The notes beneath the pieces were generated by a model that saw nothing but the letters and a program-made list of their open reading frames with translations, had not been told where the DNA came from and did not search any database. Below are positions 1 to 37,210 of a stretch of 37,210 nucleotides of DNA, piece by piece; positions within the stretch are counted from its first letter, which is position 1; each line of letters begins with the position of its first letter. The translations under genes were made by a program, and so were the position numbers. Source of the stretch: Geodermatophilus chilensis (GTDB taxonomy: Bacteria > Actinomycetota > Actinomycetes > Mycobacteriales > Geodermatophilaceae). The stretch spans positions 1 through 37,210 of the forward strand of contig NZ_NVPT01000029.1 of assembly GCF_002802985.1 (NCBI RefSeq). Reading direction: 5' to 3'.

Positions 1-166
1 GCAGATGGCGCTGCGCTGGTGCGCCGCCGGGATGGTCGAGGCCGGCAAGCAATTCCGTCGCGTCAACGGCCACCTGCACCTGCCCAAGCTGCGCGCCGCG
101 CTCGACGCCGAGATCGCCGGAACTGTCGCCACCGCCGTGCAAGATGAGGAGGTCGTCGCAGCCTGA
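1..166 (+). pseudogene. Transposase C-terminal fragment, IS256-like
   Basis: An open frame enters from the left edge (codons from base 2) and stops at TGA 164-166, giving the last 54 residues of a protein. The segment around GMVEAGKQFRRVNGH, followed by LHLPKLRAAL, resembles from memory the C-terminal tail of actinobacterial IS256 (mutator) family transposases. The catalytic DDE residues would lie left of the window and cannot be seen, so whether the full gene is intact is unknown. It ends only 26 bases before the truncated end of an IS982 transposase on the other strand. The family assignment rests on this tail only and is moderate. Confidence 0.5.
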
Positions 167-191
167 CGCACAACGGGCCGCCACCGAAGTT

Positions 192-956
192 CTACGAAGC
201 TCGGGACAACCTCCCGAAGGTGACTTCGACGCGGTTGCGCCAGCAGGCGATCACTTTCTGCAGCCAGCTGGGCAGGCCGGCGCGCTGGGTCTTGGTGGGC
301 GGGGTGAGAACGGCGGTGCCGCGGGCAGCCTGCTCGGCGGCGAAAGGCCGCCCGGTGAAGCCCTTGTCGGCCAGCAGGTCGCGCGGCGGTGGTCCGATCT
401 GGAGCAGGTCGGCGCCGACCTCACGTTCGCTGACCGCGGCCGGCACGATGCTCCAGGCCCGAACCAGCCGGGTGCCCAGGTCGGTAAGGACTGCCAGCCG
501 GAAGCCGTAGAACCACTCGGCGTGCGCGGCGTCGCGGCCGAAGCGGGCGACCAGCCCGTTGGGGCCGACCCAGCCGTCCGGGCCGCGCACCCGGGAGGGG
601 TGTTTGACCGGCAGCGCGGTGGTGTCGACCTGTTGGCAGTCATCGACGTCCAGCCCGGCCGCCAGCGCCGCGCGCAGCTGCTCGAAGGCGGCCCACAGCC
701 AACGGATGCGCCGGTTGACCTCGGACTGGTGCGGCAGGCGTGGAAACAGCTGCGCCCAGTCGCGGGCCACCTCGGCCAGGAACCCGGCCTCGCTGCGCCG
801 GCCCAGCAGGTGGCGGACCAGCGAGATGGCGAGCAGCTCGGCGTCGCTGCAGGCCGGGGCCGGACCCGGCCGCGCCGGGATGTCGACCGCGCCGGTGATG
901 ATCGCGTCATCGACAAGCACGTAGACGTGGACGAACAGGTCCTCGGTGGGCAGCAT
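192..956 (-). pseudogene. IS982-family transposase, truncated at the C-terminus
   Basis: This encodes a DDE transposase for cut-and-paste movement of an IS982-type element. The start is set at ATG 954-956 (MLPTEDLFVHVYVLVDD), the usual IS982-type N-terminus; a TTG at 990-992 would add 12 residues. Conserved pieces are visible: VDTTALPV (first Asp), the LLADKGFTG block (second Asp) and RNRVEVTFG (the Glu). After that block intact members usually run on for a few tens of residues, but here the frame reads RLSRAS and stops. About 254 residues remain. The cut end faces the IS256-like fragment 25 bases away, so one insertion or deletion probably trimmed it. A 13-bp hairpin covers the translation start. 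It is probably inactive, though the catalytic triad itself is present. Confidence 0.8.
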
Positions 957-960
957 GATG

Positions 961-1016
961 GGCGCCTCTGCGGGGCGAACGGTCTTCGACAACCGCTTAC
1001 GTGCCGCAGAGGCGCC
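961..1016 (-). promoter_or_regulatory. 13-bp hairpin over the transposase start
   Basis: GGCGCCTCTGCGG (961-973) is perfectly complementary to bases 1004-1016, with a 30-base loop. On the transposase transcript the inner arm begins 5 bases upstream of ATG 956 and contains the AGAGGC that would serve as a ribosome binding site. Folding would therefore hide the start. Such hairpins are known in insertion sequences as guards against transposase made from read-through transcripts; applying that role here is inference. Confidence 0.5.
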
Positions 1017-1075
1017 TTCATGTCAAGCCATCAGTTGCCGCGAGCAACCCACATAAGGCGCCTAAGGGGGAGGGG

Positions 1076-1202
1076 TGAGACTGAGACTGTGCCGGGTCTG
1101 AGACAGGCTGAGACAGGGCTGAGACTCCGCTGAGACCGGCCGAGACAGGCTGAGACGAACCAAGATCAGTCTCACCGTGTCTCAGCCCGTCTCGGCGTCT
1201 CA
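1076..1202. repeat. Helically phased TGAGAC / GTCTCA hexamer array
   Basis: TGAGAC occurs at 1076, 1082, 1099, 1109, 1120, 1131 and 1151, with a CGAGAC variant at 1141. From 1099 to 1151 the starts are 10 or 11 bases apart, one helical turn. The inverted hexamer GTCTCA follows at 1169, 1179 and 1197, with a GTCTCG variant at 1189, again about 10 bases apart. The two halves form a rough dyad centred near 1162. The array lies between the IS982 remnant and the recombinase terminator, inside the presumed mobile element. Same-face repeats of this type are typical of sites loaded by a cooperative DNA-binding protein (iterons, partition sites, operators). The actual function is unknown. Confidence 0.85.
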
Positions 1203-1510
1203 GCCAAGCACGAGAAGGCCCCGCCTCCGCCGAGGGCTCCGCCGCCGGGTCGGCTCCAGGCGCCCACGAGGACGCCGGGCACTAGGACCACGAGAACGGC
1301 CAGGACGCCGCCGCCGGGGCCGCCGACGCCGTGCCAGCGGGCGCCGTCGTGGCGGTCGAGCTGGTCGCCGGTGGGCGGCCTCCGGCGGTGCCGTGCCGGG
1401 TGGGGCGAGGCCCTGGCCCTCCACGGCGACCAGGAGCCTCCGGGGGTACCTCGGTACCGGCCGGGCGCTCCTGGGCCGTCCTGGACGTCATGGTCACCCC
1501 GGAAACGACG
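1203..1510. other. Stretch without a convincing gene
   Basis: About 300 bases lie between the hexamer array and the recombinase terminator. Short open frames exist on both strands but are dominated by Arg, Pro and Gly and lack a good start or ribosome site. One minus-strand frame, ending at a TGA on 1172-1174, contains a hydrophobic run (GGVLAVLVVLVPGVLVGAW) that could be the membrane segment of a small, possibly frameshifted, protein, but no start codon precedes it. I do not call a gene. Confidence 0.4.
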
Positions 1511-1545
1511 GAGGCCCCGCCCTCCTTGTGGGAGAGCGGGGCCTC
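1511..1545 (-). terminator. Hairpin terminator downstream of the recombinase
   Basis: GAGGCCCCGC (1511-1520) pairs perfectly with GCGGGGCCTC (1536-1545) around a 15-base loop that itself contains CTCC/GGAG. It sits 17 bases past the recombinase stop codon in the direction of transcription. There is no long T run, which is common for actinobacterial terminators. Confidence 0.6.
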
Positions 1546-1561
1546 GGGGGCGTCGGTGGGC

Positions 1562-3046
1562 TCAGACGGCGGCCTCGGAGACGTCGTCAGGCGTCCAGGT
1601 GATCTCCACTCGGGACGTGTCCAGGTAGCGGCTCCGGGACTTGGTCGGGGAGACCAGGACGGCGGAGACCTCGGCCTCCAGCAGGACCCGGCGGGCCTCC
1701 TCGTCGGCGGCCTCGTAGACCTCTCCCCACTTCTCGCCGGTCTCCTCCACGACGTAGAAGACGGGCGCCGTGGCGGCCTCCCGCAGCTCGGCCCTCGTGG
1801 CCTTGAGGGCGGCCAGGCGCTCCAGGAGGGCGGGGACGTCGGCATCGTCGGCGGTCATGGCGGCCGTGGTCTCGGAGATGGCCCGCTCCACTTCGCGGAA
1901 GGAGACCCCGCGAGCCTCGGCCCCGGTGTCGGAGACGGGGACGGTCCGGGTCATCGGCCGGTCTCCGAGGACGGAGAGGGCGGTCTCTGAGACGTAGCGC
2001 TCCAGTTGCTCGGCGGAGATCCGAGGCGAGGGGCACGTCACGCCATTCCGGCGGCTCGGGCAGGAGTAGATGGGCCGCCCGGCGGTGGCCTGGACGTAGA
2101 GCTTGGAGCCGCAGCAGGCGCACCGGACGAGGCCGGAGAGGAGGCGGGCCTGCCGGACCCTCTTCTCCCGAGGCTCCCCGTCCGGCTCCAGGAGGTCCCG
2201 GAGCTGGGCCAGCTCGGCGCTGGAGACGATTGGGTCCCAGACGGTGGCCGGGAGGCCGGTCTCGTCCCGGATCACCTCTCCCCGGTGGACGACCCTCCCG
2301 GCGATGTGGTCCGAGGTGAGGAGGCGGCGGAGGGACTGGACCCTCCAGACGCCACGGTCGGCGCCGTCGGTGTCCCGTCCAGCTCGGGCCAGGCGGCGCC
2401 ACTCCGAGCGAGGGGCGGGGACGCCCCGGTCGTTGAGGAGCCGGGCGACCCGGCCGAGGGAGTGGCCCTCGGTGACCATGCGGGCGGCCTCGCGGACGAC
2501 GGCGGCCTCCTCCCCATCCAGGACGAGGATGCGGCCGGGGCCGTCGGGGGCAGGCGCCGGGCGGTAGCCGTAGCCGACCGTTCCACCGGCAAAGCGGCCG
2601 TCACGCCGGAGCTTGTCGATGGAGCCAGCGACCCTGGCCCGGATGGCGTCGGCCTCGATCTCGGCGAAGACGGCGATGAGGGCCACCATGGCCTTGCCGA
2701 TGGGCGTCGTGAGGTCGATGGCCTCGGTAGCCGAGGCGACGGCGCAGCCCTTGTCGGTCCACTCCTTGAGGAGGGTGAGGGTGTCCAGCACCGAGCGGGC
2801 CAGCCGGTCCAGCCTCCAGACGATGACGACGTCCACCTCTCCCCGCTCCACGGCCTCGCGGAGGCGGCCGAGGCCGGGGCGGTCAAGGCCGGTCTTCGTG
2901 GCAGAGACGTCAATGTCCTCGTAGGGCTTGCCGACGATGGTCCAGCCACGAGCCTCGGCATAGGCGGTGCAGAGTTCGCGCTGGCGGGCGGGGGACGTCG
3001 TGGTCTCGGTCTCCTCGGAGAGCCGGACGTAGATGGCGGCACGCAT
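1562..3046 (-). CDS. Large serine recombinase (site-specific integrase)
   Basis: The protein has about 494 residues and the layout of large serine integrases. An N-terminal resolvase domain (about 1-150) begins MRAAIYVRLSEE with the nucleophilic serine in YVRLS and the active-site RLDRLARS block. A recombinase domain follows (about 150-280), then a zinc ribbon with CACCGSKLYV and a distal CPSRRNGVTC pair, then a helical, coiled-coil-prone C-terminus. ATG 3044-3046 is chosen because it gives the family N-terminus; the frame extends to an ATG at 3076, but that lies in the sequence of the interrupted neighbour gene. The start is about 25 bases from the break in the aldo/keto reductase gene, as expected for an integrase beside its att site. 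It appears intact. Its Arg codons (frequent AGG and CGG) look slightly different from the flanking chromosome. Confidence 0.93.
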   Translation of the reverse strand: MRAAIYVRLSEETETTTSPARQRELCTAYAEARGWTIVGKPYEDIDVSATKTGLDRPGLGRLREAVERGEVDVVIVWRLDRLARSVLDTLTLLKEWTDKGCAVASATEAIDLTTPIGKAMVALIAVFAEIEADAIRARVAGSIDKLRRDGRFAGGTVGYGYRPAPAPDGPGRILVLDGEEAAVVREAARMVTEGHSLGRVARLLNDRGVPAPRSEWRRLARAGRDTDGADRGVWRVQSLRRLLTSDHIAGRVVHRGEVIRDETGLPATVWDPIVSSAELAQLRDLLEPDGEPREKRVRQARLLSGLVRCACCGSKLYVQATAGRPIYSCPSRRNGVTCPSPRISAEQLERYVSETALSVLGDRPMTRTVPVSDTGAEARGVSFREVERAISETTAAMTADDADVPALLERLAALKATRAELREAATAPVFYVVEETGEKWGEVYEAADEEARRVLLEAEVSAVLVSPTKSRSRYLDTSRVEITWTPDDVSEAAV

Positions 3047-3061
3047 GGGAGCCACTCTAAT

Positions 3062-3090
3062 GCGACTAGGTTCCATACGGCCCGCCCTAC
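3062..3090. other. Putative att junction of the integrated element
   Basis: Left of about 3070 the sequence belongs to the recombinase leader and contains an in-frame TAG (3067-3069) relative to the reductase. From about 3073 rightward it reads as the conserved reductase motif YGPPYGSAE. The homology switch therefore lies in roughly 3068-3080. Large serine recombinases leave only a very short shared core, so the exact crossover cannot be fixed without the other end or an empty site. Confidence 0.6.
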
Positions 3091-3912
3091 GGCAGCGCCG
3101 AGACCAACTTCGGCCGGCACCTCACCGACGACTTCCGCCCCTACCGCGACGAGCTGGTGATCTCGACCAAGGCCGGCTACGACATGTGGCCCGGCCCGTA
3201 CGGCCAGGGCGGCGGCGGGCGCAAGTACGTGCTGTCCAGCCTCGACCAGTCGCTGGGCCGGATGGGCCTGGAGTACGTCGACGTCTTCTACTCCCACCGG
3301 CCGGACCCGACCACGCCGCTCGAGGAGACGATGGGCGCGCTGCACAGCGCCGTCCGGGCCGGCAAGGCCCTCTACGTCGGCATCTCGTCGTACTCGCCCG
3401 AGGACACCGCCAAGGCCGCGGAGATCCTCGCCGACCTCGGGACGCCGCTGCTGATCCACCAGCCGTCGTACTCGATGCTCAACCGCTGGATCGAGACCGA
3501 AGGCCTGCTCGACACCCTCGAGGACGTCGGCGCCGGCTGCATCGCCTTCTCCCCGCTCGCGCAGGGGATGCTCACCGGCAAGTACCTGGACGGCGTCCCG
3601 GAGGGCTCGCGCGCCAGCCAGGGCAAGTCGCTGTCGACCGACCTGCTCACCGAGGAGGCGCTCGGCCACGTCCGCGCCCTCGACGACATCGCGCAGCAGC
3701 GCGGGCAGAGCCTGGCGCAGATGGCGCTGGCCTGGGCGCTGCGCGACCCGCGGGTGACGTCCGTGCTCATCGGCGCGAGCAGCGTCGGCCAGCTGGAGCA
3801 GAACGTCGGCGCGCTCCAGCGGCTCGACTTCACCGACGACGAGCTCGCCGCGATCGACCAGCACGCCGTCGACTCGGGCATCGACCTGTGGGAGGCGCCC
3901 CGGACGGCCTGA
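3070..3912 (+). pseudogene. Aldo/keto reductase (YghZ/Gpr type), 5'-truncated by integration
   Basis: This is the C-terminal ~280 residues of an NADPH-dependent aldo/keto reductase closely resembling E. coli YghZ (L-glyceraldehyde 3-phosphate reductase). Recognisable blocks are YGPPYGSAETNFGRHL, ISTKAGYDMWPGPYG, YVDVFYSHRPDP, IHQPSYSMLNRW, GCIAFSPLAQGMLTGKYL and SVLIGASSVGQLEQNV. The catalytic Tyr, Lys and His positions are present. The first ~65 residues, including the strand with the catalytic Asp, are missing, and an in-frame stop lies just upstream. A GTG at 3157 could start a 251-residue remnant, but the barrel would be incomplete. The break coincides with the recombinase gene, so the gene was probably the integration target, with its 5' part at the far end of the element outside the window. 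The stop is one base from the convergent SRPBCC gene. Confidence 0.88.
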
Positions 3913-3913
3913 C

Positions 3914-4387
3914 TCAGGTTCCGCGTTCGACCAGCGCCGCCAGCCGGTCCAGCGCCGTCCGCCAGCCGAGCTCGTTGTCCGCGGGGGCGACGGCGTCGGG
4001 CACCCCGTCGTGGACGGCGGTCAGCTCGGTGCCGCCGCCCGGAGCGTCGTCCAGGCTGATCGTGCTGGTCATCTCGCCCCGCAGCGCGGGGTCGGCGGTC
4101 TCGAACACGTCGACCTCGACGACCAGCTCGTCGGGGACCAGACGGACGAAGCGGCCGCGGTAGGTGTCGGTGTGCGCGGTCGTCTTGCCCCGCGGCGCGG
4201 GCTCGTCGTACGTGAGCGAGACGCGCAGCGTGCCGCCCTCGCGGGCGTCGAACTCGTGCACCTGACAGGTCATGCCCTCGGGCACCTTCCACCGGGCGAC
4301 GGCGCCGGGGTCGAGCAGCGCCCGGTAGACGGCGGCGCGCGGTGCGTCGACGTGCCGGCTCACCCGGGTGGTGGTCACGGCGACCAT
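3914..4387 (-). CDS. SRPBCC / AHSA1-type protein
   Basis: The 157-residue protein starts MVAVTTTRVSRHVDAP at ATG 4385-4387. The pattern of an N-terminal strand with RHVDAPRAAVYRALLDP, ARWKVPEGMTCQVHEFDAREGG in the middle, and a final helix NELGWRTALDRLAALVE is that of the START-like AHSA1 (activator of Hsp90 ATPase homologue) superfamily. These are helix-grip folds that bind hydrophobic ligands; the ligand cannot be read from sequence. It is convergent with the reductase fragment, with stops one base apart. Upstream it faces the coiled-coil gene divergently across 36 bases, so the promoters must overlap. Confidence 0.85.
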   Translation of the reverse strand: MVAVTTTRVSRHVDAPRAAVYRALLDPGAVARWKVPEGMTCQVHEFDAREGGTLRVSLTYDEPAPRGKTTAHTDTYRGRFVRLVPDELVVEVDVFETADPALRGEMTSTISLDDAPGGGTELTAVHDGVPDAVAPADNELGWRTALDRLAALVERGT

Positions 4388-4423
4388 CGTGCCCGTGCGG
4401 CGTCGCGTGGCAGGGTCGGCGGG

Positions 4424-5380
4424 GTGGATCTCGACGAGGTGGCCGACGAGCTGTACGCGGTGCCGCCCGACGAGTTCGTCGCGGTGCGCAAGCAGCGCCA
4501 GGACGACGCCCGTGCGGCGGGGGACCGGACCCTCGCCCGTGAGATCGGCGGGCTGCCCAAGCCGACCGCTGCCGCGTGGGTGTGCAACCTGCTGGTGCGT
4601 GAGCAGCGCGCGGAGATCGAGGGGCTGGTCGAGCTCGGCGACCTGCTCCGTCAGGCCCAGGAGAGCCTGGCCGGCGACCAGCTGCGGGCGCTGGACCGGC
4701 AGCGCTCCCAGCTGCTGACCGCGCTCACCCGCCAGGCGGTGGCGCTGGCCCGGGAGCAGGGCGTACGGGTGGGCGGCACCGTGGAGACCCAGGTCGCGGA
4801 CACCCTGCGCGCGGCGATGGCCGACCCGGAGGCCGGTGCGGCGCTGCTGTCGGGCCGGCTCACCGGCGCGATGTCCTACAGCGGCCTGGGGACGACGGGC
4901 AGCCGGCCGGTGCTGCGGCTGGTGCCCCCGCGGCCCGAGCGGGAGGAGACCGGCCGGTCGCGTTCCGGCACCGCGGCCACCCGCCGGCGCCGCGACGAGG
5001 ACGACCGGCGGGCCGTCGAGGAGGAGGCCCGCCGGCGCGAGGAGGAGGCCCGGCGGGCGGCCGAGGAACGCCGGCGGCGCGCGCTCGAGGAGGCGCGGGC
5101 CGCGGCGGAGGAGGCGACCGCGCTGGCCGCGGAGGCGGTCGCCGCGGCCGAGGAGGAACGGCACCGCGTCGACGACCTCGACGCCCGCCGGGCCGACCTG
5201 CAGGCCCGGGTCGAGGAGCTGACCGACGAGCTGGCCCGCACCGAGGAGGAGGCCGCGCGGACCGCCGAGGAGCTCAGGCGGGCCGAGCGGCACCGGCGCA
5301 CCGCCGATCGGCACGCCACCGAGGCGACCGCCGCCCGCGACCGCGCGCTGGCCGCGCTGCGGGCGCTCGAGGAGGGCTGA
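4424..5380 (+). CDS. Coiled-coil protein of unknown function
   Basis: The start is GTG 4424 (VDLDEVADELYAVPPDEF), with CAGGGT at 4411-4416 as a possible -10, so a leaderless transcript is likely. The 318 residues form two parts. An N-terminal ~170-residue helical domain contains FVAVRKQRQDDARAAGDRTL and GLPKPTAAAWVCNLLV. A C-terminal half (about 180-318) is very rich in Glu, Arg and Ala with heptad character, predicting a long coiled coil. There is no signal peptide or membrane segment. Similar proteins occur in other actinobacteria as hypothetical proteins; I do not know the function. The basic helical N-terminus would allow nucleic-acid binding, but that is speculative. Confidence 0.8.
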   Translation: MDLDEVADELYAVPPDEFVAVRKQRQDDARAAGDRTLAREIGGLPKPTAAAWVCNLLVREQRAEIEGLVELGDLLRQAQESLAGDQLRALDRQRSQLLTALTRQAVALAREQGVRVGGTVETQVADTLRAAMADPEAGAALLSGRLTGAMSYSGLGTTGSRPVLRLVPPRPEREETGRSRSGTAATRRRRDEDDRRAVEEEARRREEEARRAAEERRRRALEEARAAAEEATALAAEAVAAAEEERHRVDDLDARRADLQARVEELTDELARTEEEAARTAEELRRAERHRRTADRHATEATAARDRALAALRALEEG

Positions 5381-5454
5381 GCCCGGGGCCACCGCCGGTG
5401 GTCATCGACGAGTGGCTGCTCGACACGCCGGGGGCGGTAGCCACCCGCCGATGG

Positions 5455-6642
5455 TCACGCCGGCTGGGCGGTGGGGGGACGACGTCGCGCGGGGTGCAAC
5501 AGCCCGATGGTCGCAGCGAGTGGTGCACACGCGACGAAGACCGTGGCAAGGCCGGCCTCCCCGGCGACGAGGCCGGCCAGGGGCGGGCCGATGACGAGCC
5601 CGAGGGCCATGGCCAGCATGGCGGTGACGATCCCGGTGGCGGGGGCTCGCGGGACGAGGGCGTTGCTCCAGATCAGGAGCAGCCCGATGATCGCGATGAA
5701 GCTCGCGCCGTAGAGGACCGCCGAGACCAGGACGAGACCCGGTGCCGCGGCCAGGAGCAGGCAGGACGCGGCGAGAGTCGACGCCGTGGCCGCCAGCAGG
5801 TGGCGGAGCGAGGTCGTGGCCAGCAGCGCCCCGACGAGTCCCCCCGCGACACCGCTGACCCCGACCAGCGTCTGGAAGACCCCACCGCTGATCTCTCCCA
5901 GCGGCGCCTGAGCGGTGGCGACCTCCACGCCGAAGGTCGCGTAGCTGCCAGCGACGAGACCGGCGAGGAAGGTCGCGGACAGCAGCCGCCCACCCTGCTC
6001 CCGTGCCACCGCCACCAGGCTCCCGGCACCGATGGGGCCGTCGGTGTGGTCGGCCCGGTGGGGCAGGGTGCGTACTGCCCAGATCGTGACCAGGAGGGCC
6101 ATGGCGGCGAAGGCCGACCACGCCACCCGCCAGGATCCCGTGGCGAGCAGGCTCACCGGCCCGGCCACGGCGACGCCGTAGGCGGTACCCGAGTTGATGA
6201 CTCCGTGACCGCGTGCCCGGCGGTCTGCGGCCAGGTGCTCCTCGACCGCCGCCACGTAAGGGGGCCACACCAGCGCTGGGCTGGCGCCGGCGACGACGAC
6301 ACCGACTCCCAGGGTGAGCGGGCCGGTCGCCGCGGCGCACACCAGCATCCCCACGACAGCGGCCGTGCCACCGACCGTCACGGTGACTCGCGGCCCCAAC
6401 CGGGACAGCAGGGAAGGGCAGGCCAGACACGCGGTCAGATAGCTGCCGTAACCGGCGCCGCCGATGGCGCCCAACTGGCCCAACGACAGCTCCAGGGAGG
6501 TCCGCATCTGCGGCAGCAGGAGTCCGTAGCCGTAGCGGGCGAGTCCGAAGGCGACCGCCACGACGGCCAGCCCCGACCCGATCAGCGCCCACGGGCGGAC
6601 CAGATCGGCATTCGGGCTGGTCCCAGCTCGGGCGCCCCTCAC
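5455..6642 (-). CDS. MFS transporter (YbfB/YjiJ-like)
   Basis: This is an integral membrane transporter of about 395 residues with some 12 hydrophobic segments, beginning at WALIGSGLAVVAVAFGLARYGYGLLLP. That opening, with FGLARYGYG and LGQLGAIGGAGYGSYL, is typical of the YbfB/YjiJ-like branch of the major facilitator superfamily. GTG 6640-6642 is chosen because it overlaps the stop of the upstream marR gene in a GTGA arrangement, implying coupled translation; the frame also extends to an ATG at 6702 inside marR. Pairing with a MarR regulator suggests an efflux pump induced by a small ligand. The substrate is not evident. Confidence 0.85.
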   Translation of the reverse strand: MRGARAGTSPNADLVRPWALIGSGLAVVAVAFGLARYGYGLLLPQMRTSLELSLGQLGAIGGAGYGSYLTACLACPSLLSRLGPRVTVTVGGTAAVVGMLVCAAATGPLTLGVGVVVAGASPALVWPPYVAAVEEHLAADRRARGHGVINSGTAYGVAVAGPVSLLATGSWRVAWSAFAAMALLVTIWAVRTLPHRADHTDGPIGAGSLVAVAREQGGRLLSATFLAGLVAGSYATFGVEVATAQAPLGEISGGVFQTLVGVSGVAGGLVGALLATTSLRHLLAATASTLAASCLLLAAAPGLVLVSAVLYGASFIAIIGLLLIWSNALVPRAPATGIVTAMLAMALGLVIGPPLAGLVAGEAGLATVFVACAPLAATIGLLHPARRRPPTAQPA

Positions 6643-7163
6643 GCCGGTCCGCCGTCGTCCGGCGGCCAGCGGTCCAACGGGCATCCCGGCGCCTGCCGGC
6701 ACGCGGTCACGTCACACAGTCGGCAGGTGCGCAGCACCTCCTTCCGACTGCTCGGCAGTGCGGTCACCAGGTCAGGGAGCAGCTGCTCCAGCGCCGAGCG
6801 CTGGTCCTCGCCGAGGGCCTCCACCACCTGCCGTACCGCTTCCTCGCGGGCGTCCAGTACTCGCCGAGCTGTCTCCGTCCCCATCTCGGTCAGGCGCAGC
6901 AGGACGGTGCGCCGATCGGTGGGGCTCGGCGCGCGGGTGACCACGCCCAGGGCCGCGAGGCGGTCGGCCAAGCGGACCCCGCCGGAGCCGCCCACCCCCA
7001 CGACTGCGGCCAGGTCGGACACGGAGGTGTCGGGATGCCGGCTCAGGTGCACGAGGACGGCCGCCGCAGCACCACCCGCACCGCATGCCGCCTCGGTGGC
7101 CGCGGCCACCCGGTCGGCGACCGCCAGCGCCAAGGTGCCGAGCAGGTTCGTCACCCTGTCCAT
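6639..7163 (-). CDS. MarR-family regulator with C-terminal cysteine cluster
   Basis: The 174-residue protein carries a winged helix-turn-helix at about residues 30-110. VSDLAAVVGVGGSGGVRLADRLAALGVVTR is the recognition region and RRTVLLRLTEMG the wing. The last 35 residues hold CRLCDVTACRQAPGC, a CX2CX4CX5C cluster that could bind metal or act as a redox switch; standard MarR proteins lack this. The gene heads a two-gene operon with the MFS transporter (GTGA overlap). A perfect 17-bp palindrome begins 12 bases upstream of its start, so it probably represses itself and the transporter until its ligand or an oxidant arrives. Confidence 0.88.
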   Translation of the reverse strand: MDRVTNLLGTLALAVADRVAAATEAACGAGGAAAAVLVHLSRHPDTSVSDLAAVVGVGGSGGVRLADRLAALGVVTRAPSPTDRRTVLLRLTEMGTETARRVLDAREEAVRQVVEALGEDQRSALEQLLPDLVTALPSSRKEVLRTCRLCDVTACRQAPGCPLDRWPPDDGGPA

Positions 7164-7174
7164 GACGGCATCCT

Positions 7175-7191
7175 ATGACTGAGTCAGTCAT
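7175..7191. promoter_or_regulatory. 17-bp perfect palindrome, probable MarR operator
   Basis: ATGACTGAGTCAGTCAT has 8-base arms around one central base and lies 12 bases upstream of the marR start. Size and symmetry match MarR-family operators, and the AT-richer content stands out from its surroundings. That the adjacent MarR binds it is inference from position. Confidence 0.7.
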
Positions 7192-7199
7192 CTTTTCTC

Positions 7200-7382
7200 C
7201 GCGGTGACGACGAGGTGCCGGGTCGACCGCGTGTCCTGCGTGGCGGGGACGAGGTCACCGCGCAGCTGCGCATCCTGCTGGTCCACCCGGATGCGCGCGG
7301 CCACGCGTCGGGTGCCTGACTGACGGCGGCCAGCTCTACGAGCTCGACCTGCACCCGGCCATCTGGCGCCGGGCGTCTCCTG
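7200..7382 (+). pseudogene. GNAT acetyltransferase remnants
   Basis: One frame (7200-7319) reads RGGDEVTAQLRILLVHPDARGHASGA and then stops. This resembles the acetyl-CoA binding motif A of GNAT proteins (usually LRxLLVxPxARGxGxG). A second piece in another frame just after it (about 7322-7370) reads GGQLYELDLHPAIWRR, again similar to a GNAT motif A. Neither has a start or the rest of the fold. The lengths are too short for a firm call; they look like decayed pieces between the marR operator and dinB. Confidence 0.35.
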
Positions 7383-7401
7383 GCAGCTGGGGCTCGGGTG
7401 G

Positions 7402-7923
7402 TCACCCCATCGTCTTCTGGCCGTCGAGGGACTCCCGCAGGATGTCCGCGTGCCCGGCGTGCTGGGCGGTCTCGGCGACGATGTGCAGGAACACCCGGCG
7501 AGCCGAGCGGGTCGCGCCGGGCTCGAACCACGGCGCCTCCGGCAGCGGGTGCGCGGCGTCGAGGTCGGGGAGCGTGCGCACCAGCTCGTCGGTGCGCCGC
7601 GCGACCTCCTCGTAGTGGGCCAGGACCCCCTCGAGCGTGTCGTCGGGCCCCATCCGGAACTCCTCGACCCACTTCGCCACCTGCTCCGGGTCGTCCGGCC
7701 CGGCCATCACGCCCGGCCCCTCCACGACGAAGTCGGCCCAGGTCGCCTCCGTGTGGGCGACGTGCTTGACCAGCCCGCCGAGGGTGAGCTCGCTGGCGGT
7801 GGTCCGCTGCCGCACCTGCTCCTCGGTGAGCCCCTGCACGGTGAAGCGCAGGAAGTGCCGGTGCGTGGCCAGCGCCTCCAGCAGGACGGCCGGCTCGCCG
7901 GTGAGGGTCGTCGTGGTGTCCAT
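7402..7923 (-). CDS. DinB-family (DUF664-like) protein
   Basis: The 173-residue helical-bundle protein starts MDTTTTLTGEPAVLLEALATHRHFL. The metal-site histidines of the DinB/YfiT fold are visible in LGGLVKHVAHTEATWADF (about 47-65) and in the final helix VFLHIVAETAQHAGHADILRE (about 144-164). Actinobacterial members of this group are often thiol transferases using mycothiol; activity here is inferred from family only. The gene is divergent from the WYL regulator across 96 bases. A TAGCGT -10-like hexamer (7965-7970, minus strand) and GAGAGG before the start give a plausible promoter and ribosome site. The WYL protein probably controls it. Confidence 0.85.
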   Translation of the reverse strand: MDTTTTLTGEPAVLLEALATHRHFLRFTVQGLTEEQVRQRTTASELTLGGLVKHVAHTEATWADFVVEGPGVMAGPDDPEQVAKWVEEFRMGPDDTLEGVLAHYEEVARRTDELVRTLPDLDAAHPLPEAPWFEPGATRSARRVFLHIVAETAQHAGHADILRESLDGQKTMG

Positions 7924-7941
7924 GGGGTCCGCCTCTCGGGT

Positions 7942-7963
7942 GTCCTCCGTTGCTGATGAGGAC
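7942..7963. promoter_or_regulatory. Inverted repeat over the dinB transcription start
   Basis: GTCCTC (7942-7947) and GAGGAC (7958-7963) form an inverted repeat with a 10-base spacer. It lies just downstream of the TAGCGT hexamer (7965-7970, minus strand) of dinB, where a repressor would block transcription. The divergent WYL regulator is the obvious candidate to bind. Six-base arms are short, so chance is possible. Confidence 0.35.
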
Positions 7964-7999
7964 CACGCTAGGGAGCACAGCGGCCACATCCTGACCGCA

Positions 8000-8013
8000 A
8001 TCCTCGACAGGAT
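8000..8013 (+). promoter_or_regulatory. Inverted repeat and -10-like site before the WYL gene
   Basis: ATCCT (8000-8004) and AGGAT (8009-8013) form a small inverted repeat. The second arm is part of CAGGAT (8008-8013), which sits six bases before GTG 8020. That is the spacing expected of a -10 element for a leaderless transcript, so the gene may be autoregulated here. Confidence 0.35.
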
Positions 8014-8019
8014 CGCCGC

Positions 8020-9027
8020 GTGACCGATCCGTCCGCGCGGACCCTGCGTCTGCTCTCCCTGCTCCAGCAGCGCCGCTACTGGGCCGGGCCCGACCTCGCC
8101 GACCGGCTCGGCGTCTCGGTCCGCACGCTGCGCCGGGACGTCGACCGGCTGCGCGGGCTCGGGTACCCGGTGGAGGCCCAGCGCGGTGTCGACGGCGGCT
8201 ACCAGCTGGCTCCGGGTGCCGCCCTGCCGCCACTGGTGCTCGACGACGAGGAGGCGGTCGCGCTCGCCGTCGGCCTGCAGACCGCCGCGCAGAGCGCCGT
8301 CGCGGGGACGGCGGAGTCGTCGGTGCGGGCGCTGGCCAAGGTCGTGCAGGTGATGCCCACTCGGCTGCGGCGCCGGGTGGAGGCGCTGCGCGCGGTGACC
8401 GACCCCGCCCCCTGGGCCGGCCCGCAGCAGCTCGTCGACCCGGAGGTGCTCACGGTCGTCGCCCAGGCCTGTCGCGACTGCGAGCGGCTGGAGTTCCCCT
8501 ACACCGCCGCCGACGCCACCCCGTCGGACCGGCGGGTCGAGCCGCACCGGCTGGTCACCCTCGGCCGGCGCTGGTACCTGGTCGGCTACGACCTCGACCG
8601 CGGCGACTGGCGCAGCTTCCGCCTCGACCGACTGGCCCGGCCACGGCCGACCGGGGCCCGGTTCGCGCCGCGGCGGCTGCCGGCCGAGGACGCCGTCGCC
8701 TTCGTCCGGGCCGGCACGGTGGGGGGAGCCACCCCGACGCCGGTCGAGTTCCTCGTCGCCGCCCCCGCCGACCGGGTGCGGGCGCGGATCGGGCGGTGGG
8801 CGCGCGTCGAGGACGACGGCCCCGGGCGGAGCCGGGTGCACATGGAGGCCGACGGGCTCGACTGGCCGGCGTTCGCCATCGGCACCCTGGGCGCCGAGGT
8901 CAGCGTCGTCTCGCCGCCGGAGCTGTTGGACCTGCTGCACGAGTGGGGACGTCGGTTCGGCAGGGCCGGTTCCGTCGTACCCCCGGACGAGCATGGGGAT
9001 CGCCCCACCGAGGGGAGCTCGCCATGA
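8020..9027 (+). CDS. HTH-WYL transcriptional regulator (YafY/PafC type)
   Basis: The 335-residue regulator starts at GTG 8020. The N-terminus is a winged helix (about 5-60): LLSLLQQRRYWAGPDLADRLGVSVRTLRRDVDRLRGLGYPVEA. The WYL domain follows at about 140-225, with RVEPHRLVTLGRRWYLVGYDLDRGDWRSFRLDRL. The WYL triplet reads WYL, and the arginines that contact ligand nucleic acid in this family appear present. A WCX-type extension ends the protein. These proteins sense nucleic acids or nucleotides in several characterised cases. It is divergent from dinB, and its stop overlaps the next small gene as ATGA. Confidence 0.9.
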   Translation: MTDPSARTLRLLSLLQQRRYWAGPDLADRLGVSVRTLRRDVDRLRGLGYPVEAQRGVDGGYQLAPGAALPPLVLDDEEAVALAVGLQTAAQSAVAGTAESSVRALAKVVQVMPTRLRRRVEALRAVTDPAPWAGPQQLVDPEVLTVVAQACRDCERLEFPYTAADATPSDRRVEPHRLVTLGRRWYLVGYDLDRGDWRSFRLDRLARPRPTGARFAPRRLPAEDAVAFVRAGTVGGATPTPVEFLVAAPADRVRARIGRWARVEDDGPGRSRVHMEADGLDWPAFAIGTLGAEVSVVSPPELLDLLHEWGRRFGRAGSVVPPDEHGDRPTEGSSP

Positions 9028-9203
9028 CCCGCATCGTCACCCGCATCGAGACGCTCGACCTGGAGATCGCCGTCGCCCACATCGCACTCGGGGTCGCCCG
9101 CAGCGCCGCGGCCCGCAGCCCGTCGGCCGAGAACGCGCGGCGCGTCGCCGAGGCCGAGGCCGACGTCGACGCCCTGCTCGACCAGCGCCTCGCCGCCGCC
9201 TGA
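9024..9203 (+). CDS. Small 59-residue helical protein
   Basis: ATG 9024 overlaps the WYL stop codon (ATGA), and GGGGAG 6 bases upstream is a good ribosome site, so translation is probably coupled to the regulator. The product reads MTRIVTRIETLDLEIAVAHI and continues with Ala/Arg-rich helix to DALLDQRLAAA. There is no signal peptide or cysteine. I do not recognise the family. Codon third positions are GC-rich as in neighbours and the frame fills the space exactly up to the convergent CAP gene, which supports it being real. Confidence 0.6.
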   Translation: MTRIVTRIETLDLEIAVAHIALGVARSAAARSPSAENARRVAEAEADVDALLDQRLAAA

Positions 9204-9212
9204 GGGCGGTCG

Positions 9213-9836
9213 TCAGCCACAGGTGGGTCCGTCGTCCCCCGGACGGACGAGCGGCTCCAACGGCGGCGTGGTGGTGGCGACCGCAGGCAGGTCTGCGCCG
9301 GTCGTCCGCCCGAACTCCTGGGTGGCCCACACCGACCCGTCCTCCGCGCAGTGCACGCCCACGCCCAACCGGTTCCAGCCGGGGTTCACCACGTTGACCC
9401 GGTGGTCGTCGGAGCGCATCCAGCCCGCGTGGATGGTGCCCGCCGGTACCGGACCGGTCGACTGGAAGACGTTCTCCCCGATCCCCTGCAGGTCCGAGAG
9501 ACCCTCACGCGTGAGCAGCGCACCGACGTCCTGGTGCCGCAGCTGCCCGGTGCGCGCCATCTCGGCGCTCCAACTGCGGGCCACCGCCGCGAGCTCCTCG
9601 TCCCACTGCACGGGTGCGAGCCCGCGCGCAGCACGCTCGGCGTTGACCCGGTCGAGGACATCCCGCTCCAACTCCCGCTCCGCGGGGGAGGTCTCAGCGG
9701 GCGGTGGCGTCGAGGTCGGAGCGGCCGGTTCAGAGGCCGGCCCGGACACCGGGACCTCCACCGCCACGCACCCGCCGAGGAACACGGTGAGCGGCACTGC
9801 GACGGCGGCGAGTGCGGAACGGCGGCCGACGGTCAC
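9213..9836 (-). CDS. CAP-domain (SCP-like) lipoprotein
   Basis: The 207-residue exported protein begins at GTG 9834-9836. The N-terminus has basic residues, a hydrophobic stretch and the lipobox LGGC (Cys 23), so it should be lipid-anchored outside the membrane after cleavage. A Pro/Ser/Thr linker (24-50) leads to the CAP domain (about 55-185). Family hallmarks are VLDRVNAERAARGLAPVQWDEELAAVA, GQLRHQD, the GENVF block and NPGWNRLGVGVHCAEDG with WATQEFG. Bacterial CAP proteins are widespread but mostly of unknown function. It is convergent with the 59-residue gene and divergent from the SDR. Confidence 0.9.
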   Translation of the reverse strand: MTVGRRSALAAVAVPLTVFLGGCVAVEVPVSGPASEPAAPTSTPPPAETSPAERELERDVLDRVNAERAARGLAPVQWDEELAAVARSWSAEMARTGQLRHQDVGALLTREGLSDLQGIGENVFQSTGPVPAGTIHAGWMRSDDHRVNVVNPGWNRLGVGVHCAEDGSVWATQEFGRTTGADLPAVATTTPPLEPLVRPGDDGPTCG

Positions 9837-9938
9837 GCTCGTCCACTACCCGGGTCCGGGCCCGGTCGGCCGTGGATCGCATTGCGATCGGGTGTCGTTC
9901 CGTCGTCCGGCCGCTCTGCGGGTCCCGGGGCCCCGACC

Positions 9939-9944
9939 TAGCGT
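9939..9944 (+). promoter_or_regulatory. -10 hexamer of a probable leaderless promoter
   Basis: TAGCGT fits the actinobacterial TANNNT -10 consensus and ends exactly six bases before ATG 9951, so transcription would start at or next to the start codon. No ribosome site precedes the SDR, which fits. Confidence 0.5.
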
Positions 9945-9950
9945 CGGGCC

Positions 9951-10757
9951 ATGACCGCACCCGCACCCCGCGTCGCCATCGTCACCGGCTCCGAGTCGGG
10001 CATCGGCCGGGCCACCGCCGTGGCCCTCGCCGAGGCCGGCTGCGACCTCGGGATCACCTGGTACCGCGAGCGCGAGGCCGCCGAGGCCACCGCCGAGGAG
10101 GTGCGGGCGCTGGGCCGCCGCGCCGAGGTCCGGCCCGTCGACCTCACCCAGCTGCCGCAGGCCGCCGACGTCGTGGACGAGCTGGCCGAGGCCCTCGGCG
10201 GGGTCGACGTCCTGGTCAACGACGCCGGCACCGGGCACATGTCGGCGGTCCTCGACACCGACTTCGCGACCTGGCGGGAGGTCCTGGCCACCGACCTCGA
10301 CGCCGCGTTCCTCTGCCTGCAGCGGGCCGCCCGGCGCATGGTGGCCGCCGGCCGCGGCGGGCGGATCGTGAACGTCACGAGCGTGCACGAGCACCAGCCG
10401 CGGGTCGGCGCGGCCGCGTACTGCGCGGCCAAGGGCGGGCTCGGCCTGCTCACCCGGGTGGCCGCGATCGAGCTGGCCGAGCACGGCATCACGGTCAACG
10501 CCGTCGCGCCCGGCGAGATCGCCACCCCGATGACCGGCCAGGAGGACGAGGACCCCACCGCCCCCGGGCACGAGCGGCCCGGCGTCCCGGTGGGCCGTCC
10601 CGGCGACGCCCGCGAGGTGGCCGCCGTCATCGCCTTCCTCGCCTCGCCGGAGGCCTCCTACGTGACCGGGTCCTCCTACGCCGTGGACGGCGGAATGCTG
10701 CAGATGGGGCCGATGGCCGGCTCGCACCTGACCTCCGACGACTGGCGCCGCCCCTGA
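9951..10757 (+). CDS. Short-chain dehydrogenase/reductase (SDR)
   Basis: The 268-residue NAD(P)-dependent oxidoreductase has the classical SDR layout. The dinucleotide motif is TGSESGIG (13-20), the structural motif is NDAGTG where most have NNAG, the catalytic Ser lies in NVTSVHEHQ, and the Tyr/Lys pair lies in AAYCAAKGG. The C-terminal VTGSSYAVDGGMLQMGP is typical of the glucose-dehydrogenase-like and YgfF-like SDRs. The substrate is unknown. A leaderless-type -10 precedes it and the gene appears monocistronic. It is followed by about 250 bases without a convincing gene before the DUF222 remnant. Confidence 0.9.
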   Translation: MTAPAPRVAIVTGSESGIGRATAVALAEAGCDLGITWYREREAAEATAEEVRALGRRAEVRPVDLTQLPQAADVVDELAEALGGVDVLVNDAGTGHMSAVLDTDFATWREVLATDLDAAFLCLQRAARRMVAAGRGGRIVNVTSVHEHQPRVGAAAYCAAKGGLGLLTRVAAIELAEHGITVNAVAPGEIATPMTGQEDEDPTAPGHERPGVPVGRPGDAREVAAVIAFLASPEASYVTGSSYAVDGGMLQMGPMAGSHLTSDDWRRP

Positions 10758-11004
10758 CCGGTGGCGCACGGCGCGATCGCCGCCATGCCGCCTCGCTGGT
10801 CCGCGGGCGGCGCTGCCACCGGGCTGGGGGACAGGCCTGGGAGCCTCCGCGGTGCCCGAGCTCCGACGCCGACTCGGCGTTGATCATGGGCTTGTCGTCG
10901 GGCGCGACGGCGTGTCGGCGCGATCGTCGGCAACCACCCCATGAGCAACTGGCTGCTCCACCGTTTCCGCTGGTGAGGGCCCGGAAAGTGTCGTACCCCC
11001 GGCC

Positions 11005-11010
11005 TACGTT
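11005..11010 (+). promoter_or_regulatory. -10 hexamer before the DUF222/HNH gene
   Basis: TACGTT fits TANNNT and lies exactly six bases before GTG 11017, again a leaderless layout. It sits inside ACCCC...GGGGT (10995-10999 and 11012-11016), a small inverted repeat that could be an operator. Confidence 0.45.
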
Positions 11011-11016
11011 CGGGGT

Positions 11017-12684
11017 GTGTTCATCGGTGGCGGGTACGGCGTGGGTCTGACGGTGACCGATGTGGAGTTGCCGTTGGTGCCGCCGCTGGGGACGTCGGTG
11101 CCGTCGCTGGGCGAGCTGCTGCCGGTGTACGCCCGCTCGCCGGAGGAGAAGGCGCGGGAGCTGCAGCGGGTGCAGCGGCTCAAGGCCGCGTTGGCCGCCT
11201 ACGAGCTGGAGCTGGTGGCGGCGTTCGCTGCGGACCGGCCGGCGTCGGCGGACCGGCAGCCGGGTGAACCGGGCGCCGCCACCTCCCCGGACGACCGCGC
11301 CGCGCCGGACGGGGTGAGCGAGTTCTTCCCCGACGAGTTGGCGCTGACCCTGAACTGTGCGCGGGCGTCGGCGACGACGTTGACCGAGCACGCGCTGACG
11401 TTGACTCGGTCGTTGACCGCCACCCACACCGAGCTGACGCAGGGCCGGCTGGACTGGCCGCGTGCCCGCACCATCAGCGAGGAACTGGGCTGGAAGGTGC
11501 GCGGCACCGATCCCGCGGTGATCGCCGCGGTGGAGGCCGCGGTGCTGCCCGCGGCCGCGTCGCTGCCGGTCCGCAGACTCAAGGCCCGGCTGCGGGCAGA
11601 GCTGGCCGCCCGCGACGCCGCGGCCTCGGGACCGCCGCCGGAACAGGGCGCACCGGGCGGTCAACGTCACGCGCCGCCCGGTCGGGGACGGGGTCAGTGA
11701 GCTGGTCGCCGGCATGCCCGATGAGCTGGCCGCGGCCTGCCAGGCCACCGTGGACGAGCTGGCCTGGCGGGCGAAGAAGGCCGGGGACGACCGGCCGATC
11801 GGCATGCTGCGCTCCGGCATCCTCGCCGACCTGGTGCTGCGCCCCTGGGCGGCCCCCGAGCCGGTCGCCGCGCACCTCGAGGTCCAGGTGCCGTTGGGTG
11901 CGCTCACCCCCGACCGGTTCCTCGCCTCCGGGGCGCCGCTGCCGGCGGCCTTCGCGCGCCCGGGGCGGTGGCCGCGCCGACCGGGTCGGTCGCCGGTACG
12001 CCGATCACCGCCGCGCACGTGCGCGACCTGCTCGCCCAGCTCGACGCCGTCGACCTCCAGGCGCCGGCCCACGGGGCGGTCAGCTTCTCCTTCACCGACG
12101 ACCGCGGCGCCCTGCAGGCCGTCGCCACCCTGCGCGAGCTCCGGCAGGCCGCGCGCCGCGGCTGCGACGAGCACCCGGCCGGCGACTGCGGCTGCCCGGT
12201 CATCACCGCACCGGAGCCGACCGACGCCTACGGGCCCACCGCCGCCCAGCACCGCTTCCTCACCACCCGGGACCGCACCTGCCGGCACCCCGGCTGCGAC
12301 AACCGCGCCGGCTGGGCCGACGCCGACCACGTCATCCCGCACGCCGCCGGCGGCGCCACCGACTGCGCCAACCTCTGCTGCCTGTGCCGCCGCCACCACC
12401 GGCTCAAGACCTTCGCCCCGGGCTGGACCTACGCCATGACCCCCGACGGCATCCTCACCGTCACCGCACCCAGCGGCGTCACCCGCACCAGCCGGCCACC
12501 CGGCCTGCACTTCACCGGACCCCGCGTCCTCACTCGACCACCCGACCAGACAGCCGCCCCCGGTCCACCGCCCACCTACGACCCCGCAGACGACCCACCA
12601 CCGTTCTGCAGCGCTGCCCAGGCGAAGCGCTGGGTGCGCAGCCAGTTCTCGTGCTCGCGGGTCCACGGGGTGCCGCCGGCGTAG
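11017..12684 (+). pseudogene. DUF222/HNH endonuclease (13E12-type), two frameshifts
   Basis: Three successive frames make one protein. Segment one (11017 to about 11640) carries the start of DUF222 (ELLPVYARSPEEKARELQRV). Segment two, one base shifted (about 11645-11964), reads RAVNVTRRPVGDGVSELVAG and MPDELAAACQATVDELAW. Segment three returns to the first frame from 11965 (AVAAPTGSVAGTPITAAHV) and contains the HNH domain: CRHPGCDNRAGWADADHVIPH, then CANLCCLCRRHHRLK with the second Cys pair. The shifts compensate (+1 near 11640, -1 in the G run at 11961-11966), so the HNH frame is restored. The natural end would be near DDPPPF (about 12604); the frame then runs 26 residues into an IS110 fragment before stopping. 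DUF222/HNH genes are multicopy in actinobacteria; their role is unclear. Sequencing error is an alternative for either shift. Confidence 0.85.
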
Positions 12685-13148
12685 ACGATGCCCTGGCGCA
12701 GCAGCAGGTGAGTCACCCGGTGCCGGGCGCTCATCAGGTCACCGCGCACATCGTCGCGGGCGCGCACCAGATCCCGCGCGGCCTCGGTCTCCTCATCGGG
12801 CACCGTCACCGCGGTCACCTGGCCCACCGCCAGCAGCTGGGCCAGGTGCAGCGCGTCTTTGGCGTCGGTCTTCACCCGCTCCCCGGACGGGCGCAGCAGC
12901 CGCGAGGGCGCGGCCACCGGGCACTCGATCCCCGCCGCCGCAAGCGCCCGGGCCAGCCCGAACCCGGTCGGGCCGGCCTCATAGGTCACCTTCACCGGCC
13001 CCGGCAGCGACCGCAGCCAGTCGATCACCTGCTCGTGCGCCGGGGTCAACCGCGCCCGCAGCACCTCCCCGGTGTGCACATCCAACCCACACCCGACGAC
13101 CGAACGGGCATGAACATCCAGTCCGACACTCGTACGCTGACCGATCAC
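12606..13148 (-). pseudogene. IS110-family transposase, N-terminal half only
   Basis: A GTG start (13146-13148) opens MIGQRTSVGLDVHARSVVG. The N-terminal DEDD (RuvC-like) domain is complete: Asp in VGLDVHA, Glu in TYEAGPTGFG, and the Asp pair in KTDAKDALHLAQLL. The protein follows the family to TPWTREHENWLRTQRFAW and then breaks; the remaining ~12 residues come from the DUF222/HNH gene in antisense, ending at a stop at 12576. The C-terminal Transposase_20 domain with the catalytic serine is missing, so it cannot transpose by itself. IS110 elements are guided by a bridge RNA made from the non-coding end next to the transposase start, which would be to the right here. Confidence 0.88.
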
Positions 13149-13537
13149 TGGGGCCTCCCACGCCTGTGGCTCTACCGCCAGGGCCGCCCCCTGCGCGGCA
13201 ACCCACGATCATTCGTGGCGGGGCCCCAGCCCCCATACCGTCTGACCCGACCGACCCGAGCCCCACGGCGACGGACCATGCCTGCCGCCGCGGGCCGGGC
13301 GGGCACCAGCGGCGCGCGGGGTCGGGCGACCCACGTACGCCCACCCCGGGGCGGCGACCCACGTACGCCCACCCGCGGGCCGGGTGGGACACGGGCGACT
13401 GCCCCGGGGTGCCAGGGAGGGGAGTCAGCCGGGCGGACCGAGTGGCCGTGACGGTGCGCATCCCGGTCACACCAGCGCGCGCTCGTACCACCGCGCGCGG
13501 CGTGAGAGCCGGCGCGTCGGCTCGAGGACCGGCGTCG
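13149..13537. other. Non-coding stretch beside IS110 fragment; hairpin and direct repeat
   Basis: No convincing gene is present; the frames here are Arg/Pro-rich shadows. A hairpin CCACGATCATTCGTGG (13203-13218) is followed by a GGGGCCCC-containing run. A 20-base direct repeat built on GACCCACGTACGCCCACC occurs at 13326-13345 and 13354-13373 (28-base period). On the minus strand this is the 5' side of the IS110 transposase, where the element's end and bridge RNA would be encoded. Whether this is IS110 end DNA or host DNA cannot be decided without another copy. Confidence 0.4.
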
Positions 13538-14467
13538 TCAGGTGTCGTGTTTCCGGCGCTTGTTGCGGTAGAGGTCCGTGTCGGCGCGCGCCACCAGCTC
13601 GGCGAGGGTGTCGCCGGGCCGTGCGGTCGCTGTCCCGGGCGACCAGGCCGCCGGGTGGGCGGCGTGCAGCCGGGCCAGCAGGTCCGCGACACGGGCGGCG
13701 TCGGTGCCGGGCAGGCTGAGCACGAACTCGTCGCCGCCGTAGCGGCCGAGCAGGTCCGACAACCGCAGCTGCGCGCTCCACGCGGCGGCCAGTTCCTGCA
13801 GCAGCGCGTCGCCGGCGCCGTGGCCGGCCTGGTCGTTGACCGCCTTGAAGCCGTCGAGGTCGATGAGCACCACCGTGTACGGCTCGTCGGTCCGCTGGGC
13901 GTAGGCCAGGCCGCGGTCGGCCGCCGCCTGCCAGGCCCGCCGGTTGGCCAGTCCGGTCAGCGGGTCGGTGCCCGCGGCGCGGTAGAGGTCGCCGGAGATG
14001 CGCGACTGCGCCTCGGTGAGGACGACGACGGTGACCACCGTGGTCAGCCACAGGGGCAGGAACCCGGTGGGTGCGGCGGCGAGGGCGCCCACCGTGGTGA
14101 GCACCAGGATCACCCCGACGTGCACGCGGGCCGCAGTGCGCGAGAAGTAGTGCCCGCTGAAGACGCCGACGGACACCATCGCCGGGCCCAGCCCGACGAT
14201 CCCCGCCGCGGTCGCCGCGCGCCAGGTCAGCAGGCCAAGTCCCCCCGAGGCCAGCAGGACCGCCGCGTGCACCGCCCACGGCCCGAGCCGGTCGCGGCGC
14301 AGCCACAGCGCCACCGACCCGGCGGCAGCCAGCCCGGCCAGGCTCCACAGCAGTGCGACGGGCGACCGCTCGGACACCGGTACCAGCGCACCCACGACGC
14401 ACAGCACCGCGCTCACCGCGTAGAGCAGCGAGAGCAGCGCGATGCCGCCAGGCCGCAGCGTGTGCAT
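13538..14467 (-). CDS. Membrane-anchored GGDEF diguanylate cyclase
   Basis: The protein makes the second messenger c-di-GMP from two GTP. ATG 14465-14467 (MHTLRPGGIALLSLLYAVSA) is chosen because the hydrophobic sensor begins at once; the frame runs further upstream without a natural N-terminus. Residues 1-150 form about five or six membrane segments. The GGDEF domain follows: GTDPLTGLANRRAW, LIDLDGFKAVNDQAGHGAGD, and the signature RYGGDEF (GGDEF at 244-248). An inhibitory site RLSD (235-238) lies exactly five residues before GGDEF, so feedback inhibition by product is expected. The stretch after it is shortened, but ADTDLYRNKRR closes the domain. No EAL domain is present. Total 309 residues. 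Confidence 0.9.
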   Translation of the reverse strand: MHTLRPGGIALLSLLYAVSAVLCVVGALVPVSERSPVALLWSLAGLAAAGSVALWLRRDRLGPWAVHAAVLLASGGLGLLTWRAATAAGIVGLGPAMVSVGVFSGHYFSRTAARVHVGVILVLTTVGALAAAPTGFLPLWLTTVVTVVVLTEAQSRISGDLYRAAGTDPLTGLANRRAWQAAADRGLAYAQRTDEPYTVVLIDLDGFKAVNDQAGHGAGDALLQELAAAWSAQLRLSDLLGRYGGDEFVLSLPGTDAARVADLLARLHAAHPAAWSPGTATARPGDTLAELVARADTDLYRNKRRKHDT

Positions 14468-14612
14468 GGGTCCCCCGTTCGTCCGGGCCAGGATCAGCCG
14501 CCCCGACGACGCCTCGCAGCGCTGCGTGACCGACCCGACCCCATGGGGGGAACCGCCGCCGCCCGACCGGGGGAGGCGGGGGTCATTCCGTGTCACCCAC
14601 CGGTGTCGGCGG

Positions 14613-15581
14613 TCACCCTCCGGTGAGCTCGGTCGGAAGGGTGATGACGTCGACCATCGCGCCGCGGCGGTGCACGGTCATCGGCAGCGGCCGGCCGATC
14701 GCCTCGGCGAACAGCAGCCGCTGCAGGCTCTGCGCCTCGGCGACCGGCCGCCGTCCCGCCTCGAGCACGAGGTCGCCGGCCTTGAGCCCGGCCCGGTCGG
14801 CCGGCGACCCGGGGACGACGTCGACGACGCGCAGCCCCCGCCGCCGCCCCGTGCGCTCGGCGAGCGCCGCCGGCAGCGGGGCCGGCGTGCTCACCAGGCC
14901 CAGGAACGCCCGGCGCACCCGGCCGTCGCGGACCAGCGCGTCGACGATCCGCCGGGTGGTGTCGTTGACCGGCACCGCCAGGCCCAGCCCCCAGCCGGCG
15001 ACGGCGGTGTTGACCCCGACCACGCGGCCGGCGGAGTCGGCCAGCGCCCCGCCGGAGTTACCCGGGTTGAGCGCGGCGTCGGTCTGGATCACGTCCTCCA
15101 CCACCCGGGCGGTGCGCCCGTCGCGCGTGGGCAGCGACCGGCCCAGCCCACTGACCACCCCCGCGGTCACCGAGCCGGCCAGCCCCAGCGGGTTGCCGAC
15201 CGCGACCACCAGCTGACCCACCCGCAACGTCGACGCGTCGCCGAGCTGCGCCGGCGGGGGAGTGGCGCCCCACGCCCGCACGACGGCGAGGTCCGACAGC
15301 GGGTCGGCACCCACGACGTCCACCCCGGTCTCGCTGCCGTCGGCGAAGACCGCCCTCCCTGCCCGCGACCGGCCGACGACGTGGGCGTTGGTCAGCATCA
15401 GCCCCTCACCGGGGACGACGACCGCCGAGCCCGCGCCGCCGCCACCGCCGGGCGTGGTCACCTGCAGCGCGGCGACGTGCGGGGTGAGCTCGGCGGCGAC
15501 GGCGGTGACCACCCGGGAGTAGGCGTCCAGCGCCCGGTCGTCGACGCGGCCCGGGGTGTCCGGCTCCGGCAGCACGCCCAT
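14613..15581 (-). CDS. HtrA-like serine protease with PDZ domain, no membrane anchor
   Basis: This is an S1C trypsin-like protease of 322 residues. The catalytic triad is visible: His 67 in LTNAHVV, Asp 97 in PLSDLAVV and Ser 176 in LNPGNSGGAL. A PDZ domain (about 225-305) contains GLRVVDVVPGSPADRAGLKAGDLVLEAG. Most actinobacterial HtrA proteins have an N-terminal transmembrane segment or signal peptide; here MGVLPEPDTPGRVDDRALDAYSR shows neither, so it is predicted cytoplasmic. The start is secure: GAGGAGGTG lies just upstream of ATG 15579-15581. It is divergent from the amylosucrase gene. Confidence 0.9.
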   Translation of the reverse strand: MGVLPEPDTPGRVDDRALDAYSRVVTAVAAELTPHVAALQVTTPGGGGGAGSAVVVPGEGLMLTNAHVVGRSRAGRAVFADGSETGVDVVGADPLSDLAVVRAWGATPPPAQLGDASTLRVGQLVVAVGNPLGLAGSVTAGVVSGLGRSLPTRDGRTARVVEDVIQTDAALNPGNSGGALADSAGRVVGVNTAVAGWGLGLAVPVNDTTRRIVDALVRDGRVRRAFLGLVSTPAPLPAALAERTGRRRGLRVVDVVPGSPADRAGLKAGDLVLEAGRRPVAEAQSLQRLLFAEAIGRPLPMTVHRRGAMVDVITLPTELTGG

Positions 15582-15594
15582 GGCGCACCTCCTC

Positions 15595-15608
15595 GATTAC
15601 GCGATTAC
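15595..15608. repeat. Tandem GATTAC repeat between htrA-like and amylosucrase genes
   Basis: GATTAC occurs at 15595-15600 and 15603-15608, an 8-base period, in an AT-richer island within very GC-rich DNA. It lies just upstream of the ribosome site of the protease gene. It may be a regulator site or part of a promoter. Confidence 0.3.
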
Positions 15609-15672
15609 AACCCCAGTGAACCCCCGTGCCGACACCCGTGGTGGCGGTCATGCCATGGGCGAACAGCGGCCC

Positions 15673-15678
15673 GATACT
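15673..15678 (+). promoter_or_regulatory. -10-like hexamer six bases before the amylosucrase GTG
   Basis: GATACT, close to TANNNT/TATACT, ends six bases before GTG 15685. The same spacing is seen before the genes at 9951 and 11017. It supports a leaderless start at 15685. Confidence 0.4.
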
Positions 15679-15684
15679 GGCCCG

Positions 15685-17655
15685 GTGACGATCCCGGCGA
15701 CGGCCCGCCGAGCAGCGGCGGAGCAGGCGTGGCAGCAGCTCCGGCCCGAGGTGGCGGCCGAGGCCGTCGCGGCCCTGGGCCCGGCGGAGGGCGACGCCTT
15801 CCTGGCCCGTGCCGACCTCGCGCTCTACGACGTCCACGAGCCGCTGGCCGTGCTCTACGGGGGCGCCGCCGACGAGCACTTCGGCCGCGCACTGCGCACC
15901 GCCCTGGCCGCCGCGGTCGAGCGCCCCGGGGAGCTGCGCCGCATCGACCGGCGCCGCGAGGTCGACCCGGGGTGGTTCCAGCGCTCCCGCGTGCAGGGCT
16001 ACGTCTGCTACGTCGACCGCTTCTGCGGCACGCTCGACCGGCTGCCGGAGCACCTCGACCACCTCGCCGAGCTCGGCACCACCTACCTGCACCTCATGCC
16101 GCTGCGGCCGCGGCCCGGGGAGAACGACGGCGGCTACGCGGTGATGGACTACCGCGCGGTCGACCCCCGGCTGGGCACGATGGCCGACCTCGAGCAGGTC
16201 GCCGGCGCGCTGCACGAGCGCGGCATGGCGCTGTGCATCGACCTGGTGCTCAACCACACCGCCCGCGAGCACGCCTGGGCGCAGGGCTGGCTGGCCGGGG
16301 ATCCGGCCTACGCCGGCTTCTACACCGCCTTCCCCGACCGCACGATGCCCGACGCCTACGACGCGACCATCCCCGAGGTCTTCCCCGACCGGGCGCCGGG
16401 CTCGTTCAGCTGGGTGCCGGAGGCCTGCGGCGGCGAGGGCGGCTGGGTGTGGACGACGTTCTGGCCGTACCAGTGGGACCTGGACTACACCAACCCCGCG
16501 GTCACCCTGGCGATGCTGGGGGAGATCACCTGGCTGGCCAACCGCGGCGTCGACGTCTTCCGGATGGACGCCGTCCCGTTCATGTGGAAGCGGCTGGGCA
16601 CCAGCTGCCAGAACCAGCCCGAGGGGCACAGCCTGCTGCAGCTGCTGCACGCGCTGACCCGGCTGGCCGCCCCCGGCGTGATTTTCAAGGCCGAGGCGAT
16701 CGTCTCGCCCGACGACCTGGTCGGCTACCTCGGCGGCCACGACCGCTACCGGCCCGAGTGCGAGCTGGCCTACCACAACCAGCTCATGGTGCTGCTGTGG
16801 AGCAGCCTGGCCACCGGCGACGTCCGGCTGGCCCGGCAGTCGCTGGGCCGGATGCGGGCGGTCCCGCCGAGCGCCACCTGGGTCACCTACGTGCGCGGCC
16901 ACGACGACATCGGCTGGGCGGTCGCCGACGAGGACGCCGCCGCGGTGGGCCTCGACGGCTTCGCGCACCGCCGCTTCCTCAACGACTTCTACTCCGGCCG
17001 CTTCCCCGGCTCCTTCGCCCGCGGCGCGCTGTTCCAGGAGAACGAGGCCACCGGCGACGCCCGCGTCTCCGGCTCCGCCGCGTCGCTGTGCGGCATCGAG
17101 GCCGCGCTCGAGGACGGCGACGACGCCGCGCTGGACGCCGGAGTCCGCCGGCTGGTGCTGCTGTACTCGGTCGCCTACGCGTACGGCGGCATCCCGCTGC
17201 TCTACATGGGCGACGAGCTGGCCCTGCGCAACGACCCCGGCTACCTCGCCGACCCCGCACTGGCCCCGGACAACCGCTGGATGCACCGCCCGCCGATGGA
17301 CTGGGACGCCGCCGCCCGCCGCCGCGACCCGGCGACCGTCGAGGGCCGGGTGTGGGCCGCGATCCGCCGGCTGGGCGAGGTGCGCCGCTCGCTGCTGGCG
17401 CTGCGCGGTGGGGTGGAGTCGGCGGTGGTGGACGCCGGCAGCGACGCCGTCCTCGTCTGGCGGCGCAAGCACCCGCGCAGCGGCACCTTCGTCGGGCTGG
17501 CCAACTTCTCGCCGTCCCCGCAGGCCGTGGATGCCGATACCGTCACCGGCTTCGGCAGCTTCGAGCAGGTGCACGGCAGCGACGGCGTCCTCCCGGTGCG
17601 CGACGGGCAGGTCGTCGTCCCCGGGCTGGGCTCCGCCTGGTTCGCCGAGCCGTGA
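15685..17655 (+). CDS. Amylosucrase (GH13)
   Basis: This glucansucrase transfers glucose from sucrose onto an alpha-1,4-glucan, releasing fructose (EC 2.4.1.4). About 656 residues match Neisseria amylosucrase throughout, as recalled: VQGYVCYVDRFCGTLDRL, GTTYLHLMPL, DGGYAVMDYR, FPDRTMPDAYDATIPEVFPD, nucleophile Asp in FRMDAVPF (residue 295), acid/base Glu in FKAEAIVSP (residue 337), YVRGHDDIGWA, DFYSGRFPGSFARG and DNRWMHRPPMD. The short isoform-type N-terminus before QGYVCY also fits amylosucrase and not other GH13 enzymes. No signal peptide, so cytoplasmic. GTG 15685 is preferred on promoter spacing; ATG 15655 would add ten residues. The stop overlaps the next gene (GTGA), heading a five-gene run. 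Confidence 0.93.
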   Translation: MTIPATARRAAAEQAWQQLRPEVAAEAVAALGPAEGDAFLARADLALYDVHEPLAVLYGGAADEHFGRALRTALAAAVERPGELRRIDRRREVDPGWFQRSRVQGYVCYVDRFCGTLDRLPEHLDHLAELGTTYLHLMPLRPRPGENDGGYAVMDYRAVDPRLGTMADLEQVAGALHERGMALCIDLVLNHTAREHAWAQGWLAGDPAYAGFYTAFPDRTMPDAYDATIPEVFPDRAPGSFSWVPEACGGEGGWVWTTFWPYQWDLDYTNPAVTLAMLGEITWLANRGVDVFRMDAVPFMWKRLGTSCQNQPEGHSLLQLLHALTRLAAPGVIFKAEAIVSPDDLVGYLGGHDRYRPECELAYHNQLMVLLWSSLATGDVRLARQSLGRMRAVPPSATWVTYVRGHDDIGWAVADEDAAAVGLDGFAHRRFLNDFYSGRFPGSFARGALFQENEATGDARVSGSAASLCGIEAALEDGDDAALDAGVRRLVLLYSVAYAYGGIPLLYMGDELALRNDPGYLADPALAPDNRWMHRPPMDWDAAARRRDPATVEGRVWAAIRRLGEVRRSLLALRGGVESAVVDAGSDAVLVWRRKHPRSGTFVGLANFSPSPQAVDADTVTGFGSFEQVHGSDGVLPVRDGQVVVPGLGSAWFAEP

Positions 17656-18770
17656 CCGGGCCGGCGACCGCGGGGGCCACCGTCGGGGTGGAGGAGGAGT
17701 TCCACCTCGTCGACCCCGACACCCTCGCGCTCACCCCCAGCGCGACGGTCGTGCGGGCCGCCCTCGCCGGCGAGGCCGGCGAGCACGTGCACCCGGAGAT
17801 CGTCACCACCCAGCTGGAGACCTCCACCGGCATCTGCGGCGGCCTCGGCGAGCTGCGCGACGCCCTGGCCGCCACCCGCGCGGAGGCCGCGGCGGCCGCC
17901 GCCCGCGACGGGCTGGTCATCCTTCCCGCCTCCACCCACCCCTTCGGCACCTGGCGCGAGCAGCGGATCACCGGCGCGCCCCGGTACGAGGCGATGGTCG
18001 AGCGCTGGGGCGGGCTGGCCGACCGGCAGGACATCTGCGGGTGCCACGTGCACGTCGGCGTCCCCGACGTCGGGACGGCGGTGGCGGTGATGGACCGCGC
18101 CCGCCCCTACCTCCCGGTGCTGCTCGCGATGACCGGCAGCTCGCCCTTCCACGACGGCGCGGACACCGGCTACGAGTCCTGGCGCACGGTGTGGTGGTCG
18201 CACTGGCCCAACGCCGGGCCGCCGGAGCCGATGGGCAGCGAGCAGCGGTTCCGCGAGGTCCTCGACGGGCTGGTGCGCTCCGGCGTCGCCGAGGACGGCC
18301 GGCACCTGTACTGGGACGTGCGGCCCTCGGCGCGCTGGCCGACGCTGGAGTTCCGGCTGGCCGACGTCTGCACCGACCTCGACGCCGCCGTCCTGCACGC
18401 CGCGCTGGTCCGCTCGCTGGTGCGGGTGCTGGCCGGTCGCGCGGAGCGCGCCGAGCCGGTCCCCGAGGTGCGCCCCGAGCTGCTGCGCGCCGCCCGCTGG
18501 CGGGCCGCCCACGACGGGCTCTGCGGCGAGCTGTTCGACCCGCTGCGCGGCGAGGCGGCCCCCGCGCGGGACGCCGTCGAGGCGCTGGTCGCCGAGCTCG
18601 CCGACGACCTGCGCGCGCACGGCGAAGAAGACGACGTCGCCGCGCTGCTGGACCGGCTGTGGGCGCACGGCACGTCGGCCGCCCGGCAGCGGGCCACCTG
18701 GGCCGCCACCCGCGACCGCCGCGCGGTGGCCGCCCAGGTCGTGCGGGACGGCGCCGCCGGCATCGGGTGA
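17652..18770 (+). CDS. Carboxylate-amine ligase, YbdK/GCS2 family
   Basis: GTG 17652 overlaps the amylosucrase stop (GTGA). The 372-residue protein has the glutamate-cysteine ligase type 2 fold: GVEEEFHLVDPDTLALTP near the N-terminus, HPEIVTTQLETSTGICG, the metal/substrate segment CGCHVHVGVPD, GYESWRTVWWSHWPN and RWPTLEFRLADVCTD. Characterised relatives (E. coli YbdK) have weak gamma-glutamylcysteine ligase activity; actinobacteria often carry several paralogues with other, unknown, substrates. Mycothiol producers do not need glutathione, so another amide product is likely. The tight overlap with a sucrose-using enzyme is notable, with no established reason known to me. Confidence 0.9.
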   Translation: MTGPATAGATVGVEEEFHLVDPDTLALTPSATVVRAALAGEAGEHVHPEIVTTQLETSTGICGGLGELRDALAATRAEAAAAAARDGLVILPASTHPFGTWREQRITGAPRYEAMVERWGGLADRQDICGCHVHVGVPDVGTAVAVMDRARPYLPVLLAMTGSSPFHDGADTGYESWRTVWWSHWPNAGPPEPMGSEQRFREVLDGLVRSGVAEDGRHLYWDVRPSARWPTLEFRLADVCTDLDAAVLHAALVRSLVRVLAGRAERAEPVPEVRPELLRAARWRAAHDGLCGELFDPLRGEAAPARDAVEALVAELADDLRAHGEEDDVAALLDRLWAHGTSAARQRATWAATRDRRAVAAQVVRDGAAGIG

Positions 18771-18799
18771 GCCGCGGATCCGCGGGGTAGGAGGCGGCC

Positions 18800-19591
18800 A
18801 TGACCGAACCGCGCCCCCTCGCCCTCGTGACCGGCGCCTCGAGCGGGATCGGCTTCGAGCTCGCCCGGCAGTTCGCCGAGCACGGGTTCGACCTGCTGGT
18901 CAACGCCGAGGACCCCACCATCGACACCGCCGCGGCCAGGCTGCGCGGCTCCGGTACCGCCGTCTCGGGCTTCCAGGCCGACCTGCGCACCACCGCCGGG
19001 GTCGACGCCCTGTGGGACGCCGTCCAGGCCACCGGCCGGCCCCTGGCGGCCGCCGCGCTCAACGCCGGGGTCGGCAAGGGCGGGCCGTTCGTCGACAACC
19101 CGCTCGAGGACGAGCTGTCGATCATCGACCTCAACGTCCGCTCGACCGTCGTCCTGGCCAAGCACGTGCTCCGCGACATGGCGGCGCGCGGCGAGGGCCG
19201 GGTGCTGTTCACCTCGTCGGTCGCCTCGACGATGCCCGGGCCGTACCAGGCGGTCTACAACGCCTCGAAGTCCTTCGTGCAGTCGTTCGCCGAGGCGCTG
19301 GCGAAGGAGCTGGAGGACACCGGGGTCACGGTCACCTCGCTGATGCCCGGCCCCACCGACACCGAGTTCTTCGAGCGCGGCGACCTGATGGACACCACGC
19401 TCGGCCAGGGCCCCAAGGACGACCCGGCCCGGGTCGCGGAGCAGGGGTTCGCGGCGCTCATGGAGGGGCGGACCAAGGCCCTGGGCGGCTCGGCGATGAG
19501 CAAGGCGCAGGCGGTGGTCAACTCGGTGCTGCCGGACCGGCTCAAGTCCGCCGGCCACGCGAAGATGGCCGAGCCCGGGAGCGCGGAGTAG
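18800..19591 (+). CDS. Short-chain dehydrogenase/reductase (DltE-like)
   Basis: The 263-residue SDR starts at ATG 18800 behind a strong AGGAGG. Motifs are TGASSGIG (11-18), LNAGVG in place of NNAG, the catalytic Ser in FTSSVASTMPG, and Tyr-Lys in AVYNASKSF. The segment SFAEALAKELEDTGVTVTSLMPGPTDTEFFER is typical of the classical SDRs annotated as DltE-like. The cofactor is probably NADP(H); the substrate is unknown. The C-terminus contains a short helical extension with many Lys. It sits 29 bases after ybdK and 4 bases before the erythromycin-esterase-like gene, so it is part of the same operon. Confidence 0.9.
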   Translation: MTEPRPLALVTGASSGIGFELARQFAEHGFDLLVNAEDPTIDTAAARLRGSGTAVSGFQADLRTTAGVDALWDAVQATGRPLAAAALNAGVGKGGPFVDNPLEDELSIIDLNVRSTVVLAKHVLRDMAARGEGRVLFTSSVASTMPGPYQAVYNASKSFVQSFAEALAKELEDTGVTVTSLMPGPTDTEFFERGDLMDTTLGQGPKDDPARVAEQGFAALMEGRTKALGGSAMSKAQAVVNSVLPDRLKSAGHAKMAEPGSAE

Positions 19592-19595
19592 GACC

Positions 19596-20879
19596 ATGAC
19601 CGACGTCCGGGACCTGGCCCTGCCCCTGCGGGACCCTACCGACCTCGACCCCCTGCTCAAGCGGGTCGGCGACGCGCGCATCGTGGCCATCGGCGAGGCC
19701 AGCCACGGCACGCACGAGTACTACGCCTGGCGGGCCGCGCTGACCCGCCGGCTCGTCACCGAGCGCGGCTTCGGCTTCGTCGCGGTGGAGGGCGACTGGC
19801 CCGACTGCTACCGGGTCAACCGGAGCGTCAAGCTGCGGCCGGGGGCGGACGCCGACCCGCGCGACGCCCTCGACGCCTTCTCCCGGTGGCCGACCTGGAT
19901 GTGGGCCAACGACGAGGTGGTCGAGTTCTGCCGCTGGCTGCGCGAGGTCAACGCCGCGCGCCCCGAGGAGGAGCGGGTCGGCTTCTACGGCCTGGACGTC
20001 TACAGCCTCTGGGACTCGATCCACGAGCTCGTGGGCTGGCTGCGGGAGCACGAGCCCGAGCACGTGGGGACCGCGCTGGAGGCGCTGCACTGCTTCGAGC
20101 CCTTCGGTGAGGACGGCGCCGAGTACGCCTTCGCCTCCCGCTTCGCCCCCACCAGCTGCGAGCAGGCCGTCGTCGACCTGCTGCAGCGGCTGTGCGAGGA
20201 GCGGGGGAGGGCCGAGGCCGGGACCGACCCGGAGGCGCGCTTCTCCGCCGAGCAGAACGCCGCCGTGGTCGTCGACGCCGAGCGCTACTACCGGGCGATG
20301 GTGCAGGGCTCGGCCGATTCGTGGAACGTGCGCGACGTGCACATGGTCGACGGCCTGGACCGGCTGCTCGCGCACGCGGGGGACAAGGCCGTCGTCTGGG
20401 AGCACAACACGCACATCGGGGACGCCCGCGCCACCGACATGGCCGATGCCGGGATGACGAACGTCGGGCAGCTGCTGCGCGAGCGGCACGGCGCCGACGA
20501 CGTCGTCCTCGTCGGCTTCGGCGGGTACCGCGGCGGCGTCATCGCCGGCAGCGAGTGGGGGGCGCAGATGCAGCGGATGCCGGTGCCCGAGGCCCGGCGC
20601 GGCAGCATCGAGGCGCTGCTGCACGAGGAGGTCGGCCGCGACGCGCTGCTCGTCTGGGACCGCGGCGCTGCCCGGCCCGCCGAGCTGGACCGGCGGCTGG
20701 ACCACCGGGCGATCGGCGTCGTCTACCGGCCCGACCGGGAACGGTGGGGGAACTACGTGCCCACCGTGCTGGGGGAGCGCTACGACGCCTTCCTCTACCT
20801 GGAGGACACCTCGCCCCTGCGGCCACTGCACCTCGAGCGGGCCGACGAGCACGTGCCGCCGCTGGCGCACGCGGTCTGA
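19596..20879 (+). CDS. Erythromycin esterase-like (EreA/B family) protein
   Basis: The 427-residue protein belongs to the family of erythromycin esterases and succinoglycan biosynthesis-like hydrolases. Signature blocks are IVAIGEASHGTHEYYAWRAALTRRL near residue 30, FVAVEGDWPDC, the FYGLDVYSLWDS block, VVWEHNTHIGDARATDM with the conserved His, and GFGGYRGGVIAG. In Ere enzymes the first His and nearby Glu are catalytic, and both are kept here. Most chromosomal members are not proven to open macrolides, so the native substrate is open. It lies 4 bases after the SDR, and its stop overlaps the next start (TGATG). Confidence 0.9.
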   Translation: MTDVRDLALPLRDPTDLDPLLKRVGDARIVAIGEASHGTHEYYAWRAALTRRLVTERGFGFVAVEGDWPDCYRVNRSVKLRPGADADPRDALDAFSRWPTWMWANDEVVEFCRWLREVNAARPEEERVGFYGLDVYSLWDSIHELVGWLREHEPEHVGTALEALHCFEPFGEDGAEYAFASRFAPTSCEQAVVDLLQRLCEERGRAEAGTDPEARFSAEQNAAVVVDAERYYRAMVQGSADSWNVRDVHMVDGLDRLLAHAGDKAVVWEHNTHIGDARATDMADAGMTNVGQLLRERHGADDVVLVGFGGYRGGVIAGSEWGAQMQRMPVPEARRGSIEALLHEEVGRDALLVWDRGAARPAELDRRLDHRAIGVVYRPDRERWGNYVPTVLGERYDAFLYLEDTSPLRPLHLERADEHVPPLAHAV

Positions 20880-21565
20880 TGGAGGCGCTCCCGCACGCTG
20901 CAGAGGGACGGCTCGACGCCCGGCCGGTGGCCGCGCCGGCCGCGGCGCCGTACCCGCCGGGGGTCCGCACGCTGGAGCTGGGACCGCACGCGCAGGCACG
21001 GCTCGTCGTCCCCGACGGGCCGCCCCGGCCGCGGCCGCTGCTGGTGTTCTTCCACGGCGCGGGCGGGACGGCGGCGCAGTCGGTGGACCTCGTCGGCGGA
21101 CCGGCCACCGCCCGCGACGCGCTGGTGCTCGCGCCGTCGTCGGTCGCCGCCACCTGGGACCTCATCGCCGGCGGCCTCGGCCGGGACGTCGCGGTGCTCG
21201 ACACCGCCCTGGCGCAGGTCTTCGCCCGGCAGCCGGTCACGGAGGTCGCGTTCGGCGGGTTCTCCGACGGCGCCTCGTACGCGCTGAGCCTCGGGCTGGC
21301 CAACGGCGACCTCGCCGAGGCGGTCCTGGCGTTCTCCCCGGGGTTCGCCGTCCCGCCGCGGCGGATCGGCAGGCCGCGGGTGTGGATCTCCCACGGCACC
21401 GACGACCGGGTGCTGCCGGTCGCGCGGTGCGGACGGCGGCTGGCCCAGCAGCTGGACAGGGGTGGCTACGACGTCCGGTACGAGGAGTTCGACGGCGGCC
21501 ACGTCGTCCGGCCCGCGGACGTGGACGCCGCCCTCACCCTCTGGCTCGGCGAGCGCGCCGGTTAG
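20879..21565 (+). CDS. Alpha/beta hydrolase (phospholipase/carboxylesterase type)
   Basis: ATG 20879 overlaps the stop of the esterase-like gene (TGATG). The 228-residue protein has an oxyanion-loop motif FFHGAGGTAAQS, the nucleophile elbow GFSDGAS (Ser about 127), the acid in SHGTDDRVLP, and the His in FDGGHVV, forming a full triad. The size and order fit the small carboxylesterase/lysophospholipase family. No signal peptide. It ends the plus-strand run; its last four bases overlap the end of the convergent ndh gene. Confidence 0.88.
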   Translation: MEALPHAAEGRLDARPVAAPAAAPYPPGVRTLELGPHAQARLVVPDGPPRPRPLLVFFHGAGGTAAQSVDLVGGPATARDALVLAPSSVAATWDLIAGGLGRDVAVLDTALAQVFARQPVTEVAFGGFSDGASYALSLGLANGDLAEAVLAFSPGFAVPPRRIGRPRVWISHGTDDRVLPVARCGRRLAQQLDRGGYDVRYEEFDGGHVVRPADVDAALTLWLGERAG

Positions 21566-22986
21566 GCGGACCGGCGCTCGGTCAGGTCGGTCGCCGGGGC
21601 CGTGACGTCCTTGGGGCCGCCGGTCTTGGAGACGACGAACTCCGCGCCGAGCGCCTCGAGCGCCAGCCGGCCGTAGACCTGCTGTTGGGTGGCGACCCGC
21701 TCGGCGCGGCCGCGGCCGAGGAAGCTGACCATCCAGTGCAGCACCGCGGTCACGCGGCTCTTGAAGCCCACGATGTACATGAGGTGCACGACCAGCCACA
21801 GCACCCAGGCGAAGAAGCCCTCGAACTTGAGGTTCTTGATGTCGGCGACGGCGGAGAAGCGGGAGATCGTCGCCATGTTGCCCTTGTCCCGGTAGCGGAA
21901 CGGGCCCTGCGGCTGCTTGCCGGCGGTCCGTCGCCGGATCGCCTCGGCGGCGTAGCGCCCGCCCTGGATGGCCACCTGCGCCACCCCCGGGAGCTTGTCC
22001 AGCGCCATCATGTCGCCGACCACGTGCACCTCGGGGTGCCCGGGCAGGGTGAGGTCGGGCTGCACCGAGATGCGGCCCGCGCGGTCGACCTCGGCGCCGG
22101 ACTGCTCGGCGAGGAGCCGGCCCAGCGGGCTGGCCTGCACACCCGCGGCCCACACCTTGGTGGCCGCGGAGATCCGCCGGACGTGCCCGTCGCGGTCCTT
22201 GACCTCGAGGCCGTCGGCGTTCACGTCGGTCACCATCGCGCCGAGCTGGACCTCGACGCCGATCTCGTTGAGGTGCCGGCGGGCACGCTCGCCGAGCTTC
22301 TCGCCGAACGGGGGGAGGACCTGCGGGGCGGCGTCGAGCAGGATCACCCGGGCCTGGGTCGGGTCGATGGTGCGGAAGTCGCGGCGCAGGGTGCGGCGGG
22401 CCAGCTCGGCGATCTGGCCGGCCATCTCCACGCCGGTGGGGCCGGCGCCGACCACGACGAAGGTGAGCAGCCGGTCCCGCTCGGCCGGGTCCGTGGCGAG
22501 CTCGGCGAGCTCGAAGGCGCCGAAGATGCGGCCGCGCAGCTCGAGCGCGTCGTCGATGCTCTTCATGCCGGGTGCGAACTCGGCGAAGCGGTCGTTGCCG
22601 AAGTAGGACTGCCCGGCGCCGGCGGCGACGATCAGCTCGTCGTAGGGGTGCACCGTGGTGCGGCCCAGGATGGTCGAGGTCACCGTCCGGGCGGCCAGGT
22701 CGATGTCGGTGACCTCACCGAGCACGACGCGGGCGTTCTCCTGGCGCCGCAGGATCTCGCGGGTGGCCGGGGCGATCTCGCCCTCGGACAGGATGCCGGT
22801 GGCCACCTGGTAGAGCAGCGGCTGGAACAGGTGGTGGCTGGTCTTGCCGACGACGGTGACGTCGACCGGGGCGCTCTTGAGCGCCTTGGCGGCGAACAGC
22901 CCGCCGAAGCCGGAGCCGACGATGACGACCCTGGGCCGACCGGACGAGGAGGCACCGACAGGGTCGGCCACAGGTGATGTCGTCAT
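21562..22986 (-). CDS. ndh: Type II NADH dehydrogenase
   Basis: This is a non-proton-pumping NADH:quinone oxidoreductase of the respiratory chain, 474 residues. The FAD-binding motif VVIVGSGFGGLFAAKAL is near residue 20, and HHLFQPLLYQVATGILSEGEIA is typical of NDH-2. The NADH-binding motif is VVVGAGPTGVEMAGQIAEL. VHVVGDMMALDKLPGVAQVAIQGGRYAA is the second FAD contact and quinone-site segment. A hydrophobic C-terminal stretch (FFAWVLWLVVHLMYIVGF) would hold it to the inner face of the membrane. It starts at ATG 22984-22986. It converges on, and overlaps by four bases with, the hydrolase gene. Confidence 0.94.
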   Translation of the reverse strand: MTTSPVADPVGASSSGRPRVVIVGSGFGGLFAAKALKSAPVDVTVVGKTSHHLFQPLLYQVATGILSEGEIAPATREILRRQENARVVLGEVTDIDLAARTVTSTILGRTTVHPYDELIVAAGAGQSYFGNDRFAEFAPGMKSIDDALELRGRIFGAFELAELATDPAERDRLLTFVVVGAGPTGVEMAGQIAELARRTLRRDFRTIDPTQARVILLDAAPQVLPPFGEKLGERARRHLNEIGVEVQLGAMVTDVNADGLEVKDRDGHVRRISAATKVWAAGVQASPLGRLLAEQSGAEVDRAGRISVQPDLTLPGHPEVHVVGDMMALDKLPGVAQVAIQGGRYAAEAIRRRTAGKQPQGPFRYRDKGNMATISRFSAVADIKNLKFEGFFAWVLWLVVHLMYIVGFKSRVTAVLHWMVSFLGRGRAERVATQQQVYGRLALEALGAEFVVSKTGGPKDVTAPATDLTERRSA

Positions 22987-23121
22987 GATGAATCAGTCTC
23001 CCACCTCGGTGTCCCGGGTTCGGGGACGACCGGGAGCGATCCAGGTCACAGCGTGCCGTCCGCAGCTTCCGTTGCCCTACCCGCCGTCCCGTCGCCCACG
23101 CGGCAGCGGTAGACCGTTCCG

Positions 23122-23796
23122 GTGCCGGAATCCCCGATCAGGCCCGTCCTCGTCCCGGGTCTGGGCCTCGACGAGCGGTCCTCGTCCAGGCTGCGGGAGC
23201 TGGTGGCGGCCGACGTGGTCCTGCTGCCGGGGATGGGGCTGCGCGGTCCGGTGCCGCCGGTCGAGGAGCTCGCCGTCCGGCTCCGCGCCCGGCTCGGCCC
23301 GGGGCCGGTGCTGCTGGTCGGCCACTCGCAGAGCTGCCAGGTCGCCGCCGCCGCGGCCGGTGACCCGCGGGTCGCCGGGCTGGTGCTGCTCGGGCCGACC
23401 ACCGACCCGCGCCTGCGGTCGGCCGTGGGCCTGGCCCGGCGCTGGCTGGGGACGGCGGTCCGCGAGCGCTGGCCGCACGCACCGCTGGTGCTGCCGCAGT
23501 GGCTGCACACCGGGCCGCGGGCGATGCGGCAGCTGTGGGCCGTGGCGTCGCCCGACCGGATCGACGCCCGGCTGCGGACGGTCCGCGTGCCGGTGACCGT
23601 CGTCCGCGGCACCCGTGACCGGCTCTGCCCGCACGACTGGGCCGCCGCCGTGGCCGCGGCCGCGCCCGCCGGCCGGCTGGTCGAGCTGCCGGGTGCGGCG
23701 CACCTGACCCCGATGACCCACCCCGACCAGGTCGCGGCGCTGCTGCGCGAGGAGGTCGGCCGCGCCGGGGCGCAGCGGGACCGGCCCGGCGCCTGA
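23122..23796 (+). CDS. Alpha/beta hydrolase
   Basis: The 224-residue hydrolase starts at GTG 23122 (VPESPIRPVLVPGLGLDER). The nucleophile elbow is VGHSQSCQVAA (Ser about 71), the acid lies in RGTRDRLCPHDW and the His in GAAHLTPMTHPDQV. The cap region is short. The family is broad and the substrate cannot be read. A TAGACC hexamer (23110-23115) lies six bases before GTG, a weak match to the leaderless layout seen elsewhere here. A strong terminator follows between it and the convergent cupredoxin gene. Confidence 0.85.
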   Translation: MPESPIRPVLVPGLGLDERSSSRLRELVAADVVLLPGMGLRGPVPPVEELAVRLRARLGPGPVLLVGHSQSCQVAAAAAGDPRVAGLVLLGPTTDPRLRSAVGLARRWLGTAVRERWPHAPLVLPQWLHTGPRAMRQLWAVASPDRIDARLRTVRVPVTVVRGTRDRLCPHDWAAAVAAAAPAGRLVELPGAAHLTPMTHPDQVAALLREEVGRAGAQRDRPGA

Positions 23797-23887
23797 TCGG
23801 CTGCCGGAGTTCGACAGCGGGGGCGCCGTCGACGCGGCCTCCGCCAGCGGCGCCCGAGGGCCCGGCTCGGTGGCCCCCTGCAGGTAG

Positions 23888-23960
23888 AAGGACCCCGTCC
23901 TCCCCGCCCTTCGCGAGCTCAGGGCGGTGCCCTGGACGGGGCCGGGGGCAGGGGGTCCTT
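23888..23960. terminator. Bidirectional terminator with two alternative folds
   Basis: CCCCGTCC (23893-23900) pairs with GGACGGGG (23934-23941), and inside it CCGCCCT (23904-23910) pairs with AGGGCGG (23921-23927). An alternative outer stem AAGGACCCC (23888-23896) pairs with GGGGTCCTT (23952-23960). The structure sits between the converging hydrolase and cupredoxin genes and should end transcripts from both sides. Confidence 0.65.
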
Positions 23961-23962
23961 CC

Positions 23963-24436
23963 TCAGGCCTCGACGGTGACCGGGACCTCCATGCCGGCCG
24001 CCCGGTGGGCATCGACGGAGCAGTAGAAGACGTAGTCGCCCGGCGCGAGGTCGACCTCGAGGGTGGCCGACTCGCCGGGCTGCAGGACGTCGGTGCCCGC
24101 GACGTCGCTGCCGCCCTGCTCGACGACGAAGTCGTGCGGCATGTTGCCGGTGTTGGACACCTCGAAGGTGTAGGTGCCGGCGCTGAAGGAGTCCTCCGAC
24201 AGCTCGATGAACATCTCGCCCTCGCTGACCTCGACGGTCTCGCTCTCGGCCTGCGCGGCGGTCGAGGAGGGCGCCGCGGACGACGTGCCCGCGTCCGCGC
24301 TCGAGGGCGCGGCGGCGGAGGTGTCGGCGGCGGGGGTGTCGGCGGCGTCGTCCGCCGAGCACCCGGAGAGCAGGACGGCGCCGAGCGCCAGCACGAGCGC
24401 GGTGGCACGGCGGATGGGACCGGTCGGGTGAGACAC
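23963..24436 (-). CDS. Cupredoxin-domain lipoprotein
   Basis: The start is GTG 24434-24436, preceded by a strong AGGAGGT. The 157-residue protein has the signal VSHPTGPIRRATALVLALGAVLLSG with lipobox LSGC, so it is anchored on the outer face of the membrane. A long Ala/Ser/Thr/Asp linker (about 28-68) leads to a single cupredoxin domain. Type I copper ligands are visible: His in NMPHDFVVEQ, then Cys, His and Met in YVFYCSVDAHRAAGMEV. It is probably a small electron carrier or copper-binding protein near the respiratory chain; ndh lies 1 kb away, but a direct link is not shown. Confidence 0.9.
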   Translation of the reverse strand: MSHPTGPIRRATALVLALGAVLLSGCSADDAADTPAADTSAAAPSSADAGTSSAAPSSTAAQAESETVEVSEGEMFIELSEDSFSAGTYTFEVSNTGNMPHDFVVEQGGSDVAGTDVLQPGESATLEVDLAPGDYVFYCSVDAHRAAGMEVPVTVEA

Positions 24437-24644
24437 GCGGGGACCTCCTGGAGCGGCGGGAGCCGAGCCTGGCAGCGGGCCCCGTGGACGTGGATGCTGC
24501 ACCGTCGGAGCACCTGGGGGCACCCCCACTACCGGGTGTTCGTCGCCGACCGGCGATCAGGATGGGTCGGTCCCGCCCACCCGGCGACGCGGTGGGTCCC
24601 GGCCGGTCCGGGGACCGGGGCGTTGCTCCCCGGCCCCCGCCGGG

Positions 24645-25145
24645 TCAGGCGGCGCGCTCGGCGGCCCGGGCGACCTTCTTGTTGGCCTTGGCCAGCGTCT
24701 TCGCGGCCTTGCGCACCCGGCGCGGCTCCCGGTCGATCGTCCCGCGGGTGAGCAGGCCGATGCCGATGCCGAGCAGCCACACGTCCTTGGCCACCGACAG
24801 CCCCTCCTGGGTCGGCGCCAGGCTGCCCGGCTTCCGCATCCCGGGGGTGTTCAGGTAGAGCCCGAGCAGCCCGCCGGAGAAGACGGTCAGCGCGGCACCG
24901 GCGACCGCGGTGGGCACGAACGGCGTCAGCAGCGCGGTCCCGACGGCGATCTCGCCGTAGGCCAGGGCCTTGGCGAACGTCGCCGGCTCGACGTTCTTGA
25001 GGAACGGGTAGGTGCCGGAGGCGAAGCCGTGGAGGCCGGCCGCGGTGCCCTCGTCGGCGCCGCGCTTGCCCAGGCCGCTGTTGAGGATGAACGCGCCGGC
25101 CGAGATGCGCGGCGCGATCTCGGACAGGGTGATGGGCAGTGCCAT
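24645..25145 (-). CDS. DoxX-like membrane protein
   Basis: The 166-residue protein has about four hydrophobic segments: ISAGAFILNSGLGK, ALAYGEIAVGTALLTPFVPTAVAGAALTVFSGGLLGLYL and VWLLGIGIGLLT. The N-terminal region and the loop LNTPGMRKPGSLAPTQEGLSVAKD match actinobacterial DoxX-family proteins. The C-terminus (about 138-166) is a basic, Ala/Lys/Arg-rich cytoplasmic tail. The start is ATG 25143-25145, with GAGGAGCAC just before it. DoxX proteins take part in membrane redox or stress functions; the partner is unknown. About 200 bases without a gene separate it from the cupredoxin gene. Confidence 0.8.
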   Translation of the reverse strand: MALPITLSEIAPRISAGAFILNSGLGKRGADEGTAAGLHGFASGTYPFLKNVEPATFAKALAYGEIAVGTALLTPFVPTAVAGAALTVFSGGLLGLYLNTPGMRKPGSLAPTQEGLSVAKDVWLLGIGIGLLTRGTIDREPRRVRKAAKTLAKANKKVARAAERAA

Positions 25146-25256
25146 GGTGCTCCTCGGTGGTCGCGGACGGTCAGGGCCCGGACTGGCCCTGGTCGGGGGG
25201 TCCAGTGCCCACCACCCGGGGCGTCAACCGTCGTTGCCGCCCGGGCGGGACGACGG

Positions 25257-26855
25257 TCAGCGGCCGCCGCGGCGGGAGCGGCCGCTGAACGACGCCGGCG
25301 AGTGCGTCCCGGCGCGCGCGGCGAGCTCGGCCCGGGTGCGCGCCGGACCCGACGTCCGGCCCTGACCGCGGGCGGACGCCGCCGTCCCCCCGCCGGAGGC
25401 GGTGCCGGCCTGGCCGCCGGAGCGACCGGAGCCGCCCCCGGACCGGCGGCGCCGGCCCCCGCCCTGGCCCTGCGGCTGGGGCTCGGGTGCGGGCGCCGGC
25501 TCGACGTACGGGGCGGCCGGCCCGGTCAGCGCGGTGATCTCCGCGGCGCCCGGCCGCACGGCGCTCACCGTGGGGGTGATGCCGGCCTGCCGGGCGAGGG
25601 TGCGAACCTCGCCGGCCTGGTCCGGGGTGGAGACGGTCACCACGGTGCCGCCGGCGCCGGCCCGGGCGGTGCGGCCCGAGCGGTGCAGGTAGGCCTTGTG
25701 CTCGGCCGGCGGGTCGACGTGCACGACGAGCGCGACGTCGTCGACGTGGATGCCGCGGGCAGCGATGTCGGTGGCGCAGAGCACCCGGATCTCGCCGCTG
25801 CTGAACGCCTCGAGGTTGCGCTCGCGCGCGTTCTGGCTGAGGTTGCCGTGCAGGTCGACGGCGGGGACGCCGGCCGTGGTCAGCTGCTTGGCCAGCTTCT
25901 TGGCCTGGTGCTTGGTGCGGGTGAACAGCACGCTGCGGCCCAGCCCGGAGGCGAGCTCGCGGACGACGGCGGCCTTGTCCCCGGCCTCGACCCGCAACAC
26001 GTGGTGGGTCATCGTCGACACCGGCGCGACCGCGGGGTCGACCGAGTGCGTCGTCGGGTCGGAGAGGTAGCGCTTCACCAGGACGTCGACGCCGTTGTCC
26101 AGGGTCGCGGAGAACAGCAGCCGCTGGCCGGTCTTCGGGGTGCGGTCCATCAGCCGCTTGACGCCGGGCAGGAAGCCGAGGTCGGCCATGTGGTCGGCCT
26201 CATCGAGGATGGTGATCTCCACGGCCGAGAGGTCGCAGTGGCCCTGGCCGATGAGGTCCTCGAGCCGGCCGGGGCAGGCGATGAGGACGTCGATGCCGCC
26301 GGCCAGCGCCTGCACCTGCGGGTTCTGGCCGACGCCGCCGAACACGGTGGTCGCCCGCATGCCCAGCGCGCGGGCCAGCGGGTCGACGACGGCGAGCACC
26401 TGGTTGGCCAGCTCACGGGTCGGCACGAGCACCAGCGCGCGGGGCCGCTTCGGCTGCCGGCGGCTGTCGGAGGCGGCCAGGCGGGCGACCAGCGGCAGGC
26501 TGAAGGCCAGGGTCTTGCCCGAGCCGGTGCGGCCGCGGCCGAGCACGTCCCGCCCGGCGAGGGTGTCGGGCAGCGTGGCGACCTGGATGGGGAACGGCGC
26601 GGTGATGCCGCTGGCGGCGAGCACCTCGACCAGCGGGGCGGGGACGCCGAGGTCGGCGAAGGTCGCGTCGGTGGGCAGCACGCTCGCGGGCGGGCCGGCC
26701 GGGACGACGGGGGTCGGCGCCGGGGCAGGGGTCGCCGGGCCCGGCTGCTGCGGGGTCTGCTGGGCGGTGGTGGGACGGCTGCCCCGGCCGCGGCCGCCGC
26801 GGCGGCGCCGGCGGGTCTCGTCGGGCGCAGGGGTGGACTGGTCGTGCGAGGTCAT
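25257..26855 (-). CDS. DEAD-box RNA helicase
   Basis: This ATP-dependent RNA helicase has 532 residues, starting at ATG 26853-26855 (MTSHDQSTPAPDETRRRRRGG). The first ~75 residues are a basic, Gly/Arg- and Pro/Ala-rich low-complexity arm. The core follows: Q motif FADLGVPAPLVEVL with PFPIQ, motif I GRTGSGKT, PTREL, motif II DEAD, SAT, then ARGIH and HRSGRTARAG. After about residue 430 comes a disordered Gly/Arg/Ser tail (GGGRRRRSGGGSGRSGG). Such arms drive RNA binding and often condensate formation. The 220 bases upstream hold no gene and could form a structured leader, as in cold-shock helicases; this is inference. Confidence 0.94.
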   Translation of the reverse strand: MTSHDQSTPAPDETRRRRRGGRGRGSRPTTAQQTPQQPGPATPAPAPTPVVPAGPPASVLPTDATFADLGVPAPLVEVLAASGITAPFPIQVATLPDTLAGRDVLGRGRTGSGKTLAFSLPLVARLAASDSRRQPKRPRALVLVPTRELANQVLAVVDPLARALGMRATTVFGGVGQNPQVQALAGGIDVLIACPGRLEDLIGQGHCDLSAVEITILDEADHMADLGFLPGVKRLMDRTPKTGQRLLFSATLDNGVDVLVKRYLSDPTTHSVDPAVAPVSTMTHHVLRVEAGDKAAVVRELASGLGRSVLFTRTKHQAKKLAKQLTTAGVPAVDLHGNLSQNARERNLEAFSSGEIRVLCATDIAARGIHVDDVALVVHVDPPAEHKAYLHRSGRTARAGAGGTVVTVSTPDQAGEVRTLARQAGITPTVSAVRPGAAEITALTGPAAPYVEPAPAPEPQPQGQGGGRRRRSGGGSGRSGGQAGTASGGGTAASARGQGRTSGPARTRAELAARAGTHSPASFSGRSRRGGR

Positions 26856-27076
26856 CAGGTGGTTCCTCGGGCTCGGTTCGCCGTCGGGCGGCCCGGTCGG
26901 AGTGCGCGCCGGCACGCCTGCGAGGAGCAGGGCGGCGCGTCGTCCAGCGGGACGTCGGACAGCCGGGCGCGCCGGGGTGGCGCTGCCGCAGCCCGACGTC
27001 GAGTCCCGCGCCCCGGATGGGCAGCAGGGCAACGCCGGTACCCACACTCAACCAGACGCGGCGCTGACCTGTGCCG

Positions 27077-28084
27077 TCAGACGGGGGAGTGCCCGGTCAC
27101 ACCGCCGCCGCGGTAGCTGCGCCGATAGGTGCCCGGCGGGACCCCGATGGTGGCCCGCAGGTGCTGGCGCAGGGACGCCGGAGTGCCGAAGCCGGCGTCG
27201 GCGGCGACCCGGTCGATCGGGGCGTCGGTCGACTCCAGCAGCTGCCGCGCCAGGGCCAGCCGCTGCCCGGCCAGCCAGCGCAGCGGCGACAGGCCGGTCT
27301 CGTCGCGGAAGCGGCGGGTGAAGGTGCGCACGCTCATCCGCGCGTGCGCGGCGAGGTCGGCCAGCGTCAGGGGCTCGCCGAGCCGCTCGACGGCCCACGC
27401 GCGGGTGGCCGCCGTCCCGACGTCCCCCACCTCGGGCAGCGGCCGCTCGACGAACTGCGCCTGTCCGCCCTCGCGCCACGGGGCGACGACGTTGCGCCGG
27501 GCCACCCGGTTGGCCACCTCGTGGCCGTGGTCCCGGCGGACCAGGTGCAGCAGCAGGTCGATGCCGGCGGCGTTGCCCGCGGAGGTCAGCACGTCGCCGT
27601 CGTCGACGAAGAGCACGCCGGGGTCGAGCCGGACGGCGGGGTAGAGGCGCCCGAAGGTCTCGGCGTGCATCCAGTGCGTGGTGGCCGGGCGCCCGTCGAG
27701 CAGACCGGTGGCGGCGAGCACGAAGGCGCCGGTGCAGATCGACACCAGCCGCGCGTGCCCGGCGGCGGCGCGCAGCGCCTCGCCGAGGCCGTCGGGGAGC
27801 GTGCCGTCGGTCATCGCCGGTCCGCCGTACACGCCGGGGACGACGACCGTCCCCGCGGAGGCCAGCAGCGAGGCGTCGTGCTCCGGGGTGATCGAGTAGC
27901 CGGCCGAGGTGCGCACCGGCCCGCCGTCGAGCGTCGCGACCCGCACGCGGTAGAGCCGGTGCCCGTCGGCGTCGACGGCGGACTCCAGCAGCCGGTGCGG
28001 CAGGCCGAGCTCGAAGGCGATGGAGCCGGGCAGCGCCAGGACGGCGACGTCGTGGGGGCGGGCCGGGGTCGGGCCTGGGCGCAT
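27077..28084 (-). CDS. GlxA-type AraC regulator (DJ-1/PfpI + AraC HTH)
   Basis: The 335-residue transcription factor starts at ATG 28082-28084. The N-terminal ~180 residues are a DJ-1/PfpI (glutamine-amidotransferase-like) sensor with VAVLALPGSIAFELGLPHRL and ARLVSICTGAFVLAATGLLDGR; the Cys in SICTG is the position of the usual nucleophile elbow. The AraC domain follows with two helix-turn-helices, LTLADLAAHARMSVRTFTRRFRDETG and IDRVAADAGFGTPASLRQHLRATIG. It is divergent from an MFS transporter across only 60 bases, so it is the likely regulator of that transporter. Confidence 0.92.
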   Translation of the reverse strand: MRPGPTPARPHDVAVLALPGSIAFELGLPHRLLESAVDADGHRLYRVRVATLDGGPVRTSAGYSITPEHDASLLASAGTVVVPGVYGGPAMTDGTLPDGLGEALRAAAGHARLVSICTGAFVLAATGLLDGRPATTHWMHAETFGRLYPAVRLDPGVLFVDDGDVLTSAGNAAGIDLLLHLVRRDHGHEVANRVARRNVVAPWREGGQAQFVERPLPEVGDVGTAATRAWAVERLGEPLTLADLAAHARMSVRTFTRRFRDETGLSPLRWLAGQRLALARQLLESTDAPIDRVAADAGFGTPASLRQHLRATIGVPPGTYRRSYRGGGVTGHSPV

Positions 28085-28144
28085 GGCCGGATCCTTGCAC
28101 GTGTTGGCTGCCGGGCCACTGTCGGGCCGTTCCAGGCATCCGCC

Positions 28145-29476
28145 ATGCTCCTGGTCGTGACGACCACCGCCGCGCCGCGCACGCACCGGGTCCACCCCGC
28201 CTGGTGGGTCGCCGCGGTGACCTTCCTGGCCATGGTCGGCGCCGCGGCGTTCCGCGCGGTTCCCGGCGTGCTCATCGAGCCGCTGCGCGCGGAGTTCGGC
28301 TGGTCGGTCACGACGATCTCGGCCGCCGTGGCGGTCAACATGGCGCTCTACGGGCTGACCGCGCCCTTCGCCGCCGCGCTGATGGAGCGCTTCGGTATCC
28401 GCCGGGTCGTCGTCGCGGCGCTGCTGCTGACGGCCACCGGCAGCGGGCTGACCGTCTTCATGACCGCGAGCTGGCAGCTGGTGCTGCTGTGGGGCTTCCT
28501 CGTGGGCCTGGGCACCGGGTCGATGGCGCTGTCGCTCGTGGCGACGGTGACCGGCCGCTGGTTCGTGGCCCGCCGCGGCCTGGTGTCGGGGATCCTCACC
28601 GCCGGCGGCGCGACCGGGCAGCTGGTGTTCCTGCCGCTGGTGGCCTGGGCCGACACGACCTGGGGCTGGCGCTCGGCGTCGCTGGGCACGACCGCCGCCG
28701 CGCTGGCCGTCGTCCCCCTGGTGCTGTGGCTGCTGCGGGACCGGCCGCGTGACGTCGGCGTCGTGCCCTACGGGGGGACGGCGGCCGACGACGTCGACCC
28801 GGTGCGCAGCGGTGCCGCGCGGACGGCACTGCGCGGGCTGGCCTCTGCGGTGCGCACCGTGCCGTTCTGGCTGCTGGCCGGCGGGTTCTTCATCTGCGGG
28901 CTGTCGACCAACGGGCTGGTGCAGCCGCACTTCATCCCGGCCGCGCACGACCACGGCATGCCGATCACCACGGCGGCCGGGCTGCTCGCCGTCGTCGGCG
29001 TCTTCGACATCGCCGGCACGGTGCTCTCGGGCTGGCTGACCGACCGCACCGACCCGCGGGTGCTGCTGCTGGCCTACTACGGGCTGCGCGGCTTCTCGCT
29101 GTTCCTGCTGCCGACCCTCTTCGGACCCGACCTGCACGTCAGCATGGTCGCGTTCATCGTCTTCTACGGCCTGGACTGGGTGGCCACCGTGCCGCCGACC
29201 CTGGCGCTGTGCCGCGAGTTCTTCGGCTCCCGGGCGCCGGTGGTGTTCGGCTGGGTGTTCGCCTCGCACCAGGTCGGCTCGGCCTTCGCGGCCTTCGGCG
29301 GCGGCGTGATCCGCGACGTCACCGGCTCCTACGACCTGGCCTGGTTCCTCGCCGGGGCCCTCTGCATCGCCGCGGCGGCCATGTCGTTCCTCATCCCGCG
29401 CAGCCCGGAGCCGCCCGGGGGCACGGCGCTGCCGACCGACCGCGAGGAGGCGGCGGCCGCCCAGGCCCACGGCTGA
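28145..29476 (+). CDS. MFS transporter (monocarboxylate / oxalate-formate type)
   Basis: The 443-residue membrane transporter has about 12 segments. The first, WWVAAVTFLAMVGAAAFRAVPGVLIEPL, with EFGWSVTTISAAVAVNMALYGLTAPFAAALMERFG, is typical of the monocarboxylate/OxlT branch of the MFS. The central loop GVVPYGGTAADDVDPVRSGAA separates the halves. A GTG at 28157 would give a start four residues later (VTTTAAPRTHR) and is about equally likely. It is divergent from the GlxA-type regulator. It probably imports an organic anion; the substrate is unknown. Confidence 0.9.
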   Translation: MLLVVTTTAAPRTHRVHPAWWVAAVTFLAMVGAAAFRAVPGVLIEPLRAEFGWSVTTISAAVAVNMALYGLTAPFAAALMERFGIRRVVVAALLLTATGSGLTVFMTASWQLVLLWGFLVGLGTGSMALSLVATVTGRWFVARRGLVSGILTAGGATGQLVFLPLVAWADTTWGWRSASLGTTAAALAVVPLVLWLLRDRPRDVGVVPYGGTAADDVDPVRSGAARTALRGLASAVRTVPFWLLAGGFFICGLSTNGLVQPHFIPAAHDHGMPITTAAGLLAVVGVFDIAGTVLSGWLTDRTDPRVLLLAYYGLRGFSLFLLPTLFGPDLHVSMVAFIVFYGLDWVATVPPTLALCREFFGSRAPVVFGWVFASHQVGSAFAAFGGGVIRDVTGSYDLAWFLAGALCIAAAAMSFLIPRSPEPPGGTALPTDREEAAAAQAHG

Positions 29477-29501
29477 GAGAGGCACCCCCTGACCCGACCG
29501 C

Positions 29502-29837
29502 TCACAGGCTCGCGGCGGGACCCTGCAGGCCGCCCGCCCTGCCCACCTCCGCAGGCACGGGACGGCGCCGCTCGGCAGCGAGGCCCTCGGCGAAGCCGTG
29601 GGCGTACCAGAGGGGCGCGTTCAGCCGGAGGCCGCTCGGGGGAGCGCCGCGCCGGTCGCCCCACAGGAGGCGGCTGAATTCCGCAGGCTCGCGGCCCTGG
29701 CAGCACGTCGACTGCGGGCCGACCGAGCCCGCTGGTTCGATCCGCGCGGCGAGACCGCCGTCCGTGCGGCCGAGCGAGTAGGCCATCTCCAGCAGTGGGA
29801 GGTAGGGCCAGGACGGGGGAGGCTGTCCGGTCGTCAC
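29502..29837 (-). CDS. Hypothetical small protein
   Basis: GTG 29835-29837 gives a 111-residue product; ATG 29786 (MAYSLGRTDGG) is the alternative. The segment LLEMAYSLGRTDGGLAARI followed by EPAEFSRLLWGDRRG and LNAPLWYAHGFAEGLAAERR looks like genuine protein rather than a shadow frame: it has aromatic residues, few Arg/Pro runs and a helical rhythm. I do not recognise a domain. It lies alone between the MFS gene and the SnoaL-like gene. No clear ribosome site. Confidence 0.45.
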   Translation of the reverse strand: MTTGQPPPSWPYLPLLEMAYSLGRTDGGLAARIEPAGSVGPQSTCCQGREPAEFSRLLWGDRRGAPPSGLRLNAPLWYAHGFAEGLAAERRRPVPAEVGRAGGLQGPAASL

Positions 29838-29910
29838 GACCGTCAGAGCCGGGACCGGCCGCCGTGGATACACCGGCCTGGGCACGACTCGGGTCCTGCG
29901 GGGCCGTGGA

Positions 29911-30255
29911 TCACGCGGTGCGCGCCAGGGAGAGCCGCACGGTCTGCACCCGGATCCCGTCATCGGCGAAGACGAAGGTGTCGACGCCCTCGGCGCGGGC
30001 CCTCTCCGCGACCGCCGTCCACTCGATGAACAGCACGTCGCCCTCGAACACCTGGGTCGGCACCTCCCATGCGGCGTCCGGGAGATCGTCGAGCAGCGAC
30101 CTGAACACCTGCCGGATGCCGTCCCTGCCCCGGCTGACGCCCTCGGGGGTGATCAGGACGGCGTCGGGGGTGTAGTCGGCGACGATCCCGTCGACGTCGC
30201 CGGCCCCGACCGCGGCCAGGTGGTTCTGGAAGATGTCCTGCGGCGTGCGGGTCAT
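29911..30255 (-). CDS. SnoaL-like / NTF2-fold protein
   Basis: The 114-residue protein starts at ATG 30253-30255 (MTRTPQDIFQNHLAAVGAGDVDGIVADYTPDAVLITPEG). That opening, with a long helix then DYTPDAVLITP and later RGRDGIRQVFRSLLDDLPDAAWEV and a strand-rich C-terminus VLFIEWTAVAE, is the SnoaL-like cone fold. Members are hydrolases, isomerases or binding proteins; the active residues differ and none can be assigned here. GGAGGAGCC upstream provides a ribosome site. It is probably monocistronic. Confidence 0.88.
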   Translation of the reverse strand: MTRTPQDIFQNHLAAVGAGDVDGIVADYTPDAVLITPEGVSRGRDGIRQVFRSLLDDLPDAAWEVPTQVFEGDVLFIEWTAVAERARAEGVDTFVFADDGIRVQTVRLSLARTA

Positions 30256-30321
30256 GGCTCCTCCCGAGGTCGTCGCCGATCGGGGCCGAGCATGCTCCGC
30301 GGTCCGGCCGGCCGACAGGCT

Positions 30322-31947
30322 TCAGGTCGCGCCGGTGAGGGCCGGGTCGACGGTGCGGCCGGTGATGAGGTCGGCCGCCCGCTCGGCGATCATGATCGTC
30401 GGGGCGTTGGTGTTCCCGCGCACGAGCGTCGGCATCACCGAGGCGTCGACCACCCGCAGCCCGTCGACGCCGTGCACCCGCAGCTGCGGGTCGACGACCG
30501 CGTCGTCGTCGGTGCCCATCCGGCACGAGGACACCGGGTGGTACAGCGACTCGAGGGTGTCGCGCACCGCCTGCCGCAGCCCGTCGCGGGTGTGCACCGT
30601 GCCGCCGGGGGACCACTCCTCGGCCAGGACGGCGGCCAGCGGGCCGGCCGACGCGATCTCGCGCGCCTTCTCCACCCCGCACACCAGCGCGTCGAGGTCC
30701 CGCTCGTCGGCGAGGTAGCCGGCGTCGATGGCCGGCGCCCAGGTCGGGTCGGCCGAGCGCAGCCGCACCGAGCCGCGGGAGTGCACCCGCACCAGGACGG
30801 CGGCGGCGGTGAACGCGTCGACGTCGGGGTCGACCTCCGCCTGCCGCCAGAACTTGACCGGCAGGAAGTGGTACTGCAGGTCCGGTTCGTGGAGGTCCGG
30901 CCGGGAGCGGGTGAACAGCCCCGCCTCGGCCAGGTTGGAGGTCAGCGGGCCGCGGCGGGCGCCGAACCAGCGCGCGTAGCCCGACGGGGACTCCGCCCGG
31001 AACAGCGACCTCCCCGACCGGGTGTGCCAGACGACCGGCACCAGCGGGTGGTCCTGCAGACCCCCGCCGACCCCGGGGAGGTCGTGCACGACGTCGACGC
31101 CGACCTCACGCAGGTGTGCGCCCGGCCCGATGCCCGAGAGCATCAGCAGCTGCGGGGAGTTGACCGCCCCGCCGGCCAGCACCACCTCGGCCGCGGCGTG
31201 CGCGGTGTGCAGCTGCCCGCCGGACCGGTACTCGACGCCGGTGGCCCGCCCACCCGAGATCAGCACCCGGGTGGTCAGTGCGCCGGTTCGCACGGTGAGG
31301 TTGGGCCGGCCCGCCGCGGGGTGCAGGTAGGCGTCGGCGGCCGACCAGCGGCGGCCGCGGCGCTGGGTGAGCTGGTAGAGCCCGGCGCCTTCCGGGGTGG
31401 CGCCGTTGAAGTCGTCGTTGCGCGGGTGACCGGCGGCGACCGCGGACGCCACGGCCGCCCGCGACCAGGCGTGCGGCGAGCGCGGGTCCTCCACCCGCAG
31501 CGGCCCGCCGACGCCGTGGAAGCGGTCGGCGCCGCGGGCGTTGTCCTCCATCCGCCGGAACAGCGGCAGCACGTGCTCGTAGGACCACGACGGGTCGCCG
31601 GTCAGCTCGGCCCACTCGTCGTAGTCGGCGGCCGCACCGCGGACGTAGATCATCGCGTTGATCGACGAGGAACCGCCGACCAGCTTGCCCCGCGGCCAGA
31701 ACAGCCGCCGCCCACCCAGGCCCGGCTGCGGCTCGGTGGTGTAGTTCCAGTCCCGCCGCGTGCGCCACGTCTTGTACAGCGCCGCCGGGACCTGCACCTC
31801 GAGCACGTCGTCCGAGCCGCCGGCCTCCAGCAGCAGCACCCGCAGCGACGGGTCCTCGCTCAGTCGCCCGGCCAGCGCGCAGCCGGCCGAGCCCGCGCCG
31901 ACGACGACGACGTCGTACTCCTCGGCTCCGTTCGACGTCGTCGCCAT
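30322..31947 (-). CDS. GMC-family FAD oxidoreductase (choline-dehydrogenase-like)
   Basis: The 541-residue flavoenzyme oxidises an alcohol to an aldehyde. It opens with the FAD motif EYDVVVVGAGSAGCALAGRLSED. The GMC signatures are visible as PRGKLVGGSSSINAMIYVRG with ADYDEW, and VVLAGGAVNSPQLLMLSGIGP. Near the C-terminus come YHPVSSCRMG with the catalytic His and NTNAPTIMIAERAADLI. ATG 31947 is preferred because it begins just before the FAD motif; a GTG at 31971 overlapping the upstream dehydrogenase stop (GTGA) is possible and would couple the two. The partner aldehyde dehydrogenase lies immediately upstream, so the two form an alcohol-to-acid pair. The true alcohol is unknown; choline is only the family name. 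Confidence 0.92.
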   Translation of the reverse strand: MATTSNGAEEYDVVVVGAGSAGCALAGRLSEDPSLRVLLLEAGGSDDVLEVQVPAALYKTWRTRRDWNYTTEPQPGLGGRRLFWPRGKLVGGSSSINAMIYVRGAAADYDEWAELTGDPSWSYEHVLPLFRRMEDNARGADRFHGVGGPLRVEDPRSPHAWSRAAVASAVAAGHPRNDDFNGATPEGAGLYQLTQRRGRRWSAADAYLHPAAGRPNLTVRTGALTTRVLISGGRATGVEYRSGGQLHTAHAAAEVVLAGGAVNSPQLLMLSGIGPGAHLREVGVDVVHDLPGVGGGLQDHPLVPVVWHTRSGRSLFRAESPSGYARWFGARRGPLTSNLAEAGLFTRSRPDLHEPDLQYHFLPVKFWRQAEVDPDVDAFTAAAVLVRVHSRGSVRLRSADPTWAPAIDAGYLADERDLDALVCGVEKAREIASAGPLAAVLAEEWSPGGTVHTRDGLRQAVRDTLESLYHPVSSCRMGTDDDAVVDPQLRVHGVDGLRVVDASVMPTLVRGNTNAPTIMIAERAADLITGRTVDPALTGAT

Positions 31948-31967
31948 GTGTGCCGGGTCCTGCACGG

Positions 31968-33470
31968 TCACCGGTGCCGCCCGTGCACCAGACCCATCAC
32001 GCGGGCGAGTGCGTCGGCGGCCGCGGCGGGCCGGGTGAAGCTCATCAGGTTGACCGGCAGGGGAACGCGCTGGCGGGTGATGGCCTTGGCGCGGGTGAAC
32101 TCGCGCAGCCCGTCCTCGCCGTGGATCCGCCCGAAGCCGCTCTCGCCCACGCCGCCGAAGGGCAGCGCCGGCACCGAGGCGAAGGTGAGCACCGAGTTCA
32201 CCGATGTCATGCCGCTCTTCATCCGGCGGGCCAGGTCCATCGCCCGGGCCTTCGACCGGGAGAACACCGCGCCGGCCAGGCCGTGCGCGTTGGCGTTGGT
32301 GCGCTCGAGGGCCTCCTCGGCGTCGCGCACCCGGGTGATGGTCAGCGTCGGGCCGAAGGTCTCCTCGCACACGGCCGCCGACGTCTCGGGGACGTCGAGC
32401 AGCACGGTCGGCGCGACGAGGCGCCCCTCGACGGTGCCGCCGGCGGCGATCCGGCCACCCGCGGCGACCGCGTCGTCCAGGTGCCGGCGGACGACGTCGG
32501 TCTGGGCGGCCATCGTCATCGGGCCGTAGGCGGCCGCGTCGTCGGTGCCCGGCCGCAGCCCGCGCACCTTCTCGGTCACCTCGGCGACGAAGACGTCGTA
32601 CACCCGCTCGGTCGCGTAGACCCGCTCGATGCCGATGCAGGTCTGCCCCGCGTTGCTCATCGCGCCCCACACGGCGGCGTCGGCAGCGGCGGCCACGTCG
32701 GCGTCGTCGTCGACGATCATCGCGTCCTTGCCGCCGAGCTCCATGAGCACCGGCGTGAGCGTCTCGGCGCACGCGGCCATGACCTTGCGGCCGGTGGGGG
32801 CCGAGCCGGTGAAGGCCAGCTTGCCCACGCCCGCGCGGCACAGCGCCGCGCCGGTCTGGCCGAGGCCGGTGACCACCTGCAGGGCGTCCGGCACGTCGGG
32901 GACGGCGGCCCGCCAGGCGTCCGCCAGCCACGCGCCGACGGCCGGCGTGTGCTCCGAGGGCTTGAAGACGACGGCGTTGCCGGCGGCCAGCGCGTAGGCG
33001 ATCGAGCCCATCGGCGTGAACACCGGGTAGTTCCACGGGCCGATCACGCCGACGACGCCCAGCGGCTGGTACTCCAGCCAGGCGGCGTGGTTGGCCGCCA
33101 GCAGGCCGGGGCTGACCCGCCGCGGGCGGAGCACCTTGCGGGCGTGGGTGGCGGCCCAGGCCAGGTGGTCGACGGTCAGGGTGATCTCGAGGATCGCGTC
33201 GGCGTGCGGCTTGCCGTTCTCCCGGTGCACCAGGTCGGCCAGCTCGTGCATCCGGCGGGCGAGGTAGCCGCGGTAGGCCGCCAGCCGCTGCTTGCGGCCG
33301 TCGAAGCCGAGGTCGCCCCAGGCCGCGGCGGCGACGCGGGCGCGGTCCACGGCCGCGCGGACGTCGTCCGCACCCTGTACGGGGAAGACCCCCACGACCG
33401 CGCCCGAGGCCGGGGCGGTCGACTCGAAGGTCTCGGGAACGCGGCTGTCCGGCTGCTCGACGAGCGACAT
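31968..33470 (-). CDS. Aldehyde dehydrogenase
   Basis: The 500-residue NAD(P)-dependent dehydrogenase starts at ATG 33468-33470. The Rossmann-side segment is GVVGVIGPWNYPVFTPMGSI, the general-base Glu lies in VLMELGGKDAM, the catalytic Cys in SNAGQTCIGIER, and the C-terminal block in CEETFGPTLTITRV. SVPALPFGGVGESGFGRIHG also fits the coniferyl/long-chain aldehyde dehydrogenase side of the family, closer to class 3-like enzymes than to betaine aldehyde dehydrogenase. It heads a pair with the GMC enzyme, and its stop touches that gene. A -10-like TAACCT lies 8 bases upstream. Confidence 0.93.
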   Translation of the reverse strand: MSLVEQPDSRVPETFESTAPASGAVVGVFPVQGADDVRAAVDRARVAAAAWGDLGFDGRKQRLAAYRGYLARRMHELADLVHRENGKPHADAILEITLTVDHLAWAATHARKVLRPRRVSPGLLAANHAAWLEYQPLGVVGVIGPWNYPVFTPMGSIAYALAAGNAVVFKPSEHTPAVGAWLADAWRAAVPDVPDALQVVTGLGQTGAALCRAGVGKLAFTGSAPTGRKVMAACAETLTPVLMELGGKDAMIVDDDADVAAAADAAVWGAMSNAGQTCIGIERVYATERVYDVFVAEVTEKVRGLRPGTDDAAAYGPMTMAAQTDVVRRHLDDAVAAGGRIAAGGTVEGRLVAPTVLLDVPETSAAVCEETFGPTLTITRVRDAEEALERTNANAHGLAGAVFSRSKARAMDLARRMKSGMTSVNSVLTFASVPALPFGGVGESGFGRIHGEDGLREFTRAKAITRQRVPLPVNLMSFTRPAAAADALARVMGLVHGRHR

Positions 33471-33478
33471 GGGCACGC

Positions 33479-33484
33479 AGGTTA
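33479..33484 (-). promoter_or_regulatory. -10-like hexamer before the aldehyde dehydrogenase gene
   Basis: On the minus strand TAACCT fits TANNNT and ends eight bases before ATG 33470. A CCGACG about 16 bases further up could act as a -35. The gap to the ppk2 stop is only 47 bases, so read-through from ppk2 is also possible. Confidence 0.4.
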
Positions 33485-33517
33485 CCCACCGGTAGCGACC
33501 GTCGGGCGCAGGCCGGG

Positions 33518-34450
33518 TCAGCGGGCCGCCGCCAGCTCCTCTCGCTCGAGGGCCTCGCGGTCGGACTCGAGGACGTCGGCCGCGGCCACCACGATGTTCG
33601 GGTCCGGCCGCCCGACGACCGCCTCGTCCTTGCCCTCGTAGGGCAGCGAGCCGAGCACGTGACGCAGCGCCTCCAGCCGGGCGCGCTTCTTGTCGTTGCT
33701 CTTGATCACCGTCCACGGCGCGTGGTCGGTGTCGGTGGCGGCGAACATCGCCTCCTTCGCCGCGGTGTAGTCGTCCCAGCGGTCCAGGGAGGCCAGGTCG
33801 GTGGGGGAGAGCTTCCACTGCCGCACCGGGTCGATCCGCCGCACGATGAAGCGGGTGCGCTGCTCGCGCCGGGAGACGGAGAACCAGAACTTCACCAGGC
33901 GGATGCCGCTGTCGACGAGCATCCGCTCGAACTCCGGCGCCTGTCGCATGAACCGCTCGTACTGCTCGTCGGTGCAGTAGCCCATGACCCGCTCGACGCC
34001 GGCGCGGTTGTACCAGGACCGGTCGAACAGGGCGATCTCCCCGGCGGCCGGCAGGTGCTGCACGTAGCGCTGGAAGTACCACTGGGTCTGCTCGCGCTCC
34101 GACGGCTTGTCCAGCGCGATGACCTTGGTGCCGCGCGGGTTGAGGTGCTCGGTGAAGCGCTTGATCGTGCCGCCCTTGCCCGCGGCGTCGCGGCCCTCGA
34201 ACAGGACGACGAGCTGCTGGCCGGTCTCCTTCACCCAGCCCTGCAGCCGCAGCAGCTGGATCTGCAGCCGGCGCTTCTCCCGCTCGTACTCCCTGCGCGG
34301 CAGCCGCTCGATGTACGGGTAGCCCTCCCGCCAGGTCTCGATCCGCCTGCCGTCGGGGCCGAACAGCTCGCCGTCGTCGTCCCAGTCCTCGTCGGAGTCG
34401 TCCTCGGGGAGGGCCTGCAACCGGTACCGGGAGACGTCGATCTCGGACAC
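33518..34450 (-). CDS. ppk2: Polyphosphate kinase 2
   Basis: The 310-residue enzyme transfers phosphate between polyphosphate and nucleotides (PPK2 family). The start is GTG 34448-34450 (VSEIDVSRYRLQALPEDD); an in-frame ATG at 34483 lies beyond the palindrome. An acidic N-terminal arm (about 12-30) precedes the motif GPDGRRIETWREGYPY. Walker A is FEGRDAAGKGGTIKRF (84-99) and Walker B FDRSWYNRAGVE (142-153); the lid follows with RREQRTRFIVRRIDPVRQWKLSPTD. All family residues appear present. The form with a single PPK2 domain and this N-terminal arm fits the class that phosphorylates nucleoside diphosphates, which is an inference. It is divergent from the sacsin-like gene across the palindrome at 34451-34474. 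Confidence 0.93.
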   Translation of the reverse strand: MSEIDVSRYRLQALPEDDSDEDWDDDGELFGPDGRRIETWREGYPYIERLPRREYEREKRRLQIQLLRLQGWVKETGQQLVVLFEGRDAAGKGGTIKRFTEHLNPRGTKVIALDKPSEREQTQWYFQRYVQHLPAAGEIALFDRSWYNRAGVERVMGYCTDEQYERFMRQAPEFERMLVDSGIRLVKFWFSVSRREQRTRFIVRRIDPVRQWKLSPTDLASLDRWDDYTAAKEAMFAATDTDHAPWTVIKSNDKKRARLEALRHVLGSLPYEGKDEAVVGRPDPNIVVAAADVLESDREALEREELAAAR

Positions 34451-34474
34451 GCATGGAGGGGTACCCCTCCATGC
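34451..34474. promoter_or_regulatory. Perfect 24-bp palindrome between ppk2 and the sacsin-like gene
   Basis: Twelve-base arms meet at a central GGTACC: the left arm reads GCATGGAGGGGT and the right arm is its exact reverse complement, with no spacer. It directly abuts the ppk2 GTG (34450) and ends 18 bases before the GTG of the divergent gene, so a dimeric protein bound here could control both. A cruciform or mRNA hairpin is also possible. Confidence 0.8.
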
Positions 34475-34480
34475 CGCTGC

Positions 34481-34486
34481 CATGCT
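34481..34486 (+). promoter_or_regulatory. Possible -10 hexamer before the sacsin-like gene
   Basis: CATGCT ends six bases before GTG 34493. The first base departs from TANNNT, so the match is weak, but the spacing is the same as before the genes at 9951, 11017 and 15685. Confidence 0.3.
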
Positions 34487-34492
34487 GGCGGC

Positions 34493-37210
34493 GTGGCCGA
34501 CCCCTCCGATGCCCCGGGCGCCGACCCCTTCGACACCGCCGGGCTGCGCCGACGGGTGCTCGCCGCCTGGGCCGACTCCCCGGCCCGCTTCCGCGAGGAC
34601 GCCAACGCCGAGGAGGACCTCGTCCGCGGCGGCTACCGCGACCGGCTGCTGGTCGAGCTGGCGCAGAACGCCGCCGACGCCGCCGCCCGCGGGGGCGTGC
34701 CGGGGCGGCTGCGGCTCGAGCTGGCCGACGACGGCGCCGGGGGAGAGGTGCTGCGCGCGGCGAACACCGGCGCCCCGCTCGACGCCGCCGGGGTCCAGGG
34801 CCTGGCCACGCTCCGCGCCTCGGCCAAGCGCGACGAGCTCGGTTCCGTGGGCCGGTTCGGGGTCGGGTTCGCGGCGGTGCTGGCCGTCACCGACGCGCCC
34901 GAGGTGCACTCGACCACCGGCGGGGTCGCCTTCGGTGCCGACCGCACCCGCGCCGAGGTCGCTGCCGTGCCCGCGCTGACCGACGAGCTGGCCCGCCGGG
35001 ACGGCGCGGTCCCCGTGCTGCGGCTGCCCTGGCCGGCCCGGGGGACGCCGCCGGAGGGCTTCGCCACCGAGGTGGTGCTGCCGCTGCGCGCCGGCTCGCG
35101 CGTGGCCGTCCGGACCGCGCTGGAGGAGCTCGAGACCGAGTTGCTGCTCGCGCTGCCCGGGCTGGCCGCGGTCGACGTCGTCCTCGACGGGACGGTGCGG
35201 TCGCTGTCGGCGCGGTACGCGGGCCCACGGGCGCAGCTGACCGACGGCGACCGGACGACGACCTGGCGGCTCGAGCGGCGGGACGGCGTGCTGCCCGAGG
35301 ACCTGCTCGCCGGCCGGCCGGTCGAGGAACGGGAGCGGCGCGCCTGGACGCTGACCTGGGCGGTGCCCCTGGACGACGACGGCCGCCCGGTGCCGCTGCC
35401 GCTGCCGCAGCGGGTGCACGGGCCGACGCCCAGTGACGAGCCGCTGACCCTGCCCGCCCGGCTGATCGCGCCGTTCCCGCTGGGTCCCGACCGGCGGCAC
35501 GTGCTGCCCGGGCCGGTCACCGACGCGCTGGTGGCCGAGGCGGCCGCCGCCTACGCCGACCTGCTCGCCGGCCTCGCGGGCGACGCGGCCGTGCTCGCGC
35601 TGGTGCCGCGGATCGGGCTGGCCGGCGCCGAGCTCGACGCGGCCCTGTGCACCGCGGCGCTGGAGCGGCTCCGCGAGGCCGCCTGGCTGCCGGTCGCCGG
35701 GGCCGGGTGCGACCGGCAGACCCCGGGCCGGGCCGCGGTGCTCGCCGAGCCGACCGAGGAGCGGGTGGCCGCGCTGACCGGCGTCCTGCCCGGCCTGCTG
35801 CCGGCCGGGTGGTCCCGGCGCGGCGACGCCCCCGCGCTCGCCGCCCTGGGTGTGCGCCGCGTCGGCACCGCCGAGGCGGTGGAGGCGGTGCGGGGCGTCG
35901 CCCGGCCGCCGGCGTGGTGGGCTCGGCTGTACGCCGCCCTGGACGGCGTCGAGCGCAAGGAGCTGGCCGCGCTGCCGGTGCCGCTCGCCGACGGGCGCAC
36001 CGCCCACGGGCCGGCCGGGGTCCTGCTGCCCGACGAGGGCCTGCCGGTGGCTCGGCTGGGCCCGCTGGGGCTGCGGGTGGCCGCCCCCGACGCCGTCGCC
36101 CTGCCCGCCGCCCGCCGGCTGCTGGAGCGGCTCGGCGCCCGGCCCGCGACCGCCGCCGCGGTGCTCGCCGACCCGGAGGTGCGGGCGGCGGTCGAGGCCT
36201 CGGTCGACGCGGCCGACGACGGCTGGGACACCGACCGCGACCCGGCCGCGTTCGCCGACGCCGTCCTGGCCCTGGTCGCCGCGGCCGGCACCGCGCCCGG
36301 GGAGCTGCCGTGGCTGGCCGAGCTGGCGCTGCCCGACGCCGACGGCGGCTGGGCGCCGGCGGGGGAGCTGATGCTGCCCGGGTCGCGGTTCGCCGCCGTG
36401 CTGGCCGACGGCGCCCTGGGCGTGCTGGACCCCGCCCTGGACGCCGACCGGGACGTGCTGCGTGCGGTCGGCGTCCTCGACGGCTTCGCCCTGGTGTCCG
36501 CCGAGGACCCCGACGACCTGGACGTCGACGGCGCGCAGGACTGGGCCGACGCCGTCCTCGACCGGCTGCCCGCCGACGCGCCCCCGCCGGCCTGGCCGCC
36601 GCTGACCGCGGTCCGGGACCTCGAGCTGGTCGCCGACTGGGCCGGCGCGCTGCCGCTGCTGACCGAGCTGCCCGCCGAGGCGTGGGCCGACGTCGTCCTC
36701 GACGGGCTGTCGGTGCCCGGCTACCTGCGCTGGTGGCTGGGCACCCACCCGGTGCTCGGCGGGCGGCGTCCGGACCGGCTGCGGCACCCGGCCGCCACGG
36801 AGTTGCAGGGACTGTACGAACCGGCCGATGTCGCCCCCGACCTGCTCGAGCTGCTGCGGCCACCGGCCTCGGTGGACGACGTGCTCGCCGACGTCGACGG
36901 CGCACTCGACCTGATCGACCGGCTCGGCGACCCCCGCCGGACCGTCGGCCCGGCGGTGCTGCGCGCCGTGCACGCCCGCCTCGCCGCGGCGCTGGACGGC
37001 GTCGACGTGGACCCGCCGGACCGGGTACGGGTGGCCCCGGACCGCGTGGTGCCCGCCGGGGAGGCCGTCGTGCTCGACGCCCCGTGGTTACAGCCACTGG
37101 TCGATCCCGCGCTCGTGCCCGCGGGCGGGGCGCCGGGGCCGGTCGCCGACCTGCTGGACCTGCCGCTGGCCTCCGAGGTGGTGCGGGCGCGGGTGGAGAG
37201 CCGGCCGGCG
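34493..37210 (+). CDS. Large protein with sacsin-type N-terminal ATP-binding domain (runs off edge)
   Basis: The frame is open from GTG 34493 to the right edge: 906 residues with no stop. Residues about 15-200 form an HSP90/GHKL-like ATPase as found at the N-terminus of sacsin. LLVELAQNAADAAARGG carries the Glu and Asn of the N box, LRLELADDGAGGEVLRAANTGAPLD the G1-type region, and KRDELGSVGRFGVGFAAVLAVTDAP the glycine-rich lid. The rest (about 200-906) is Leu/Ala/Asp-rich and shows no motif I recognise; repeated patterns such as LPWLAELALPDADGGWAPAGELMLP suggest structural repeats. There is no membrane segment. Actinobacteria carry such proteins near 1000 residues, so little should be missing. 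The function is unknown; a chaperone-like role is inferred from the ATPase family. Confidence 0.85.
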   Translation, partial: MADPSDAPGADPFDTAGLRRRVLAAWADSPARFREDANAEEDLVRGGYRDRLLVELAQNAADAAARGGVPGRLRLELADDGAGGEVLRAANTGAPLDAAGVQGLATLRASAKRDELGSVGRFGVGFAAVLAVTDAPEVHSTTGGVAFGADRTRAEVAAVPALTDELARRDGAVPVLRLPWPARGTPPEGFATEVVLPLRAGSRVAVRTALEELETELLLALPGLAAVDVVLDGTVRSLSARYAGPRAQLTDGDRTTTWRLERRDGVLPEDLLAGRPVEERERRAWTLTWAVPLDDDGRPVPLPLPQRVHGPTPSDEPLTLPARLIAPFPLGPDRRHVLPGPVTDALVAEAAAAYADLLAGLAGDAAVLALVPRIGLAGAELDAALCTAALERLREAAWLPVAGAGCDRQTPGRAAVLAEPTEERVAALTGVLPGLLPAGWSRRGDAPALAALGVRRVGTAEAVEAVRGVARPPAWWARLYAALDGVERKELAALPVPLADGRTAHGPAGVLLPDEGLPVARLGPLGLRVAAPDAVALPAARRLLERLGARPATAAAVLADPEVRAAVEASVDAADDGWDTDRDPAAFADAVLALVAAAGTAPGELPWLAELALPDADGGWAPAGELMLPGSRFAAVLADGALGVLDPALDADRDVLRAVGVLDGFALVSAEDPDDLDVDGAQDWADAVLDRLPADAPPPAWPPLTAVRDLELVADWAGALPLLTELPAEAWADVVLDGLSVPGYLRWWLGTHPVLGGRRPDRLRHPAATELQGLYEPADVAPDLLELLRPPASVDDVLADVDGALDLIDRLGDPRRTVGPAVLRAVHARLAAALDGVDVDPPDRVRVAPDRVVPAGEAVVLDAPWLQPLVDPALVPAGGAPGPVADLLDLPLASEVVRARVESRPA

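Follow-up and report, generated by a model that had tools for sequence, protein, structure and literature searches.

PICI/SaPI origins are located immediately 3' of rep and consist of two sets of iterons around an AT-rich stretch that is thought to melt (PMC6092414). In pRN1 a stem-loop origin lies behind a primase/helicase gene whose product has a C-terminal winged helix, and RSF1010 has a separate iteron reader (RepC), helicase (RepA) and hairpin primase (RepB') (PMC4234260). phiRv1, phiRv2 and the candidate mycobacterial PICIs are small integrated elements with a tyrosine or serine integrase, a capsid gene and, in some, a DNA helicase, and the accessible part of that account describes no origin or iterons for elements of this type (PMC10654092). 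Actinomycete integrating conjugative elements (AICEs) can carry Prim-Pol replication genes and serine integrases (PMC3218068). In the available portions of the literature one further group of satellites is described without a primase gene, certain RepA phages are described with an N-terminal helix-turn-helix, and other published systems offered no closer parallel.

We analysed a stretch of 37,210 nucleotides from Geodermatophilus chilensis (the window), which is the whole of contig C212 of its genome, and found a phased hexamer array at 1076-1202 that we consider, with a probability of about 0.83, to be one half of the iteron replication origin of a phage-satellite-like integrated element. The origin class to which it would belong combines the PICI, pRN1 and RSF1010 designs. 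As in PICI/SaPI (PMC6092414), the putative origin lies 3' of the replication gene and two sets of short iterons flank a centre, but here the centre is a C-run/AT/G-run palindrome, the helicase is of the RSF1010-RepA/AAA_25 type, and the window copy is cut and has no rep. The class shares with pRN1 a stem-loop downstream of a gene that combines primase-polymerase and helicase domains with a C-terminal winged helix, whereas pRN1 itself is described with a stem-loop of 100 nt and a superfamily 3 helicase and lacks iterons (PMC4234260). With RSF1010 the RepA fold, the iterons and the hairpins at the origin are shared, but the winged helix and, in some Reps, also a primase domain are fused to the helicase here (PMC4234260). 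Among the open-licence papers listed in our searches no report was found that combines PICI-type iterons, a stem-loop and an RSF1010-type helicase in this way.

Direct reading and a pattern search gave 10 exact TGAGAC/GTCTCA hexamers and two variants within 1076-1202. Eight predicted iterons lie on the forward strand at 1076..1156 (TGAGAC at 1076, 1082, 1099, 1109, 1120, 1131 and 1151, CGAGAC at 1141), and these read GTCTCA on the strand of rep; four predicted inverted iterons follow on the reverse strand at 1169..1202 (GTCTCA at 1169, 1179 and 1197, GTCTCG at 1189). The start-to-start spacings are 6, 17, 10, 11, 11, 10, 10, 18, 10, 10 and 8 bases. The initial annotation gave the hexamers that it listed at their correct positions, but it missed the copies at 1076 and 1082, which are set off by spacings of 6 and 17 bases. 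Its claim of helical phasing was confirmed, as the six sites from 1099 to 1151 are in phase with a resultant of 0.98 at a period of 10.5. TGAGAC is ordinary in the window as a whole (13 copies against 14.6 expected), and it is its clustering that is unusual, with 10 copies in the best 130 bases compared to 6 for the best stretch of any other hexamer in the window. Across 200 first-order Markov simulations the densest cluster of any hexamer had at most 8 copies in 130 bases, and the array is not a product of chance. Two open reading frames (3-1133 and 144-1133, both on the forward strand) run over the array; they were taken as chance frames because they overlie, in the opposite direction, a transposase frame supported by Pfam (192-992, reverse strand), so that, as had been proposed, no gene is likely to overlap the array. 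No match was obtained with Rfam for window 1-4000 at gathering scores or with Blastn for the array and integrase against plasmids, and against phages the same query gave only integrase genes among the 20 of 78 matches listed.

A spaced TGAGAC triple occurs at one other place in the genome, on contig C167. There, 16 exact copies at 3437-3618 begin about 30 bases behind the stop codon of a gene (1317-3404, forward strand) encoding a 695-residue protein with Prim-Pol and AAA_25 domains, the one rep gene found in this genome. Window 1061-1197 is 85% identical to the C167 array. The order in C167, along the strand of rep, is three copies of GTCTCA, three of TGAGAC and eight of GTCTCA, then the core CACCCCTCCCCCTTAGGGGTG and two more TGAGAC. 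The window array has the same order from the core towards rep, its inverted set at 1169..1202 resembling the set of three at the corresponding place in C167, and it is without the three rep-proximal GTCTCA copies, without rep and without everything beyond the centre of the core. As single-stranded DNA the C167 core is predicted to fold into a hairpin of -20 kcal/mol (z -7.4); two further loci that were folded gave z -4.6 (L354) and z -1.6 (L262). Set against a PICI origin, C167 has the two sets and the position 3' of rep, and in its centre a palindrome whose AT core is short. Judged from its sequence, C167 carries the intact predicted origin together with its rep gene. The right end of the contig (4901-5343 of the retrieved stretch L008) looks like an assembly artefact because it is an inverted duplication with a tail that we take to be adapter-like.

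In the window the core is cut in half. Positions 1063..1075 hold the TAA centre and the G-run side on the forward strand (CCCCTCCCCCTTA on the rep strand), and these letters match the intact core of C167. The array limits proposed earlier left out this half palindrome and its junction with the end of an insertion sequence (IS) at 1062. The IS lies on the reverse strand at 211..1062 with a DDE transposase frame (192-992, Pfam DDE_Tnp_1), and presumably it is IS5-like. Next to its right end, GGCGCC (1057-1062), come TAA (1063-1065) and then the G-run of the core. We placed this end with the help of a copy on contig C169 (217-1075), which has inverted ends with TCA on both sides and is 86.9% identical to window 211-1068. 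The IS is itself cut by the end of another repeated element (1..213), copies of which are on C162 and C81 and, for 115-213, also on C213. We read the junction as an insertion of the IS into the TTA/TAA centre of the origin palindrome; the far side of the core beyond the IS was not found. On the other side, the stretch between the array and the integrase (1203..1561) has no match to the C167 rep, and a terminator-like inverted repeat (1511-1525/1531-1545) lies behind the integrase gene. The order in the window is integrase, array and IS in the same orientation with rep absent between, and the array is flanked by the IS and the integrase with no adjoining replication initiator gene. Because the IS ends in the centre, the other half would lie beyond it and no rep is present up to the integrase, the window copy is probably not a working origin alone. 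Most likely it is a copy of an ordinary kind, an iteron origin of the satellite type, in a damaged state.

The element around the array could be partly delimited. The large serine recombinase next to the array, a 504-residue protein encoded at 1562..3076 on the reverse strand (Pfam Resolvase, Recombinase and Zn_ribbon_recom; phrog_95 integrase), is the integrase that ends the array-bearing element, and there is no indication that it acts on the array. An attR core, TACGGCCCGCC, at 3076..3086 is common to attL on contig C334 by sequence comparison and is followed by the 3' part of an aldo-keto reductase gene (3087..3912, forward strand), the 5' part of which is on C334. This gene is matched at 1e-80 or better in 14 of the 16 genomes of the genus sample (own genome included), alignments to three genus genomes begin at window position 3076, and TACGG(C/G)CCGCC is common to attR, attL and the empty site of a relative. 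An element with a serine integrase thus occupies an aldo-keto reductase gene, with attR in the window and attL on C334. An integrase with a specific attachment site, by which PICIs are recognised, is present here as the serine integrase with attR and attL. Since C334 carries the 5' half of the gene, we take its positions 1-6921 as the left part of the element. They encode on the forward strand a borderline TerS-like protein (121-627; PF25673 at 26.6 bits, just under the cutoff of 27), which also matches phrog_226, labelled minor tail protein, at 3e-15, and an Abi_C (abortive-infection) protein (2365-3330; 69 bits, cutoff 24). Four other frames of C334 obtained no named function, and the parts of the element that are assembled showed no capsid gene. 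The 9-base motif CGTTTACAC occurs three times in the C334 element part (970, 6173, 6881) and twice in C167 (992 and 2939, one of them inside rep), and is absent from the window and from five other stretches of the genome. It is possibly a regulatory site or a sign that C334 and C167 belong together; that C167 may be the middle of the element is only suggestive from this motif.

If C167 does belong to the element, the order would be integrase, window array, IS copies, rep and C167 array, and the window array might be a second, accessory or regulatory iteron region between int and rep instead of a remnant of an origin that has lost its rep. The crr of phage P4 is such an accessory region, and the shared CGTTTACAC motif hints in the same direction. 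We nevertheless regard this as rather unlikely. When rep loci that have at least five copies of their own hexamer were searched for extra clusters elsewhere, named genomes showed none and viral loci showed four, of which three are closely related; at none of the four does the cluster lie between int and rep, as far as could be seen. Moreover, half of the core is retained in the window copy, although an accessory region would not need it.

The integrase did not lead to further arrays. It is matched at 1e-60 in 4 of 112 genomes of the family (own genome included), the other three proteins being 37-47% identical, and its three nearest relatives (L339, L342, L343) had no such rep and no clear phased array in 12-20 kb each, which argues that the array goes with rep and not with this integrase. 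A genus relative (G085) has a serine integrase, a weak Prim-Pol match and rep in succession, its contig stopping 89 bases past rep, and at another locus (L344) a serine integrase gene and rep are followed by a GTCTCA array and, at a greater distance, by a tape measure gene. Integrase, rep, origin and capsid were found on one strand at 3 of 79 loci (L348, L362, L365) with a single capsid query; L362, from Isoptericola halotolerans, has a serine integrase and L365, from Mycolicibacterium iranicum, a tyrosine integrase. These three resemble phiRv1/phiRv2-type elements by description and not by comparison with phiRv1 itself (PMC10654092). In a satellite-like module of E. coli (L345, 3910-4115), which has capsid genes and a helicase of the RepA family, the helicase gene is followed by GTGAG-type repeats and AT-rich DNA, and no C-run/G-run palindrome was seen there.

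Relatives of Rep were found at no fewer than 59 viral loci and in 37 of 397 genomes of the order, and 79 named-genome loci were kept of 190 confirmed. Because the query alignments for the viral and named-genome searches contain Reps that were found by TGAGAC, this sampling may lean towards such Reps. The protein P0001 used as a single query found no relative in the viral contigs and no solved-structure relative by sequence at E 0.01; L009 and L011 look unrelated by eye. A stop codon was present at 53 of the 59 viral loci and enough sequence at 52, and we scored hexamers repeated at 9-12 bases within -100 to +400 of the stop. A score of at least 2 was reached behind rep at 22 of 52 loci, leaving out four TGAGAC-selected loci, compared to 44 of the 829 other windows taken from the 56 scored loci; L228, a contig found by TGAGAC, is among the 52 and scores 1. 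For the named genomes (77 of 79 with a stop, 75 with enough sequence, spacing 8-12), 34 of 75 loci scored at least 3 behind rep against 14 of 2,839 control windows, and 54 of 75 scored at least 2 against 158 of 2,839. Conversely, 41 of the 75 stay below 3 and 21 below 2, without a clear array, and the locus counts are not all independent because near copies are present (L388-L390, L243-L246).

The hexamer varies by locus (CGTAAC, GTTGCA, TGACCA, TGTCCC, GTCCAC, ATTGTC and others) and its copies often form two opposed sets with a short palindrome between them. A loss of the phased spacing in relatives, which the initial annotation had named as grounds against its reading, was not observed; the relatives keep the phase but with another hexamer, which indicates that the hexamer itself is not the conserved feature. 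Palindromes of the TTTA type scoring at least 8 were found behind rep at 14 of 75 loci and in 7 of 2,839 control windows; in an earlier set the numbers were 23 of 75 and 19 of 1,153, or 18 of 67 after removal of eight loci found by TGAGAC. With any centre, a score of 8 was reached by 53% behind rep and 19% elsewhere, and TATA-type centres occur in the same C-run/G-run frame (e.g. L362, L369, L396, L397, L411, L417, L424 and L425). A rep match was present at 21 of 30 loci of the order and absent by that search at 9; the palindrome was visible in 15 of 15 inspected loci (weak in L299 and L308), which had been picked for a called hexamer, the remaining six of the 21 being left out, two of them at contig ends.

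In the initial annotation the array had been likened to partition sites, iterons or cooperative operators. The iteron comparison is borne out by the C167 homologue of the array and by the arrays that relatives have directly behind their Rep helicase genes, whereas the other two find no support, with the arrays at the 3' end of a replication gene and around a palindrome. Phased repeats would also suit an operator to which a repressor of the element binds cooperatively, and iterons often regulate rep. The relatives' arrays are located behind the 3' end of rep and not in front of it, and we consider an operator very unlikely, even if genes beyond the array may still be controlled. Phased direct repeats with an inverted half are also a known centromere design, so that a partition site for a small ParR- or ParB-like protein was weighed; with the relatives' arrays behind a helicase gene around a palindrome, and a hexamer that goes with the winged helix of that helicase, it appears extremely improbable.

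The relation between hexamer and helicase was seen in the C-terminal part of Rep. The model of the L354 Rep (335 residues, mean pLDDT 84.7, pTM 0.72) matches RecA-like ATPases, with RAD51 in the first row and RSF1010 RepA in rows 2, 3 and 10 (TM by target 0.70-0.71). Behind the RecA-like core the model has helices at 272-285, 292-299 and 303-315 and two strands, by pattern a probable winged helix, and KATFYR at 303-308 is the start of its third helix. Among 138 loci that were not found by TGAGAC, a GTCTCA array is present at four, all four with [KR][AP][ST]xxR in the last 110 residues of Rep; four have such a string but no array and 130 have neither (Fisher 4.8e-6, kinship ignored). The four array-less strings, three near-identical KASGLR and one KASPYR, do not by eye belong to this helix.

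Fourteen Reps carry xx[ST]xYR with K, R or Q first, and Ala in second place goes with TCTCA in 7 of 7 and Ser or Thr with TCCCA in 7 of 7 (Fisher 5.8e-4, with rows picked post hoc and kinship ignored). Four of the seven Ala rows were found by TGAGAC, and without these the comparison is 3 against 7, or 1 in 120 by arithmetic. This code was first noticed by eye and partly fitted. The 14 rows leave out L292 (same as L344), L372 (QASIYR, TCTCA 9), L408 (KASPYR, none), L369 (KSSFDR, TCCCA), L371 (KATLAR, TCTCA), L353 (DATFYR, no clear array), L356 (EGTFYR, too little sequence), L363 (IMTVYR, none) and L297 (DGTFYR, CTCCAC), as well as L109 (KPTFHR), L121 (RATTAR) and L125 (KPTTNR), which all have GTCTCA and were found by TGAGAC. 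Reps with [SNP][AS][ST]FHR have 5-10 copies of GTCC(A/G)C at 9 of 9 loci. The rule K[ST][ST]xxR with TCCCA was set before a later search, which gave 14 loci: five were known and six lacked such a helix; the other three (L445, L446, L447), all new, fit the rule at the second residue, the only residue that they test because R or Q replaces K. L081 breaks the rule, having a TGAGAC array without the expected helix. On these alignments the tail of Rep, at the start of the putative recognition helix, seems to predict which repeat the protein reads.

TGAGAC itself recurs in viral contigs. The loose triple was found in 120 stretches or more, but the reversed hexamer CAGAGT also gave 95, so that such counts alone are weak evidence. 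Clusters of at least six copies with at least two per strand were present in 13 of the 120 TGAGAC stretches listed and in 1 of 95 for CAGAGT; the tight pattern of core and TGAGAC was not found in viral contigs. Some arrays adjoin Prim-Pol/AAA_25, DnaB-like, DUF5906 or DUF927 genes, and others have no recognised replication gene nearby (e.g. L014, L023, L049, L065, L079, L092 and L106). As the hexamer itself was the search criterion, these arrays are evidence only of its recurrence as a likely iteron. Near replication genes of other families (DUF5906, DUF927/DUF3854), TGAGAC arrays were observed at L119 (10286-10559) and L020 (808-890), and one at L121 (6343-6468), beside a replication gene of another family, lies around the palindrome TATATATATA.

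A transfer site with TraB recognition repeats, for which the Prim-Pol genes and serine integrases of some AICEs would speak (PMC3218068), is hardly credible, as no FtsK/SpoIIIE-type Pfam match was found among the 11 frames of C167 and C334 of this partly assembled element and some relatives carry capsid genes.

If the array is half of an iteron origin, as we propose, the element would first be excised, after which a RepA-like ring helicase, here fused to a primase-polymerase domain, would act on it. The C-terminal winged helix of the helicase would bind the phased GTCTCA/TGAGAC hexamers, and the helicase would be loaded on one face of the DNA and from both sides. Between the opposed sets the palindrome, whose AT centre is short, may then be opened or extruded, so that the helicase could enter and the fused primase or a host primase could start synthesis.

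We would give about even odds to the wider proposal that these loci represent a widespread class of mobile-element origins, in which hexamer iterons specific to each Rep stand in two opposed sets around a C-run/AT/G-run palindrome and are read by a winged helix fused to an RSF1010-RepA-like helicase, the start of the helix predicting the iteron (TCTCA for Ala and TCCCA for Ser or Thr as second residue, GTCC(A/G)C for [SNP][AS][ST]FHR). Since the helix start would predict the iteron, origins could be predicted from the protein. If the proposal is true, the origins of many uncharacterised satellites and prophages would be locatable from one gene, a simple residue-to-base code could be checked by a few binding assays, and the class would join PICI iterons, the pRN1 stem-loop and the RSF1010 helicase in one system. 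The damaged copy in the window matters little alone, and its value is as a lead to origins of a wide class that appear to follow a residue-to-base code.
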